In this document: one piece after another, positions 1 through 64,000 of the stretch
Numbering within the stretch: the first letter of the stretch is position 1
Layout of the letters: every line of letters starts with the position of its first letter
Source of the DNA: Bacteroidota bacterium
GTDB lineage: Bacteria; Bacteroidota; Bacteroidia; UKL13-3
DNA length: 64,000 nucleotides
Direction of reading: 5' to 3'
NCBI GenBank assembly: GCA_027491355.1
Contig: JAIXWI010000030.1
Coordinates: 62,001-126,000 of the forward strand
Notes under the pieces: generated by a model
Told to the model about the DNA's origin: nothing
The model's input: only the letters and a program-made list of their open reading frames with translations
Databases searched by the model: none
Position numbers and translations under genes: made by a program

Positions 1-763
1 TTGAACTGTTTAACCCAATGTATAGGCATGAAATAATTCCAATAGAAAGGAACATACTTCTTGGAATATTTTTTTCTGGATTTTCAATTTCTGCCCCTAT
101 GTGACAAACATTGTAATAACCCAGGTATGAATAAATGGTTTTGGTACTTGCCATTCCAAGGGCTACAAAGAAAGCTGCTGAAAAATCAGCAGTTTCAAAT
201 TTGGGAATGATTTCTAACGATGGATTGTAAGCATACATACCACTTAGTATCAACAGCACAATGGTTGCAATGACTATGAACCCAAAAAAGAGCGCCATTT
301 TTCCAACGGTAACCATATTTCTATACAATAGAAATGTTACCAATAGTACCAATGCGCCAGCTAACATTTTTTGTTGTAATGGGTCTAATTGAATGAGGTA
401 ACAAAAGTATTGTGCAAAGCCAATAGCGCCAGATGCAATGACAAGTGGTGCTTGGATACTTGTTTGCCAAATGTATAAAAATGAAAAAAAACGGCCCCAC
501 TTTTGTTTTCCATAAAGCGATTTTAAAAATACATAGCTGCCTCCAGCAGCTGGCCATTTGGCGCCTAGTTCTGCCCATACAGCTGCGTCCATAAAAGACA
601 AAAAACAACCCAAAATCCAAGCGTAAATACTTTGAGAACCATTTAATGTGCTAATTACAAAAGGAATGGTAATAAACGGTCCAATACCAACCATGTCAAT
701 TAAATTAATTGCTAAGGATTCTTTTAATTTTAAAACAGGTTTTAATTGGTTTGAATCATTCAT
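1..763 (-). CDS. APC-family amino acid permease, 3' end beyond the window
   Basis: The first 254 residues of an integral membrane amino acid/polyamine/organocation transporter. Translating the minus strand from the ATG at 763 gives a short polar N-terminus and then the typical first-helix motif DMVGIGPFITIPF, followed by several long hydrophobic helices, including one with the segment WAELGAKWPAAGGSYVFL. This G-rich helix 1 and the PxAGG segment after helix 2 are family hallmarks. Substrate is unknown; amino acid uptake is inferred from the family. The start ATGAATGA overlaps the TGA stop of the upstream rRNA methyltransferase gene by 8 bp, so the two genes are probably translationally coupled. 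The reading frame is still open at base 1. Confidence 0.85.
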   Translation of the reverse strand, partial: MNDSNQLKPVLKLKESLAINLIDMVGIGPFITIPFVISTLNGSQSIYAWILGCFLSFMDAAVWAELGAKWPAAGGSYVFLKSLYGKQKWGRFFSFLYIWQTSIQAPLVIASGAIGFAQYFCYLIQLDPLQQKMLAGALVLLVTFLLYRNMVTVGKMALFFGFIVIATIVLLILSGMYAYNPSLEIIPKFETADFSAAFFVALGMASTKTIYSYLGYYNVCHIGAEIENPEKNIPRSMFLSIGIISCLYIGLNSS

Positions 764-1949
764 TTGAAACGGCTGTTTCTTTAGGTTGACGTTTGGTACC
801 TCTGTACATTTCAAATTTGTGGAATTTACATTCTAAAGGTCCGTTCCATACAACCATTCTTTTTGAAGCAGCCAATTTCATGTGCTTCAGAGCTTCTTTG
901 TTACTTGAAATGATCCATGCATCAAAACCTTCAAATTTGTTTTTTAACGTATCACCAATCATCCTGTAAAACTGATTGATTTCTTCAATTTCGAGTCTTT
1001 CACCGTATGGAGGATTCATAATGAGGATGCCACCACCTTCTGGTGGACGTTGTTCTTCAAACCGTTTATTGGTTATGAAAATGTCTTGTTGCAAATTCAT
1101 TTTAGCCACATTGCTTTTGGCAATTTCTGTCACCTTAAATACCGCATCGTTGCCAATAATTTGACCCTCCAATGGTACAATAGCTGCAATGGCCTCCGCT
1201 TTAATTTGCTCCCATAAATCTGCATTGAAATGATTCCAACCCATGAAACCAAAATAAGACCGATTGATTTGTGGAGGAATGTTTTTGGCAAAGAGTGCAG
1301 CTTCAATCAAGAGTGTGCCACTACCACACATGCCATCCATGAAAGTACCTTTGCCATTCCAACCTGAATGTAATATTAACCCAGCAGCTGTTACTTCATT
1401 GAGTGGCGCTAAATTGGCTTCAGCCCTATAACCTCTTTTATGAAGTGATTCGTTGGAACTGTCTAATGAAACAGTTACCTCATTGTGGTAAATATGGACA
1501 TGTATGCGCAAATCTGGTTCATGAACAGCTACATTAGGGCGTACCCCAAATTCAGCCCTGAATTGATCTACAATGGCGTCTTTGGTTTTAAGGGCAACGT
1601 ATTTACTGTGGTTAAAAAAGTCTGAGTGAATGGTTGCATCTACAGCCAATGTGCCGTTTACATCTAACAATTTTGTCCAATTAAAGGTTTGTATACCCTG
1701 GTACAAACTTTGTTCATTGAAGGCATTGAATTCAAATATTGGAACCAATATGCGCATAGCAGTTCTAAGACATAAATTGGCTTTGTACAATAATTTCAAA
1801 TCTCCATTGCAATACACAGCACTTTTACGTTCTTCTATTTCAGTTGCACCTAGCTTCATTAACTCATTTGCCAAAAGCGGTTCAAAGCCTTTTTGGGTTA
1901 AGACGGTTAGGTAAAGACTATTGCTGTTCAATGGAATAAGGTTCATCAT
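756..1949 (-). CDS. THUMP-domain class I SAM-dependent RNA methyltransferase (RlmL/YpsC type)
   Basis: A 397-residue protein predicted to methylate 23S rRNA guanine (N2) in the cytoplasm, by analogy with RlmL and YpsC. The N-terminal ferredoxin-like and THUMP region covers about residues 14-165. The Rossmann methyltransferase domain follows, with SAM-binding motif I MDGMCGSGTLL (204-214) and the N6/N2-methylation signature NPPYG (312-316). It corresponds to the N-terminal half of E. coli RlmL and lacks the second RlmK methyltransferase module. Two adjacent ATGs (1949 and 1946) are possible starts. It lies between the clpB terminator and the permease gene, whose start it overlaps. The exact target nucleotide cannot be told from sequence. 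Confidence 0.9.
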   Translation of the reverse strand: MMNLIPLNSNSLYLTVLTQKGFEPLLANELMKLGATEIEERKSAVYCNGDLKLLYKANLCLRTAMRILVPIFEFNAFNEQSLYQGIQTFNWTKLLDVNGTLAVDATIHSDFFNHSKYVALKTKDAIVDQFRAEFGVRPNVAVHEPDLRIHVHIYHNEVTVSLDSSNESLHKRGYRAEANLAPLNEVTAAGLILHSGWNGKGTFMDGMCGSGTLLIEAALFAKNIPPQINRSYFGFMGWNHFNADLWEQIKAEAIAAIVPLEGQIIGNDAVFKVTEIAKSNVAKMNLQQDIFITNKRFEEQRPPEGGGILIMNPPYGERLEIEEINQFYRMIGDTLKNKFEGFDAWIISSNKEALKHMKLAASKRMVVWNGPLECKFHKFEMYRGTKRQPKETAVSNE

Positions 1950-1992
1950 TTGTCAAAGGTAAAGCATTCAAAACATTTTAGCTGAAAGCCCC

Positions 1993-2026
1993 AAATAAAA
2001 AGAGCGCCATGGCGCTCTTTTTATTT
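1993..2026 (-). terminator. perfect 34-nt palindrome after clpB, intrinsic terminator
   Basis: Positions 1993-2026 form a perfect inverted repeat with no unpaired base between the arms (centre at 2009/2010, core GAGCGCCATGGCGCTC flanked by A-run and T-run arms). Its last two bases are part of the clpB stop codon (2026-2028). The T-rich arm after a GC-rich stem fits a Rho-independent terminator for clpB; by symmetry it would work on either strand. Confidence 0.8.
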
Positions 2027-4626
2027 TAATGGTTATTAAACGTAAACTGATTTTGTTCTGATAAATCAATGGTCACCCTTTGGTCTTTCTGAATATTACC
2101 AGCCAAAATTTCTTTAGACAATTCATTCAGGATTCGTTTTTGAATAACCCTTTTCAAAGGCCTAGCACCATATATAGGATCGTACCCTAATTCTGCAAGC
2201 CAATCCAATGCGTTGGTTGTCATTTCTAGTTGAATTCCTTGTTCCAATAATTGATTTTTCAATTGATGTATTTGCAAGTCAACAATTGCTCTTACTTCAC
2301 TTCTTCCCAAAGGTGTAAACATGATTACTTCATCTATTCTGTTTAAAAACTCTGGTCGAATGGTTCTTTTCAATTGCTCAGTCACTCCTAATTTAGCTTC
2401 TGCAATGACTTGGGTTTTGTTGTCATCTGTAATGCCTTCAAATTTTTCTTGAATGAATTGTGAACCAATATTACTGGTCATGATAACTATGGTATTTTTA
2501 AAATTTGCAACCCGTCCTTTGTTATCAGTTAACCTACCATCATCGAGTACTTGTAATAAAATATTGAAAACATCTGGATGTGCTTTTTCAATTTCATCCA
2601 ACAAAACCACACTGTACGGTCTTCTTCTGATGGCTTCAGTTAGTTGTCCACCTTCGTCGTAGCCAACATACCCAGGAGGCGCTCCAATCAATCTACTCAC
2701 GGTGTGCTTTTCTTGGTACTCACTCATGTCTATTCTAACCAATGCTTGCTCTTGGTTGAATAAAAATTCAGCCAATGCCCTGGCCAACTCTGTTTTACCA
2801 ACACCTGTTGTTCCCATAAAAATAAAGGAGCCAATGGGTCTTTTAGGATCCGACAATCCTGCTCTGCTTCTTCTGATTGCATCACTAATGGCTGCTATGG
2901 CTTCCTCTTGACCAACCACTCTTTTGTGCAATTCATCTTCAAGTTTGAGTAATTTTTCTCTTTCGCTTTGCAACATTCTGGTAACTGGTATACCAGTCCA
3001 TTTACTCACTACTTCAGCTATATCATCTGACTCAACTTCCTCTTTGACCATTGCATTGTTGTCTTTGTTATCAATCATTTTCTGTTGTAACAAATTCAAC
3101 CTGATCTCAACCTCTTTGATTTTGCCGTATCTAATTTCTGCAACTTTACCAAAATCTCCGGTTCTTTCTGCTTGCTCTGCTTCAAACTTCAATGATTCTA
3201 TTTCTTGTTTCGCAGTTTGTATACCCTCTACAACTTCTTTCTCAGATTTCCATTTAGCCATCAAAGAATTCCGCTCTGTTTGTAAGTTAGCAATGTCAAT
3301 AGCCAACTGTTCTAGTTTTATTTGATCACCCTCTCTTTTGATAGCTTCGCGCTCAATTTCAAATTGCATAATTTTACGATCAAGTTGATCTATTTCTTCA
3401 GGAACAGAATCAATTTCTAATCTGAGTTTTGATGCTGCTTCGTCAATTAAATCAATGGCTTTATCTGGTAAAAAACGGTCACTGATGTAACGTTGAGAAA
3501 GTTCTACAGCAGCAATGATTGCCTCATCTTTAATGCGCACTTTATGGTGAACTTCGTATCGTTCTTTCAAGCCTCTTAAAATTGAAATGGCAGCTTCGGT
3601 ATCTGGCTCATCTATGTAAACTTTTTGAAATCTCCTTTCAAGGGCTTTGTCTTTCTCAATGTACTTTTGGTATTCTGTTAATGTTGTGGCACCAATAGAT
3701 CTCAATTCTCCTCTGGCAAGGGCTGGCTTTAAAATATTGGCTGCATCCATTGCCCCCTCCCCTCCTGCACCTGCTCCAACCAAAGTATGAATCTCATCAA
3801 TGAATAAAATAATTTCACCATTGCTAGCACTAACTTCTTTTACAACCGCCTTGAGCCTTTCTTCAAATTCGCCTTTGTATTTAGCACCAGCAATCAATGC
3901 ACCCATATCTAGCGAATACACACAATTGGTTTTTAAATTTTCAGGCACATCACCATTTACAATTCTATGAGCCAAGCCTTCAGCTATTGCTGTTTTACCA
4001 ACCCCTGGTTCACCTATTAATACTGGGTTATTTTTGGTTCGCCTTGATAAAATTTGTAAGACCCTTCTGATTTCTTCATCTCTACCAATAACTGGATCTA
4101 GTTTACCTTGTCTGGCTAATTCATTTAAATTTTTAGCATACTTGTTCAAGGCTTGATAAGTAGCTTCTGCATCTTTTGATTGTACCTTTTGATTGCCCCT
4201 TAATTCTTTTATGGTAACTTTTAAATTCTTTTCAGTTAAACCAGCATCTTTGAGCAATTTTGAAACAGCATCATTGGCTGTTAAAATAGCTAATAAAACA
4301 TGTTCGATACTGACGTAATCATCTCCAAATTCTTTTAAAAGAGATTGAGCCTTAATGAGTATTTGGTTGGCTTGATTGGAGAGGTACATTTCGTTAGCAC
4401 CACTCACTTTGGGTAAGGTATTGATGAATTGTTCTAACCCTTGTTTGATTTGTTCAGGATTGATTGCATTTTTCTTAAGCACAAATTGCATCAAATCAGG
4501 ATCTGTTTTAAATATACCTTTGAGCAAGTGAGCCAGTTCTATTGCAGGATTGGAAGCATTCACAGCGAATTGCTGTGCTTCTTGAACCGCTTCCTGAGCT
4601 TTGATTGTAAACTGATTGAAATTCAT
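2026..4626 (-). CDS. clpB: ATP-dependent chaperone ClpB
   Basis: An 866-residue hexameric AAA+ disaggregase that works with DnaK/DnaJ/GrpE to pull apart heat-aggregated proteins in the cytosol. Domains in order: Clp_N double repeat (about 1-145), AAA1 with Walker A GEPGVGKT (205-212) and Walker B ILFIDE (273-278), the long coiled-coil M domain (about 405-530) that separates ClpB from ClpA/ClpC, and AAA2 with Walker A GTTGVGKT (605-612) and the Walker B stretch [14 protein letters not shown]. Length matches the family. It appears monocistronic: a divergent aminotransferase lies upstream and a strong palindromic terminator overlaps its stop. I saw no clear HrcA/CIRCE operator in the 189-bp upstream gap, and only a weak GAACTTTG -7 candidate. 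Confidence 0.97.
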
Positions 4627-4815
4627 ATGGCTTTATTTTCTTATAAAGGCTGCAAGCAAAGTTCCAAAATTTAAAAACGGAAAGAATGTCCTGAAGAAAT
4701 TGGTATTCAAGCCAATTTGACCAATTTACTCCAGTAAATTCAAGGGTTTTCTGTCTAATGGTCAGTATTTGTGAATCACACACTAACTTATTGCTATTTT
4801 TTATACTTTCGTTAG

Positions 4816-6006
4816 ATGAAATTAGCAGATAGAGTTTCGCAAATCAATGAACCCCAAACCATCGCAATGGCAAAAAAAGCCAGGGCATTACAAGCTGTTG
4901 GGCACGATGTGATCAACCTGAGTTTAGGTGAACCAGATTTTCAAACACCAGACCACATTAAAGCAGCTGCAAAAGCAGCCATTGACAATAACTTCACATT
5001 TTATACTCCAGTTGCAGGAATACCAGATTTAAAACAAGCCATCTCCAATAAATTTAAAACAGAAAACGAACTCCCATACGCTCCAGAACAAATTTTAGTA
5101 AGTACCGGCGCCAAACATGCCATCATGAATGCATTCATGGCAATTGTGAATCCGGGTGATGAAGTCATCATTCCAACACCTTATTGGGTAAGTTACTCTG
5201 AAATGGTAAAACTGCTAGGTGGAGTACCTGTATTTGTAAAAGGCTCCATTGAAAACCAATTTAAAATAACTGCAACGCAATTAGAACAAGCAATCACTGC
5301 TAAAACAAAAGCATTTATATTCTCATCACCATGTAATCCAACAGGTTCTGTATACCATGATAATGAGTTGGAAGAATTGGCACAGGTATTTTTAAATCAT
5401 CCTGAAGTTTTTATCATTTCAGATGAAATTTACGAATACATTTATTTTGAACACAAACCCAAAAGTATTGGTAGTATAGCAAATCTCATTGAACGAACCA
5501 TTACCATCAATGGTATGTCAAAGGGTTTTGCTATGACTGGCTGGAGAATTGGCTACATGGGTGCTCCTATAGATGTTGCCATTGCCTGCGAAAAAATACA
5601 ATCTCAATATACTTCTGCAACTAGTGGAATCAGTCAAAAAGCAGCTTTGGCAGCCTTAACCCAAGACAAAGCCCCAAGTTTTGAAATGGCAACTGCATTC
5701 AAAAACAGAAGGCGTATCATGCAATCTGGCTTAGAAAAAATACCAGGAATTGTTTGCAACAATCCTGAAGGAGCTTTTTACTTTTTCCCTGATATCAGTG
5801 CTTACTTTGGAAAAAAACATGGTGACCAAACCATTCAAAACGCAACTGAACTTTGCAATTATTTACTTGAACAATACCATGTTTCACTTGTTCCAGGCGA
5901 TTCATTCGGCGATGAAAATTGTATTCGAATCAGCTATGCTAGCTCTGATGAAAAATTAAAATTAGCTTGTGAAAGACTTCAACTTGCATTCTCACAATTA
6001 AAATAA
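4816..6006 (+). CDS. pyridoxal phosphate-dependent class I aminotransferase (aspartate aminotransferase-like)
   Basis: A 396-residue cytosolic fold-type I aminotransferase, most like the subgroup Ib aspartate/prephenate aminotransferases. Visible family features: the SLGEPDFQTP N-terminal motif that closes over substrate, the YTPVAGIPDLK segment, NPTG with Asn174, SDEIYE with Asp203 and Tyr206, the Schiff-base lysine at Lys236 in SKGFAMTGWRIGY, and a C-terminal RISYA arginine for the substrate carboxylate. It stands alone and diverges from clpB. Likely reaction is aspartate + 2-oxoglutarate to oxaloacetate + glutamate; the amino-acid preference is inferred from overall similarity and could be broader. 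Confidence 0.92.
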   Translation: MKLADRVSQINEPQTIAMAKKARALQAVGHDVINLSLGEPDFQTPDHIKAAAKAAIDNNFTFYTPVAGIPDLKQAISNKFKTENELPYAPEQILVSTGAKHAIMNAFMAIVNPGDEVIIPTPYWVSYSEMVKLLGGVPVFVKGSIENQFKITATQLEQAITAKTKAFIFSSPCNPTGSVYHDNELEELAQVFLNHPEVFIISDEIYEYIYFEHKPKSIGSIANLIERTITINGMSKGFAMTGWRIGYMGAPIDVAIACEKIQSQYTSATSGISQKAALAALTQDKAPSFEMATAFKNRRRIMQSGLEKIPGIVCNNPEGAFYFFPDISAYFGKKHGDQTIQNATELCNYLLEQYHVSLVPGDSFGDENCIRISYASSDEKLKLACERLQLAFSQLK

Positions 6007-6063
6007 TGTTACAATTTTGTATTCAGACAATGATTTGTTAAATTAGAGGGACTTAAAACCTTG

Positions 6064-9000
6064 ATGTTTAGGCTTCCAATTTTAGTTGTTTCAATTCTTG
6101 TTTGGTGTTTGAATTCCATAGGGAGTTTGAAGGCCCAGGTATATTTTCAAGAAAATTTTGACAATGCTTTTGTGGGTAATCCTGCAGCACCAGTTGGTTG
6201 GCAACAAAAAAGAATACAAATTTTTGGAGATGAAAAACCAGTACCTATTGGTGTAATTGGAGCAAAAGATTGGGCACAAAATAAATTCTTCAATTCAAAA
6301 TGGTCCAATCAAAATACCTTAAATTGGGATCCCATCAGCACTTCTAACAACGGTGTTTTATGGATAGAAGATGCCTTGTTCGGACCCAATGTGAATGCGA
6401 TGGCAAGGAGAATGGAAAGTCCAACAATTAATTTGAGTACTGCAACTTCTCCCTATCTATTTTTTAACTATTTCAACGCTTCTCCTGCAGATACTTCTTT
6501 TCCGCTAATAATTGTATATTCAATAGATAATGGCATCAACTGGAAACCACTGATGCATGTTCAACCCAATGGTTCGTTTAAAAGCCTGAATAATCAAAGT
6601 TCAGCAAGTATAAATGCATCAAGTGAATGGACTAAAATAGTGATTCCAATTCCCGCGAATTTAAAATCAGCGCAAACAAAGTTTGGCTTTCAAAAAAATG
6701 CCAGTTTCAACCAAAGTCATAACTTATTTATAGATAGTTTTAGTATCAAAGAGTTCAATCCTCAAACTATTACTTCACAAAAATCAGGTTTGTGGAGTAA
6801 CCCTGATACTTGGGGTGGAATTGTCCCAAATGCAAGCAATCATGTTTCAATTGCAAACAGTCATACTGTAGAAATTGATGTTAATATTGCCCGAACCCAA
6901 CATTTAACTATTGCTGGCAACTTGAGATTTTATTCAAGTTCACCCTCACAAGTACTTCAATGTTTCAGTCATTTAACAATTTTAAACAGTGGGGTGTATA
7001 GTACCAATACAGCTTCCAATAGTGGTATTGGCAGGTCTACTTACATTGGAGGGAATTTGCTCTTGAACGGAAACTACAGCAGTAGCTCCAATAACACCAA
7101 TGCAATTTTTGTGTCTGGTGCTTCTTTGAGTACCTTTTCAGGTACAGGTCAATTCAGTAATAACAGAATTGCTCGTTTGTATGTTCAAAATGCAGATGGC
7201 GTTAAAATTGATCTTGCTTTTTCAGTCACTCATGCATTGTACTTAATTGAAGGGAACCTGAATCCTAATGGAAAATTGTCAATTGGAAGTACAACAGCAT
7301 TGAGCAATGTTACAATTGTTAAAAATGGTCGGTCAATTTTAACGCAACGACCCTTACTTCCAAATTTAGGGTCATTTACCAGGAGTATATTTTATGGAGG
7401 AATTAGCAATGGCAACATGCCATCAGCCATGCTTGGCATAGATACTATTTATACTGGATTAGAATGTGATTCATTGAATGCTATTGATTTTTTTATCCCC
7501 GGAAATCTTACTGTAAACACAAGCGGAATTTTAAAACTTAATAGCAACCTTAGAATTGGAAATGCCACAGTTGGGGGGGTATTGTCTTTGATGCGCGGTT
7601 TGGTATTAACAAGTGCTACAAAACTTTTAATTATAGGACCTTTAGGGAGTGGCCATTCTGGTGTTGAGCCATCAAAAAACCAACCATATTTGACTCAGGG
7701 ATCGTATATAGTAGGGCCCATTCGTTTTGATAGAGGAAACAACAATTCTAATACCATTTATGTTCCAATTGGCTTGGGAACTGATGGCGTTTACAGCAAC
7801 AATTTCAATAATCAGTTAAAAACAATACAACTAAATCCAGGAACCAATTGGAACTCACAGTCTATAACATTTACTTGTTTCACACAAATTAATGGACCTG
7901 TGGATACTGGCTTAACTACAATGGTTACAGACAAAGCCTATCATTTAAATCTTAATGGAGGAAATGATTTGGCTTCAAATGCCACAATTGCGATTAGAGG
8001 GATGAACAGTAATAGTATTTTTAGTGACAAATTAATGGGGAATAACAATCAAGTTTTCATTGGTCAATCAATGGCAGTTGCTGGAAATATTTGGAAACGC
8101 AGAGGCAATGCCATTACAGGCACAATTAATAAATTCGAGAACAATCAACAATACCTATTTTATTCAGCCAATACAGGTATCTACAGTTTTATTGCACCAT
8201 TGGCTAGTAGAGGAAACTTCTTTTCTTTGGTCAGTAATGCCAGTAACGGAACATTAACAGGAACCCAAGTCATTAAAAATGCAGATGCTGTTGCTGCAAA
8301 TACCAAAAATGCCATCCTGAGCAGAGTAGTTTTAAACTGTGGAGGGCAAATTCCTTTGCAGTTAAATCAAATGAATTTCAATTTCAATGGTACCAATAGA
8401 TTGAGCAATATTCAATCTTTTAAAGTTTTTTATGGTGCAGGTGACTCATTGTTTTGTAATGCTAAACAATACGGAAATACAATAGGAACTGTTAATTCAA
8501 CTTTAAGTATTGTAGGCAATCAACAAATGTCAATAGGTAATAATTATTTCTGGATTGTAGCAGATATCAACTCATCTGCCATTGTTGGAGACAGCATAGG
8601 AATTAACATAACTAGTGTCAATTTTAACACCTTCAGCTTCAGTAATTTTTCAAATGCTGTTGTATTCAAGAAAATTAATGTACCATTCACTTTCATTTCT
8701 GTTTTACCAATTGAAAAGAAAACGACGCATTTAGCTCAAAATACTTTTGAAAACCAACTCCTTAAAATTCCTTTACGAATGAGCAGTTCAGGTGCACAAA
8801 CTACTGTCACTAAAGTTGTTTTGGATGTTGGCAATACAGTCTCTAATGCATGGCAAAAAATAAGTCAATTGACTTTATATTACAGTGGTAACCAAAATAC
8901 ATGGAATGCCTCCAATAAAATTGGCTCGGTGAATTTCCCAAATGGATTGATAGAATTTTCAATCCCGGTATTGTTGAACAAAGACACCAATTATTTTTGG

Positions 9001-11004
9001 CTACTTGCAGATATTGAAAAGTATGCAACCATTGATGATTCATTTTCAATTGCATTGAAAAGTATTGAATTCAATGGCATCAATTCAATGAATGTTAACC
9101 AAACAACTGCTGTTTTTAAAATAAAATCGGGTTACCCAATATCAAGCGCACTTAGTAATACAGACGAAGAAATATGGGGTGTTACTTTGGGCAACTTAAA
9201 CAACCAAACAGACTGTAACAGTATTGGAGGAAGTGGTTCATTTGCTAACAGTTACAGCAATTATACGGCGCTAACACCTGCCAACTTGCTCAAAGGAAAT
9301 AGTTACAGCTTGAATTTAAAACTTGGTTCATGTGCTGCGAATAACCTTTCAAATGCAGCAGTATACATTGACTATAATCAAAACAATTCCTTTGACGATG
9401 ATGGAGAAATGGTTTATGTGACCGGAGTGCACAATAGCAACAATTTAGGAATTCAATTCAATGCATTTGTAAAGATTCCTATTTATGCAAAAGCAGGCAC
9501 AACACGTATGCGTATCATTTATGCTGAACAAATTAACATACCTGCTTCATCAGGTTACTTCAATAACGGGGAAACTGAAGATTATACAATCAATCTGATT
9601 GATTTACCCTACCAAGAATATGCCTGGACAGGTAATCTATCAAAAAACTATCAAACTCCTGGTAACTGGCAGCCTTTCAGGAATAATCCTAATTTCAATG
9701 ACAAACTTGTATTTAATAAAGGGAATCATACCATTGATTCTATTAATACAGAAACGATACGTTGTTTGGAATTAAAAGACTCTTGTACTATCAACATTCA
9801 AAGTAAAACAGCGCAAACTTTAAGTGTTTTTGACAGTTTAATTTTGAATCAATATGTACTGGCTAAATTGAATTCAAATGTTGTATTTGAAATTGGCATT
9901 GACACCGTTCAAACTGGCACAGTTATGCATTCAAAAACGGGCATCTATGGATCTTTGAAGCGTTGGTTTAATCACCACAATCGCAACTTGGTATTTCCAT
10001 TGGTTGATAGTTTTTTAAATACGCACTTTGTAACAATATCATTAGGCATTGAACCCTCAAAATACGGAGCAATCACTTGTTCATTTTTACAATCTAATTA
10101 TGAAACCGTTGGACTTCCTTTTCAAGCCGATTATTTAAGTATCAATAAAATTTATCCAAAAGGCTATTGGAAAATTAATTCATCAAATTTTTCTACTGGA
10201 ACACAATTAAACATAGGTTTATCAGCAGAAAACATACAAGGCATTTACAATGCAAATAAAATGACAATTGCCTACCGACCATGGCCTATCAGTAATTGGG
10301 GTGTAAATGGATCCATTGGAACTGGCCAAATCAATGGACAAACAATTCAAGTAAGCACTACCGGTAATAGTCAATTTGGTGAGTTTACATTGGCCTCAGA
10401 CTCTAACACCAACTCGTTTAATAACACTGTCTACATTCATTTGCGTTGCTATTTACAAAGTTTATACAAGGGAGATGGAACCATGAACGCTGCTTTAAAA
10501 GCGGGAGGTATTTCTAATACAGATGCATTTGCTGATTTAATTACTTTAAATTTTTGGGATGCCAACAATCCTTATATTTTACTTGGTTCCATTCAGTTTT
10601 TAATTGATACTTTGGGCAATGGTATTGCAGAAATACCAGCTATGCTTTTTGGCAAAAATTGTTATTGGGAAGTCAGACACCGCAACTCAATTGCTACATG
10701 GTCGGCAGCTCCAATTTCAATGATAGAAGCTTGCAATATATATGATTTTACATACGGTGATTACCAAGCTTATGGAAACAATTTATTCGATTGTGGAGAT
10801 GGTAATTTTTCAATGTTCGGGGGTGATGTAAACCAAGATGGTTTTGTTGATGGAAATGATTTTATTGATGTTGACAATGACAATGCAGCATTTTATGCTG
10901 GATACAAAGCTTCTGATGTAAATGGTGATGGCTTTGTAGATGGGAACGATTTTATATTAATTGACAACAACAATTCATTGTTTGTAGGCACTTTACAACC
11001 CTGA
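6064..11004 (+). CDS. giant secreted multidomain protein with GEVED domain and dockerin-like C-terminus
   Basis: A 1646-residue exported protein of unknown function. I chose the ATG at 6064; an in-frame TTG lies just before it. Residues 1-25 are a signal peptide (hydrophobic, ending LKAQ). An N-terminal jelly-roll-like region follows, then a WSNPDTWGG segment typical of Bacteroidota surface proteins that begin a beta-helix or G8-like domain (about 240-400). Two related modules around residues 780-870 and 935-1010, each containing NYFW followed by LADI or VADI, resemble the N-terminal domain associated with BNR-repeat sialidases. A GEVED domain spans about 1070-1178 (ends GETEDYTINL). The C-terminus (1587-1646) carries two DxNxDGxVDGNDF calcium-loop repeats. 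There is no recognisable T9SS type A sorting domain, which is unusual for such a protein. It is flanked by unrelated housekeeping genes, so context gives no substrate. Confidence 0.8.
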   Translation: MFRLPILVVSILVWCLNSIGSLKAQVYFQENFDNAFVGNPAAPVGWQQKRIQIFGDEKPVPIGVIGAKDWAQNKFFNSKWSNQNTLNWDPISTSNNGVLWIEDALFGPNVNAMARRMESPTINLSTATSPYLFFNYFNASPADTSFPLIIVYSIDNGINWKPLMHVQPNGSFKSLNNQSSASINASSEWTKIVIPIPANLKSAQTKFGFQKNASFNQSHNLFIDSFSIKEFNPQTITSQKSGLWSNPDTWGGIVPNASNHVSIANSHTVEIDVNIARTQHLTIAGNLRFYSSSPSQVLQCFSHLTILNSGVYSTNTASNSGIGRSTYIGGNLLLNGNYSSSSNNTNAIFVSGASLSTFSGTGQFSNNRIARLYVQNADGVKIDLAFSVTHALYLIEGNLNPNGKLSIGSTTALSNVTIVKNGRSILTQRPLLPNLGSFTRSIFYGGISNGNMPSAMLGIDTIYTGLECDSLNAIDFFIPGNLTVNTSGILKLNSNLRIGNATVGGVLSLMRGLVLTSATKLLIIGPLGSGHSGVEPSKNQPYLTQGSYIVGPIRFDRGNNNSNTIYVPIGLGTDGVYSNNFNNQLKTIQLNPGTNWNSQSITFTCFTQINGPVDTGLTTMVTDKAYHLNLNGGNDLASNATIAIRGMNSNSIFSDKLMGNNNQVFIGQSMAVAGNIWKRRGNAITGTINKFENNQQYLFYSANTGIYSFIAPLASRGNFFSLVSNASNGTLTGTQVIKNADAVAANTKNAILSRVVLNCGGQIPLQLNQMNFNFNGTNRLSNIQSFKVFYGAGDSLFCNAKQYGNTIGTVNSTLSIVGNQQMSIGNNYFWIVADINSSAIVGDSIGINITSVNFNTFSFSNFSNAVVFKKINVPFTFISVLPIEKKTTHLAQNTFENQLLKIPLRMSSSGAQTTVTKVVLDVGNTVSNAWQKISQLTLYYSGNQNTWNASNKIGSVNFPNGLIEFSIPVLLNKDTNYFWLLADIEKYATIDDSFSIALKSIEFNGINSMNVNQTTAVFKIKSGYPISSALSNTDEEIWGVTLGNLNNQTDCNSIGGSGSFANSYSNYTALTPANLLKGNSYSLNLKLGSCAANNLSNAAVYIDYNQNNSFDDDGEMVYVTGVHNSNNLGIQFNAFVKIPIYAKAGTTRMRIIYAEQINIPASSGYFNNGETEDYTINLIDLPYQEYAWTGNLSKNYQTPGNWQPFRNNPNFNDKLVFNKGNHTIDSINTETIRCLELKDSCTINIQSKTAQTLSVFDSLILNQYVLAKLNSNVVFEIGIDTVQTGTVMHSKTGIYGSLKRWFNHHNRNLVFPLVDSFLNTHFVTISLGIEPSKYGAITCSFLQSNYETVGLPFQADYLSINKIYPKGYWKINSSNFSTGTQLNIGLSAENIQGIYNANKMTIAYRPWPISNWGVNGSIGTGQINGQTIQVSTTGNSQFGEFTLASDSNTNSFNNTVYIHLRCYLQSLYKGDGTMNAALKAGGISNTDAFADLITLNFWDANNPYILLGSIQFLIDTLGNGIAEIPAMLFGKNCYWEVRHRNSIATWSAAPISMIEACNIYDFTYGDYQAYGNNLFDCGDGNFSMFGGDVNQDGFVDGNDFIDVDNDNAAFYAGYKASDVNGDGFVDGNDFILIDNNNSLFVGTLQP
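10822..11001 (+). other. dockerin-like paired calcium-binding repeat (C-terminal 60 residues of the giant protein)
   Basis: Encodes two near-identical loops, DVNQDGFVDGNDFIDVDN and DVNGDGFVDGNDFILIDN, spaced about 30 residues apart. Each has Asp/Asn/Asp at the calcium-ligand positions of a type I dockerin/EF-hand loop followed by a hydrophobic helix. Seen directly in the translation; the binding role (to calcium and possibly to a cohesin-like or cell-surface partner) is inferred from the family. Confidence 0.7.
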
Positions 11005-11067
11005 ATAGATGAATTTGGCAGGTATGCCTACTTTGTGTTAAATTGCAAACCTAAACTGCTATATGTT

Positions 11068-12042
11068 ATGGAAGGAGTTATCTCAAAATTTGAAGGAATG
11101 CGGGTTTTGGTCATTGGTGATGTAATGATTGATGCTTATTTGATGGGACATGTTGACCGAATTTCTCCCGAAGCACCTGTACCTGTTGTAGCAGTAAAAT
11201 CAAAAGAAAACAGATTGGGGGGAGCTGCCAATGTTGCCATGAATTTGGTGGCATTAGGAGCCAAACCAATATTGTGTTCAGTAATTGGAGAAGATGCTGA
11301 AGGACAAAACTTATTGGCTATTTTAGAAAATGAAAAAATAGGTACTGAAGGCATTATTTGTTCTAAAGAACGCATAACCACTGTAAAAACCCGAGTTATT
11401 GCTCAACAACATCAAATGTTGAGAATTGACCAAGAAATGTCTAGCCCAATCAGTGAATACGATAGTTTTTTATTGGCAAAACGTATCATCAATGACTTGT
11501 TACCTGCATGTGATGTTATCATCTTCGAAGACTATGACAAGGGAGTTATCTCAGCAGCATTGATTAAACAAATTGTTGCAGAAGCGCATAAAAGAAACAT
11601 CAAAATAGCTGTTGACCCAAAAAAAAGAAATTTCAATGATTATGAAGGGGTAGATTTGTTCAAACCCAATTTAAAAGAGCTAAAAGAAGGCTACCAAATG
11701 GATTTAGATCCATCCGAAAAAACACAATTTGAAAATGGAATTTTAGCTTTCATGCAAAGCAAACAAATCAAAAACATCATGGTTACTTTAAGTGAAAGAG
11801 GTGTCATGATCAGTGATGGTAAAACTTTCGATTATATTCCAGCTCATATCCGAAAAATAGCTGATGTTAGTGGAGCTGGCGACACAGTTATCAGTGTTGC
11901 AGCACTCTGTCTTGCTCAAGAATTACCCAACAGTCAGATTGCTGGTTTGGCAAACCTTGCTGGTGGATTGGTTTGCGAAGAAGTTGGGGTGGTTCCTATA
12001 AACAAAAAAAGGCTGATTGAAGAATCAGCCCTTGTTCGTTAA
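11068..12042 (+). CDS. rfaE1: D-glycero-beta-D-manno-heptose-7-phosphate kinase
   Basis: A 324-residue PfkB/ribokinase-family sugar kinase matching the kinase half of HldE (RfaE domain I). It phosphorylates heptose 7-phosphate at C1 in ADP-heptose synthesis for lipopolysaccharide core. Motifs: VIGDVMIDAY and GHVDRISPEAPVPV near the N-terminus, GGAANVAMNL (51-60), MLRIDQE, and the PfkB C-terminal signature DVSGAGDT that holds the catalytic Asp. The cytidylyl/adenylyltransferase half is absent, so that activity must come from another gene. The ATG at 11068 is used because the open frame upstream starts only with GTG and the family begins at this point. Its last codons contain the terminator of the convergent dcd gene. 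Confidence 0.88.
   Translation: MEGVISKFEGMRVLVIGDVMIDAYLMGHVDRISPEAPVPVVAVKSKENRLGGAANVAMNLVALGAKPILCSVIGEDAEGQNLLAILENEKIGTEGIICSKERITTVKTRVIAQQHQMLRIDQEMSSPISEYDSFLLAKRIINDLLPACDVIIFEDYDKGVISAALIKQIVAEAHKRNIKIAVDPKKRNFNDYEGVDLFKPNLKELKEGYQMDLDPSEKTQFENGILAFMQSKQIKNIMVTLSERGVMISDGKTFDYIPAHIRKIADVSGAGDTVISVAALCLAQELPNSQIAGLANLAGGLVCEEVGVVPINKKRLIEESALVR
12004..12030 (-). terminator. intrinsic terminator of dcd, embedded in the 3' end of the heptose kinase gene
   Basis: Read on the minus strand: an 8-bp perfect stem GGCTGATT / AATCAGCC with a CTTC loop, followed at once by seven T. On the plus strand the same bases are codons of the kinase C-terminus. It lies 23 bp past the dcd stop codon. 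The T-run is on the minus-strand side only, so orientation is clear. Confidence 0.85.
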
Positions 12043-12052
12043 TAATTTAATC

Positions 12053-12589
12053 TTAGAATTTATTCTTCCACATCATGCTCTCAACAGGCTTCACTCCTCT
12101 TGAGTTGTATTTTGCATTTTGTTTAGTGTTGTACATGGTTTCAATATCACCTTCTACAACAAAATAAATCAATTGACCAATAGGCATTCCTGCATAAATT
12201 CTAACAGGTTGGGCGCAGCTAATTTCAAGTGTCCATGTATTGCAAAAGCCAACGTCACCCTTACCTGCTGTTGCATGTATGTCTATACCCAAACGACCTG
12301 TACTTGATTTCCCCTCTAAAAAAGGAACATGTTTGTGGGTTTCTGTATACTCTGCAGTTACCCCTAAATACAAAGTATTGGGTTGTAAAACAAAACCATC
12401 CTGAGGAATCTCAAATGTTTCAATTTGATTGTGAACTCGGGCATCTAAAACCCTGTCCTTGTATGTTGCCAAGTAACGACCCAAATGTACATCATAACTG
12501 TTGGTGCCTAAACATTCTTTTTTAAATGGCTCAATTAAAATATTGCCTGAGGCAATCTCTTCCAGAATTCTTTTATCAGAAAGTATCAT
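12053..12589 (-). CDS. dcd: dCTP deaminase
   Basis: A 178-residue trimeric enzyme that deaminates dCTP to dUTP, feeding dTMP synthesis. Family features: N-terminal MILSDKRI, the loop GTNSYDVHLG, FVLQPNTLYLG, the active-site block GKSSTGRLGIDIHATAG and the catalytic Glu in NTWTLEIS. The C-terminal tail that closes over the nucleotide is present (KYNSRGVKPVES). Length is close to the family norm. Whether it is mono- or bifunctional (with dUTPase activity) cannot be decided by eye. It converges with the heptose kinase gene (10-bp gap) and diverges from the hypothetical at 12662. Confidence 0.95.
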   Translation of the reverse strand: MILSDKRILEEIASGNILIEPFKKECLGTNSYDVHLGRYLATYKDRVLDARVHNQIETFEIPQDGFVLQPNTLYLGVTAEYTETHKHVPFLEGKSSTGRLGIDIHATAGKGDVGFCNTWTLEISCAQPVRIYAGMPIGQLIYFVVEGDIETMYNTKQNAKYNSRGVKPVESMMWKNKF

Positions 12590-12661
12590 GATTCTTTTTT
12601 TAGCAAATTAAAGTTTACGAATCATAAAAATCTAATTAATTTGGCATTTTTAAAAGAAAAT

Positions 12662-13207
12662 ATGAACAACCAAAAAGAGTTAGGAATAGGAAGCCGTGTG
12701 AGGCACTCAGATTACGGTGATGGTGTTGTAACAAATGTTAAAACCAGCCATTATAAAATTGTTTTTATACAAGAAGGACCTAAAGATATCGCTAAAGACA
12801 GTGCTTTGTTAGGAATTGTTGAGGCAGTTGATAGTCCTGAAGATTTGATTAGCAGCGCAGAAATGGAACGCACTTTAATTGGCATTTTAAAACGTTGGAC
12901 TGAAATTCCTGAGCAAGTAAGTTTACACGGAAAATGGACAGGCGGCAAACTCATTTTACAACCTGGAGATTCAAATTTGAATGGTAAAGAAATTCCAATT
13001 GACACCTTTTTTCACAAAATTATCATGCTTAGAGATAGACTCAGAGTCATGGAACAAAGAATCAACTCAAATGACAAGCTCAACGATGAAGACAAAATCA
13101 ATTTACAACAATATTTGACCAAGATTTATGGATCACTGACTACATTCAATGTTCTGTTCAAATACCCACACGATTATTTTGTTGGAGAAAAAAGTAAAGA
13201 AGACTAG
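12662..13207 (+). CDS. conserved hypothetical protein with N-terminal SH3/KOW-like motif
   Basis: A 181-residue soluble protein that I do not recognise as a named family. The first 50 residues contain GSRVRHSDYGDGVV, the pattern seen in small beta-barrel (CarD/UvrD-tail/KOW-like) modules at the start of nucleic-acid-associated proteins. The remainder is mixed alpha/beta with HGKWTGGKLILQPGD and a C-terminal helical segment resembling a coiled coil (MLRDRLRVMEQRI). No signal peptide or membrane segment. The ATG at 12662 is preferred over an upstream in-frame TTG. Its stop overlaps the convergent WD40 gene stop in a CTAG palindrome. Confidence 0.75.
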   Translation: MNNQKELGIGSRVRHSDYGDGVVTNVKTSHYKIVFIQEGPKDIAKDSALLGIVEAVDSPEDLISSAEMERTLIGILKRWTEIPEQVSLHGKWTGGKLILQPGDSNLNGKEIPIDTFFHKIIMLRDRLRVMEQRINSNDKLNDEDKINLQQYLTKIYGSLTTFNVLFKYPHDYFVGEKSKED

Positions 13208-14112
13208 TTCTCTTCATTTGGTTGTATTTCCCATAAAAGAATACTTCTATCATCACTGGCTGACAGCAACAACGAATCAGACAACCAACACAATTTGTTG
13301 ACAGAATGCTTGTGAAATTTTGGTTTTGTTGAATCTATGACCTTTAAAAGTTTTGCAGTTTCAGGATTCCAAATTTTAATTGATTTGTCCATACTTCCAG
13401 AAGCAAGGAAATGAGCAGCAGGCTGAAAACATAAACTATTGACATGAAGCATATGAGCGGCTACACTATGCACAAGCTGGTGTTGTTGCCAAAATCTCAA
13501 ATGAGCATCTCTCCCACCACTGACCAAATGTCCGTTGAGTGGATGAACTGCCAATGCAAACACAGAATGAGTACTACCTGCTAAAGTATGTTTCAATATG
13601 GGTTCATCTATACCAACAAAACTTCTAATTTTCTGATCGCTGTATCCAACATAAAATTGATTGTTGTCAATTCCTGGAGCAATTACCCTAGCAGATACAG
13701 TAGCAAAATTCAATTGAAAATGTTTCTTAAAATCTTTAACAAACCAACCTATCACCAAGCCATCAGCTCCTGCAGAAAGCAATTTATCCCCTACTATTTT
13801 CAAATCAAAAATAGCACCTTCATGTGCTTTTAATTGAACCAACAGTTGGTTACTTTCCATATCAAACACCGTTAAATTGCCATTAGCTGTTCCAATAGCC
13901 AATAACATGGAATGTTCATCTAATTTACAAATGGCATATATTGGACTGTCTAATTTAAACAATACCTTACCCGTTTCAGGATGATTCAATTCCCATTTAA
14001 CTAAAAACCCATCAGCAGCACCAGAATAGAAATAATCTGTTTGGAATGCAGGACTCAGTGCATAAATGGCACCTAAGTGTCCATCAAATGTTGCCTTGTG
14101 TTGAATAATCAT
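13204..14112 (-). CDS. WD40 repeat protein
   Basis: A 302-residue protein made of about seven WD40 blades. Recognisable blade ends include FYSGAADGFLVKWE, LLSAGADGLVIGW, LVSGGRDAHLRFW, LASGSMDKSIKIW and LLSASDDRSILLWE, each with the G-H ... D-x-x-[IV]-x-x-W pattern. It should fold as a beta-propeller interaction platform in the cytoplasm, as there is no signal peptide. Start is set at the ATG at 14112 (MIIQHKATFDGHLGAIYAL), because the upstream in-frame extension is a hydrophobic non-WD sequence running into the divergent promoter region. Partner unknown. Confidence 0.88.
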   Translation of the reverse strand: MIIQHKATFDGHLGAIYALSPAFQTDYFYSGAADGFLVKWELNHPETGKVLFKLDSPIYAICKLDEHSMLLAIGTANGNLTVFDMESNQLLVQLKAHEGAIFDLKIVGDKLLSAGADGLVIGWFVKDFKKHFQLNFATVSARVIAPGIDNNQFYVGYSDQKIRSFVGIDEPILKHTLAGSTHSVFALAVHPLNGHLVSGGRDAHLRFWQQHQLVHSVAAHMLHVNSLCFQPAAHFLASGSMDKSIKIWNPETAKLLKVIDSTKPKFHKHSVNKLCWLSDSLLLSASDDRSILLWEIQPNEEN

Positions 14113-14164
14113 TTTACAAATTAATTGGATTACAAAGAAAGATGTAAATTTACCCAAAGAAAAC

Positions 14165-14800
14165 ATGCCACTTTTCAAACATATCAATTTGCCCAATGGT
14201 GTTCAAATAGCAATTTGGGAAGTTACTGAAACCATTGAAGTTTTGGCATTACAATTGGGAAATGACATAGAAGAACCTTCAAAATCAAATTTTAAAAAAA
14301 CTGAACACCATCTGCAATGGTATGCCAGCAGGCTACTTTTGAAACATGTTTTCAATGCTAAAAAAATATTGCTTCAAAAAGATGAATTTAACAAACCTAG
14401 TTTGTTTGTTAATGACAACGCATACCATATCAGTATCTCACACGCAGGAAAATTTGCTGCAATCATTGTCTCAAATAATGTTGAAGTTGGCATAGATATA
14501 GAAAAAATTGATGAGCGTATTCTGAAAATCTCACATAAATTTTTGAACGAGCAGGAAATAGAATTACTCAAAAAACCTTTAAATCCTATCGAACTTGAAA
14601 TAACAAAAATTTGGTCGGCTAAAGAAACCCTTTATAAAGTACATGGGAAAAAATCGCTTGATTTTAAAAAAAATCTATTCATCAAAAACTTAAACAAACC
14701 TCTAAAAGGTGCTATATTGACCAACGAATTTAGTATTGAAATCGACATCGATTGTATCCTTATTGATCAATTTATTTTAACATATGCAACTAGATCATAG
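14165..14800 (+). CDS. 4'-phosphopantetheinyl transferase superfamily protein (Sfp-type)
   Basis: A 211-residue transferase that moves the 4'-phosphopantetheine arm from CoA to a serine of an acyl or peptidyl carrier protein. The Sfp-type signatures are visible: VGIDIEKID with the Mg2+-binding Asp/Glu, and WSAKETLYKVHG with the catalytic Glu and Lys. The N-terminal half includes the HHLQWYASRLLLK segment that binds CoA in Sfp. The 3' end overlaps the epimerase gene by 17 bp, so the two are co-transcribed. No polyketide or peptide synthetase lies nearby, so its carrier may be a fatty-acid ACP or encoded elsewhere. Confidence 0.88.
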   Translation: MPLFKHINLPNGVQIAIWEVTETIEVLALQLGNDIEEPSKSNFKKTEHHLQWYASRLLLKHVFNAKKILLQKDEFNKPSLFVNDNAYHISISHAGKFAAIIVSNNVEVGIDIEKIDERILKISHKFLNEQEIELLKKPLNPIELEITKIWSAKETLYKVHGKKSLDFKKNLFIKNLNKPLKGAILTNEFSIEIDIDCILIDQFILTYATRS

Positions 14801-15209
14801 CTCATTTAAACACATAGAACACATTGGAATTGCAGTAAAAGATGGTGAAAAAAGCAAGCATCTTTTTAGTTTACTATTCAATGCAACTTCCTACAAATCA
14901 GAAGCAGTCACCTCTGAACACGTATTGACCCATTTTTACCAAATTGGACCTAATAAAATTGAACTTTTGGAGCCAACATCTGAAGAAAGTGCTATTTCAA
15001 AATTCATTGAAAAAAAAGGAGAAGGCATACACCACATTGCATTTGCCGTTGACAATATTGAAGAGGAAATGAAGCGACTCAAAAATGCAGGAATCCAATT
15101 TATCAATGAAATACCCAAAAAAGGTGCAGACAACAAGCTCATTGCTTTTTTACACCCTAAATCTTGTAACGGGGTTTTAATAGAACTTTGTCAGGAGATT
15201 GTTGAATAA
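14784..15209 (+). CDS. mce: methylmalonyl-CoA epimerase
   Basis: A 141-residue vicinal-oxygen-chelate metalloenzyme that interconverts (S)- and (R)-methylmalonyl-CoA, linking propionyl-CoA to succinyl-CoA. Visible features: N-terminal HIEHIGIAVKD with the first metal His, NKIELLEPTSEES, GEGIHHIAFAVDN with the second metal His pair, and the C-terminal GVLIELCQ with the metal Glu. Length is typical. It overlaps the phosphopantetheinyl transferase gene by 17 bp. The mutase subunits are not in this window. Confidence 0.94.
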   Translation: MQLDHSSFKHIEHIGIAVKDGEKSKHLFSLLFNATSYKSEAVTSEHVLTHFYQIGPNKIELLEPTSEESAISKFIEKKGEGIHHIAFAVDNIEEEMKRLKNAGIQFINEIPKKGADNKLIAFLHPKSCNGVLIELCQEIVE

Positions 15210-15229
15210 ATTTCTTCGCGGTTTGTACG

Positions 15230-15237
15230 TATCTTTG
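15230..15237 (+). promoter_or_regulatory. -7 promoter element upstream of mfd
   Basis: TATCTTTG is an exact match to the Bacteroidota TAnnTTTG -7 box, 40 bp before the mfd ATG. The nearest upstream TTG is 25 nt away (15202-15204), slightly longer than the usual 17-23, so the -33 part is weak. Confidence 0.5.
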
Positions 15238-15240
15238 TTT

Positions 15241-15259
15241 GCCCGAATGTAAATCGGGC
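15241..15259 (+). other. stem-loop at the predicted 5' end of the mfd transcript
   Basis: GCCCGA (15241-15246) and TCGGGC (15254-15259) pair perfectly across a 7-nt loop. The hairpin starts 4 nt after the -7 box, so it would sit at the very 5' end of the mRNA. It has no T-run and so does not look like a terminator for mce. An RNA-stabilising or translational role is inference. Confidence 0.5.
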
Positions 15260-15277
15260 TCAACTTGTTCGTACCAA

Positions 15278-18200
15278 ATGAAAATACAAGAATTACTGGC
15301 AATTTATAGTCAAACTCCTCAACTTCTGTCTCTAAAAGCTGAACTCAATGGGTCTAAATCGCGAATTCATTTAAATGGAAGTATTGGCTCAGGAATTGCC
15401 ATCATTGCTGGTAGTTATTTTTTAATAGATCCTAAAACAAATGTATTCGTATTCAATGATGATGATGATGCCATAGATTTTTACACCGATTTATGTAATA
15501 TTTTAGAAGGTAAAACAATATGTTTTTACCCTAGTTCCTTCAAAAGGAAATTCTTGCCCGGTTCCTATGAAAATAATTTGGTGTTGGAAAGAGCAGAAAC
15601 TTTAAACCGCTTAAAGAACAATAGCAATCAACTCATCGTTACTACCGCAGATGCCATTACAGAATGGGTAATTGACGAACAAGAACTTGAAAGCAACACC
15701 TACGAAATCAAACAAAACACCAACTTAGACATAGACTTTTTTATAGAGTTCTTAAATGAACATGAATTTGAACGTGTAGATTTTGTTTATGAGCCTGGAA
15801 CCTATAGTATCAGAGGTGGAATCATAGATGTATTCTCTTTTAGCAACGAGCAACCATACAGAATTGAGTTGAATGAAGAAACCATTGAAAGTATCAGAAT
15901 TTTTAATCCAAACGATCAACTTTCTTTAAAAAAAGTAGACCACTTTTACATCATTCCACACATTCAAAAAACCAAAAATAAAAACCAGGATTTCTTTCAC
16001 TATTTACCACCACAAACCAAGTTATGGTTCTATGATATCAACTTGGCCAAGGAACAATTGACCATTGGAACTGAAAAAGCAGAAAAATGGTTCAATACCA
16101 ATACTGAACATGAATTGAATTTCAACAATGCTGCTGCAGTTTGGATGAATGATTCAGATTTTTTAAAAAGTATCAATCCTTTTCATACCATAGAATTTGG
16201 TTCACAAAAGCATTTCAATCAAGGCATTTTTAAGATTGATTTCAAAATGAGCCCTCAACCTGCCTTCCATAAAAATTTCAAACTTTTGATTGCCAATTTA
16301 AATCAAAACACAGCACTCAATTACAATAATATCATTTTCAGTGAAAGCAGCCGACAAATAGAAAGATTGTATACTATTTTTGAAGACTTAGACGGGAAGG
16401 TTCAATTTGAACCAATATACCATGGCATCAGCAATGGTTTTATTGACAACGAATTAAAATTAGCTTGCTACACTGAACGTCTCATATTTGATAGAACAAA
16501 CAGAGGCCGACACCGAGCAAGTTATTCAGGCAATAAAATCCTTTCACTCAAAGAACTCAAAGAGCTCAAACCAGGTGATTATGTAACCCATATTGATCAT
16601 GGAATAGGGAAGTTTGCTGGTCTTGAAAAATTAGAGATCAATGGACATGTTCAAGAAGCAGTAAGGTTGGTATACAAAAATGACGACTTGCTTTATGTCA
16701 GCATCAACTCACTGCATAAAATAACCAAATATTTAGGGAAAGAAGGAACAGCACCAAGAATGAATAAACTGGGCTCGGATGCCTGGGAAAAACTCAAATC
16801 CACTACCAAGAAAAAAGTAAAAGACATTGCCAGAGATTTGATAAAACTTTATGCCAAACGAAAATCTCAAACCGGGCACGCTTTTCAGCCAGATAACTTC
16901 ATGCAGATTGAACTAGAAGCATCATTTATGTATGAAGATACTCCTGACCAATTAAAAGCCACATTAGAGCTTAAAAAAGACATGGAAAGTCCACATCCTA
17001 TGGACCGGTTAATTTGTGGCGATGTAGGATTTGGGAAAACTGAAGTTGCTATCCGTGCAGCGTTCAAAGCAATCTGTGATAGTAAACAAGTGGCAGTGCT
17101 TGTGCCAACAACCATTTTAGCCAATCAACATTTTAGAACATTCAAAGAAAGACTCAAAGATTTTCCTTGTACCATCGATTATGTAAACAGATTTAAAAGT
17201 GCTGCTGAAACCAAAAAAGTATTAGAAGCAGTAAAAGAAGGGAAAATTGATTTATTGATAGGCACCCATAAATTACTCAACAAAGCAGTTGAATTCAAAG
17301 ACCTAGGGTTACTGATCATAGACGAAGAACAAAAATTTGGAGTTGCTGCTAAAGAAAAATTAAAAGCGCTTAAAACCAATGTCGACACCTTAACATTAAC
17401 CGCAACACCGATACCAAGAACCTTACATTTTTCATTGATGGGAGCAAGAGACTTATCTGTTATTAATACACCACCACCCAACAGACAACCTGTAAATACA
17501 GAACTGCACAATTACAATGAAAGTATCATACAAGAAGCTATCTTACATGAAGTAGAAAGAGGCGGACAAGTATTCTTTGTTCACCATCGAGTAAAAGACA
17601 TTTATGAAATAGCAGATAACATAACTAGAATTTGTCCTGGAGTTAAAGTAGGTGTGGCACATGGCCAATTAGAAGGAGAAAAGCTCGAAGATGTCATGAT
17701 CAAATTCATAGAAGGAGAATATGATGTGTTGGTTGCAACTACCATTATTGAGGCTGGGTTAGATATTCCAAATGCCAATACCATCATCATTAACAATGCA
17801 AACATGTTTGGCTTGAGTGACCTCCACCAAATGAGAGGAAGGGTTGGTAGAAGTAATAAAAAAGCCTTTTGTTATTTATTGGTTCCAGGAATTATATCAC
17901 TTACGAATGATGCAAGAAGAAGGTTACAAGCCATTGAAGAATTCAGCGACCTAGGAAGTGGTTTCAATGTTGCAATGAGAGATTTAGATATCAGAGGTGC
18001 AGGTAATTTATTAGGCGGTGAACAGAGCGGATTCATTGCAGAAATTGGCTTTGAAATGTACCATAAAATTTTGGATGAAGCCATTCATGAATTAAAGGAA
18101 GATGAGTTTGCTGACTTGTTTCAAAACGAAGATAAATCTTACAAATTAGAAGCGAGAGACTGTAATTTAGAAACAGATTTTGAAGCATTGATACCAGACA

Positions 18201-18628
18201 AGTACATTAGAAATTCAGCTGAACGTTTGGCTATTTATAACCAACTGGCACAATTAAAAACTGAAGCCAATATCCATGAATTTAAAGCTGGTTTAGTTGA
18301 TAGATTTGGAAAATCTCCAAAACAACTAGAAGATTTATTAGATTTAATAAGGGTAAGAGAACTTGGTAAAAAAATTGGTTTTGAAAGAATGGTATTGAAA
18401 GCAAATAGAATGTCTGCTTACTTTCCTAATGAACACAACCAAACCTATTTTCAATCTGAAAAATTTGCACAAATCCTGCAATATGTTCAAAAGCATTCAC
18501 ACAAGATGAACCTGAAACAAAGCGGATCATTTTTATTGTTACAAATTCAGCCAATCCATACCATTCAGCAGTCATTGCATGAATTAAATGCACTGTTTAC
18601 ACAATTAAACCTGGTTCCTATTTCCTAA
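15278..18628 (+). CDS. mfd: transcription-repair coupling factor Mfd
   Basis: A 1116-residue DNA translocase that removes RNA polymerase stalled at lesions and recruits UvrA. Domains: N-terminal UvrB-like region (about 1-330), the RNA-polymerase-interacting CarD-like domain beginning GDYVTHIDHGIGKFAG, the RecG-like helicase with Walker A GDVGFGKTE, the DEEQ box LLIIDEEQKFG and motif III TLTATPIPRTL, the translocation (TRG) motif after motif VI MRGRVGRS, and a C-terminal TRCF autoinhibitory domain. The first ATG of the frame (15278) is used; the frame extends upstream only through a TTG that lies in the promoter. Its 3' end overlaps a small minus-strand lipoprotein gene by 11 bp. Confidence 0.96.
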   Translation: MKIQELLAIYSQTPQLLSLKAELNGSKSRIHLNGSIGSGIAIIAGSYFLIDPKTNVFVFNDDDDAIDFYTDLCNILEGKTICFYPSSFKRKFLPGSYENNLVLERAETLNRLKNNSNQLIVTTADAITEWVIDEQELESNTYEIKQNTNLDIDFFIEFLNEHEFERVDFVYEPGTYSIRGGIIDVFSFSNEQPYRIELNEETIESIRIFNPNDQLSLKKVDHFYIIPHIQKTKNKNQDFFHYLPPQTKLWFYDINLAKEQLTIGTEKAEKWFNTNTEHELNFNNAAAVWMNDSDFLKSINPFHTIEFGSQKHFNQGIFKIDFKMSPQPAFHKNFKLLIANLNQNTALNYNNIIFSESSRQIERLYTIFEDLDGKVQFEPIYHGISNGFIDNELKLACYTERLIFDRTNRGRHRASYSGNKILSLKELKELKPGDYVTHIDHGIGKFAGLEKLEINGHVQEAVRLVYKNDDLLYVSINSLHKITKYLGKEGTAPRMNKLGSDAWEKLKSTTKKKVKDIARDLIKLYAKRKSQTGHAFQPDNFMQIELEASFMYEDTPDQLKATLELKKDMESPHPMDRLICGDVGFGKTEVAIRAAFKAICDSKQVAVLVPTTILANQHFRTFKERLKDFPCTIDYVNRFKSAAETKKVLEAVKEGKIDLLIGTHKLLNKAVEFKDLGLLIIDEEQKFGVAAKEKLKALKTNVDTLTLTATPIPRTLHFSLMGARDLSVINTPPPNRQPVNTELHNYNESIIQEAILHEVERGGQVFFVHHRVKDIYEIADNITRICPGVKVGVAHGQLEGEKLEDVMIKFIEGEYDVLVATTIIEAGLDIPNANTIIINNANMFGLSDLHQMRGRVGRSNKKAFCYLLVPGIISLTNDARRRLQAIEEFSDLGSGFNVAMRDLDIRGAGNLLGGEQSGFIAEIGFEMYHKILDEAIHELKEDEFADLFQNEDKSYKLEARDCNLETDFEALIPDKYIRNSAERLAIYNQLAQLKTEANIHEFKAGLVDRFGKSPKQLEDLLDLIRVRELGKKIGFERMVLKANRMSAYFPNEHNQTYFQSEKFAQILQYVQKHSHKMNLKQSGSFLLLQIQPIHTIQQSLHELNALFTQLNLVPIS

Positions 18629-18755
18629 TCAGACCATCTTTTGAATATCGATTGTGAGAACGTTTTTCTTGGTCTTCTACACTCGGACATCTTTTAACTT
18701 TACAAGCAGTTAAAATGCTTGAACTTATTAATAATACAAAAGTTATTTTTTTCAT
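18618..18755 (-). CDS. small lipoprotein of 45 residues
   Basis: Translating the minus strand from the ATG at 18755 gives a textbook lipoprotein signal: MKK, a hydrophobic stretch (ITFVLLISSS), and the lipobox ILTAC with Cys18. The mature part is only 28 residues, basic and polar (KVKRCPSVEDQEKRSHNR...), with one further Cys23. It ends in TAG at 18618-18620, inside the convergent 3' end of mfd. It is too short for domain assignment. The terminator of the upstream histone-like gene lies 20 bp before its start, so it probably has its own promoter or is read by leak-through. Confidence 0.65.
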   Translation of the reverse strand: MKKITFVLLISSSILTACKVKRCPSVEDQEKRSHNRYSKDGLIRK

Positions 18756-18775
18756 TTTTAAAAGTTTAGAATAAA

Positions 18776-18805
18776 AAAAAAGACCCCACAATTGAGGTCT
18801 TTTTT
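18776..18805 (-). terminator. intrinsic terminator after the histone H1-like gene
   Basis: Ten base pairs of stem (AAAAAAGACC / GGTCTTTTTT) with a 10-nt loop, followed on the minus strand by further U. It lies 17 bp past the stop of the Ala/Lys/Pro protein. Confidence 0.8.
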
Positions 18806-18821
18806 ATAAAAGTAATGTTGA

Positions 18822-19058
18822 TTACTTAGAAGCTTTCTTAGGAGCAGCTTTCTTAGCAGCAGCTTTCTTAGGAGCAGCTTTCTTAGCAGCAGCTTTTTTA
18901 GGAGCAGCTTTCTTAGCAGCAGCTTTTTTAGGAGCAGCTTTCTTAGCAGCAGCTTTCTTAGGAGCAGCTTTCTTAGCAGCAGCTTTTTTAGGAGCAGCTT
19001 TCTTAGCAGCGCTCTTAGTTGGAGCAGCAGCTTTTTTAGTTTTTTTGGTTGTTGCCAT
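18822..19058 (-). CDS. histone H1-like Ala/Lys/Pro repeat protein
   Basis: A 78-residue extremely basic protein containing almost only Ala, Lys and Pro. After MATTKKTKKAAAPTKS come six exact copies of the decapeptide AAKKAAPKKA (residues 17-76) and a final SK. The composition matches the C-terminal tail of eukaryotic histone H1 and the bacterial H1-like proteins (for example Chlamydia Hc2, Bordetella BpH1), which bind DNA without sequence preference. It should be intrinsically disordered until bound to DNA. It has its own terminator and stands alone between mfd and cinA. Role in nucleoid compaction is inferred from composition only. Confidence 0.75.
   Translation of the reverse strand: MATTKKTKKAAAPTKSAAKKAAPKKAAAKKAAPKKAAAKKAAPKKAAAKKAAPKKAAAKKAAPKKAAAKKAAPKKASK
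18831..19010 (-). repeat. 30-bp tandem repeat, six copies, within the histone-like gene
   Basis: Six in-frame 30-bp units coding for AAKKAAPKKA. Copies differ only at synonymous third positions (TTTCTTA versus TTTTTTA), so the array is a likely site of copy-number change by slippage or recombination. Confidence 0.9.
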
Positions 19059-19554
19059 GTTTTTAAAAATTTGATTGATTACGAAAACAAAGTTATAAGC
19101 CTAAAAAACAAATTCAAGTGTTCTATAAAATTGGCATCAAAAAAATGAGTATCAAAACTGTTGATAACTCAAAATACAAGCATACATTCATTTAAAAAAC
19201 TGAAAAATCTGAAGCAAAATTTTAAAATAAATTCCGTTTTAAAAAAACATTTTTTATGTAATTAAGTTAGACATGAATCAGCATTAATTAAATCTATAAT
19301 TGCAACATGTAAATTTTACAACATCTGTAATTACCAATATTTACAAGCAACTCAAAGATTATAATTTCAATACTCATCTACTAAGTTCAAAATTGATTTT
19401 AAAAATCTGCATTGAAATTGTATCTTTAGAATCAGAAAAAATTTTAATTCAAAAAACAATCAGTATATTTTTTTATACAGCCATAAAAGCAATTCACATT
19501 GAATTAAAATTTTGTGCAAAATTAATTTTAACAAGCAACTGAAATAAGATAAAA
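19059..19554. other. 496-bp AT-rich intergenic region, no gene seen
   Basis: Very AT-rich sequence between the divergent histone-like gene and cinA. The only long open frame (TTG at 19300 to 19542, plus) is rich in Ile, Lys and Asn as expected of random AT-rich DNA, lacks an ATG start and shows no motif, so I do not call it. It must hold promoters for both flanking genes, but I cannot point to a convincing TTG/TAnnTTTG pair. Confidence 0.6.
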
Positions 19555-20799
19555 ATGAAAGCAGAAATCATCACAATTGGAGATGAATTGTTAATAGGTC
19601 AAGTGACCGATACAAACTCTACATGGATTGCACAACAATTGAATGACATCGGCATTCAAATGCATTTTAAAAGTACTGTTTCAGATAACAAGCATTCAAT
19701 ATTGCAAGCGCTGAAAGATGCAGAAAACAGAAGCGATATCATTATACTCACCGGTGGACTAGGACCTACAAAAGATGACATTACTAAACAAACTTTTTGC
19801 GAATACTTCAATAGTCAACTCATTAGAAATAGTAAAGTAGAAAAATGGATTGTAGCTATATTTTCCAATAGAAAACTTCCAATTATAGATGCGAATTTGA
19901 TGCAAGCAGATTTGCCAGAAAATTGCGAGGTTTTATGGAATAGAAGTGGAACTGCACCCGGCATGTTGTTTGAATCAAATCAAAAAATCATTGCAAGCTT
20001 TCCTGGTGTTCCTTTCGAAATGAAAACTATTTTCAAAGAAGAATTCATACCAAAACTACTCCAGTTAAAACAACTACCAACCATCATACACAGAACTATT
20101 CAAACCTGTTCAATAGGCGAAAGCTTTTTAGCTAAAAAAATTGAAGCAATAGAACTGGCTTTACCAAGTCATATTAAGTTAGCATATCTGCCTGCTGTTG
20201 GATTGGTTAGACTTCGCTTCAGTGCTTATGGAAATGATGCCGATGCTTTGAACGCTGAACTCAATGAAATATATAACAAGTTAAATGCTACAATTGGGGA
20301 ATATATTTTTGCAGAAGGTGAAAAATCATTGGCTGAAACCGTTGGGGAATTATTAATTAAAAACAATAAAAATATAGCCTTTGCAGAAAGTTGTACTGGT
20401 GGATTTTTATCTCATTTAATTACAAGTATCCCAGGAAGTTCTCAGTATTTCAAAGGATCAATTGTTGCTTATGACAATGCCATCAAAATGAAAGAACTTA
20501 ATGTCTCAGAAAATATACTCATCAATCATGGAGCTGTTAGTGAAGCCTGTGTATTGACAATGGCTCAAAATATTCGAGACAAATTCAATACAGACTTTGC
20601 AATTGCAACAAGTGGAATTGCAGGACCAGGAGGAGGTACAAATGAAAAACCAGTTGGTACTGTTTGGATTGGAATTGCATCCCCTAATGGAACAAAAGCA
20701 TATCTATTCAACATGGGAGATAACAGAGAAAGAACCATTCTTAGAACTGCATTGATGGCGCTTGATTTGGCTCGTAAAGTATTATTAAAACACGATTGA
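19555..20799 (+). CDS. cinA: CinA family protein (molybdopterin-binding domain plus nicotinamide-nucleotide amidase)
   Basis: A 414-residue two-domain protein. The N-terminal MoCF-biosynthesis/COG1058 domain (1-170) starts MKAEIITIGDELLIGQV and includes LTGGLGPTKDD. The C-terminal CinA/PncC domain (about 255-414) has FAESCTGGFLSHLIT, the nucleophile-region serine, VVAYDN-type strand SIVAYDNAIK, and GIAGPGGGTNEKPVGTVWIG. COG1058 domains have ADP-ribose pyrophosphatase activity and PncC domains deamidate NMN, recycling NAD by-products. The gene is 3 bp upstream of uvrB and likely co-transcribed with it. Confidence 0.93.
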   Translation: MKAEIITIGDELLIGQVTDTNSTWIAQQLNDIGIQMHFKSTVSDNKHSILQALKDAENRSDIIILTGGLGPTKDDITKQTFCEYFNSQLIRNSKVEKWIVAIFSNRKLPIIDANLMQADLPENCEVLWNRSGTAPGMLFESNQKIIASFPGVPFEMKTIFKEEFIPKLLQLKQLPTIIHRTIQTCSIGESFLAKKIEAIELALPSHIKLAYLPAVGLVRLRFSAYGNDADALNAELNEIYNKLNATIGEYIFAEGEKSLAETVGELLIKNNKNIAFAESCTGGFLSHLITSIPGSSQYFKGSIVAYDNAIKMKELNVSENILINHGAVSEACVLTMAQNIRDKFNTDFAIATSGIAGPGGGTNEKPVGTVWIGIASPNGTKAYLFNMGDNRERTILRTALMALDLARKVLLKHD

Positions 20800-20802
20800 T
20801 CC

Positions 20803-22833
20803 ATGAATTTCAAATTGCAATCTAGTTTTAAACCAACTGGAGACCAACCAAAAGCAATTGCTGGTTTATTAGAAGGTATTCATGAGAAGGAAAAATCTCA
20901 AGTGCTGCTTGGTGTTACCGGATCAGGTAAAACATTTACCATTGCCAATGTTATTGCGGAGTTAAATAAACCTACTTTAATAATTAGCCACAACAAAACA
21001 TTGGTTGCACAATTATATGGTGAGTTCAAGCAATTTTTTCCTGAAAATGCTGTTGAATATTTTGTTTCTTATTATGATTATTACCAACCAGAAGCTTTTA
21101 TTCCATCTAGTAATACTTACATAGAAAAAGATTTACAAATCAACGATGAAATAGAAAAACTGCGTTTAAAAACAACATCTTCTTTGCTCTCTGGCAGAAG
21201 AGACATCATTGTACTTGCTTCTGTTAGTTGCATTTTTGGAGCTGGCAATCCAAAAGATTATGAGAACAGTATCATACGGCTTCATAAACATCAAAAAATA
21301 AACAGGAATGATTTGTTGTATGCATTGGTTGACTCGTTATACATTAGAACCACAGCAGATTTTCACAGAGGTAGTTTTAGGGTAAAAGGAGACATTGTTG
21401 ATGTATTTCCTGCTTATGCTGAATTTGCATTTAGGATTTCTTTTTTTGGAAATGAAATAGAACAGCTTTTTGTGATTGACCCATTAACAGGCAAAAAACA
21501 AGAGGAAATAACTGACCTTTCTATATTTCCTGCTAATATATATGTAACACCCAAAGATCAAATTAACCGTGCTATCAGAGAAATTCAAGATGATTTGGTT
21601 TTACAAATAGACTATTTTAAATCGATTGGAAAATACCAAGAAGCAAAAAGATTGGAAGAGCGAACCAATTTTGATTTGGAAATGATTCGAGAGTTGGGAT
21701 ACTGCAGTGGAATTGAAAATTATAGCCGATACCTAGACAACAGAAAACCAGGTGACCGTCCATTTTGTCTATTAGATTATTTTCCAAAGGACTTTTTATT
21801 GGTTGTAGATGAAAGTCATGTAACCATGCCACAAATTAGAGGAATGTATGGTGGCGATAGAAGTAGAAAAGAAAACTTAGTAGAATATGGATTTAGGCTT
21901 CCCTCTGCATTGGACAATAGACCCCTTACCTTTCCTGAATTTGAAAAGGTAATTAACCAAGTTATCTATGTCAGTGCAACGCCTGCAGATTATGAAATCA
22001 GAGAATCTGAGGGCGTGATTGTTGAACAAATTATCAGGCCAACAGGTTTATTAGACCCTGTAATTACTGTTAAACCTACCCTAAACCAGATAGACGATTT
22101 GCTTGAAGAAATTGATGAACGCATTAAAATGGGAGATCGGGTATTGGTGACAACATTGACAAAAAGAATGGCTGAAGAGTTGAGTAAATATTTCACAAAA
22201 CTTTCACTCAAATGCAAATACATTCACAGTGAAATCAAAACGATTGAAAGGGTAGAAATTTTAAGAGACTTAAGACTTGGTAAAATTGATGTTTTGATTG
22301 GTGTGAATTTACTTAGAGAAGGATTGGACTTACCAGAAGTAAGTTTAGTTGCAATCATGGATGCTGATAAGGAAGGCTTCTTGAGAAATGAAAAATCACT
22401 CACGCAAACCATAGGTAGAGCAGCAAGAAATGAAAATGGTAAAGTTATAATGTATGCAGATAAATTAACAGAAAGCATGCGCAAAACCATTGATGAAACT
22501 AATAGAAGAAGGGGTATTCAAATTGCATACAATTTGGAACATGGCATTACCCCGAAAACAGTTTTGAAAAGCAAACAAGAAATTATAGAACAGACATCTG
22601 TTGCCGATGCAACTGAAAAGAGAATTGACCTTGCAGAAATTGAACAAAGCGTTTCCGCAATTGCTGCAGATCCAATATTGGCATACATGAATAAAGAACA
22701 ACTGAGCAAAGCTATAATGGAAAGTAAGCACAAAATGGAAAGTGCTGCAAAGGCAATGGATTTTATGGAGGCTGCAAAATGGAGAGATGAAATGTATGCC
22801 CTAGAGCATATGCTGAATGAAGCTAAAAACTAG
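20803..22833 (+). CDS. uvrB: excinuclease ABC subunit UvrB
   Basis: A 676-residue damage-verifying helicase-like subunit of nucleotide-excision repair. Features: Walker [15 protein letters not shown], the damage-probing beta-hairpin region [21 protein letters not shown] shortened here to its key aromatic residues YDYYQPEA, the DEAD-type box [14 protein letters not shown], helicase motif [11 protein letters not shown], and a C-terminal UVR domain (about 630-670) that contacts UvrC. It follows cinA with a 3-bp gap. Its TAG stop is shared with the convergent UDP-xylose synthase stop in a CTAG. Confidence 0.97.
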
Positions 22834-23804
22834 TCGAATCTGTGTGCACTTTTTTTCAATTCTTCTGGAGAGAGAGACTTGAAGTATTCATAAGTTATTT
22901 TAAGACCTTCTTCCCTATTTATTTTAGGTTCCCATCCCAAAATTTCTTTTGCTCTTGAAATATCAGGTTGACGCTGTTTAGGATCGTCCTTGGGCAATGG
23001 CTTGTGTACCAATTTTTGAGTTGTGCCAGTTAACTTGATGATTTCTTCTGCAAATTGATTGATGGTAATTTCACTCGGATTGCCAATGTTTACAGGATAT
23101 GGATAATCACTCATTAATAACCTGTATATACCTTCAATCAAATCACTTTGGTAACAAAAACTTCTGGTTTGTGTACCGTCGCCAAAGATGGTTAAATCTT
23201 CCCCTCTCAAAGCTTGACCAATAAATGCAGGTAAAACCCTACCGTCATTTAATCGCATTCTTGGACCGTATGTATTAAAAATTCGAACAATGCGTGTTTC
23301 AAGACCATGGTATGTATGGTAAGCCATAGTTATCGCTTCTTGAAATCTTTTCGCCTCATCATAAACTCCTCTTGGACCAACCGGATTTACATTGCCCCAA
23401 TAATCTTCATTTTGTGGGTGAACTGTTGGATCTCCGTATACTTCAGAAGTTGAAGCCACTAAAATCCTTGCTTTTTTGGCCATTGCAAAACCCAACAAAT
23501 TATGGGTCCCTAGAGAGCCAACTTTTAAAGTTTGAATAGGAATCTTCAGGTAGTCGATAGGACTTGCTGGTGAGGCAAAATGTAAAATATAATCTATGTG
23601 ACCTGGTACATGAACATATTTACTGACATCATGATGATAAAATTCAAATTCTTTTAAACCCATTAAATGTTCAATATTCTTGATGTCTCCGGTAATCAAG
23701 TTGTCCATACCAACTACATCAAAACCTTCTTTGATAAATCTGTCACTCAAGTGTGAGCCTAAAAAACCAGCAGCACCAGTGATGAGTATTCTTTTGTTTG
23801 GCAT
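22830..23804 (-). CDS. uxs: UDP-glucuronate decarboxylase (UDP-xylose synthase), NAD-dependent SDR
   Basis: A 324-residue extended short-chain dehydrogenase/reductase that decarboxylates UDP-glucuronate to UDP-xylose. Motifs: NAD-binding [10 protein letters not shown] near residue 10, [11 protein letters not shown], the catalytic [10 protein letters not shown] (Tyr-x3-Lys), [15 protein letters not shown] and a C-terminal [15 protein letters not shown]. These are all close to the UXS subgroup rather than epimerases such as GalE. It sits directly downstream of UDP-glucose dehydrogenase (1-bp gap), which makes its substrate, so the pair is a two-step UDP-Glc to UDP-Xyl operon, presumably for exopolysaccharide or surface glycans. 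Confidence 0.92.
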
Positions 23805-23805
23805 A

Positions 23806-25131
23806 TTATTTCAATGTGTTGATACCAATACAATAATAATCAAAACCGTTGTCTTTCATTTCCGATAAATCGTAAATATTACGCCCATCAAAAACCAATT
23901 TATTTTTCATTAATCTACCCATGACTTCAAAATTAGGGGTTCTAAACTCAGGCCATTCAGTAATGATTAACAAAGCATCAGCATCAATTAAGGCTTCATT
24001 CATATCTGTTGCATAATGAATTTTGTCTCCTAAATCTTTTTGTGCTTCATGCATTGCAACAGGATCATATGCTTTTACATTTGCTCCCATTTTCAAAAGC
24101 TTTTCAATAATTACCAGAGAAGGTGCTTCTCTCATATCATCGGTTTTAGGCTTGAATGACAATCCCCAAACAGCAAAAACTTTTCCATTTAAATTCCCGT
24201 TAAAATGGGTATTTATTTTATTGAACAAAACACTTTTTTGATCATTATTTACTGCTTCAACAGCATTTAGAATTCTCATGTCATAAGCATTTTCTGCAGC
24301 TGTCTGAATCAATGCTTTTACATCTTTTGGAAAACACGAACCACCATATCCTATTCCAGGATAAATAAAACGGTTTCCAATTCTAGGATCGCTTCCAATA
24401 CCTTTTCTTACCAAATTCACATCTGCACCCATGATTTCACATAGGTTTGCAATGTCATTCATGAAACTAATTTTGGTAGCCAACATGGCATTAGCGGCAT
24501 ATTTGGTCATTTCAGCACTGGGTACATCCATAAATATAATTGGATGACCATTTAACAAAAATGGCTTGTAGAGTTTTCTCATCACATCTTCAGCCTTCTT
24601 AGACTCCACTCCTACAACTATACGGTCTGGCTTCAAGAAATCCTCTATTGCCGCTCCTTCTTTTAAAAATTCAGGATTAGATGCAACATCAAAACTCAAA
24701 TCTTTGCCCCTGTTGTTTAATTCCAATTGAACAGCCTCTCTTACTTTTTGTGCGGTTCCAACTGGAACTGTACTTTTAGTTACGACAACTATGTAATCAT
24801 TGATGTTGGCACCAATTTCTCTTGCTACAGCTATTACGTATTTTAAATCAGCTGATCCATCTTCACCTGGAGGTGTACCAACTGCAATAAAAGCTACATC
24901 TGCATCTGCTAAATTGTCTTTTAAACTTGTTGAAAAATGTAATCTTCCTTTCTCTGAATTACGAATCACCATTTCTTCTAAACCTGGTTCGTAAATTGGC
25001 ATGATGCCATTTTGTAAATTTTCAATTTTTTTATGATCTACATCAATACATACCACTTCTATACCAACTTCAGCAAAACAGGTACCTGTAACCAATCCAA
25101 CATAACCAGTGCCAATTACAACAATTTTCAT
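23806..25131 (-). CDS. ugd: UDP-glucose 6-dehydrogenase
   Basis: A 441-residue enzyme oxidising UDP-glucose to UDP-glucuronate with two NAD+. Motifs: N-terminal Rossmann [17 protein letters not shown], the dimerisation and sugar-binding centre with [11 protein letters not shown], the catalytic cysteine in [16 protein letters not shown], and the C-terminal domain beginning [18 protein letters not shown]. The start is placed at the ATG at 25131 (MKIVVIG), the canonical first residues; the longer open frame upstream is not ATG-initiated. It is the first gene of the ugd-uxs operon. Confidence 0.95.
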
Positions 25132-25219
25132 TTTAATAAATTTTATAGACTCAAGCGAAAATAGTGAATTCACCAATTAATTCAACCATTTGCAGAATAT
25201 TTTCAAAGAATGTTTCCTT

Positions 25220-25249
25220 TTGAGAATCTAAATAAAAAATGAATATTTG
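25220..25249 (+). promoter_or_regulatory. promoter of the 25256 outer membrane protein gene
   Basis: TTG at 25220-25222, a 19-nt spacer, then AATATTTG (25242-25249), one mismatch from TAnnTTTG. The expected transcription start falls within a few bases of the ATG at 25256, so the mRNA may be leaderless. Confidence 0.45.
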
Positions 25250-25255
25250 TTCAGA

Positions 25256-26029
25256 ATGAAGCAGCTATTTTTTTTGATTGTATTGTTTGTATTGGTAAAG
25301 CCCCAAAATGTTTGGTCTCAACAAAGCAACAATGACAAATACCTTTTTAGTAACAAAATATTCAGTTTTCAATTCTTATTAAATTTACAAAGTCCTGGAG
25401 GAGATATGTCCAAAACTTTCGGCAATCACGCTTCAATTGGCTTTGGTGGAATGCTAAAAGGTAAAAAAAATTGGGTATATGCCGTTGAAGGAAACTATTT
25501 ATTTGAAGGGGAAATTAAAAACCTTTCTATTTTCGACAAATTAACCAATGAGGCTGGGTATATTCCAAATAATACAGGTACTCCAGCTAATTATTCTGTT
25601 GGCCTCAGAGGGCTCAGTTTCTTTCTGAAAGCTGGCAGGTTATTTTCATTGAACCGTTTCAAAAAAAACAATGGAATATTATACCAAAGTGGCATTGGCT
25701 TTTTACAACATAAAATCAATATACAAACCTATCAAAACGAAGTTCCTCCTTTAAACGAGAATTATGTATTAGGATATGACCGTTTAACAAATGGAATGGC
25801 ATTGAATCAGTTTATTGGCTATCAATATTACAGTCAAAACCGATTGATTAACTTTTATGCAGGAATTGATTTTACAGTTGGATTTACAAAAAACAGAAGA
25901 GGGTTTAACTACGACAACCGTCAATTTGACAATGGAGATAAAACAGATTACCTCGTTGCATTCAGAGCAGGCTGGTTAATTCCCATTTACCTTCATACTA
26001 AACAAGAAGACGAATTTCATTTCAGATGA
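25256..26029 (+). CDS. predicted outer-membrane beta-barrel protein
   Basis: A 257-residue exported protein with no family name that I can give. Residues 1-22 are a signal peptide ending VWSQ. The mature chain alternates polar and hydrophobic residues with many aromatic and Gly positions (for example GFGGMLKGKKNWVYAVEGNY, GLSFFLKAGRLFS, RAGWLIPIYL), as in small outer-membrane barrels of Bacteroidota. The ATG at 25256 is the start that gives the signal peptide; a TTG three codons earlier is less likely. The stop overlaps the start of the Kdo transferase gene (ATGA), indicating an operon and possibly an envelope role. Confidence 0.7.
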   Translation: MKQLFFLIVLFVLVKPQNVWSQQSNNDKYLFSNKIFSFQFLLNLQSPGGDMSKTFGNHASIGFGGMLKGKKNWVYAVEGNYLFEGEIKNLSIFDKLTNEAGYIPNNTGTPANYSVGLRGLSFFLKAGRLFSLNRFKKNNGILYQSGIGFLQHKINIQTYQNEVPPLNENYVLGYDRLTNGMALNQFIGYQYYSQNRLINFYAGIDFTVGFTKNRRGFNYDNRQFDNGDKTDYLVAFRAGWLIPIYLHTKQEDEFHFR

Positions 26030-27264
26030 GCATAGGTTACTTTTTGTATAAAATTTCTACCCAAAGCTATTTCAAATTGATTCAGCTGATTGCACCATTT
26101 CATGAAAGAGCAGGTAAATTATACCGCGGACAATTGAATCCAATTTTAATTGATCCAAAAGCTACAAATCAAAAAAGACTTTGGCTTCATGTGGCAAGTT
26201 TAGGGGAGTTTGAACAAGCCAAACCTGTTTTAATAGCACTCAAAAACCACCTCCCTCAATTGCAAATTATTGTGAGTTTTTTCTCACCATCTGGTTATGA
26301 GAACAGAAAAAATGATGGTATCATAGATTATGCCATGTATTTACCTTTTGAGTCTCGTAAAAATGTGCAAATAGTAATAGATAACATTAACCCTGACTGG
26401 GTCATTTGGGTGAAATATGATTTTTGGATTGATTATCTAAATGAAATTTATAATAGAAAAATTCCACTCTACTTAATTGCCGCATTGTTCAATCCAAATC
26501 AATACTACTTTAAGTTTCCAGGTAACTTTCATTTGAAAATTTTCAAACAATTCACACAAATTTTCACTCAAAACATCAAGAGCTCCACATTATTGGCAAA
26601 TTTTAAAATCAAATCTGTAATTGCTGGAGATCCGCGTTTTGACAATGTAAATCAACTCAAATCATCTCAACAGGATCTTTCAATCCTTGATAGTTTTTGG
26701 AACAATAGTCCGTTAATTGTATGTGGAAGCACCTATAGAAAAGAAGAAAAAGCAATTGCTTGTGTTCAAAAAAGTATCAAGTTAGAATTCAAATACATCA
26801 TTGCACCACATTTTGTAGATGAGAAACATATCAACGAAATAGCAATGCTTTTCCCTCATGCTTTGCGTTATAGTGCAATAAAAAAGGGCCAAGATTTGAG
26901 TACAATTCAAACAATTATCATAGACAATATTGGTCTATTGGCTCAATTGTATAGAAAAGCAACAATTGCTATTGTTGGTGGTGGCTTTAAAAAAGGTGGA
27001 CTTCACAATATCCTTGAAGCAACAATTCATGGAATTCCGGTACTATTTGGCCCTCAAATTAACAGATTTCCAGAAGCCCTCGAGTTAGTCGCTAACAAAA
27101 GTGCATATGTCTTTCAGGATGCTCAATCACTCCTCAAACAGATTGAACACATATACCCAAACAGAATCAGTATGATCAGCGAAAACGCTTCAATTTTTAT
27201 GAACAAGCATTTGGGTTCAGGGGAAGCAATTGCAAAAGCAATTTTAGCAGATATAAGGCATTAA
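26026..27264 (+). CDS. waaA: 3-deoxy-D-manno-octulosonic acid transferase
   Basis: A 412-residue GT30 glycosyltransferase that adds Kdo from CMP-Kdo to lipid A precursor at the inner membrane. Features: an N-terminal helix that anchors to the membrane, the catalytic Glu region LWLHVASLGEFEQAKP, a GT-B fold with AGDPRFDN linking the halves, and C-terminal GGGFKKGGLHNILEATIHG, the CMP-Kdo binding block. It is slightly shorter than the E. coli enzyme (425). Overlapping ATGA start couples it to the outer-membrane gene upstream. A terminator follows the stop directly. Confidence 0.93.
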   Translation: MSIGYFLYKISTQSYFKLIQLIAPFHERAGKLYRGQLNPILIDPKATNQKRLWLHVASLGEFEQAKPVLIALKNHLPQLQIIVSFFSPSGYENRKNDGIIDYAMYLPFESRKNVQIVIDNINPDWVIWVKYDFWIDYLNEIYNRKIPLYLIAALFNPNQYYFKFPGNFHLKIFKQFTQIFTQNIKSSTLLANFKIKSVIAGDPRFDNVNQLKSSQQDLSILDSFWNNSPLIVCGSTYRKEEKAIACVQKSIKLEFKYIIAPHFVDEKHINEIAMLFPHALRYSAIKKGQDLSTIQTIIIDNIGLLAQLYRKATIAIVGGGFKKGGLHNILEATIHGIPVLFGPQINRFPEALELVANKSAYVFQDAQSLLKQIEHIYPNRISMISENASIFMNKHLGSGEAIAKAILADIRH

Positions 27265-27286
27265 AAAAGGGCCCGAAGGCCCTTTT
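27265..27286. terminator. bidirectional terminator between waaA and the ribosomal superoperon
   Basis: AAAAGGGCC / GGCCCTTTT stem with a 4-nt loop. On the minus strand the loop reads TTCG closed by C-G, the very stable cUUCGg tetraloop, followed by six T, so the stronger direction is termination of rplQ. On the plus strand it can terminate waaA. Confidence 0.88.
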
Positions 27287-27308
27287 CATTAAATATTTAG
27301 AATGAAAT

Positions 27309-27788
27309 TTATTCAGCTGAAGTAGCTTCTTCGGTTGAAGCAGTAGCTTCAGATTTAGCTTTGGTTGTTTTACCTCTACGCGTCTTCTTAGCTGTTGCAG
27401 ACTTACCAGTTTTAGTGTTCAATAAGTTTTCATTGAAATCAACCAATTCTATAATAGCCATTTCTGCATTGTCACCTTTACGATTCATGGTTTTCAATAC
27501 TCTTGTGTATCCTCCAGGTCTGTCAGCGATTTTTTGCGCTACAGGCCCAAATAACTCAGCAACCGATTCTTTGTTTTTTAAATAACTGAATACGATACGA
27601 CGTGAATGAGTACTGTCATCTTTTGATTTTGTAATCAAAGGCTCAACGTATTTGCGTAATTCTTTCGCTTTTGCACAAGTTGTTGTGATTCTTTTATGCA
27701 AAATCAAAGAAGTAGCCATATTTGCCAAAAGTGCTTTTCTGTGAGAGGCTGTTCTACCTAAATGGTTAAATGTTTTTCCGTGTCTCAT
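27309..27788 (-). CDS. rplQ: 50S ribosomal protein L17
   Basis: A 159-residue large-subunit protein, last gene of the alpha operon. The conserved core starts [22 protein letters not shown] and contains [18 protein letters not shown] and GGYTRV. The C-terminus is extended past the core by a Lys/Thr/Ala/Glu-rich tail of about 35 residues, common in Bacteroidota and probably disordered. The superoperon terminator follows 22 bp downstream. Confidence 0.97.
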
Positions 27789-27814
27789 GTTATATTCTAT
27801 TCTTGACTAATCAA

Positions 27815-28807
27815 TTAGTCTTCGTTCAATTTATATTTTGAAATATCAATACCGAAGGTTAAACCTTTTTCACGAACCAATTCTTCTAATTCACTCAAAG
27901 ACTTTTTACCAAAATTTCTGAATTTCAACAAATCAGCAATGTCATAGGCAACCAAATCAGCCAAAGATTTGATGTCTGCTGCTTTCAAGCAATTGTATGC
28001 TCTAACAGATAAATCTAAATCTGACAATGGTGTTTTAAGTATTTTACGAACATGTAAGAAATTCTCATCTACTTCTTGAGTTGGTTCTTTAACCTGTGTG
28101 TCTAATGTAATCAACTCATCAGAGAACAACATGAAGTGTTGAATTAAAATCTTAGCCGCTTCTTTCAAAGCTTCTTCAGGGTGAATTGACCCATCTGTTG
28201 CGATTTCAATTTGTAATTTCTCGTAATCTGTTTTTTGTTCAACACGGTAATCCTCAACACTGTATTTTACATTTTTGATTGGTGTAAAAATAGCATCCAT
28301 AGGAATGTATCCAATAACAGCATCTTTAGGTTTGTTCTCTTCAGCAGGAACATATCCTCTACCTTTCTCAACAGTCAACTCAATTTCTAAACCTACAAAT
28401 TGTTCCATATTGCAGATTACTAAATCAGGATTCAATACTCTGAATGAGTTGGTGTGTTTACCAATTTCACCAGCTAAAAACTGATCTTGACCTTTGATGT
28501 TAATGAAGATTTTCTCAGCATCAACACCATCAGTAATTCTTTTGAAACGAACTTGTTTTAGATTTAAAACAATTTCAGTTACATCCTCAATTACTCCTTT
28601 GATGGTTGAAAACTCATGATCAACTCCTGAAATTTTAATTCCAGTAATTGCATAACCTTCTAAAGAAGAAAGGAGAATTCTTCTAAGAGAATTTCCAATG
28701 GTTACACCATATCCTTTTTCTAAAGGACGGAACTCAAACTGACCAAAAAAGTCAGTTTCTTTATGCATAATAACTTTGTCAGGCTTTTGAAAAGCAAGGA
28801 TACTCAT
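27815..28807 (-). CDS. rpoA: DNA-directed RNA polymerase subunit alpha
   Basis: A 330-residue subunit that nucleates RNA polymerase assembly. N-terminal domain (about 1-230) contains [20 protein letters not shown], the dimerisation motif; the C-terminal domain (about 250-320) contains [18 protein letters not shown] and [14 protein letters not shown], the helix-hairpin-helix fold that contacts UP elements and activators. Position between rpsD and rplQ is the universal alpha-operon order. Confidence 0.98.
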
Positions 28808-28826
28808 TGATAATTCTGTTTAATGA

Positions 28827-29435
28827 TTATTTCGAATACAATTCAACGATCAATTGTTCTTTAATATTTTCTGGAATTTGATCTCTTTCTGGGTAAGCCA
28901 TGAATGTACCACTCATTTCTTTTCCATCCCAATTTAACCAATTAAATTTCTTTGAATTATTGGTTGAAAGAGCGTTCGTTACGATTTCCAAAGATTTAGA
29001 CTTCTCTCTAACAGCTACCATATCACCTGGTTTCAACTGATAAGAGCTGATATCTACAACCTTACCATTTACAGTAATGTGTCTGTGAGAAACCAATTGA
29101 CGGGCTTGAGCTCTGGTTTGAGCAATTCCTAAACGAAATACAGTATTGTCTAAACGAGATTCAAGAAATTTGAGTAAGTTTTCACCCGTAATTCCTTTTT
29201 TTCTAGCTGCCAATTCAAATGTTTTGTAGAATTGACGCTCCAATACACCATAAGTGAATTTAGCTTTTTGCTTTTCATACAACTGAATTGCGTATTCAGT
29301 TAGTTTAGCACGTTTACGTGCCATTCCATGCTGCCCAGGAGGTACATTTCTTTTTTCGTAAGACTTATCAGGTCCAAAGATTGGATCTTTGAAACGTCTA
29401 GCGATTTTGGTTTTTGGTCCTATATATCTTGCCAT
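28827..29435 (-). CDS. rpsD: 30S ribosomal protein S4
   Basis: A 202-residue primary 16S-rRNA-binding protein, needed early in 30S assembly. Starts [15 protein letters not shown]; the S4 RNA-binding domain contains [20 protein letters not shown] and [14 protein letters not shown]. No zinc-cysteine cluster at the N-terminus, so it is the C-minus form. Third gene of the alpha cluster. In E. coli S4 represses this operon; I see no comparable pseudoknot here by eye. Confidence 0.98.
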
Positions 29436-29455
29436 GTCTATTTATCTACTATAAA

Positions 29456-29848
29456 TTATACTCTACGTGCTTTTGGAGGTCTGCAACCATTGTGAGGAAG
29501 TGGAGTGATGTCAGTAATTGACAATACTTCTATTCCTGCTGTTTGGAGGGTTCTGATAGCTGATTCTCTTCCAGAACCAGGACCTTTCACAAAAACATCT
29601 ACTTTTTTCATACCTGCTTCAAAAGCCACACGAGCACAATCGCTCGCAGCCATTTGAGCCGCGTATGGAGTATTCTTTTTTGAACCTCTGAAACCCATTT
29701 TACCTGCAGATGCCCAAGAGATCACCTGACCGGTTTGGTTAGTAAGAGAGATGATGATGTTGTTGAACGAAGCTTTAATATGAGCTTGACCATGTGCATC
29801 AACACTAACTACTCTTTTTTTGGTAACTTTTTTGTTATTCGCTGCCAT
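29456..29848 (-). CDS. rpsK: 30S ribosomal protein S11
   Basis: A 130-residue platform protein of the 30S subunit. Diagnostic segments [29 protein letters not shown] and the C-terminal [18 protein letters not shown]. Lies between rpsM and rpsD, 11 and 20 bp apart. Confidence 0.98.
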
Positions 29849-29859
29849 CTTTCTTATTT

Positions 29860-30237
29860 CTATTTAGTTACTTTCTTTTTACCTGCAACTGTTTTGCGTT
29901 TTCCTTTTCTTGTACGAGAATTGGTTCTTGTGCGTTGACCACGTACCGGCAAACCTTTGCGATGACGTAAACCTCTGTAGCATCCGATATCAAGCAAACG
30001 CTTGATATTCAATTGACGCTCAGAGCGCAATTCACCTTCTATGGTTAAACCTTCTGTGATGTGTTTTCTAATGGCATTTAACTCTTCATCATTCCATTCA
30101 TTCACTTTTTTACTCCAGTCTATTCCACAGGTAGTAAGAATGTTTTGAGCAGTGGTACGACCAATGCCATAAATGTAAGTTAATCCAATCTCGCCCCTTT
30201 TATTTTTGGGCAAATCAATACCAGCAATACGAGCCAT
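29860..30237 (-). CDS. rpsM: 30S ribosomal protein S13
   Basis: A 125-residue head protein that contacts the P-site tRNA and L5 bridge. Starts [20 protein letters not shown]; helix-two-turn-helix [17 protein letters not shown] and the basic tail [20 protein letters not shown] are diagnostic. Begins the alpha cluster, directly after rpmJ. Confidence 0.98.
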
Positions 30238-30242
30238 ATATA

Positions 30243-30359
30243 TTATCCTTGACGTTGTTTAAACTTTGGGTTCTTTTTATTGATTACGTATACCCTACCT
30301 TTACGTTTTACAATAATGCAGTCTTCACTGCGCTTTTTTACAGATGCTCTGATTTTCAT
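30243..30359 (-). CDS. rpmJ: 50S ribosomal protein L36 (C-minus form)
   Basis: A 38-residue protein, [20 protein letters not shown] and then [18 protein letters not shown]. The fold and ends match L36, but of the canonical Cys/Cys/Cys/His zinc ligands only Cys14 remains (Ser, Asn and Phe replace the others), so this copy cannot bind zinc. It lies between infA (14 bp) and rpsM (5 bp), its usual place. Confidence 0.96.
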
Positions 30360-30373
30360 TTTTTTTCTACGGT

Positions 30374-30592
30374 TTATTTATACCTGTATATAATTCTTCC
30401 TTTACTTAAATCATATGGAGACATTTCTACTGAAACCTTGTCACCTGGCAAGATTTTAATATAATGCATCCTCATTTTTCCTGAAATATGGGCAATGATT
30501 TCATGTCCATTTTCCAATCGTACCCGAAACATAGCGTTACTAAGTGATTCCGTGATAGTACCGTCTTGTTTTATGAGTGCTTGTTTTGTCAT
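30374..30592 (-). CDS. infA: translation initiation factor IF-1
   Basis: A 72-residue OB-fold factor that occupies the ribosomal A site during initiation. Starts [19 protein letters not shown]; diagnostic [20 protein letters not shown] and [12 protein letters not shown]. The ATG at 30592 is the family start; a longer open frame upstream adds non-homologous residues. It follows secY directly, with no map gene between. Confidence 0.97.
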
Positions 30593-30648
30593 ATTTACCT
30601 TAAAAGGGTTGCAAAGATAGTCAAATAATTGATAAATCAATAATTCTT

Positions 30649-32016
30649 CTACTGAGCAGCTCCTCCTCCTACTGCCGATCTTCCTTTAATTCTTCCTGAT
30701 TTCATTAAACCATCATAATGACGCATCATTAAATGACTTTCTACTTGCTGTAAAGTATCAAGCACAACACCCACTAGAATCAATAATGATGTACCACCAT
30801 AGAACTGTGCAAATTGGTTATTGATGTTCAAAACATTGGCCAATGATGGCATAATTGCAACTATGGCTAAGAATACAGCTCCAGGCAATGTAATTCTAGA
30901 CATAACGTTGTCAATGAAATCTGCAGTAGCTTTTCCAGGTTTAACTCCAGGTATGAAACCACTGTTTCTTTTCATGTCATCTGCAATTTGAACAGCGTTT
31001 ACTGAAATGGCAGTATAAAAATAAGTGAAGATGATAATCAAAAGTGCGAAAGTAATGCTGTAAGTCCAACTAGTTGGGTTAATGAAAGCAGCTATTACTC
31101 CTTGCATAGACTCATAGTTAGGAAAGAACTGTGCAACTGTAGAAGGTATGAACATTAATGCTTGCGCAAAAATGATTGGCATTACACCTGCAGCATTCAC
31201 TTTTAAAGGAATGTACTGACGAACACCGCCGTATTGACGGTTACCTACTACCCTTTTAGCATACTGAACTGGAATTCTTCTTGTACCTTGAACCAATAAG
31301 ATAGTCATCATGATTACTCCGAACAATGCTGCCAATTCAACTAAGAAAATAACCAAACCTCCACCACTTTCTGATAATTTAAAAATAAATTCATCTTTCA
31401 AAGCAAAAGGTAAGCGCGCAATGATACCAATCATAATAATTAATGAAATTCCATTTCCGATTCCTTTTTCTGTGATTCGCTCACCTAACCACATGATGAA
31501 CATGGTGCTTGATGTTAAAATTACAATTGAACTCATCATGAAAAAGAAATCTGACATTGCAGCTGGATTTGTCATTGACAAAACTGCTTGTGGATTTTCA
31601 GATTTGAGGTTTATCAAGAATCCAATAGATTGAACTGCTGTGATTGCAATTGTTAGGTACCTGGTGATTTGATTGATTTTTCTTCTGCCTTCCTCACCTT
31701 CTTTTTGCATCTTCTGGAAAGAAGGAACAGCTAAGCTCAATAATTGAACTACAATTGATGCAGAAATGTAAGGCATGATACCCAAGGCAAATATAGATCC
31801 ACGGGCAAAAGCACCTCCGGCAAACATGTTAATTAAACCGAAAATTCCTCCATCTGCTTGTTTGGCAGAACCTTCTAACAAATTCGCATCTACACCTGGC
31901 AATGTAATATAAGTTCCTACTCTGTAAGCTAATAAAAGCCAAAAAGTCAATGCAAGTTTATAACGAAGTTCCTCTATACGAAGAATGTTCTGGAATGTTT
32001 CTATTATTTTCTTCAC
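30649..32016 (-). CDS. secY: preprotein translocase subunit SecY
   Basis: A 455-residue inner-membrane channel with ten predicted transmembrane helices. Family motifs: [16 protein letters not shown] in helix 1, the plug region with [44 protein letters not shown], and [12 protein letters not shown] in the cytoplasmic loop. The C-terminus ends with a Gly/Ala-rich tail. Lies between rplO and infA as the last part of the spc cluster. Confidence 0.98.
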
Positions 32017-32043
32017 GATACTTGAAGGTTAAATTTCTACTTA

Positions 32044-32493
32044 TTATTTTGAAGCTGTAATTGATCCACCAGCCGCTTCAACCGCTTTTTGTGCAGCTGT
32101 TGAGAAAGCATCAGCAGTAATTTGAACAGCTGATTTTAATTCACCGCGACCTAAGATTTTAACCAAGTCTTTTTTACCGATCAAGCCATTTGACAACAAC
32201 ACTTCTTTGTTAATGGTAGTTAAACCCTTATCAGCTAAATCTTGTAATTTGTCAAGGTTAATTGGTGCATAAGCAACTCTGTTCAAATTTTTGAATCCAA
32301 ATTTTGGAATTCTTCTATACAAAGGCATTTGACCACCCTCGAATCCACGTTTGGTTGAAGTACCACTTCTTGAACCAGCTCCTTTATGACCACGAGCAGC
32401 AGTTCCACCTTTACCACTTCCTTCACCACGACCTACACGTTTTCCTTCTTTATGGGTTGATCCCGCAGCCGGTTTTAATGTATGTAATTTCAT
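32044..32493 (-). CDS. rplO: 50S ribosomal protein L15
   Basis: A 149-residue late-assembly protein. The glycine-rich N-terminus RVGRGEGSGKGGTAARGHKG and FEGGQMPLYRRIPKFGF are diagnostic. Between rpmD and secY, standard order. Confidence 0.98.
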   Translation of the reverse strand: MKLHTLKPAAGSTHKEGKRVGRGEGSGKGGTAARGHKGAGSRSGTSTKRGFEGGQMPLYRRIPKFGFKNLNRVAYAPINLDKLQDLADKGLTTINKEVLLSNGLIGKKDLVKILGRGELKSAVQITADAFSTAAQKAVEAAGGSITASK

Positions 32494-32540
32494 TTTCTAT
32501 TTTACTTTATAACTGAATAATAAATTAAAGAAGCAATTGA

Positions 32541-32720
32541 TTAGCAGTTTTCCACTTTTACCAAGTGAGAAACTTTGTTAATCATACCCATTATTTGAGG
32601 AGTTGCTTCAACTTCAATACTTTGGTTCAATTTAGTGAAACCCAATGCACGAACAGTACGTTTTTGGTTCTCAGAACGATCTATTGTACTCTTAATTTGT
32701 GTAACTTTAATCTTAGCCAT
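32541..32720 (-). CDS. rpmD: 50S ribosomal protein L30
   Basis: A 59-residue protein read from the ATG at 32720: MAKIKVTQIKSTIDRSENQK followed by RTVRALGFTKLNQSIEVEAT and a C-terminal helix ending VKVENC. The KRT-LGF-KLN block is the L30 signature. It lies between rpsE (4-bp gap) and rplO, as in other spc operons. Confidence 0.97.
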   Translation of the reverse strand: MAKIKVTQIKSTIDRSENQKRTVRALGFTKLNQSIEVEATPQIMGMINKVSHLVKVENC

Positions 32721-32724
32721 TGTA

Positions 32725-33246
32725 TTATTCTCCGTTAAAAACTTTCTTTAAACTGATTCCTCTAGTTTGAGCAATTGTAAATGCATCTCTCATGTTTAAC
32801 AAGGCTTGAATGGTTGCTTTAACCACGTTGTGTGGATTTGAAGAACCTTTTGACTTTGCCAATACATCAGTAATACCTGCACTTTCCAAAACAGCACGCA
32901 TTGCACCACCTGCAATTACACCTGTTCCGTGAGCAGCGGGTTTTAAGAATACACGACCACCAGAATATTTACCAAATTGTTCGTGTGGAACTGTTCCTTT
33001 TAATACAGGAACTTTTACCAAATTCTTTTTAGCATCGTCTATTCCTTTGCTGATAGCATCAGTCACTTCCATGGCTTTACCTAAACCATAACCAACGATA
33101 CCGTTGCCATCACCTACTACTACGAGTGCAGAGAAGCTGAATGTACGACCACCTTTTGTTACCTTAGCTACACGGTTAATTGAAACTACTTTCTCTTTTA
33201 ACTCGATATCGCTAGATTTTACTTTCTTTATGTTTGCTGTTGACAT
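32725..33246 (-). CDS. rpsE: 30S ribosomal protein S5
   Basis: A 173-residue protein at the mRNA entry channel, involved in decoding fidelity. S5 N-terminal dsRNA-binding domain with [20 protein letters not shown] and [17 protein letters not shown], and C-terminal domain with [17 protein letters not shown] and [12 protein letters not shown]. Gene order rplR-rpsE-rpmD is canonical. Confidence 0.98.
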
Positions 33247-33263
33247 AATTCTACTTCTAAAAA

Positions 33264-33608
33264 TTAAAAAATTAATCCCCCTTCACGTGCACCTTCAGCA
33301 AGAGCTTTCACTCTTCCGTGATACAAATAACCATTTCTATCGAATACACAAGTTTTAACTCCTGCTGTAACTGCTTTCTCTGCAAGTGTTTTACCAACCA
33401 AAGTAGCTACTTCAACTTTTGCAACTTTATCAGAGATAGCTCTAGATGAAGCTGAAACCAATGTTACACCAGTTAAATCATCTATCAACTGAGCATAAAT
33501 CTGTTTGTTGCTTCTAAAAACAGACAAACGAGGCTGTTGAGCTGTACCTTTAATACGACTGCGTATTCTCGCTTTAATTTTATTTCTTCTTGAATCTTTC
33601 GTAACCAT
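33264..33608 (-). CDS. rplR: 50S ribosomal protein L18
   Basis: A 114-residue 5S-rRNA-binding protein. Diagnostic [31 protein letters not shown], and the C-terminal [20 protein letters not shown] then REGGLIF. Ten bp downstream of rplF. Confidence 0.98.
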
Positions 33609-33617
33609 AACTTAAGT

Positions 33618-34172
33618 TTATTTAGATGCTGTTTTACCAGCTTTTCTACGTAACATTTCACCTTCAAACTTGATACCTTTACCTTTGTATGGCTCAGGAG
33701 CACGAAGTGAACGAATTTTTGCAGCAACTTGACCGATTAGCTGTTTATCGGCACCTTCTAAAGTGATGATTGGATTTTTACCTTTATCTTGTTCAGTTTT
33801 AACTGATAGTTCAGCAGGAACTTGAAAATAAATATGGTGAGAGTAACCAAGAGTCAAATCCAAAATATTGCCTTCGTTTGTAGCTTTGTAACCTACACCG
33901 ACAAGCTCTTGACGCTTTTTATATCCTTGCGAAACTCCAATAACCATGTTGTTTAACAAAGAACGGTACAAACCATGTAATGCTTTGTGTCTTTTTTGGT
34001 CAGTAGGTCTGGTTATTGAAAGAATTCCATTGTCAACCTGAATGCTCATATCAGCATCTATAACTTGAGTCAATGTTCCTTTAGGACCTTTAACTGAAAC
34101 TTCATTTGATGGAGATACTTTAACTTCTACTCCAGCAGGTAATGTAATTGGTGCTTTTCCTATACGTGACAT
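33618..34172 (-). CDS. rplF: 50S ribosomal protein L6
   Basis: A 184-residue protein near the factor-binding site. Two L6 alpha/beta repeats; N-terminus MSRIGKAPITLPAGVEV, signature EPYKGKGIKFEGEMLRRKAG at the C-terminus. Located between rpsH and rplR. Confidence 0.98.
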   Translation of the reverse strand: MSRIGKAPITLPAGVEVKVSPSNEVSVKGPKGTLTQVIDADMSIQVDNGILSITRPTDQKRHKALHGLYRSLLNNMVIGVSQGYKKRQELVGVGYKATNEGNILDLTLGYSHHIYFQVPAELSVKTEQDKGKNPIITLEGADKQLIGQVAAKIRSLRAPEPYKGKGIKFEGEMLRRKAGKTASK

Positions 34173-34191
34173 GTGTTTTTTCTCCTATTGA

Positions 34192-34590
34192 TTAATAAAT
34201 GTAACACAATACTTCACCACCAACATTTAATTTCCTAGCTTCTTTGTCAGTCATTACACCTTTAGAGGTAGTAACGATGGCAATACCCATACCATTGATG
34301 ACTCTAGGCATGGTTTCTACACCTGTATATCTTCTTAAACCTGGACGACTGATGCGTTCCATTTTCTTGATAGCAGAAGTTTTGGTAACAGGATTGTACT
34401 TTAATGCAATTTTGATAGTACCTTGATGGTTCACAACATCTTCAAATTTGTAGTTTAAGATGTAACCTTTTTCAAATAGTACTCTTGTGATTTCCTTCTT
34501 GATTTTAGAGGAAGGTACTTCTACAATACGATGGCTTGCCTTGATCGCGTTGCGAAGTCTTGTTAAATAGTCTGAAATTGGATCTGTCAT
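34192..34590 (-). CDS. rpsH: 30S ribosomal protein S8
   Basis: A 132-residue primary 16S-rRNA-binding protein and, in E. coli, the translational repressor of the spc operon. N-terminus TDPISDYLTRLRNAIKA; C-terminal RNA-binding signature GMGIAIVTTSKGVMTDKEA and GGEVLCYIY. It is preceded by the longest spacer in the superoperon (125 bp after rpsN), which folds into two stem-loops and may be a regulatory target. Confidence 0.98.
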   Translation of the reverse strand: MTDPISDYLTRLRNAIKASHRIVEVPSSKIKKEITRVLFEKGYILNYKFEDVVNHQGTIKIALKYNPVTKTSAIKKMERISRPGLRRYTGVETMPRVINGMGIAIVTTSKGVMTDKEARKLNVGGEVLCYIY

Positions 34591-34611
34591 ATGTTTTATT
34601 TTTATCCTTGC

Positions 34612-34635
34612 GAGTAGTTAGCCAAGGCTTTACTC
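34612..34635 (-). promoter_or_regulatory. stem-loop in the rpsH leader (rpsH-proximal)
   Basis: Outer helix GAGTA / TACTC and inner helix AGC / GCT with a small apical loop and an unpaired A/AAC-type internal loop between, all just 22 bp before the rpsH ATG. Shape (short helix, internal loop, short helix) is the kind of site recognised by S8; this is inference from position and shape only. Confidence 0.4.
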
Positions 34636-34663
34636 TTTCCCGCTAAGTGTTATTATGTAAAAT

Positions 34664-34698
34664 TAAGGGCAGCGAATATAAGTAAAATTCGGCCCTTA
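34664..34698 (-). promoter_or_regulatory. bulged stem-loop between rpsN and rpsH
   Basis: Seven-bp helix TAAGGGC / GCCCTTA stacked through a 2-nt one-sided bulge on a five-bp helix CGAAT / ATTCG, with a 9-nt loop: 12 bp in all. On the minus strand it is followed by only a weak T stretch (AATTTTAC), so a pure terminator is less likely than an attenuator, processing site or protein-binding structure. Confidence 0.5.
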
Positions 34699-34715
34699 TC
34701 AAATTTATTTTTAGC

Positions 34716-34985
34716 TTACCAGCTTGATTTAGTTACTCCTGGTATTTTGCCCATGTTGGCTAATTCACGAAACTGATTTCTACAAATACCGAAATCTCTC
34801 ATGTATCCCTTAGGACGACCACTTAATTTGCAACGATTCTTTAACCTTACTGGTGAAGCATTTTTAGGTAATTTTTGTAAACCTTCAAAATCACCAGCTG
34901 CTTTTAAAGCTGCTCGTTTAGCTGCAAACTTGGCAACCATTTTTTCTCTTTTACGCTGACGTGCTTTTACTGACTCTTTAGCCAT
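34716..34985 (-). CDS. rpsN: 30S ribosomal protein S14 (zinc-independent form)
   Basis: An 89-residue long-form S14 without the CxxC...CxxC zinc ribbon of the short form. Diagnostic C-terminal block [20 protein letters not shown] and [19 protein letters not shown]. Follows rplE by 10 bp; a 125-bp structured spacer separates it from rpsH. Confidence 0.98.
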
Positions 34986-34995
34986 TGTTATTTAA

Positions 34996-35544
34996 TTACG
35001 ATTTTTTAAACGGTAAACCAAACTCTTTCAACAAGGTCATGCATTCTTCATCTGTATTTGCAGATGTTACAAATGCGATATCCATACCGTTGATTTTATT
35101 AACTTTGTCGATTACAATCTCTGGGAAAATGATTTGCTCAGTGATACCCATGTTATAATTACCTCTTCCATCAAATCCTTTCAAATTCAAACCTTGAAAA
35201 TCACGAACACGAGGCAATGATACTGCGATCAATCTATCTAAGAATTCGTACATTCTGTCACCACGAAGTGTAACTCTTGTACCAATTGGTAAATTTTCTC
35301 TCAATTTAAAGTTTGAAATTGCCTTTTTAGACTTAGTTGCAACTGCACGTTGTCCAGCTATTAAAGTTAATTCTTCTAAGGCCTGATCAACTAATTTTTT
35401 GTCTGAAACAGCAGCACCTACACCTTGGTTGATACAGATTTTAAGCAATTTAGGTACCTGCATTACATTTTTGTAGGCAAACTTCTCTTTCATAGCAGGA
35501 ACAACCTGCGATGTGTATTTATCTTTTAATCTTGGGCTGTACAT
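34996..35544 (-). CDS. rplE: 50S ribosomal protein L5
   Basis: A 182-residue 5S-rRNA-binding protein of the central protuberance. Motifs [36 protein letters not shown] and [20 protein letters not shown]. Directly after rplX. Confidence 0.98.
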
Positions 35545-35547
35545 ATC

Positions 35548-35892
35548 CTACTTTTTATCTATTATTTCACCAGATTTTTTAGAAACTCTAACTAATTTTC
35601 CGTCATCGTTTAATTTACGACCAACTCTAGTTGCATTACCTGAAGCATCAACAACTTTTAAATTAGAAATATGAACAGGTGCTTCTTTTTTAATGATTCC
35701 ACCTTGTTGATTTTGTGCATTAGGCTTGGTATGACGGCTAACAATGTTAACACCTTCTACCACTGCTCTACTATCAGTTTTGATTACTTCAATAACGCGA
35801 CCTTTTTTACCTTTGTCATCGCCTGCAATAACCAAAACCATATCACCTTTTTTAAGGTGCAGTTTTGCTGGATTTTTCATCTTGTTTGTCAT
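35548..35892 (-). CDS. rplX: 50S ribosomal protein L24
   Basis: A 114-residue assembly-initiator protein with a KOW motif, [20 protein letters not shown], followed by RVIEV and [12 protein letters not shown]. One base separates it from rplN. Confidence 0.98.
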
Positions 35893-35893
35893 C

Positions 35894-36262
35894 TTATAAT
35901 ACCTCCGGTGCTAATGAAACGATTTTCATGAATTGTTTTTCTCTTAATTCACGAGCCACCGGACCAAAGATACGGGTTGCGCGTGGCTCATCTTGTGCAT
36001 TTAACAATACACATGAATTGTCGTCGAAACGGATGTATGAACCATCTGCTCTACGAACTTCTTTTTTTGTTCTAACAACAACTGCTTTGGAAACAGCACC
36101 TTTTTTAACGGCACCTGAAGGTAGTGCAGATTTAACACTCACTACAATTTTATCTCCTACAGAGGCATATCTTCTGCCTGTGCCACCCAAAACCCTGATG
36201 CATAACACTTCGCGTGCTCCGCTATTATCGGCTACTTTAAGCCTACTTTCCTGTTGTATCAT
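35894..36262 (-). CDS. rplN: 50S ribosomal protein L14
   Basis: A 122-residue protein at the subunit interface. [20 protein letters not shown] start and [20 protein letters not shown] near the end are diagnostic. Two bases after rpsQ. Confidence 0.98.
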
Positions 36263-36264
36263 GA

Positions 36265-36534
36265 TTACTTAGCTTTTTCAATGATTTCTACTAATCTCCA
36301 ACGTTTATCTTTACTCAATGGACGAGTTTCCATTACTTTAACGATATCGTTGATGCCACATTCATTCTTTTCATCGTGTGCTTTAAATGTTGAAGTCATT
36401 TTAATGAACTTACCATATTTAGGGTGCATCACTTTACGCTCAACTGACACTACTATGGTTTTTTGCATTTTATTGCTAACCACTTTGCCAACGATGACTT
36501 TTCTTGAGTTTCTTTCTACTGTTGTATTTTCCAT
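36265..36534 (-). CDS. rpsQ: 30S ribosomal protein S17
   Basis: An 89-residue OB-fold 16S-rRNA-binding protein; signature [20 protein letters not shown] and a [20 protein letters not shown] block. Between rpmC and rplN. Confidence 0.98.
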
Positions 36535-36546
36535 CTTCGATGTTTT

Positions 36547-36744
36547 TTAAGCATTAACCAATTGACGCCTTTTTGACTCTGTAAGCAATCTGGCGATCAA
36601 TTTTTTGCCTTCTTTTAACCTGTTAGGATTTTCTAATGGAGAAACTGCATGATTTAAGTTTGTTTTCACCATTGAAAGTTTTTCTTCTTTAATTCTAGTT
36701 GCTAATTCTTTGTCAGAAAGCTCCCTGATTTCGTTGTTTTTCAT
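36547..36744 (-). CDS. rpmC: 50S ribosomal protein L29
   Basis: A 65-residue two-helix protein at the exit tunnel, starting MKNNEIRELSDKELATRIKE, with PNRLKEGKKLIARLLTE near the C-terminus. Two bases after rplP. Confidence 0.97.
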   Translation of the reverse strand: MKNNEIRELSDKELATRIKEEKLSMVKTNLNHAVSPLENPNRLKEGKKLIARLLTESKRRQLVNA

Positions 36745-36746
36745 AA

Positions 36747-37166
36747 TTATTCTGCGTATTCAGGTTTAACAATAAATTTAGTAATAACCGGAAGTTTTTG
36801 AGAAGCAAGACGCATCGCTTCCTGAGCAGTTGCCATAGGCACACCATCTGCTTCAAAAATAATTGTTCCTGGTTTGCAACGAGCCACCCAAAATTCAGGA
36901 GCTCCTTTACCTTTACCCATCCTTACTTCAGCAGGTTTACGAGTCATTGGCTTATCAGGAAATACACGGATCCAAACTTGACCTTCCCTTTTCATGAAAC
37001 GATTGAGTGCAACCCTTGCTGCTTCTAATTGTTTTGATGTAAGGAAACAAGTGTCTAATGCTTTTAGTCCGAAAGAGCCGAATGCTACGGTATGTCCTCT
37101 ACCAGCATTTCCTTTAACTCTTCCTTTTTGTTGTTTCCTGTATTTGGTTTTTTTAGGCTGTAACAT
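36747..37166 (-). CDS. rplP: 50S ribosomal protein L16
   Basis: A 139-residue protein lining the A-site tRNA corridor. Diagnostic [16 protein letters not shown] start, [15 protein letters not shown], and [19 protein letters not shown]. Lies between rpsC and rpmC. Confidence 0.98.
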
Positions 37167-37191
37167 TTCTACAGTTAATTAAATTCTTTGA

Positions 37192-37989
37192 TTATTTTTT
37201 TCTTCTATCACCTGTATTAGATCCAGGTTTTCTATCACCACTTGGTCTTCTATCGCCAGCTCTTCTGTCAGGTCTGTCACCAGTTCTTCTGTCAGGTCTG
37301 CCAGTGTTTGGTCTACCTTCCGAACTTCCAGCAGTTTGTCCGATGTTTGGAGATAAATCTCTCTTACCGTAAACTTCGCCTTTACAAATCCAAACTTTGA
37401 TACCGATTTTACCATATACAGTCAACGCTTCTGAAAGTGCATAGTCTATATCTGCTCTGATGGTATGCAATGGAGTACGTCCTTCTTTGAAGGATTCAGA
37501 ACGTGCAATCTCCGCACCTGCTAATCTACCAGAAACCATCACTTTAATTCCTTCTGCTCCCATTCTCATGGTTGAAGCAATTGCCATTTTAACTGCTCTT
37601 TTGAAAGAAACACGTGCTTCAATTTGGTTTGCAATTGACTCACCTACTAAAGCCGCGTCTAATTCAGGTCTTTTGATTTCAAAGATATTGATGGCTACAT
37701 CTTTCTTAGTTAATTTCTTAACTTCTTCTTTGATTTTATCTACTTCAGCACCACCTTTTCCGATAACAATACCTGGACGGCTAGTGTGTATAGTAATGAT
37801 AATGCGTTTGATTGTACGCTCGATGATGATTTTAGCAATACCACCTTTGTTAATTCTAGCATGTAGGTATTTTCTGATTTCTTCATCCTCTATCAACTTG
37901 TCAGCAAGTTTGTGACCGCTGTACCAGTTAGACTCCCATCCTTTGATGATACCTAAACGAAAACCTATAGGATTGACCTTTTGTCCCAT
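37192..37989 (-). CDS. rpsC: 30S ribosomal protein S3 with a long Arg/Asp/Gly-rich tail
   Basis: A 265-residue protein of the mRNA entry site. The KH domain contains [17 protein letters not shown]; the C-terminal domain contains [15 protein letters not shown] and [15 protein letters not shown]. After the core (about residue 215) comes a roughly 45-residue tail built from [16 protein letters not shown]-like units ending GDRRKK. This makes it about 30 residues longer than E. coli S3 (233). The tail is very likely disordered and RNA-binding. Confidence 0.97.
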
Positions 37990-38000
37990 TCTATTAATTA

Positions 38001-38381
38001 TTATGCGTTAACTGTTTCTTTATTAGTTTTAGCTGCTGCTTTAGTATCAACAACTAAAGTTACATGATTCGAGCGTTTGCGGATTCTGTGAGCCCTTCCT
38101 TGCGGAGCAGGTAAAATACGCTTTAACATTGGACCACCATCAACAAAAACAGTCTTAACGATCAATTCGCTATCTTCAACGCGACTGCCTTCATTTTTTT
38201 GTTCCCAATTTGCAATGGCTGAACGCAACAACTTTTCTAGTCTGTGTGAACTTTCTTTCTTATTGTTGAAAATAAGAATGTTGAAAGCCTCTTCAACTTT
38301 TTTGCCACGGATTAGGTCGGCCAACAACCTCATTTTTCTTGGTGAGGTTGGACAATTATTCAATTTTGCTACTGCTTCCAT
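38001..38381 (-). CDS. rplV: 50S ribosomal protein L22
   Basis: A 126-residue protein whose hairpin lines the exit tunnel. Diagnostic [20 protein letters not shown] and the hairpin [20 protein letters not shown]. Between rpsS and rpsC. Confidence 0.98.
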
Positions 38382-38384
38382 TTC

Positions 38385-38651
38385 TTAATCTTTCTTTACT
38401 GGATGCGACTTAAATGTTCTAGTTGGAGCAAACTCTCCAAGTTTGTGTCCTACCATGTTTTCTGTAACATATACAGGAATGAATTTATTCCCATTGTGTA
38501 CGCCAAATGTATGGCCTACAAAATCTGGAGTAATCATTGACCTGCGACTCCAAGTTTTGATTACAGTTTTCTTCTTTGCCTCATTCATCACACTCACTTT
38601 TTTCTCAAGTTTGATGTCAACGAAAGGGCCTTTTTTTAATGAACGCGCCAT
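38385..38651 (-). CDS. rpsS: 30S ribosomal protein S19
   Basis: An 88-residue 30S head protein. [19 protein letters not shown] start, [19 protein letters not shown], and [16 protein letters not shown] are diagnostic. Six bases after rplB. Confidence 0.98.
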
Positions 38652-38657
38652 ATATCC

Positions 38658-39488
38658 TTATTTCTTCTTACGACTTTCAATGATAAAATTATTTGAATAC
38701 TTCTTCGGAGTACGAGTTTTGTACCCTTTAGATTTCAAACCTTTACGAGATCTTGGGTGACCTCCTGAAGCACGACCTTCACCACCACCCATTGGGTGAT
38801 CAACTGGGTTCATTGCAACTGGTCTGGTTCTAGGTCTACGTCCAATCCATCTATTGGCACCTGCTTTACCTTTACGCTCATTCATGTGGTCAGGGTTTGA
38901 AACCTGTCCAACAGTTGCGTAACAAGCAGCCAAAACTATACGGGTTTCACCTGATGCCAATTTAACAACAGCATGTTTACCATCTCTGTTTAACAATTGA
39001 GCAGTTGAACCTGCAGAACGTACAATTTGACCACCTTTACCAGGGTGCAATTCAATGTTGTGAATGGTAGAACCCAAAGGAATCTCACTCATTGGTAATG
39101 CATTACCAATTTCAGGAGCAACACCACTACCACTGATGATTTTGGTACCTACTTCTAATCCTTTTGGAGCTAAAATGTAACGCTTTTCGCCATCAGCATA
39201 AACTATCAAAGCAATGAAGCTGGTACGATTTGGATCATATTGAATTGAATCAACTGTTCCTTCGATTCCATGCTTGTTGCGTTTGAAATCTATTAAACGG
39301 TACATTTTACGGTGTCCACCACCAATGTAACGCATTGTCATTTTACCGGTATTGTTACGACCACCTGAGTTCTTCAAACTTACCACGAGTGACTTTTCAA
39401 CTTCGTATTTTGGTGTAAGTTCCTCGTAGGTGTTCGCTGCTTTAAAACGCGTACCCGGTGTAACTGGTTTAAATTTCCTGATTCCCAT
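38658..39488 (-). CDS. rplB: 50S ribosomal protein L2
   Basis: A 276-residue protein essential for peptidyl-transferase function. Motifs [24 protein letters not shown]-type [20 protein letters not shown], and the C-terminal block [20 protein letters not shown] containing the conserved His of the active-site contact. Follows rplW. Confidence 0.98.
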
Positions 39489-39495
39489 CGCTCAA

Positions 39496-39786
39496 TTAAA
39501 TATTTTGAAAGAAGTCAATTTTTTGACCCTCTTCTAATGTTACCACTGCTTTCTTGAAAGATGCTTTTCTACCTGAGAAAACACCTCTTTTTGTAAATCT
39601 GGTTTTACTCTTTCCTTGGTAAACCATTGTGTTAATTCCTGTAACTTTAACACCATACATGCTTTCAACAGCTTTCTTAATTTCGTCCTTGCTTGCAGTT
39701 TTAGCTACAACAAAACCGTACTTATTCAGCTTCTCACTGATAGCAGTATATTTTTCTGTAATTAAAGGCTTCTTTAGTATGCTCAT
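39496..39786 (-). CDS. rplW: 50S ribosomal protein L23
   Basis: A 96-residue exit-tunnel protein that docks trigger factor and [23 protein letters not shown] and [16 protein letters not shown] identify it. Its ATG begins directly after the rplD stop. Confidence 0.97.
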
Positions 39787-40419
39787 TTATGCCTTATTTA
39801 AAATGTTTTCAATTACGCTCAAAGAATTTTCAACAAAGATTACTTTGTCAGCATGCAAAATATCATAAGTATTCAAATCTTTTGCAGCCATGATCTTTGT
39901 TTTTGGCAAGTTTCTTCCAGATTTATAGATGTTTTCATTGTAATCTGCCAAAACCAATAAAGTCTTGGTATTGGTCACTTTCAAACCATCTAATATACCC
40001 ATGTAACTTTTAGTTTTAGGCGTTTCCATCTGGAAATTTTCTAATAAAACTATTTGGTTATCTTTTGCCTTGTGAGCCAATGCACTCTTACGAGCCAATT
40101 GCTTCAATTTCTTGTTTAATTTGAAACTGTAATCACGAGGTTGTGGACCATGGATTCTAGCGCCACCTACGAATGTACCTGATTTGATACTTCCCTTACG
40201 TGAACCACCTGTTCCTTTTTGCTTATGCAATTTCTTGGTTGAACCGCTAACTACACTACGTTCTTTAGATGAGTGCGTTCCTTGGCGTTGGTTGGCTAAG
40301 AATTGCTTCACATCTAAGTAAATAGCATGGTCATTTGGTTCGATTCCAAAAATTTCGTTGCTTAATTTCAGCTTTCTGCCGGTATCAGCTCCGCTTGTAT
40401 TCAATACTGCTAATTCCAT
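39787..40419 (-). CDS. rplD: 50S ribosomal protein L4
   Basis: A 210-residue protein lining the exit tunnel. Identified by RQGTHSSKERSVVSGSTKKL, KQKGTGGSRKGSIKSG and GGARIHGPQPRDYSFKLNKK. The ATG at 40419 (MELAVLN) is chosen; the upstream TTG extension overlaps the rplC stop. In E. coli L4 represses the S10 operon. Confidence 0.97.
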   Translation of the reverse strand: MELAVLNTSGADTGRKLKLSNEIFGIEPNDHAIYLDVKQFLANQRQGTHSSKERSVVSGSTKKLHKQKGTGGSRKGSIKSGTFVGGARIHGPQPRDYSFKLNKKLKQLARKSALAHKAKDNQIVLLENFQMETPKTKSYMGILDGLKVTNTKTLLVLADYNENIYKSGRNLPKTKIMAAKDLNTYDILHADKVIFVENSLSVIENILNKA

Positions 40420-40420
40420 C

Positions 40421-41038
40421 TTACTTCTCAATTAAAACGATTGAACCTTTGTGACCCGGAACGGAACCTTTTACTACTAAAAGATTTTTCTCCGCATACA
40501 CTTTTAAAATTTCAAGGTTGGTCTTTTTAACCCTAACACCTCCTGTACGACCAGCCATACGCATTCCTTTGAATACACGTGATGGATCTGATGAAGCTCC
40601 AATTGAACCTGGAGCACGCAACCTGTTGTGTTGACCGTGCGTTTGCATACCAACTCCGGAGAAGCCATGACGTTTTACAACACCTTGGAAACCTTTTCCT
40701 TTGCTAGTTCCTACTACATCCACAAACTCACCAACTGCAAACAAGTCTACAGTTAAAGTTTGACCTAAAGCAAGCTCTTGTTCAAAACCTTTGAACTCAG
40801 CAAACTTAGATTTAGGAGTAGTATTTGCTTTCGCAACGATACCCTTCATTGGAGCTGGAGAATTTTTTTCTTTAGCTTCTCCGTATGCTAGTTGTACTGC
40901 ACTGTAACCATCTTTATCGTCGGTTTTAACTTGTGTAACAACACAAGGTCCAACTTCAATTACAGTACAAGGAATTTGTTTACCGTTTGCATCGAAGATG
41001 CTGGTCATTCCTAATTTTTTTCCTATTAAACCTGACAT
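40421..41038 (-). CDS. rplC: 50S ribosomal protein L3
   Basis: A 205-residue assembly-initiator protein. [20 protein letters not shown] start, [19 protein letters not shown], and [18 protein letters not shown] are diagnostic. Second gene of the S10 cluster. Confidence 0.98.
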
Positions 41039-41047
41039 AGCTTTCTA

Positions 41048-41356
41048 TCAAACTTTAATTTCAACATCCACACCACTTGGTAATTCTAATTTCATCAGAG
41101 CATCTACTGTTTTGGCGGTAGAACTGTAAATGTCCAGTAATCTCTTGTATGAACACAATTGAAACTGCTCTCTGGCTTTTTTGTTTACGTGAGGCGAACG
41201 CAACACTGTGTAAATTCTTTTCTGTGTAGGAAGTGGAATTGGTCCACTTACAACTGCGCCAGTTGCCTTCACTGTTCTCACAATCTTTTCAGCTGACTTG
41301 TCAACTAAGTTGTGGTCGAACGATTTTAACTTGATCCTTATTCTTTGGCTAACCAT
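41048..41356 (-). CDS. rpsJ: 30S ribosomal protein S10
   Basis: A 102-residue 30S head protein, also the transcription factor Nus[39 protein letters not shown] and [19 protein letters not shown] identify it. It follows fusA by 5 bp, so the str and S10 clusters are fused with no tuf gene. Confidence 0.98.
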
Positions 41357-41361
41357 GATAA

Positions 41362-43467
41362 TTAAGCTTTTGCTCCTTTTCCGTTAACTTTTGCTAAAAC
41401 TTCATCTTGAACGTTTCTAGGGGCATCAGCATAATGACTGAATTCCATAGTAGAGGTTGCACGACCCGATGTCAAAGTTCTAAGTTGTGTTACATAACCA
41501 AACATTTCTGCTAATGGTACTTTTGCTTTAACAACTTGTGAACCCGCACGACTGTCCATACCTTCTAATTGTCCGCGACGTTTATTTAAATCTCCGATAA
41601 CATCCCCCATGTTTTCTTCAGGTGTCAACACCTCAATTTTCATGATAGGTTCTAACAATACCGGACTTGCACTTCTTGCTGCTTCTTTGAAACCTATACG
41701 GGCACAAATTTCAAATGACAACGAATCTGAATCGACTGCGTGGAATGAACCGTCAAACAATCTAACTTTTAAGCTTTCAATTGCATATCCAGCTAATACA
41801 CCATTTTTCATGGCTGATTCAAATCCTTTTTGAACTGAAGGAACAAATTCTTTAGGAATTGAACCTCCAACAATTTCGTTTACAAATTCTAAACCTTTCT
41901 TTTCAGGGTCACCAGGGATTAATTCAAATTGAATATCCGCAAATTTACCACGACCACCGGTTTGCTTTTTGTATACTTCTCTATGTGTAGTTGGCTTAGT
42001 GATGGTTTCTTTGTATGAAACCTGAGGAGCACCTTGGTTACATTCAACCTTGAATTCTCTTCTTAACCTGTCTACAATAATTTCTAAGTGTAATTCTCCC
42101 ATTCCAGAGATAACAGTTTGACCTGTTTCTTCATCTGTATGTACTCTGAATGTAGGATCTTCCTCAGCCAATTTAGCCAATGACATACCTAACTTATCAG
42201 AATCTGCTTGTGTTTTTGGTTCAACAGCCAAACCGATAACTGGTTCAGGGAAGTCCATTGCTTCTAAAACAATAGGATTTTTCTCGTCACACAATGTATC
42301 CCCAGTTTTGATGTCTTTGAAACCTACAGCTGCACCAATGTCACCAGCTCCTAATTTCTCAACTGGATTTTGCTTGTTGGCATGCATTTGGAAAATTCGA
42401 GAGATACGTTCTTTGTTACCACTTCTGGTATTGAATACATAAGAACCTGCATCTAACATTCCAGAGTATACACGCATGAAAGCCAATCTACCTACAAATG
42501 GATCCGTTGCAATTTTGAATGCCAAAGCAGCAAAAGGCTCATTGTAATCAGGCTTGCGAGTAACTTCTTCGTTTGTATCTGGATTAGTTCCTGTGATTAC
42601 ACCTTTATCCAAAGGACTCGGTAAAATCTCCATTACTAAATCCAACATGGTTTGAACACCTTTGTTTTTGAATGATGAACCACAAACCATTGGTACAATT
42701 TTCATATCAATGGTAGCTTGACGCAATGCATCTAAAATTTCTCTTTCTGTGATACTTGTTGGATCTTCGAAGAATTTCTCCATCAATTTATCATCATACT
42801 CAGATACAGCCTCAAGTAGTTTTTCTCTCCACTCAGTAGCTTCCTCTAACATGTCAGCAGGAATATCTACTACTTCGTAAGTCATTCCTTTGTCATGCTC
42901 ATTCCAAACCATTCCTCGGAAGTTGATCAAATCAACAACACCTTTGAAATTGTCTTCAGAACCAATTGGCAATTGTAAAGGAACTGCATTGCTACCCAAC
43001 ATTTCTTTCACTTGTTTAACAACGTTTAAGAAGTCGGCTCCAGAACGGTCCATTTTGTTAACGAATCCGATACGGGCAACATTATAGTTGTTAGCAAGTC
43101 TCCAGTTGGTTTCTGATTGCGGTTCAACACCATCAACTGCAGAAAATAAGAATACCAAACCATCCAATACACGCAATGAACGGTTTACCTCAACGGTAAA
43201 GTCTACGTGACCAGGAGTGTCAATGATATTGATATGGTATCTGTTGTTTCTATAATTCCAAAATACGGTAGTAGCAGCTGAAGTAATGGTGATACCTCTT
43301 TCTTGCTCCTGTACCATCCAGTCCATGGTAGCAGCACCATCGTGTACTTCACCAATTTTGTGGTTTACACCAGCATAGTAAAGGATACGCTCAGTTGTTG
43401 TAGTTTTACCTGCATCAATGTGAGCTGCAATACCTATGTTTCTTGTATATTTTAAGTCGCGTGACAT
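41362..43467 (-). CDS. fusA: elongation factor G
   Basis: A 701-residue translocase GTPase. G1 [19 protein letters not shown], switch [12 protein letters not shown]3 [12 protein letters not shown] and G4 NKMDRSGAD are intact. Domains II-V follow, with domain IV around residues 485-605 ([20 protein letters not shown]) and a C-terminal [20 protein letters not shown]. Directly between rpsG and rpsJ. Standard length and all GTPase motifs, so this is the ribosomal EF-G rather than an EF-G2-type paralogue. Confidence 0.97.
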
Positions 43468-43486
43468 TTTATTTATCTATTTTAAA

Positions 43487-43957
43487 TTAGCTGATTTTGA
43501 AATGCGAGAATGCTTTGTTTGCTTCAGCCATTTTGTGCGTATCTTCACGCTTCTTTACTGCTGCACCTTCGTTTTTAGCTGCTGATAAAATTTCACCTGC
43601 TAATTTGTCGGCCATGGTTTTTTCACCCCTGTTACGGGCATATCTGATTAACCATTTCATACCAACTGCAATTTTACGGTCAGCAGGTACTTCCATTGGA
43701 ATTTGGAAGGTAGCTCCACCTACTCTGCGAGATTTAACCTCTACAGCAGGCATTACATTGTTCAATGCTTTCTTCCAAACATCTAAACCTCTTTCTTGGG
43801 CTTTTGCTTCTACTTTGTCTAAAGCACCGTAAAAAATGGTATAAGCTGTATTTTTCTTTCCGCTCCACATCATGTTGTTCACAAAACGGGTTACCAAAAT
43901 ATCATTGAATTTTGGATCTGGTAATAAAATATGCTTTTTAGCTCTTGATTTTCTCAT
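43487..43957 (-). CDS. rpsG: 30S ribosomal protein S7
   Basis: A 156-residue head protein that initiates 30S head assembly. LPDPKFNDILVTRFVNNMMW, NNVMPAVEVKSRRVGGATFQ and RYARNRGEKTMADKLAGEIL are diagnostic. Between rpsL and fusA. Confidence 0.98.
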   Translation of the reverse strand: MRKSRAKKHILLPDPKFNDILVTRFVNNMMWSGKKNTAYTIFYGALDKVEAKAQERGLDVWKKALNNVMPAVEVKSRRVGGATFQIPMEVPADRKIAVGMKWLIRYARNRGEKTMADKLAGEILSAAKNEGAAVKKREDTHKMAEANKAFSHFKIS

Positions 43958-43982
43958 GTCTATACTAACTTAGGCTGACTGT

Positions 43983-44390
43983 TTATTTCTTTTTAGCTTT
44001 AGGATCTGCAGCTTGTCCTGGCTTAGGACGCTTTGTTCCGTATTTAGAACGTTGTTGTTTACGTCCATCAACTCCAGCAGTATCCAATGCACCCCTTACA
44101 ATATGGTAACGAACTCCAGGTAAATCTTTCACCCTTCCACCTCTTACCAATACGATAGAGTGTTCTTGTAAGTTGTGACCTTCTCCAGGAATGTAGGCGT
44201 TCACCTCATTACCATTGGTTAATCTAACACGAGCAACCTTTCTCATAGCTGAGTTAGGCTTCTTAGGAGTAGTTGTGTACACACGTGTACAAACACCTCT
44301 GCGCTGTGGGCAAGAATCAAGTGCTGGTGACTTGCTCTTGGTATTTACGTCGTTGCGGCCCTTACGAACCAATTGTTGAATAGTAGGCAT
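43983..44390 (-). CDS. rpsL: 30S ribosomal protein S12
   Basis: A 135-residue decoding-site protein and the first gene of the superoperon. [20 protein letters not shown] start, [20 protein letters not shown] and [20 protein letters not shown] are diagnostic. The lysines of PKKPNS and GRVKDLPG, sites of classic streptomycin-resistance changes, are both wild type. Two promoters precede it. Confidence 0.98.
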
Positions 44391-44432
44391 ATCTAATTTT
44401 TAATACGCAATTTATCTTTAAAAAAGGGAGGG

Positions 44433-44463
44433 CAAAGGTAGGTGATGGGGGTTAGCAAAACAA
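44433..44463 (-). promoter_or_regulatory. promoter P1 of the str-S10-spc-alpha superoperon
   Basis: On the minus strand: TTG, exactly 20 nt, then TACCTTTG, a perfect Bacteroidota -33/-7 pair. The expected start lies about 38 nt before the rpsL ATG. Confidence 0.8.
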
Positions 44464-44491
44464 GTGCTTGACAAAAAATATTTAAAATATT

Positions 44492-44529
44492 TGATGCTGA
44501 GCGGGTTAAATGCTAACTATTAACCATCA
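44492..44529 (-). other. leader hairpin between promoters P2 and P1
   Basis: On the minus strand TGATG / CATCA encloses GTTAA / TTAAC, a two-part stem with an asymmetric internal loop and a 10-nt apical loop. It would be present only in transcripts from the distal promoter. Function unknown. Confidence 0.4.
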
Positions 44530-44559
44530 GTCTTTCCAATGTTGACCTTTTCGGGGTTG

Positions 44560-44589
44560 CAAACATAGGTATCTTATTTGAATTATCAA
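44560..44589 (-). promoter_or_regulatory. promoter P2 (distal) of the ribosomal superoperon
   Basis: On the minus strand: TTG, 19 nt, then TATGTTTG, again an exact match to TAnnTTTG. Transcripts from here would carry a leader of about 165 nt before rpsL. The 366-bp rpsL-uvrC gap (44391-44756) otherwise holds no gene. Confidence 0.7.
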
Positions 44590-44756
44590 AGATTGCGACT
44601 CTTTTTGCCCATTAAAATGTGAATATTTTGCCGTAAATCGCATAACAATTTGGTTTACAGAAACTTAAACTGAATTATATTTTCTAAGTTTTTGGCCCAT
44701 TGGGTTCTAAATGAATTAATTCTGAATTAAAACTGCGTAATTCTTAATTTGGCTGC

Positions 44757-46559
44757 ATGATTCCGGAAAAAATCAAACAAACCTTAAATAGCTTGCCATC
44801 CTCACCCGGGATTTATAAATATTTTGACAAGGACAAACACATTATATACATTGGTAAAGCTAAAAATCTCAAAAAAAGAGTCAGCAGCTATTTTAATAAA
44901 ACCAATCACGAGAATAGAAAAACAGCCATACTAGTTAGTAAAATTGAATCCATCGAATTTACCATCGTTGAAACTGAAACCGATGCCTTACTTCTAGAGA
45001 ATGTTTTGATAAAACAGTTCCAGCCTAGGTTCAATATTTTACTCAAAGACGACAAGACCTACCCTTTTATCTGTATAAAGGCAGAACCTTTTCCTAGGGT
45101 ATTTACCGTAAGACAAAGGGTCAAGGATGGTTCTGAATACTTTGGTCCTTATGCAAATGGTCATTTGATGTACACTTTGTTAGATTTGATTAAGAACTTG
45201 TATCCTATTAGAACTTGCCATTTGGCACTGAACCCAATTGCCATTCAAGCTGGAAAGTTCAAAACCTGTTTAGAATACGATATAGGTAATTGTAAAGCGC
45301 CTTGTGTTGGCTTGCAATCTGAAAATGAATACTTGGCTCAAATTAAACTCATTAAAGGAATTTTAAAAGGAAACCTCTATGAAGTAAAATTGGAACTAAA
45401 GAATCAGATGACAGAAGCTGTGGCAAACCTGCAATTTGAGAAGGCTGAGCTGATGAAACGTAAACTTCAGCTTTTGGAACAATACCAAAGTAAATCTACC
45501 ATCGTTACAAAAATCTTTGATCCAGTAGAAGTTTACAGCATCGTCTCAGATGAAAAGTATGCTTACATCAACTTTTTAAAAGTAGTGAATGGGATGATTG
45601 TTCAAACCCAAACTTTTGAAATCAAGAGAAAACTAGAGGAGTCTGAAGCAAGTTTGTTGGCTTTGGCTATAATAGAAGTTAGAAACAATTACGATTCAAA
45701 TTGCAAAGAAATAATTGTGCCAATGACTCCTGAATGGGAAATTGAAGAAGTAAATTATACCATACCAAAATTGGGGGACAAAAAACAACTCTTGGATTTA
45801 TCGATGCGAAATGCCACCTATTATAGACGGCAAAAAATGATACAACACGAGCATTTAAATCCAGAATTAAAAACAGAAAGAATCTTGAGCCAAATGAAAC
45901 AAGATTTAAGACTCACCCAATTGCCTGTTCACATTGAATGTTTTGACAACTCAAATATTCAAGGTACCAACCCTGTTTCGGCTTGTGTTGTGTTCAAAGA
46001 TGCAAAACCAAGCAAAAAAGATTACCGAATTTTTCATGTAAAAACAGTTGAAGGACCAAACGATTTTGCAACCATGGAAGAGGTTGTATATAGAAGGTAC
46101 AAACGCTTAATTGATGAAAACCAAAGCTTGCCCCAACTGATAGTTATTGATGGTGGCAAAGGGCAATTGAGTAGTGCTGTTTTCAGTTTGAAAAAATTAG
46201 GGATTTATGGGCAAGTGGCAGTAATAGGCATTGCTAAAAGATTAGAAGAATTGTATTATCCAAATGATGAATTGCCATTGTTCTTGGATAAAAAATCAGA
46301 AACCCTCAAAGTCATTCAAAAATTAAGGGATGAGGCACATCGATTCGGAATAACTCATCACAGAAATAAAAGAAGCAAAAACGCAATCAATACAGAATTG
46401 TCTTCAATTCCAGGTATTGGAGAGCATACCGCTCAAGCACTTTTACAAGCGTTCAAATCTGTCAAGAAAATTAAGGCTGCATCTTTGAATGACTTAACTA
46501 AAGTTATTGGAGCATCAAAAGCTGAAAAAGTTATTCATTTTTTTGAAGCTGAAAAATAA
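44757..46559 (+). CDS. uvrC: excinuclease ABC subunit UvrC
   Basis: A 600-residue dual nuclease that makes both incisions in nucleotide-excision repair. GIY-YIG domain at the N-terminus (SPGIYKYFDKDKHIIYIGKA), Cys-rich segment CLEYDIGNCKAPCVG, UVR domain around residues 205-240, RNase-H-like endonuclease V domain with HIECFDNSNIQGTNPVSACV and VIDGGKGQL, and C-terminal tandem helix-hairpin-helix (SSIPGIGEHTAQALLQAF). Divergent from the ribosomal superoperon. Confidence 0.97.
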   Translation: MIPEKIKQTLNSLPSSPGIYKYFDKDKHIIYIGKAKNLKKRVSSYFNKTNHENRKTAILVSKIESIEFTIVETETDALLLENVLIKQFQPRFNILLKDDKTYPFICIKAEPFPRVFTVRQRVKDGSEYFGPYANGHLMYTLLDLIKNLYPIRTCHLALNPIAIQAGKFKTCLEYDIGNCKAPCVGLQSENEYLAQIKLIKGILKGNLYEVKLELKNQMTEAVANLQFEKAELMKRKLQLLEQYQSKSTIVTKIFDPVEVYSIVSDEKYAYINFLKVVNGMIVQTQTFEIKRKLEESEASLLALAIIEVRNNYDSNCKEIIVPMTPEWEIEEVNYTIPKLGDKKQLLDLSMRNATYYRRQKMIQHEHLNPELKTERILSQMKQDLRLTQLPVHIECFDNSNIQGTNPVSACVVFKDAKPSKKDYRIFHVKTVEGPNDFATMEEVVYRRYKRLIDENQSLPQLIVIDGGKGQLSSAVFSLKKLGIYGQVAVIGIAKRLEELYYPNDELPLFLDKKSETLKVIQKLRDEAHRFGITHHRNKRSKNAINTELSSIPGIGEHTAQALLQAFKSVKKIKAASLNDLTKVIGASKAEKVIHFFEAEK

Positions 46560-46751
46560 TTTATATCCTGGTATATAGCATTTAAATTTCTCGTAATTGT
46601 AAGAAATAAAGAATTAAATACAAGCAATGTAAATAACATTCAATTCAGGCTATTTAAACCAGATATAACCTAAACTTCAGCTTGAAACAGCTTGAAAGTA
46701 GGCTCGAATTAGCTCATATTTTAAAATCTAATTTTTATTTCATATTTATAG

Positions 46752-46780
46752 TTGATGAAAAGTTAGTTTTGGTACATTTG
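46752..46780 (+). promoter_or_regulatory. promoter of pabB
   Basis: TTG (46752-46754), 18 nt, then TACATTTG (46773-46780), an exact match to the Bacteroidota consensus, 24 bp before the pabB ATG. Confidence 0.7.
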
Positions 46781-46803
46781 TTTTGAAAATAAAAATTTGT
46801 TTC

Positions 46804-48063
46804 ATGTCTGAAATTGAACTATTCATTCATAAATGTCTTGCTTATGCACAGCATCAAAAAAACTGTTTGATATTAAACAGCAATGGAATTGAAGCTGCAA
46901 TGGGTTTGAATAATTATGAATTCATTTTCTTGTGTGGCAAAAAAGATCAACTCAAAACCAGTGAAAATTCGGCATTGCTCCAATTGCAACATTTCATTGA
47001 ACGCAACCAAGGCCAATGGATGGGAATATCTCTTACATACGATTTAAAAAATGAAATAGAACAACTCCATTCTAATAATAATGACCAACTCCATTTCCCT
47101 TTGCTCAACATTTTTGTGCCTGAAAATGTAATTTGCATTGACAAAAACCTAACAATCATTTGTAACAATGCTGCATTTTTAGAAACCATTCACCAGCAAG
47201 ATGTAAATGAAAAAAGCACCTTACCTAACATTACATTGACCCCTAAGGTTACAAAAGAAGCTTACCTTGAAAATGTTAAGAAAATACAACAGCATATTTT
47301 AGATGGCGATGTGTACGAAGTGAATTATTGTATTGAATTTTACAAGGAACAATGTGCCGATTTAGAACCAGTTGCTGTATACAAAACACTCAATACTTGC
47401 TCGCCAACACCCTACTCTGCTTTATGGATAGACCACGAACATTTCATTGCCTGTGCAAGTCCGGAAAGATTTTTATTAAAAAAAGGGCGTAAAATATACT
47501 CACAACCAATAAAAGGCACCATCAAAAGAAAAACAGACCTAGCCGCAGATGCAGAGCAGAAAGCATTGCTTTTGAATTCGGAAAAAGAACGTGCAGAAAA
47601 TTTAATGATTGTAGATTTGGTAAGGAATGATTTATCGAGGTCTTCTGAAACAGGTAGTATTCGAGTAGATGAACTGTTTGGTATTTATAGTTTCAAAAAT
47701 TTACACCAAATGATTTCTACAGTGAGTGGTAGTTTGATTGAAGAAAATTTAGTGACCGTGATTAAAAATGCATTTCCAATGGGCAGTATGACCGGTGCAC
47801 CTAAAATCAAAGCCATGGAAATTATAGAAAACTTGGAACAAACGCGAAGAGGCATGTACAGTGGTAGCATTGGCTATATTAACCCAGCTGGTGATTTCGA
47901 CTTAAATGTAGTCATCAGAAGTCTGCAATACAATAGTGCAAACCAATACTTGAATTTTGAGGTTGGCTCTGCAATAACCATTGACTCTGATCCTGAATCA
48001 GAATACAATGAATGCCTCTTAAAAGGTGAAACAATGATGCAAATATTCAAACATGAAGGTTAA
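46804..48063 (+). CDS. pabB: chorismate-binding enzyme, aminodeoxychorismate synthase component I-like
   Basis: A 419-residue cytosolic enzyme of the anthranilate synthase component I/PabB/isochorismate synthase family. C-terminal chorismate-binding domain (about 160-415) includes IQQHILDGDVYEVNYCIEF, SPERFLLKKGRKIYSQPIKG, the PIKGTIKR loop typical of PabB (where TrpE has PIAGTRPR), ERAENLMIVDLVRNDLSR, and PMGSMTGAPKIKAMEIIE. The N-terminal half is shorter and divergent. Folate precursor synthesis is the likely pathway. An upstream in-frame TTG is rejected because the promoter lies there. The stop overlaps the convergent T9SS gene stop by 4 bp (TTAA). Confidence 0.88.
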   Translation: MSEIELFIHKCLAYAQHQKNCLILNSNGIEAAMGLNNYEFIFLCGKKDQLKTSENSALLQLQHFIERNQGQWMGISLTYDLKNEIEQLHSNNNDQLHFPLLNIFVPENVICIDKNLTIICNNAAFLETIHQQDVNEKSTLPNITLTPKVTKEAYLENVKKIQQHILDGDVYEVNYCIEFYKEQCADLEPVAVYKTLNTCSPTPYSALWIDHEHFIACASPERFLLKKGRKIYSQPIKGTIKRKTDLAADAEQKALLLNSEKERAENLMIVDLVRNDLSRSSETGSIRVDELFGIYSFKNLHQMISTVSGSLIEENLVTVIKNAFPMGSMTGAPKIKAMEIIENLEQTRRGMYSGSIGYINPAGDFDLNVVIRSLQYNSANQYLNFEVGSAITIDSDPESEYNECLLKGETMMQIFKHEG

Positions 48064-48800
48064 TCAATCAGGATGATTTTTTCTCTAAAGGTTTGCTTAC
48101 CTATTTGTACAAATACGTAATAGCAACCTGACTGTAAATTACTGATATTTAATTGGGTCTGATTTGATGTGTTTGAGGTGATGGCAGCAGCTTGAACTAC
48201 TTGCATTTTTAAATCGTACAATTTTATACCAACAATTTCATTTGTTGATGGATAATCGATGTTAAGCATACCTTGAGTTGGTACTGGATAGATGTTACAA
48301 TTTGTGGCCAGTTCATTTTCATTCAAGGTTGTAGCTGCATTGACTGTTAAGCTATACCTAGTAACTGAATCTTCAATTGTTCTTTTGATGGTAAGTGCGC
48401 GAGCATAAACTTTAAAAACTACTGACAATGGATAGTTTCCTTGTTGACCGCTTTGTGGCATACCACTCAATAATATACAACCCGTTTCTCCTCCATTGGC
48501 TTTGCAATTGATTTGGTTACACTGATACGTAAAGTTGGCAGGTAAACCGTTTACTTTAGTTACAACAATTGAGTCTATGGTTGCCAAAATGGGGAATCCA
48601 AATTCAGTAACCATGGTATCTTTGGGCATTCTGAATTGAATGATTTGACTGTAGGGTTTAGTCTCGATTGCCTGGGCTAATTCAGCAGGAAAAATTCCTG
48701 TTGTTTTTAAATTGGTATCAGGATTACATTGGGCAAACAAATGCAAGGTGATTGATTGCAACAAAAAGAGTATAATTGAATAGCTAAACTTTTTTTCCAT
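48060..48800 (-). CDS. exported protein with T9SS type A C-terminal sorting domain
   Basis: A 246-residue secreted protein. Signal peptide residues 1-24 (ends LHLFAQ). The middle part (25-160) is beta-rich with four to six cysteines and no family that I recognise. The last 80 residues are a type A sorting domain: NIYPVPTQGMLNIDY, VGIKLYDLKMQVV, LNISNLQSGCYYVFVQIG and a basic end FREKIILID. It should cross the outer membrane through the type IX system and be anchored or released. The start codon overlaps that of the divergent TonB receptor; no other plausible start exists in the frame. Confidence 0.85.
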   Translation of the reverse strand: MEKKFSYSIILFLLQSITLHLFAQCNPDTNLKTTGIFPAELAQAIETKPYSQIIQFRMPKDTMVTEFGFPILATIDSIVVTKVNGLPANFTYQCNQINCKANGGETGCILLSGMPQSGQQGNYPLSVVFKVYARALTIKRTIEDSVTRYSLTVNAATTLNENELATNCNIYPVPTQGMLNIDYPSTNEIVGIKLYDLKMQVVQAAAITSNTSNQTQLNISNLQSGCYYVFVQIGKQTFREKIILID

Positions 48801-51102
48801 GGTTCAAAATTTACTGCCAAGATATTGTTTTTTTGTTATTTTATTTTCACTCTTTTTAACGGCACTGCAAAGCAATGCTCAAAATAGTTACAAAGGTATT
48901 CTGAAAGATGCCCAAACACATGACCCAATTCCTGGAGTATTGATAAGAGCTGGTAACTTAGGAACTCAAAGTAATGAAAAAGGAAATTTTGAATTATTGA
49001 TTGAACCCTCTATTAGCATTTTGAATTTCCGCTTGATTGGATACGAGAGCAAAACAATCATAGTTAACCCCAAAAATATAAAAGACTCAGTTATTGAAAT
49101 TTTATTAATGCCAAGTAGAAAGTTATTAGACCAAATTGTAGTTACAGGCAATAGAAATGAACAAGCCATTTCTAGAAGTTCAAGCAGTGTAGAATTAATT
49201 GGATCGAAACTTATTCTAGACAAAGGAACAACCAGTATAGATAAATTTTTAAATCAAATTCCCTCTGTGAGTGTTTTGGATGGTCAAATCAACATCAGAA
49301 GTGGAAGTGGTTGGACATATGGTGCAGGGTCAAGGGTGATGGTTTTAGTAGATGATTTGCCTTTTTTAACTGGAGATGCAGGCCAAGTAAAATGGAGTTT
49401 ATTACCACTCGAAAACTTAAAACAAGTAGAAGTAATTAAAGGAGCTGGTTCCGTGCTATATGGTTCTGGTGCATTGAATGGTATGATCCATTTCAGAACT
49501 CAAATGAGTAGTGGCAAACCCATTACAAAAGTACAATTGAGTAGTGGATTTTACGACAAACCAGAACGGTCAGGATTGAGGTGGACAAATCGTAACTTAT
49601 TGAAACATCAATTGAGTTTATTTCATGCTGCAAAATTGGGTCGTGTGCAATATGCATTTTCAACCAATTATATGCTTGATAATGGTTACAGAATGAGTGA
49701 CAATGAAGAACGCATCAGGTGCAATTTGAATTTACAATCAGCATTGAACAAACAATTAAAAATTGGTCTTAACATGGGCGTCTTAAAAAGTAATAGCCAA
49801 ACTTTTTTATTATGGGAAAACTACAACGCAGGTTATACAGCCCTTGACTCTCAGATAAACAACACCAATTCTAACAGCATCTATATAGACCCAAGTATTT
49901 CTTTCCATCAAAACGGATTTCAACACCGCTTGAAATCAAGGTGGATGTATATCAACAATGAAAATTCAAATGCAGCTCAAAACAATGCATTCAATCAAAT
50001 TTACACAGAGTACCAAATTCAAAAATACTTTACAGCCCATCAATTTAATATCACGGCTGGCTTAGTGTACAATTATAATTCAAGCGAAGCTACTTTATAT
50101 GGTGGTTTGAATACCAGTGAAAACAAGGCGGCATTTTTACAGCTAGATAAAACCATTGTAACTGGACTACAATTAGGTATTGGCGCCCGTTATGAATACT
50201 TCAAAATGAACACAGACAAAACAGCGCAACCTGTTTTTAGAGCTGGTATGAATTATGAATTGACAAAAAGTACTTTTTTAAGATGTAGTTGGGGGCAAGG
50301 ATTTAGGTATCCATCTATCGCTGAAAGGTATATCAACGCAAGTGTTGGAAGTATGAATATTTTTGCAAATCCTGATTTAAAAGCTGAATCTGGCTGGAGC
50401 GCTGAATTAGGGTTCAAACAAGGTATAAAACTTGGTAATTTAAATGCTTACATAGACTTGGCTTATTTTGACACAAGGTATGCAAACATGACTGAATTTA
50501 ATTTTGGTGCATGGAAAACTTACGACCCATCAAACCCTTACACTGCAATAGGTTTTAAGTCGTATAATATTGGAAACACCCGTATCAATGGATTGGATTT
50601 TAGTGCTGGACTTCAGTTAAAAAATAAAAATTGGGAGGTACAAAGTATACTTGGATATACATATGCATACCCTATTATGTTAGATCCTGATAAAGTATTT
50701 GCATTTGACTCTGCTAGAGGACCTCAAACATTCAACAGCACCAAATCAGATAGCACACAAGTATTGAAATATCGTTTTGAACACCAAATTAAGCTTGACA
50801 TTTCAGTTCAATACAAAAAGGTGGAATTTGGATTTAGTTATAGGTACAACAGCAGTATTCGTAATGTTGACATGGCATTTGTAACTGGGATTATTCCAAG
50901 TTTAGTTCCGGGTATTGCAGACGCAAGAACTAACCTAAATAACAACCGCAATATATTTGATATGCGTTTGTTTTTTCATGCCAATCAAGCTTTAAAAATT
51001 GGTTTGAATTGTATCAATTTAATGAATACAGAAATGATGAACAGACCAGCAGATTTAATTGCACCTCGTTTTTACCAATTACAGTTGATGGCAAATTTCT
51101 AA
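48799..51102 (+). CDS. TonB-dependent outer membrane receptor
   Basis: A 767-residue outer-membrane active transporter. Signal peptide 1-27 (ends QSNAQ). A carboxypeptidase-regulatory-like domain (about 28-112) is followed by the plug (about 113-240; VVTGNRNEQAISRSSSSVEL, RVMVLVDDLPFL, VEVIKGAGSVLYGSGALNG) and a 22-strand barrel that ends QLQLMANF with the usual terminal Phe. It lacks the SusC-type KGXX/SusD partner, so it is more likely a siderophore, cobalamin or metal receptor than a glycan importer; the substrate is unknown. It begins with an ATG sharing two bases with the ATG of the divergent T9SS cargo gene. Confidence 0.9.
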   Translation: MVQNLLPRYCFFVILFSLFLTALQSNAQNSYKGILKDAQTHDPIPGVLIRAGNLGTQSNEKGNFELLIEPSISILNFRLIGYESKTIIVNPKNIKDSVIEILLMPSRKLLDQIVVTGNRNEQAISRSSSSVELIGSKLILDKGTTSIDKFLNQIPSVSVLDGQINIRSGSGWTYGAGSRVMVLVDDLPFLTGDAGQVKWSLLPLENLKQVEVIKGAGSVLYGSGALNGMIHFRTQMSSGKPITKVQLSSGFYDKPERSGLRWTNRNLLKHQLSLFHAAKLGRVQYAFSTNYMLDNGYRMSDNEERIRCNLNLQSALNKQLKIGLNMGVLKSNSQTFLLWENYNAGYTALDSQINNTNSNSIYIDPSISFHQNGFQHRLKSRWMYINNENSNAAQNNAFNQIYTEYQIQKYFTAHQFNITAGLVYNYNSSEATLYGGLNTSENKAAFLQLDKTIVTGLQLGIGARYEYFKMNTDKTAQPVFRAGMNYELTKSTFLRCSWGQGFRYPSIAERYINASVGSMNIFANPDLKAESGWSAELGFKQGIKLGNLNAYIDLAYFDTRYANMTEFNFGAWKTYDPSNPYTAIGFKSYNIGNTRINGLDFSAGLQLKNKNWEVQSILGYTYAYPIMLDPDKVFAFDSARGPQTFNSTKSDSTQVLKYRFEHQIKLDISVQYKKVEFGFSYRYNSSIRNVDMAFVTGIIPSLVPGIADARTNLNNNRNIFDMRLFFHANQALKIGLNCINLMNTEMMNRPADLIAPRFYQLQLMANF

Positions 51103-51404
51103 AAATTGAGTGCCAGTTCCTCTACAACTTTATTTTGAAGAATATGGGCTTGAAAAATGGTATCAACATCATCCAGTGTTACCTTTCCATAATAAGTGCC
51201 TTCAGGGTAAATAACCAAAACAGGACCTTTGGAACAAGCATCTAGGCAACCACTTTTTTGCACACGGATTTTAGCTTTTAAACCTGCTTCACCCAACAAA
51301 GTCCTGAATTTTTCAATGATAGCCAAACCATTGTCATTTCCACAACAAGGCTTTCCTTCGGCTTTTTGATTGGTACAAACAAAAATGTGTTTTTCGAATC
51401 GCAT
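51099..51404 (-). CDS. thioredoxin-like [2Fe-2S] ferredoxin
   Basis: A 101-residue protein of the thioredoxin-fold [2Fe-2S] family (as in NuoE C-terminal domain and Aquifex Fd4). Cluster cysteines are Cys10, Cys20 or Cys21, Cys53 and Cys57, in HIFVCTN, GKPCCG and SGCLDACSKGP. The C-terminal half KGPVLVIYPEGTYYGKV is the standard strand after the second Cys pair. Electron-transfer partner unknown. It converges with the TonB receptor, with stops overlapping by 4 bp (CTAA). Confidence 0.88.
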   Translation of the reverse strand: MRFEKHIFVCTNQKAEGKPCCGNDNGLAIIEKFRTLLGEAGLKAKIRVQKSGCLDACSKGPVLVIYPEGTYYGKVTLDDVDTIFQAHILQNKVVEELALNF

Positions 51405-51427
51405 AATTTTTATACAAATTAAAGACC

Positions 51428-51461
51428 TTGGAATGAATAATTTTTAAAAGGGTTATTTTTG
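51428..51461 (+). promoter_or_regulatory. promoter of ybaB
   Basis: TTG (51428-51430), 23 nt, then TATTTTTG (51454-51461), exact to TAnnTTTG at the long end of spacer lengths. The predicted leader is under 10 nt. Confidence 0.5.
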
Positions 51462-51472
51462 CTAAAAAAAAC

Positions 51473-51775
51473 ATGTTCGGAAAATTAGCAGAAGCCAAAA
51501 AAATGGCTGCAGAAATGAAAACAAAAATGGCTGCAATTACAGTTGAATCAGCTGTTTACAACAATCAAATAAAGGTAATTGCAAATGGTAACCGAGAAAT
51601 AATGGAAGTTAAAATAGCACCAGAGGCACTCACAAATTTGTCGCATAACCAATTAGAACAATTTGTAAAAGAGGCTTGTAACCAAGCTTTGCAGTCTGCA
51701 AACAATGTAGCTGAATCTGAAATGAGGTCTATGATGGGTGGCATGTTGCCAGGTTTGGGCAATTTGTTTTCTTAA
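51473..51775 (+). CDS. ybaB: YbaB/EbfC family nucleoid-associated protein
   Basis: A 100-residue dimeric DNA-binding protein. Starts MFGKLAEAKKMAAEMKTKMA (amphipathic helix), central strands VYNNQIKVIANGNREIMEVK, C-terminal helix with EACNQALQSANNVAESEMRS and a GGMLPGLGN tail. These match the family. It is not next to dnaX or recR as in many bacteria. Confidence 0.92.
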   Translation: MFGKLAEAKKMAAEMKTKMAAITVESAVYNNQIKVIANGNREIMEVKIAPEALTNLSHNQLEQFVKEACNQALQSANNVAESEMRSMMGGMLPGLGNLFS

Positions 51776-51873
51776 CAGAAAAAAGGTGCAAAGAATCTGA
51801 ATAAATTCATGTGGTTCAAACCAAAAAACCAATAAATTCGCATACTTTTTAAGTAAAATAATACCATACAACT

Positions 51874-54738
51874 ATGTCGCAAATCAAGGCAAATCACAAA
51901 GACGAGTTTATTTTTCGCCACATTTCACCAATGGAGAAAGATACAGAGGCCATGCTTCAAACCATTGGCGTTTCTAGTCTGTCTCAATTAATTGATGAAA
52001 CCATTCCTGCCCATATCAGATTAAAACAAAGCATGAATTTGCCACCTGCTTTAACAGAAGCAGAACTTGCTACTTTGCTTACTGAAATTGCCAATAAGAA
52101 TAAAATTTACACCAATTTCTTGGGTCAAGGTTATTATGGCACATTGACACCTGGAGTAATTCTTCGAAATATTTTTGAAAATCCAGGATGGTATACTGCC
52201 TATACTCCTTATCAAGCAGAAATAGCGCAAGGCAGATTGGAGGCTTTACTCAACTACCAAACCATGGTCATTGATTTGACAGGGATGGAAATAGCAAATG
52301 CTTCTTTATTAGATGAAGGAACAGCGGCTGCTGAAGCCATGCACATGTTGTTTGCAGAAACCAAAAAAGACAATGCCAACAAATTTTTTGTATCTTCATT
52401 GTGTTTCCCTCAAACAATTGATATTTTAAGAACCAGAACAGCACCAATTGGGGTGGAATTGGTGATTGGCAACCATGAAGAAATTGAATTTGATGAAACA
52501 TATTTTGGTGCATTAGTACAATACCCGGCAGGGAACGGCGCCATTTATGATTACCAAAAATTTGTAGAAAAAGCAAAGGCAAACCAGGTGATGATTGCTG
52601 TTGCCGCTGATTTATTGAGCTTGACTTTGTTGACACCTCCAGGAGAATGGGGAGCAGATGTTGTGGTAGGTTCGGCACAAAGATTTGGTGTTCCAATGGG
52701 CTATGGTGGCCCTCATGCAGGTTATTTTGCAACCAAAGATGCTTACAAAAGACAAATGCCCGGACGTTTGATTGGTATATCAGTTGATAGCCAAGGCAAC
52801 CATGCTCTCAGAATGGCACTTCAAACCAGAGAACAACATATTAAAAGAGAAAAAGCTACCTCAAATATTTGTACTGCTCAAGTATTGTTATCTATCATGG
52901 CTGGAATGTATGGTGTTTACCATGGTCCTGAAGGCCTAAAAGGGATTGCTGGACGTATACATGGATATACCACTGCATTGGCTAACACTTTAAACAAAGC
53001 GGGCTTAAAAGTATTAAACACATCTTATTTTGACACTTTATCTATTGAAACAAGCGAGGCCAAAGCACTGTACAATGCCTGTTTGACTGCTGAAATCAAT
53101 ATTGCTTTGGTAAATGAAAATACGCTTCGTTTGTCAATTGATGAAACACATAACCAAAGTCAATTGAACAAATTGGTTGCAATTTTAACCCACAACAAAA
53201 TTGTTAGCTGTGATTTTTCTGGTAACAATAGCATGCAAGCACCTGCCAATTTACATAGACAATCTGCTTTCATGACCCATGAAATTTTCCATAGCAAACA
53301 CAGCGAACATGACATGCTGCGTTACATCAAACACTTGGAGTCAAAAGACCTTTCATTGTGTCATTCTATGATTGCATTGGGTTCTTGTACCATGAAATTG
53401 AACGCTACAGCTGAAATGATTCCTGTTACCATTCCTGGTTTTGGGCAGTTACATCCTTTCATTCCAAGAAACCAAGCTACTGGTTATACCCAAATATTTG
53501 AAGAATTGAGCAATGCTTTGAAAGAGGTAACTGGTTTTGCTGGTATCAGTTTACAACCAAATGCAGGAGCTCAAGGGGAGTATGCTGGTTTGATGGTCAT
53601 CAGAGAATACTTCAAACACAAAGGTGAGTCGCACAGAAACATAGCTTTGATTCCTTCATCTGCGCATGGTACCAATCCAGCAAGTGCAGCAATGGCAGGC
53701 ATGAAAGTTGTTGTTACAAAAACATTGGAGAATGGCTATGTAGACATTGAAGACCTAAGAGAAAAAGCATTGTTATACAAAGACAATTTAGCTTGCTTGA
53801 TGGTAACTTACCCATCTACCTATGGCATATTTGAAGAACAAATTACTGAAATTTGTGATTTGATTCACCAATATGGCGGACAGGTATACATGGATGGAGC
53901 CAACATGAATGCACAAGTTGGTTTAACTAGTCCTGCGAATATTGGAGCAGATGTATGTCATTTAAACTTACACAAAACATTTTGTATTCCTCATGGTGGT
54001 GGTGGCCCGGGCATGGGACCTATTGGTGTAGCCAAACACTTGGTACCATTTTTACCTGGACACAGTGTAGTTGATATGGACGGCGGGGCACACGCAATGA
54101 CAGCTGTTTCTGCAGCTCCTTGGGGCAGCGCCTCTATCCTATTGATTTCCTATGCATACATCCGCTTAATGGGTACTGCAGGCCTTGAAAAAGCAACAGA
54201 ATATGCCATTTTAAATGCGAATTACATCAAAGCACGATTAGAAAAAGATTACCAAATTTTATATGTGGGTAGTAAAGGCAGGTGTGCGCATGAAATGATT
54301 CTTGATACACGTGTATTTAAAACCAATACAGGTATTGAAGCGGAGGACATAGCCAAACGTTTAATGGATTATGGGTTCCATGCGCCAACCATGAGTTTCC
54401 CTGTTGCAGGAACCATTATGATTGAACCTACTGAAAGCGAACCTAAGTCTGAATTAGATAGATTCTGTGATGCCATGCTTCAAATCAAAGCTGAAGTAAA
54501 TGCCATTGAAGCGGGTACTGCAGATAAACAAAACAATGTTTTGAAAAATGCACCTCATACTGCAATGATGGCAACTGCTGAAGAATGGAATTACCCGTAT
54601 AGCAGACAACAAGCTGTGTATCCATTGCCTTATGTAAAACAGGCCAAGTTTTGGCCGAGTGTAGGCAGGGTCAACAACACGCATGGAGACAGAAACTTGA
54701 TCTGTGCTTGTATCCCAATTGAAGCTTATCAATCTTAA
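51874..54738 (+). CDS. gcvP: glycine dehydrogenase (decarboxylating), P-protein
   Basis: A 954-residue single-chain P-protein of the glycine cleavage system; it decarboxylates glycine and passes the aminomethyl group to lipoylated GcvH. Two homologous halves: the N-terminal half starts FIFRHISPMEKDTEAMLQTI, with AQRFGVPMGYGGPHAGYFA; the C-terminal half holds the PLP-lysine region HLNLHKTFCIPHGGGGPGMG and LPGHSVVDMDGG. Length agrees with the fused (not split gcvPA/gcvPB) form. GcvT and GcvH are not nearby. Followed by a strong terminator. Confidence 0.97.
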   Translation: MSQIKANHKDEFIFRHISPMEKDTEAMLQTIGVSSLSQLIDETIPAHIRLKQSMNLPPALTEAELATLLTEIANKNKIYTNFLGQGYYGTLTPGVILRNIFENPGWYTAYTPYQAEIAQGRLEALLNYQTMVIDLTGMEIANASLLDEGTAAAEAMHMLFAETKKDNANKFFVSSLCFPQTIDILRTRTAPIGVELVIGNHEEIEFDETYFGALVQYPAGNGAIYDYQKFVEKAKANQVMIAVAADLLSLTLLTPPGEWGADVVVGSAQRFGVPMGYGGPHAGYFATKDAYKRQMPGRLIGISVDSQGNHALRMALQTREQHIKREKATSNICTAQVLLSIMAGMYGVYHGPEGLKGIAGRIHGYTTALANTLNKAGLKVLNTSYFDTLSIETSEAKALYNACLTAEINIALVNENTLRLSIDETHNQSQLNKLVAILTHNKIVSCDFSGNNSMQAPANLHRQSAFMTHEIFHSKHSEHDMLRYIKHLESKDLSLCHSMIALGSCTMKLNATAEMIPVTIPGFGQLHPFIPRNQATGYTQIFEELSNALKEVTGFAGISLQPNAGAQGEYAGLMVIREYFKHKGESHRNIALIPSSAHGTNPASAAMAGMKVVVTKTLENGYVDIEDLREKALLYKDNLACLMVTYPSTYGIFEEQITEICDLIHQYGGQVYMDGANMNAQVGLTSPANIGADVCHLNLHKTFCIPHGGGGPGMGPIGVAKHLVPFLPGHSVVDMDGGAHAMTAVSAAPWGSASILLISYAYIRLMGTAGLEKATEYAILNANYIKARLEKDYQILYVGSKGRCAHEMILDTRVFKTNTGIEAEDIAKRLMDYGFHAPTMSFPVAGTIMIEPTESEPKSELDRFCDAMLQIKAEVNAIEAGTADKQNNVLKNAPHTAMMATAEEWNYPYSRQQAVYPLPYVKQAKFWPSVGRVNNTHGDRNLICACIPIEAYQS

Positions 54739-54743
54739 TCATC

Positions 54744-54779
54744 AAAAAAGGTGGTCAAAACAATTTGACCACCTTTTTT
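54744..54779. terminator. bidirectional terminator between gcvP and gldB
   Basis: A 16-bp perfect stem (six A, then GGTGGTCAAA, pairing with TTTGACCACC and six T) with the loop ACAA. A/T runs on both sides allow termination of gcvP on the plus strand and of gldB on the minus strand; its last bases overlap the gldB stop codon. Confidence 0.92.
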
Positions 54780-55809
54780 ATTTGGGATGGTATTTGCTCT
54801 TTTTCAATAACTCGTCCCAGTTATTGTTTTGCATCAATTCATTTAAACTAACTGATGAAGCATTGGCCAAATAGGCTTGAATGATTTGATAACCAATAAA
54901 AGTACCTATGGCTGGTGAAGATTCAGCTGGAACGCCTGGTGCCGAGGTAAAAGGACCATCATTGAAGTAGCGAAGGTTTCTACTTGTTTCTTTGCTATAC
55001 AATAGTTTTTCTTGTATTAAATGTGCCCAAATGAGTGCTTCGTTTTCTTTGCACCATTTCAATTGTTCAGCACTGATTCCAAAAATTAATGTATCAGGTG
55101 TTTCAGGTAAAAGTGTTTTTACAAAGTGTTTGATTTTGCCTTCAAACAATAGCATGGCAATAAAACGTTTGTCTGTAACTTGTTGTTCGTACCTTGAAAA
55201 ACCCAATGCCTTCACCGCATTTGGAACCAAATAGGCCTTTTGCAATTTTTTGATCATAAATGCAGGAAATTCAAGTGCGGGATAAATTGGATAGTTAGCG
55301 CCCAAATAGAGGTCTAAACCAATGCCTATGATGGTATCATAAGCAACATTTGCATACCCAAATTCAGAAATAAAACTGATAAAATGAACAGGATCTGCTT
55401 TAGGGATTTCCTTTTTATAGATGCTGATTGCTTCTGATAATTCTGCTTCTTCAGAAGTTAAATCTTTAAACACACTATCTACATCTTTTTTCAACTCAAT
55501 AATTCCAGGGTATTGAACAAAAGACAAAAGGGTTTTACTGAAATGATTTGCAGAATCAGCAATTGGAATATTGATGATGTCTGTACAAAACGACTGGTAA
55601 AAGCCTTTATAATTCATAAACAATGAATCGAAATGTGCTTGAGAATATTGCTTATTTTTTTGAAACAAATCTTGGTCAAATCGTTGTATAGAAAAGTTTT
55701 CGATTGGGGCTTGTTTATGCTGATTACATGAAAAAAGCCCAACAACGGTTAATAACAATAAGCCCGTAAAATTTTTTATTGTGACAGAAAATAGTGATTT
55801 GGTTTTCAT
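54778..55809 (-). CDS. gldB: gliding motility lipoprotein GldB
   Basis: A 343-residue lipoprotein of the Bacteroidota gliding/T9SS-associated set. Signal with lipobox GLFSC, lipidated Cys28. Family hallmarks: FDQDLF near the N-terminus, GYANVAYDTIIGIGLDLYLG, NYPIYPALEFPAFM, VPNAVKALGFSRYE and GPFTSAPGVPAESSPAIGTF. Related in fold to zincin-like metalloproteases but without obvious HExxH. In many non-gliding Bacteroidota it is retained, so gliding itself cannot be concluded. Confidence 0.92.
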   Translation of the reverse strand: MKTKSLFSVTIKNFTGLLLLTVVGLFSCNQHKQAPIENFSIQRFDQDLFQKNKQYSQAHFDSLFMNYKGFYQSFCTDIINIPIADSANHFSKTLLSFVQYPGIIELKKDVDSVFKDLTSEEAELSEAISIYKKEIPKADPVHFISFISEFGYANVAYDTIIGIGLDLYLGANYPIYPALEFPAFMIKKLQKAYLVPNAVKALGFSRYEQQVTDKRFIAMLLFEGKIKHFVKTLLPETPDTLIFGISAEQLKWCKENEALIWAHLIQEKLLYSKETSRNLRYFNDGPFTSAPGVPAESSPAIGTFIGYQIIQAYLANASSVSLNELMQNNNWDELLKKSKYHPK

Positions 55810-55888
55810 CTTTCAATATTACACATTCTGATTGAGCAGTGCCAAGGAAATAGTATGCTGAACAAGCTGAAACCTATTTTATAAGTAT

Positions 55889-56206
55889 TTATTGAATTTT
55901 TACATTGAAATAAATTTCTGCATTCAATGCCCTGAATACTTTTACTATAGTATCAATTGAGGCATTGTTGGTGCTTGTTTCGAGTTTAGATATTTGAGCT
56001 TTTTGAACACCTAGCAATTTACCAAGTTCTTCTTGTGTTAAATTCCTAAACTGCCTTGTTGACCTGATAGCCTTACCCAATAATGCCATGCTCAATTCGT
56101 TTTCATAGGCCTCTCTTTCTTCTGAACCTATAACGCCTATATACCTATCTTTCAACACTTCTAGTGTTGTTGTTTTGACAGCTGACTGATTTTTTTTGGT
56201 TTTCAT
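55889..56206 (-). CDS. higA: HigA-type antitoxin, XRE-family HTH protein
   Basis: A 105-residue protein with a helix-turn-helix of the Cro/C1 type at about residues 45-100: IRSTRQFRNLTQEELGKLLG and VQKAQISKLETSTNNASIDT. The N-terminal 40 residues are an extension probably contacting the toxin. The ATG overlaps the toxin stop by 3 bp. It should neutralise HigB and repress the operon through the upstream palindrome. Confidence 0.88.
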   Translation of the reverse strand: MKTKKNQSAVKTTTLEVLKDRYIGVIGSEEREAYENELSMALLGKAIRSTRQFRNLTQEELGKLLGVQKAQISKLETSTNNASIDTIVKVFRALNAEIYFNVKIQ

Positions 56207-56541
56207 TTGATTTTAGCGTTAAAATATTTTTGACGTAATTGAATTGCTTTATCAATTTCTTTTACTGGCATTTTATCTGATTTTTTGATGATACCATGGG
56301 AGGCGATTACCAAGCATTTTTTTTTGTTTGATTTATCCCAAAAGGCCAATAAACGAATTTGAAGTCCATTGAAATTGCTCCTAAACTCCCAAATTTCATC
56401 ACGTAATTTTTTAAAAAGTTTTGGATCATTTGTATGTTCAGCCAATTCTATATGATAAAATAATTTTTGAATCGTTTTAGGTTCCAATGAAGCAATGAAA
56501 TTGCTTGCTTCATCCATAAATTGGGTTTCAAAGTATTTCAT
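56203..56541 (-). CDS. higB: HigB-type toxin, RelE/Gp49 superfamily
   Basis: A 112-residue protein of the phage-derived Gp49-like HigB family of ribosome-dependent mRNA interferases. Visible: amphipathic N-terminal helices (FIASLEPKTIQKLFYHIELA), the segment LFKKLRDEIWEFRSNFNGLQ with the conserved E-[FL]-R, the beta-sheet LRLLAFWDK-type IRLLAFWDKSNKKKCLVIAS and C-terminal IKKSDKMPVKEIDKA. Toxin-first order is the higBA arrangement. The ATG at 56541 is the first family-consistent start; a longer frame upstream is not ATG-initiated. Confidence 0.85.
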   Translation of the reverse strand: MKYFETQFMDEASNFIASLEPKTIQKLFYHIELAEHTNDPKLFKKLRDEIWEFRSNFNGLQIRLLAFWDKSNKKKCLVIASHGIIKKSDKMPVKEIDKAIQLRQKYFNAKIK

Positions 56542-56565
56542 ACTCTTCTCCCTGTTTAAGCAATT

Positions 56566-56598
56566 CAAAAATAACAATAGTTTCCATATATAGAAACT
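56566..56598 (-). promoter_or_regulatory. higBA promoter -7 box and palindromic operator
   Basis: The minus strand carries TATTTTTG (56566-56573), exact to the -7 consensus, 24 bp before higB. Just upstream is the inverted repeat AGTTTC-8 nt-GAAACT (56579-56598), occupying the place of the -33 element. A repressor bound there would block RNA polymerase, which fits HigA autorepression. Confidence 0.6.
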
Positions 56599-57115
56599 TA
56601 TTTTTAGTTTTTATTTTTAGCATGACTACACTTTTATTGTTTCAATTTACCTCATTCTTAAATCAATTAGACTTTGATGCAATTGTTTTATACATCACTT
56701 CATAAAGGATTTGTCGATATCAATAACTATTAATTGATTTTGAAACCTTTGGAGATTTAACAATATATTTTTATCAATAACTGAAATATGTTTAGTACAA
56801 TTTTTGAAAGGGAATTATGGTTAATTTCAAGGAAATCCTTAAGCTAATTTAATTAAATTAAAATGTATTGAATTGGATTTGGAAATGCTTTTTTGAGCTT
56901 GAAGATTTTTTGATGGCGGCTCACTATTTTCTTTATACAAAAGGGAAGTTAAAATTGAAGTTTACCTTACCTTTTGACAATGCTATTCATAAAATGATTA
57001 GATTGTTATATTTGTGATGATGAAATAAATAGCCAAACTAAGGCAAATAAATATTAAAACGTAATTACTAATTTATACTTTGACATCAAAGTCTAATTTT
57101 TAAAAATAAATTTAA
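56599..57115. other. AT-rich intergenic region of about 520 bp, no gene seen
   Basis: Between the higBA operator and the FISUMP gene. No open frame of useful length on either strand. It holds an 11-bp direct repeat TATCAATAACT (56718-56728 and 56772-56782), a TATATTTG -7-like box near 57013 without a well-placed TTG, and the short palindrome CTTTGACATCAAAG in the leader of the downstream gene. Confidence 0.5.
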
Positions 57116-58564
57116 ATGAAAAAATATATCTTCTTTTCGCTTTTGCTTTTACAAATCAGTTTGGGATTTGCACAAGCGCCCAATAAAATGAGTTACCAAG
57201 CTGTGATACGCAACAACAACAATGTAGTAGTGAGTAACCATGCAGTGGGCATGCGTATCAGTATTTTGCAAGGCTCAGCAACAGGTACTTCAGTTTATAC
57301 AGAAACCCAATCCCCAACTACCAATGCCAATGGTTTAATTGCCATAGAAATAGGAACAGGCACTGTTGTAAGCGGTTCTTTTACTGCTATCAATTGGTCT
57401 AATGGACCTTATTTTGTGAAAACAGAAACCGACCCCAATGGTAGCACCAATTATACTTTAATAGGCACTAGCCAATTATTAAGCGTTCCTTATGCCTTGT
57501 ATGCCCAAAAAACAGATACGGCTGCTGTTTCTAAATTTGCTTTGAATGGTATTCCAAGTGGAAGCCAACATGGACAAACTTTAACCAATTGCGATGGCAA
57601 TATAACTTGGACCTACAATGGCCAATGCCCAGCAAAAATAAGTGCATTCAATTGCGCAGATACTGTACATTCTGGAACCTTGAACAAAGCTATAGCAGCT
57701 TCTGGAGTCAGTTCATCAATTACCTATTCAGGAGGAAACGGCGGGGTATATGCTGATCAAAGCATTGCCTCAACTGGTGTTTTGGGTTTGACAGCTGAAA
57801 TTGGGACAGGTAATTTGAACAATGGCAATGGCAGTATTCAGTTCCAAATCAATGGAACACCCACAAGTGCTGGGATTGCTGCTTTTACTTTTTCGATTGG
57901 CAACAAAACATGTACCTTTTATAGAACTGTAAATGCGGCTCCAATTTGGCCAGCTGGAACCGTTTTCTGTAATGGAACACCTACTGCAGTTGTTGATGTG
58001 ACCAACCCCATTACGGGCAAAACCTGGATGGACAGAAACCTGGGTGCTTCAAGAGCAGCCACCAGTAGTGCTGACGCTGATGCTTATGGAGACCTCTACC
58101 AATGGGGCAGAGCGGCAGATGGACACCAGTGTAGAAACTCCGGAACTACTAGCACCTTGAGTAGCACTGATCAGCCTGGGCATGGAAATTTTATTATTGC
58201 ACCGAATAGTCCCTCAGATTGGAGAAACCCTCAAAAAAATAATTTATGGCAAGGTGTGAATGGAACGAACAATCCATGCCCAAGCGGGTATAGGTTGCCT
58301 AATGTTATAGAGCTTGAAAACGAAAAATCAAGTTGGACTCAAATTAATAATTTAGGTGCATTTGGTTCTGTTTTGAAACTTTTAATGCCCGGACATAGAT
58401 TAAATTCTGACGGCTCATTAAATAATGTTGGAACCCGAGGTCTTTATTGGAGCAACACTTTCAATGGAAATTGGGCAAGACCTTTAGATTTAGGAATTGG
58501 CTATGCTGGTTCAGGTAATGACTATAGAGCTAACGGCTTCTCAGTCCGTTGTATCAAAGACTAA
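57116..58564 (+). CDS. FISUMP-domain exported protein
   Basis: A 482-residue exported protein. Signal peptide 1-19 (ends GFAQ). The N-terminal module (20-145, beginning PNKMSYQAVIRNNNNVVVSN and ending LLSVPYALYAQ) is a common Bacteroidota adhesin-tail-like domain. A central Gly/Ser/Thr-rich domain (about 175-280) contains GNGGVYADQSIASTGVLGLT. The C-terminal 190 residues are the Fibrobacter succinogenes major paralogous (FISUMP) domain: GKTWMDRNLGASRAA, DLYQWGRAADGHQ, NPCPSGYRLPNVIELENE, GLYWSNTF and FSVRCIKD. Function unknown; a surface or phage-tail-like role is inferred. No T9SS sorting domain. Followed by a 42-nt palindrome. Confidence 0.85.
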   Translation: MKKYIFFSLLLLQISLGFAQAPNKMSYQAVIRNNNNVVVSNHAVGMRISILQGSATGTSVYTETQSPTTNANGLIAIEIGTGTVVSGSFTAINWSNGPYFVKTETDPNGSTNYTLIGTSQLLSVPYALYAQKTDTAAVSKFALNGIPSGSQHGQTLTNCDGNITWTYNGQCPAKISAFNCADTVHSGTLNKAIAASGVSSSITYSGGNGGVYADQSIASTGVLGLTAEIGTGNLNNGNGSIQFQINGTPTSAGIAAFTFSIGNKTCTFYRTVNAAPIWPAGTVFCNGTPTAVVDVTNPITGKTWMDRNLGASRAATSSADADAYGDLYQWGRAADGHQCRNSGTTSTLSSTDQPGHGNFIIAPNSPSDWRNPQKNNLWQGVNGTNNPCPSGYRLPNVIELENEKSSWTQINNLGAFGSVLKLLMPGHRLNSDGSLNNVGTRGLYWSNTFNGNWARPLDLGIGYAGSGNDYRANGFSVRCIKD

Positions 58565-58578
58565 TTTTAAAAGACAAT

Positions 58579-58620
58579 TAAAAGTTAATGGCAAGCGCGT
58601 GCGCTTGCCATTAACTTTTA
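58579..58620 (+). terminator. 42-nt perfect inverted repeat after the FISUMP gene
   Basis: Twenty base pairs with only two bases (GT) between the arms: TAAAAGTTAATGGCAAGCGC and its exact complement. It begins 14 bp after the stop codon. A T-rich end suits termination, but the arms are longer than needed and the U-run is short (TTTTA). Confidence 0.7.
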
Positions 58621-58779
58621 TAAATCGACTGAATACCTATTTACTCCAGACAAATTGGAATGTTTCATCAATTACATCTCAAGTATTTTCTTCACAATAA
58701 AACCAAACATAGGAATATTGAATAGCAGCGCATCAAACATCGAAAAAATCTATTAATTTTGGTTTTCAATAACGGATTT

Positions 58780-60426
58780 GTGAAAATAACTTTGGCTCAA
58801 TTGAATTACCATCCTGGTAATTTTGAACTCAATACACATAAAATGCTTGATGCCATTGCTCAAGCTAAAAACGAAGGTGCTGAACTCATTGTTTTTGCTG
58901 AGCTTGCTATTTGTGGCTATCCTGCAAAAGATTTGTTGGACTTTGATGCTTTTATAAATCAAGCCAATGAAGCTGTTTTGAAAATAGCTGAGGCTTGTGA
59001 CTCCATTGCAGCCATAGTTGGAGCACCTGTTTTTAATACTTCAGAAAAAGGAAAAAGACTGTTCAATGCAGCTATAGTAATTGAACAACAAAAAGTAACA
59101 CATACAGTTCACAAAAAACTGTTACCCACCTATGATATTTTTGATGAATACCGCTATTTTGAACCTGCAACAAATTGTAACATTGTTGTAATTAAAGGCA
59201 CTAAAATTGCGTTAACCATTTGCGAAGATTTGTGGAACCTAGATGATGTTTCATTGTATCAATCGAGTCCAATGGAACAATTGATTTTGCAACAACCTGA
59301 GTTGATTATAAATATTGCAGCATCTCCATATTCCAACACCCAACAAGCAACACGCTTGCGTGTCATTCAACGCAATGCCATACAGTATAAATTACCTGTA
59401 GTATATGTGAACCAAATTGGTGCACAAACAGATTTAATTTTTGATGGAGGTTCATTCATCATGAATGCAAATGGACAACAAATTGCCCAACTCAATGTAT
59501 TCAAAGAAGACATCCAATCATTTGAATTTAATAAAAATGGCTTTCTAGCAAAAAACACCAATAGCCTCAACGAAAATCTTCTCAATGAGATGGGGCAAAT
59601 TGAACAAGCACTGGTATTAGGGATCAAAGATTACTTTCACAAACTTCAATTCAAGAAAGCCATCATTGGACTTTCTGGGGGTATAGATTCAGCCTTGGTA
59701 TTGTATTTAGCAGTTGAAGCATTGGGGAAAGAAAATGTATTGGCTGTTTTATTGCCCTCTAAATACAGCAGTGAACACTCCATAACAGATGCAATGGCAT
59801 TGGTAAATACCTTGCAGGTGAAACACCACCTCATTTCCATTCAGGCACAAATCAATGCCATTGATAAAAGTTTACACCCTTATTTTAATGATACCCCTTT
59901 TGGTATTGCAGAAGAAAATATTCAATCGAGATCTAGGGCTATTTTATTGATGGCCTTGAGCAATAAATTCGGGTATATTTTATTGAATACCTCAAATAAA
60001 AGCGAATTGGCTGTAGGCTATGGAACCTTGTATGGAGACATGTGTGGCGGTTTATCCGTGATTGGAGATTTGTATAAAACAGTGGTTTATGACTTGTGTC
60101 GTTATATCAATCGAAATGTACCAATCATTCCTGAAAACATTCTGAGCAAAGCACCCTCTGCAGAACTCAGACCCAACCAAAAGGACAGTGATAGCCTGCC
60201 ACCCTATGAAGTGTTGGATGCCGTTTTGAAATGTTACATAGAAGCGAGCATGGGTAAAAATGCCATTATTCAACAAGGGTTTGAACCTGCCTTGGTAGAG
60301 CGAATTCTGAAAATGGTGAATGCCAACGAATGGAAAAGATGGCAAGCTCCTCCTGTATTGAGAATCACACCCAAAGCATTTGGCACTGGCAGAAAAATGC
60401 CTATTGAAGGAATTTACAGTGTTTAA
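58780..60426 (+). CDS. nadE: glutamine-dependent NAD+ synthetase
   Basis: A 548-residue two-domain enzyme that amidates NaAD to NAD+ using ammonia from glutamine. The N-terminal nitrilase domain has its Glu at about 41 (VFAELAICGYP), Lys in VHKKLLPTYDIFDEYRYFE and nucleophile Cys in ALTICEDLW. The C-terminal ATP-pyrophosphatase domain has the P-loop IIGLSGGIDSALVLY and the signature LLNTSNKSELAVGYGTLYGD. The start is a GTG at 58780, which gives the family start KITLAQLNYHPG; no ATG lies nearby and a TTG 21 bp upstream falls in a TAATTTTG -7-like box. Confidence 0.94.
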   Translation: MKITLAQLNYHPGNFELNTHKMLDAIAQAKNEGAELIVFAELAICGYPAKDLLDFDAFINQANEAVLKIAEACDSIAAIVGAPVFNTSEKGKRLFNAAIVIEQQKVTHTVHKKLLPTYDIFDEYRYFEPATNCNIVVIKGTKIALTICEDLWNLDDVSLYQSSPMEQLILQQPELIINIAASPYSNTQQATRLRVIQRNAIQYKLPVVYVNQIGAQTDLIFDGGSFIMNANGQQIAQLNVFKEDIQSFEFNKNGFLAKNTNSLNENLLNEMGQIEQALVLGIKDYFHKLQFKKAIIGLSGGIDSALVLYLAVEALGKENVLAVLLPSKYSSEHSITDAMALVNTLQVKHHLISIQAQINAIDKSLHPYFNDTPFGIAEENIQSRSRAILLMALSNKFGYILLNTSNKSELAVGYGTLYGDMCGGLSVIGDLYKTVVYDLCRYINRNVPIIPENILSKAPSAELRPNQKDSDSLPPYEVLDAVLKCYIEASMGKNAIIQQGFEPALVERILKMVNANEWKRWQAPPVLRITPKAFGTGRKMPIEGIYSV

Positions 60427-60427
60427 A

Positions 60428-61753
60428 TTAAGAACGGTATAAGTTCATGACCGTGATTTCTGGCAAAATGCCTACCCTACCTGGATAGCCTAAGAATCCA
60501 AATCCACGATTGACATAGATTTTTTGGTTTCCTTTCTCATACAAATCCGCCCATTGCTTGTAAATGTATTGCGAAGGACTCCACCTGATTGGACCAAATT
60601 CTACACCAAATTGAAAGCCATGCGTATGACCTGAGAAGGTGATATCAATGTCTTGGTGTTCAACGCTGACTATTCTTTCAAAATGGCTTGGGTCATGAGA
60701 CATCAATAATTTAACAGGAACTTCAGGCATACCTAGCATGGCTTTTTGGAGATCGCCTTTTTTCTGAAACCTTGCTTTATCTCCCCAATTTTCTACACCA
60801 ATTAATGCTATTTGTTTGCCTTCAAGCTCCAAAATTACATGTTCATTCCTAAGTAGTCGCCATCCCATATCTTTATGAATTTCTAATAACTCATTAAAAT
60901 TGGCTTCTTTTTCTTCAGGGCTTTTCCAGTTGTTGACATAATCACCATAGTCATGGTTACCTAAAATTGAAAACACACCCATTGGGGCTTTAACTTCAGC
61001 AAATAATGATTTCCATTCTTGCGCTTCTGCTGCTTTGTTGTTGACCAAATCACCAGTAAAAAGTACCAAATCAGCGTTTTGCTCTTTGATGAGTTGAACA
61101 CCTCTTGCAACAGCTGCTCTGTCTAAAAAACTACCGCAATGAATGTCTGATATTTGAACTATTTTAATGCCATCAAATGAAGCAGGTAAATTGGGCAAAA
61201 TGACATCTAAACTTCTAACCTGATAATTGTAAGCTCCGCGATACATTCCTCTTGTTAACAAAACAAAAGGAACTGCACTTGAAATTAAACCTGCTTTGGC
61301 CAAAAATTCAGACCGATTCATTTGTAATGCTTTTGGCTGAATGTTCTCCTCAATCAACTCCTCCATTTCATCTGTCAAATCATGTTTCACTATTTTTGGA
61401 TTGTTCCTATTGATTAACCGAAACAAGTGGTGTTGCATCCATTTCAAAACCCGCTTTAAATCGTCTGCCAATAAAAACAAAAACACCAGTAATTTGGCGC
61501 TGTACAATACCATTAAGAATCCTTGAAAATAGGTTCTCAAATATTTGTATTGGTTGAAGGTATCGTTGAATAAAAACAATGCAAACAATAACAAAATTAA
61601 AATTGGTATTGACCAATACACATAAAACAAGCGCTTTTTAAAACGCTCCGATTTATTTTTTATGATGGTTTTGAATGCCTGCCATACATAACTATCAATA
61701 AGAAAAGCAGCCAAGCAGAAAAAGAACAGAATTCTCAGTTTAAATGCCAGCAT
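60428..61753 (-). CDS. membrane-anchored metallophosphoesterase
   Basis: A 441-residue protein with three N-terminal membrane helices (about 7-25, 46-65, 75-98) and a fourth near residue 155. The calcineurin-like phosphoesterase domain (about 180-430) keeps all metal motifs: QISDIHCGSF, FTGDLVNNK, LGNHDYGDY, LMSHDPSHF and FSGHTHGFQFG. These fit the YkuE/YaeI branch that acts on lipid or phosphodiester substrates at the membrane. Its ATG overlaps the TAA of the aldo/keto reductase gene by one base (TAATG), so the two form an operon. Confidence 0.88.
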   Translation of the reverse strand: MLAFKLRILFFFCLAAFLIDSYVWQAFKTIIKNKSERFKKRLFYVYWSIPILILLLFALFLFNDTFNQYKYLRTYFQGFLMVLYSAKLLVFLFLLADDLKRVLKWMQHHLFRLINRNNPKIVKHDLTDEMEELIEENIQPKALQMNRSEFLAKAGLISSAVPFVLLTRGMYRGAYNYQVRSLDVILPNLPASFDGIKIVQISDIHCGSFLDRAAVARGVQLIKEQNADLVLFTGDLVNNKAAEAQEWKSLFAEVKAPMGVFSILGNHDYGDYVNNWKSPEEKEANFNELLEIHKDMGWRLLRNEHVILELEGKQIALIGVENWGDKARFQKKGDLQKAMLGMPEVPVKLLMSHDPSHFERIVSVEHQDIDITFSGHTHGFQFGVEFGPIRWSPSQYIYKQWADLYEKGNQKIYVNRGFGFLGYPGRVGILPEITVMNLYRS

Positions 61754-62769
61754 TAATATCCTCTTTTAATGATTCCATACCCTATTCTAACACCTGTATA
61801 TTGATCAACAGGTGCGTTTTGTAAAATTTGTTCTATTTGTTCCAAAATATCTTCGGATAAATTAACAGCCAATGACTCAATATTGTTTGCAATTTGCGTT
61901 GGTTTTGATGCTCCTGTTATACATGTACTGATAGGCGATTTTGTTAATATCCAAGCAAGTGCCAATTCAGACAAACCACAACCTATTTCATTTGCCAAGG
62001 TCAGCAATGCCTGTTGCTTTTCGAAATATTCCTCATTCATGCGTTTAATTGGGAAATAATGCTTCATGGTTTCATTGGCCAGACGGCTGTCTTCTGGGAT
62101 AATATTGGACTGGTACTTGCCTGTCAACAATCCTTGAGCCAATGGTGAATACACCAACAATCCTAACTGTTCTTGTTCACAAACACTCATCACATCAACT
62201 TCTAAACTTCTATTAAGCATATTGTAAACAGGCTGGTTGGAGATAGGTTTTCTCCAATTATTTTTTTCACAAATTCTGAGCGCATTGGTAATTTGTACTG
62301 CCGACCACTGACTCACACCCCAATGCAAAATATAACCCCGCTCAATTAAATTGTGCATGGCGTAGCAAGTTTCTTCGAGTGGCGTATCTATATCGTATCG
62401 ATGGCATTGGTATAAATCAATGTAATCTGTTTTTAAACGTTGCAATGAAGCCTCGCATGCATTTCTGATATGTCTCAAGGAAAGTCCTTGTGCCATCCAA
62501 TGGTCGTCCATAGGCCCAAAAACTTTGGTACCAATAATGAGCTGTTCTCTTTGAATGGTTTTTAAATAATCACCAACAACTTTTTCACTCTCTCCCCTGT
62601 TGTACATATCGGCAGTATCAATAAAATTGATCCCTGCCTCAATTGCTTGGTCAAAACAAGCAAATGCAGTTTCTTTGGAAATACCCAATCCTGTAGTTAA
62701 CCATGTTCCAATACTGATTTCTGAAACCAGGAGTCCAGAGTTGCCTATTTTTCTGTATTTCATCTTCAT
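61753..62769 (-). CDS. aldo/keto reductase
   Basis: A 338-residue NADPH-dependent oxidoreductase of the voltage-gated potassium channel beta-like branch. TIM-barrel features: N-terminal KYRKIGNSGLLVSEISIGTW, the catalytic Asp/Tyr in NFIDTADMYNRGESE, Lys in IIGTKVFGP, His in LYQCHRYD, VSQWSAVQI, and the NADP-binding end CITGASKPTQI. Substrate unknown. First gene of a two-gene operon with the metallophosphoesterase. Confidence 0.92.
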   Translation of the reverse strand: MKMKYRKIGNSGLLVSEISIGTWLTTGLGISKETAFACFDQAIEAGINFIDTADMYNRGESEKVVGDYLKTIQREQLIIGTKVFGPMDDHWMAQGLSLRHIRNACEASLQRLKTDYIDLYQCHRYDIDTPLEETCYAMHNLIERGYILHWGVSQWSAVQITNALRICEKNNWRKPISNQPVYNMLNRSLEVDVMSVCEQEQLGLLVYSPLAQGLLTGKYQSNIIPEDSRLANETMKHYFPIKRMNEEYFEKQQALLTLANEIGCGLSELALAWILTKSPISTCITGASKPTQIANNIESLAVNLSEDILEQIEQILQNAPVDQYTGVRIGYGIIKRGY

Positions 62770-62891
62770 TTTATTTGTGCATGCAAATTACACAAAGTTC
62801 CAAATCTTGTAGAAGATTATTTTGAATTTAAATCACATCAATTACTTGACTTGGCAGCATTATTCCAATTTTTATAATTAAAATTGCAGCA

Positions 62892-63614
62892 ATGGGTAAA
62901 TGGTCAAAAGCATTGGTGAATAAATTAAAGCAGCTCAAAACTTTTTTGTTAAAAGTGCTGCTTTTGTGGTTCCAAGTGAGTTTGTTTTTTATCATTTTGT
63001 ATAGAATTGCGCCTGTTTACATTACCCCGTTGCCAGTGGTTCGCTTATTTGAACAGGCCTTTGGAGATGACCCTGTTAGGTTAAAAAAAGATTGGGAGCC
63101 TATTGAAAAATTAGGGAAAAACATTTGTTTGGCTGCCATCACTTCTGAAGATCCAAAATTTTTCCAACACATAGGTTTTGATTTTGAACAAATTTGGGAT
63201 TCCATTCAAAAGAGTTTTAAAAAAGGGAAACGCCCAAGAGGTGCATCTACTATCAGCCAACAAACAGCCAAGAATTTATTTTTCACGCCCAGTAGAAGCT
63301 GGATTAGGAAAATTTTAGAGGTCTATGTGACCGCGAGCATTGAATTGCTCTGGACTAAAAAAAGAATCTTGGAGGTGTATTTAAACATCATTGAAATGGG
63401 AAACGGTGTTTATGGTGCAGAAGCTGCTGCCAATTTTTACTTCAGAAAACCTGCATCTAAACTCAAACAACATGAAGCTGCGGTAATTGTTGCTTGTTTC
63501 CCTAACCCAAGGAGATGGAAAGCTGATCAACCTACCCGTTATATTAAAAAGAAACAGGCCGTTATTTCAAGGTTCATGTACCGAATTGGTAAACTCCCTT
63601 GGGATCAAAAATAA
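62892..63614 (+). CDS. mtgA: monofunctional biosynthetic peptidoglycan transglycosylase
   Basis: A 240-residue glycosyltransferase family 51 enzyme that polymerises lipid II glycan strands without a transpeptidase domain. One N-terminal transmembrane helix (about 17-40). Catalytic Glu in ITSEDPKFFQHIGFD, second Glu region RGASTISQQTAKNLFF and LLWTKKRILEVYLNIIEMGN. Acts in the periplasm at the inner membrane. Its stop abuts the convergent OmpA-family gene. Confidence 0.95.
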   Translation: MGKWSKALVNKLKQLKTFLLKVLLLWFQVSLFFIILYRIAPVYITPLPVVRLFEQAFGDDPVRLKKDWEPIEKLGKNICLAAITSEDPKFFQHIGFDFEQIWDSIQKSFKKGKRPRGASTISQQTAKNLFFTPSRSWIRKILEVYVTASIELLWTKKRILEVYLNIIEMGNGVYGAEAAANFYFRKPASKLKQHEAAVIVACFPNPRRWKADQPTRYIKKKQAVISRFMYRIGKLPWDQK

Positions 63615-64000
63615 TTATTTCTTAGGGCGAATAATCCTGAATTCAACCTTACGGTTCAATCCTTCAGTGCTTAAACGGTACTTCCTGATATAAGGATCCT
63701 TTTCAGCAAAAACCAACATGCGCCTATCGTCAATTTCAAAAATCCTGTACAATTTACGCTTCACTTCCAATGCTCTTTTTTCAGAAAGCGTCAATTGGGT
63801 TAGGTCTGGTTTGTTATTATCTGAATGTCCGATGATCAATAAAGAAGCACTGGTATCAACAATCATGATACGGGCAATTTGTTGTAACAAACCATATTGC
63901 TCTACATGCACTGTAAAGCCGTTTGGAGGAAATACAATGGTTGGTAGTCCGTAATTACTTTCAGAAATGGTAACAAATTCAGTTCTAGGAATGGAGTCGC
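63615..64000 (-). CDS. OmpA-family protein, C-terminal part (5' end beyond the window)
   Basis: The frame is open from base 64000 down to the TAA at 63615-63617, giving the last 127 or so residues. The visible part is an OmpA/MotB-like peptidoglycan-binding domain: VFPPNGFTVHVEQYGLLQQI, IIGHSDNNKPD, LTLSEKRALEVKRKLYRI and NRKVEFRIIRPKK. The canonical Asp and Arg contacts for meso-diaminopimelate (SD in GHSD, and the NRKVEF arginine) are present. Likely anchors an outer-membrane or T9SS-associated protein to peptidoglycan. Confidence 0.85.
   Translation of the reverse strand, partial: DSIPRTEFVTISESNYGLPTIVFPPNGFTVHVEQYGLLQQIARIMIVDTSASLLIIGHSDNNKPDLTQLTLSEKRALEVKRKLYRIFEIDDRRMLVFAEKDPYIRKYRLSTEGLNRKVEFRIIRPKK

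Follow-up and report, generated by a model that had tools for sequence, protein, structure and literature searches.

What does the long gap between rpsN and rpsH contribute to the ribosomal superoperon of an uncultured Bacteroidota bacterium, and is it concerned with the control of S8, whose gene it precedes? The superoperon lies on the minus strand of the analysed window (the whole stretch of 64,000 nucleotides), and S8, S14, L6, L5, L18 and L24 were named among its products by Pfam. The gene 5' of the spacer, rpsN (S14; 34716-34985 in the ORF list; PF00253, E 5.5e-28), ends at 34716 and rpsH (S8; 34192-34590; PF00410, E 4.7e-49) starts at 34590, both on the minus strand, which leaves 125 bp between them. 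A first-pass annotation of this DNA had singled out the gap as the outlier of the superoperon, and rightly so: the remaining gaps read off the ORF list are of 47 bp or less, that between rplX and rplE being 3 bp. The S8 protein of the window shares 44% identity with that of E. coli and retains TSKGVMTD.

When folded as a single sequence, the whole 125-bp spacer does no better than its shuffled versions (z -0.55; 53 of 200 shuffles equally good), so the case depends on the comparison with relatives. Searches with the S8 protein provided 80 named loci, and S8 loci were also found in 55 of the 64 genomes of the source family (families are given here as codes, the source family being f1). The genomes compared are mostly metagenome assemblies. 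The rpsN-rpsH spacers, ranging from 58 to 151 nt, were read in all 55 f1 genomes with an S8 locus.

Alignment, tree and covariance model delimit an S8-type leader element at 34607-34647 (minus strand), which is present in 45 of the 55 f1 genomes with a readable S8 locus. It is built as a hairpin in which an asymmetric internal loop separates the outer stem from a short upper stem, itself capped by a loop. The outer stem pairs 34638-34647 with 34607-34615 and has one bulged A; the core consists of AAG (34635-34637) and AACU (34616-34619), AAG preceding ACU by 19 nt; the upper stem, AGU/GCU (corresponding to 598-600 with 638-640 of 16S rRNA), and its loop occupy 34620-34634 according to the RNAalifold prediction. 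The outer stem ends 16 nt 5' of the rpsH ATG and adjoins an A-rich translation start region (34591-34606, minus strand). From the last U of the core to the ATG, the distance is 22-31 nt in all 45 element-bearing genomes. Concerning the remaining f1 genomes, no recognisable element was found in the rpsN-rpsH spacer of genus g14 (5 genomes), and g4, g5 and g12 (5 genomes) have just an AAAGT..NAACT variant, rejected by both the exact and the relaxed descriptors described below.

The 34 distinct copies from f1 gave a clean alignment (A1), in which the letters AAG, GT, CT and ACT, in that order, are invariant and the base preceding ACT is only A or T. Over the whole structure, 93.1% of the cells are paired vs. 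83.5% in shuffles, 60 cells show two-sided compensation vs. 15.5 expected, and the covariation is 0.372 vs. 0.168; none of 500 shuffles reached these three values. Two other counts, of pairs that show a two-sided change (7) and of further pair types (17), are not unusual, 71 and 278 of the 500 shuffles, respectively, being as high. Sliding the partner arm by 1-3 columns lowers the pairing to 20-53%. On a tree built from the coding DNA that lies upstream, parsimony gives 25 two-sided pair-to-pair changes, all of them in the outer stem, and RNAalifold, given A1 alone, recovers the identical two stems and internal loop. The first-pass annotation had proposed this very comparison of related spacers, and had named a lack of conserved pairing, or unrelated spacers of the same length, as what would speak against its idea; both were looked for, and the pairing of the outer stem proved to be conserved.

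The upper stem is nearly invariant, and only in genus g13 is it altered yet retained. With so little variation in the inner helix, the evidence for its pairing comes from three g13 genomes, which exchange the loop and the inner stem and keep AAG.GT and CTTACT, together with the match to 16S rRNA considered below. The inner GCC/GGC letters of A1 are conserved beyond the S8 core and, among the copies examined from outside g13, the free RNA is predicted to favour an alternative inner pairing by 0.1 to 2.2 kcal/mol. A pairing of AGU with ACU as 596-598, topped by a GCC/GGC hairpin, was favoured at first and then dropped, g13 supporting AGUUG/CAACU and RNAalifold giving the other pairing; AGU/ACU is a possible free state of the leader. 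As for the second helix that had been annotated at 34612-34635, a conserved structure does exist there, but it is longer than thought and paired otherwise: the implied GAGUA/UACUC pairing, which also appears in the MFE fold, was rejected, its outermost pair forming in 7 of the 34 rows of A1 and the next in 14. To judge from the aligned sequences, the core is flanked by two real helices, the outer one compensated and the upper one with the weaker support.

The primary S8 site is helix 21 of 16S rRNA, the published core of which comprises the triples A595-(A596-U644) and (G597-C643)-U641, plus the invariant A642 (PMC4176348). The leader core AAG ... (A/T)ACT reproduces A595 A596 G597 and N641 A642 C643 U644 letter for letter in 34/34 distinct leaders, with an identical set and order of bases; the 5' side carries one additional base and the 3' side two. 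The comparison with helix 21, also suggested by the first-pass annotation, was thus positive, and the likeness extends from the core letters to their spacing, the strand order and the presence of a stem on either side. The leaders differ from helix 21 in their outer and upper stems, which are unrelated to it in sequence, in the shortness of the upper stem (only 3-7 pairs) and in having A or T at 641. In f1 itself, helix 21 reads AAGTC ... GAAACTG in 15/15 aligned 16S genes or fragments, from 14 genomes, and position 641 of the leaders does not track that of the 16S. All 15 rows (L173-L188) have A at 641, and T (GATACTG) occurs in six genes of f15, f37, f40, f54 and f61. In one f1 genome (L182, G051), the 16S match has a score of 988 and a helix 21 region that does not resemble that of f1; it seems to be foreign, probably through contamination of the assembly.

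The element is specific to its site in the source genome, where the covariance model R1 has a single match at E values up to 10, namely the site itself before rpsH (E 4.2e-13). Among 395 genomes of the class, R1 matched 11 of the 16 f1 members drawn, with two weak matches elsewhere (E 0.015 and 0.064; L206 and L207), which were taken as chance since their flanking ORFs do not look like rpsH. An exact descriptor, which demands the unaltered core between stems of no fewer than 4 and 3 pairs, was fixed after the f1 sequences had been seen, its letters coming from the published rRNA site; it matched 44 of the 55 f1 spacers vs. 0.36% of shuffled spacers, and recovered helix 21 itself in 14 of 16 rRNA loci. 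On both strands of the whole 64-kb window it has 9 matches, four of them on the minus strand, including the rpsH-leader site; another minus-strand match, at 30619-30665, overlaps the junction of the ORFs at 30374-30640 and 30649-32016. With Rfam 15 at the gathering threshold, no match was found in the window or in 20 loci of several lineages, the best matches below threshold being to unrelated families (E of at least 0.4).

Outside f1, the exact descriptor was found in 6 of 71 Bacteroidota spacers vs. 0.14% of shuffles: two from Empedobacter, one from Faecalibacter, one from Apibacter, one from 'bacterium P3' and one from a Bacteroidales genome. Versions of the element thus occur beyond the source family, which is one correction to the first-pass annotation. 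In Empedobacter brevis (L070) and Faecalibacter rhinopitheci (L075), a promoter-like sequence and the element lie directly 5' of rpsH and no S14 gene was found upstream, which indicates that the element goes with rpsH rather than with rpsN. In three Empedobacter and Faecalibacter loci (L066, L068 and L076), a hairpin with a long T-run comes right after rpsN, followed by a promoter-like site and then by the S8-type element, so that rpsH, to judge from its sequence context, seems to head a separate transcription unit.

A further set of 116 genomes from 50 families outside f1 has rpsN-rpsH gaps of at least 40 nt in 56 cases and of less than 40 nt in 60; many Bacteroidia thus have little room for an element before rpsH. 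A relaxed descriptor matched 29 of the 56 longer gaps vs. 4.2 expected from shuffles, a count that is overstated since several matches are plainly poor (the best of L127, L231, the best of L232, L229 and L286); an earlier form of it had matched 5 of 71 spacers vs. 2.1 expected. The relaxed matches are mainly of two kinds, A-GG/AACC (f14, f40) and A-UU/AACA (f6, f7, f18, f20, f27, f37, f41). In the A-UU/AACA set, the upper stem covaries (12 two-sided cells vs. 3.1 shuffled), and just 4 of 19 have a standard pair at the place of 597-643; in the MAFFT alignment of the A-GG/AACC set (A3), the groups are out of register. These wider cases are suggestive, and are not established as S8 sites.

Two other arrangements were observed in these gaps. 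In those of the f14 or Cyclobacteriaceae type (L023, L024, L027, L028, L134, L225, L226), the A-GG/AACC core lies far 5' of a promoter-like sequence, TATCTTTGCAGCCCG, and a T-run hairpin comes after the latter, right at the inferred start site. In L140, L269, L270, L257, L280 and L286 (f32, f57, f67, f78), rpsH is preceded by another kind of conserved hairpin, TTAAATATTGTC..GGATYAATTTAA; it was rejected as an S8 site, since no fit to the S8 core could be made by hand.

A bolder reading covers the Bacteroidia as a whole. An S8 operator before rpsH would control the lower half of the superoperon, and would have been either retained or acquired anew, its core coming in several dialects: A-AG/WACU in f1, Empedobacter, Faecalibacter and Apibacter, A-GG/AACC in f14, f40 and two Flavobacteria-type genomes, and A-UU/AACA in seven families; moreover, the free f1 leader would adopt the alternative inner fold and be switched to the helix-21 fold by S8. 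We hold this combined reading as tentative, and a little more doubtful than credible.

The upstream part of the spacer carries another kind of signal. TTTG at 34700-34703 and TATATTCG at 34673-34680 (minus strand), separated by 19 bases, are likely -33 and -7 promoter elements, one mismatch away from the Bacteroidota consensus TTTG / TANNTTTG (PMC6847099). The corresponding -7 pattern, TAHHTTYGC, occurs in 41 of the 55 f1 spacers vs. 0.8% of shuffled ones, and in 28 of the 55 an exact TTTG lies 19-21 nt from it. TTTG-N19-TATATTCG is therefore likely to be an internal promoter of the Bacteroidota kind, as predicted from sequence; by the F. johnsoniae numbering given in PMC6847099, transcription would start near 34668. 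It resembles the promoters of the Bacteroidota primary sigma factor in the -33 and -7 elements 19 nt apart, here placed 5' of the S8-type element, and differs from them in the C as seventh base of the -7 element and in an inverted repeat over that element.

This inverted repeat is the 12-bp bulged stem-loop of the first-pass annotation, and the description was accurate: the predicted fold spans exactly 34664-34698 (minus strand), with 12 pairs and a 2-nt bulge, and is conserved in f1. The first hairpin is nevertheless a thing apart from the S8-type element, and its right arm overlaps the -7 element as well as the inferred start of transcription. When only the left arm is shuffled, its z-score is -3.5 in the window, with a median of -2.9 in f1 and values below -2 in 35 of 41 distinct segments. 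Swapping arms between genera gave mixed results (own pairs -10.6 to -18.1, others -12.35 on average), which leaves the left-arm shuffles as the support for the repeat; in its MAFFT alignment (A4), the groups are out of register. One g2 genome (L116) has 12 unbroken outer pairs in this repeat. A transcript beginning near 34668 would not include the left arm, and the hairpin could then form solely in read-through RNA, or else be present as a palindrome of the DNA; it is possibly an operator, a terminator or an RNA end structure. Promoter and S8-type element are separable, since the three g13 genomes have no match to the -7 element and keep the S8-type element in gaps of 78-85 nt.

Taken together, these observations make the S8-autoregulation idea of the first-pass annotation well supported at the level of sequence, through the helix-21 core and the compensated outer stem. 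With good confidence, the spacer can be said to carry an S8-binding RNA element, a candidate S8 operator that mimics rRNA in the 5' leader of rpsH, which probably enables the cell to lower its synthesis of S8 once the supply suffices. The leader RNA would be made mainly from the internal promoter just 5' of it, and read-through RNA from the upper superoperon would contain it as well. Free S8, when more is made than there is 16S rRNA to take it up, would attach to this imitation of helix 21, and the S8-bound hairpin could bar the 30S subunit from the A-rich start region. Translation of rpsH would thereby be lowered and, by coupling, also that of the downstream genes (rplF, rplR and so on). Translational control is favoured because no terminator-like site was found between the element and rpsH. 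S8 might also shift a two-state hairpin, a conjecture that stems from the predicted preference of the examined non-g13 copies for the other inner pairing when free. We infer that the promoter is active, that S8 binds the leader and represses, and that repression is steric.

Several other explanations of the spacer can be weighed against this candidate S8 operator. The element might be a regulatory or stabilising rpsH hairpin that serves a different ribosomal protein or an RNase instead of S8, or that has no partner at all, its match to helix 21 being accidental. The slightly better free energy of the alternative inner pairing in most copies and the conservation of the inner GCC/GGC letters beyond the S8 core would fit such a hairpin; the invariant letters, however, coincide with those making the contacts of the S8 site or giving it its shape (PMC4176348), they survive in g13 the exchange of the loop and inner stem, and the exact core also stands before rpsH in other genera. 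We regard this explanation as unlikely. Mere chance folding of AT-rich DNA would agree with the poor folding of the whole spacer, but it has next to no probability: the element combines covariation and conservation with a single genomic copy, and for it chance folding is refuted by the compensatory counts.

Should the gap hold just an internal promoter and its leader sequence, with no protein regulation, the frequent -7 element would be explained, as would the promoter-like sequences in the same gap of other families. This is very unlikely, and was already weakened by the compensated outer stem, which promoters do not need, and by g13, in which the element persists without a promoter match. 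It is also quite unlikely that the structures represent a terminator or an RNA processing site dividing the upper from the lower operon. In its favour are the conservation of the first hairpin, the presence of that hairpin in read-through RNA only, as predicted, and the T-run hairpin that follows rpsN and precedes a new promoter in Empedobacter and Faecalibacter (L066, L068, L076). A consensus scan, however, found no terminator-like site in 34500-34800, in agreement with the first-pass annotation, which had thought a terminator less likely in view of the weak T-run; moreover, a terminator or processing site could account for the first hairpin, not for the S8-type element.

The candidate S8 operator thus remains the preferred reading, and it can be compared with known systems. 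Eckert and Weinberg (2020; PMC7247131) described candidate Bacteroidota ribosomal leaders for L13, S4, S15 and S16, which likewise act in cis and precede genes for ribosomal proteins, in Bacteroidia and Flavobacteria; no S8 leader appears in the part of the table covered here, and the terms 'uS8' and 'rpsH' are absent from the main text. An S8 leader in Bacteroidota was not found in the literature searched, which included parts of PMC7247131, PMC10931766, PMC2704228 and PMC11109978; subscription papers being mostly outside its scope, this is no proof of absence.

The closest counterpart is the spc operator of E. coli, which is also placed in the operon encoding S8 and also mimics helix 21, with AAG and N-A-C-U strands, A595/A596-U644, G597-C643 and A642. 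In the spc mRNA of E. coli K-12, AAACU is read at +7 to +11 and AAG at +80 to +82, positions that fit the A+80-(A+81-U+11) triple named in PMC4176348, and there is also an A at the place of 641. The two systems differ in position, the E. coli operator lying at the start of rplE (the L5 gene) and the candidate operator before rpsH. The exact descriptor found no element in the 33-nt rpsN-rpsH gap of E. coli and, conversely, the source genome has none at the start of rplE, its sole R1 match being before rpsH. They also differ in strand order: AAACU comes first in E. coli, AAG following about 70 nt later, whereas AAG comes first here, as in 16S rRNA. Because the candidate operator stands at another gene and has its strands in the 16S order, S8 rRNA mimicry before rpsH probably arose, as far as sequence comparison goes, independently of the E. 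coli spc site. The element thus provides a concrete and testable S8 site for the Bacteroidota, and the exact core in named Empedobacter and Faecalibacter strains makes it testable in culturable bacteria; its differences from E. coli in gene and strand order point to an independent invention of rRNA mimicry.
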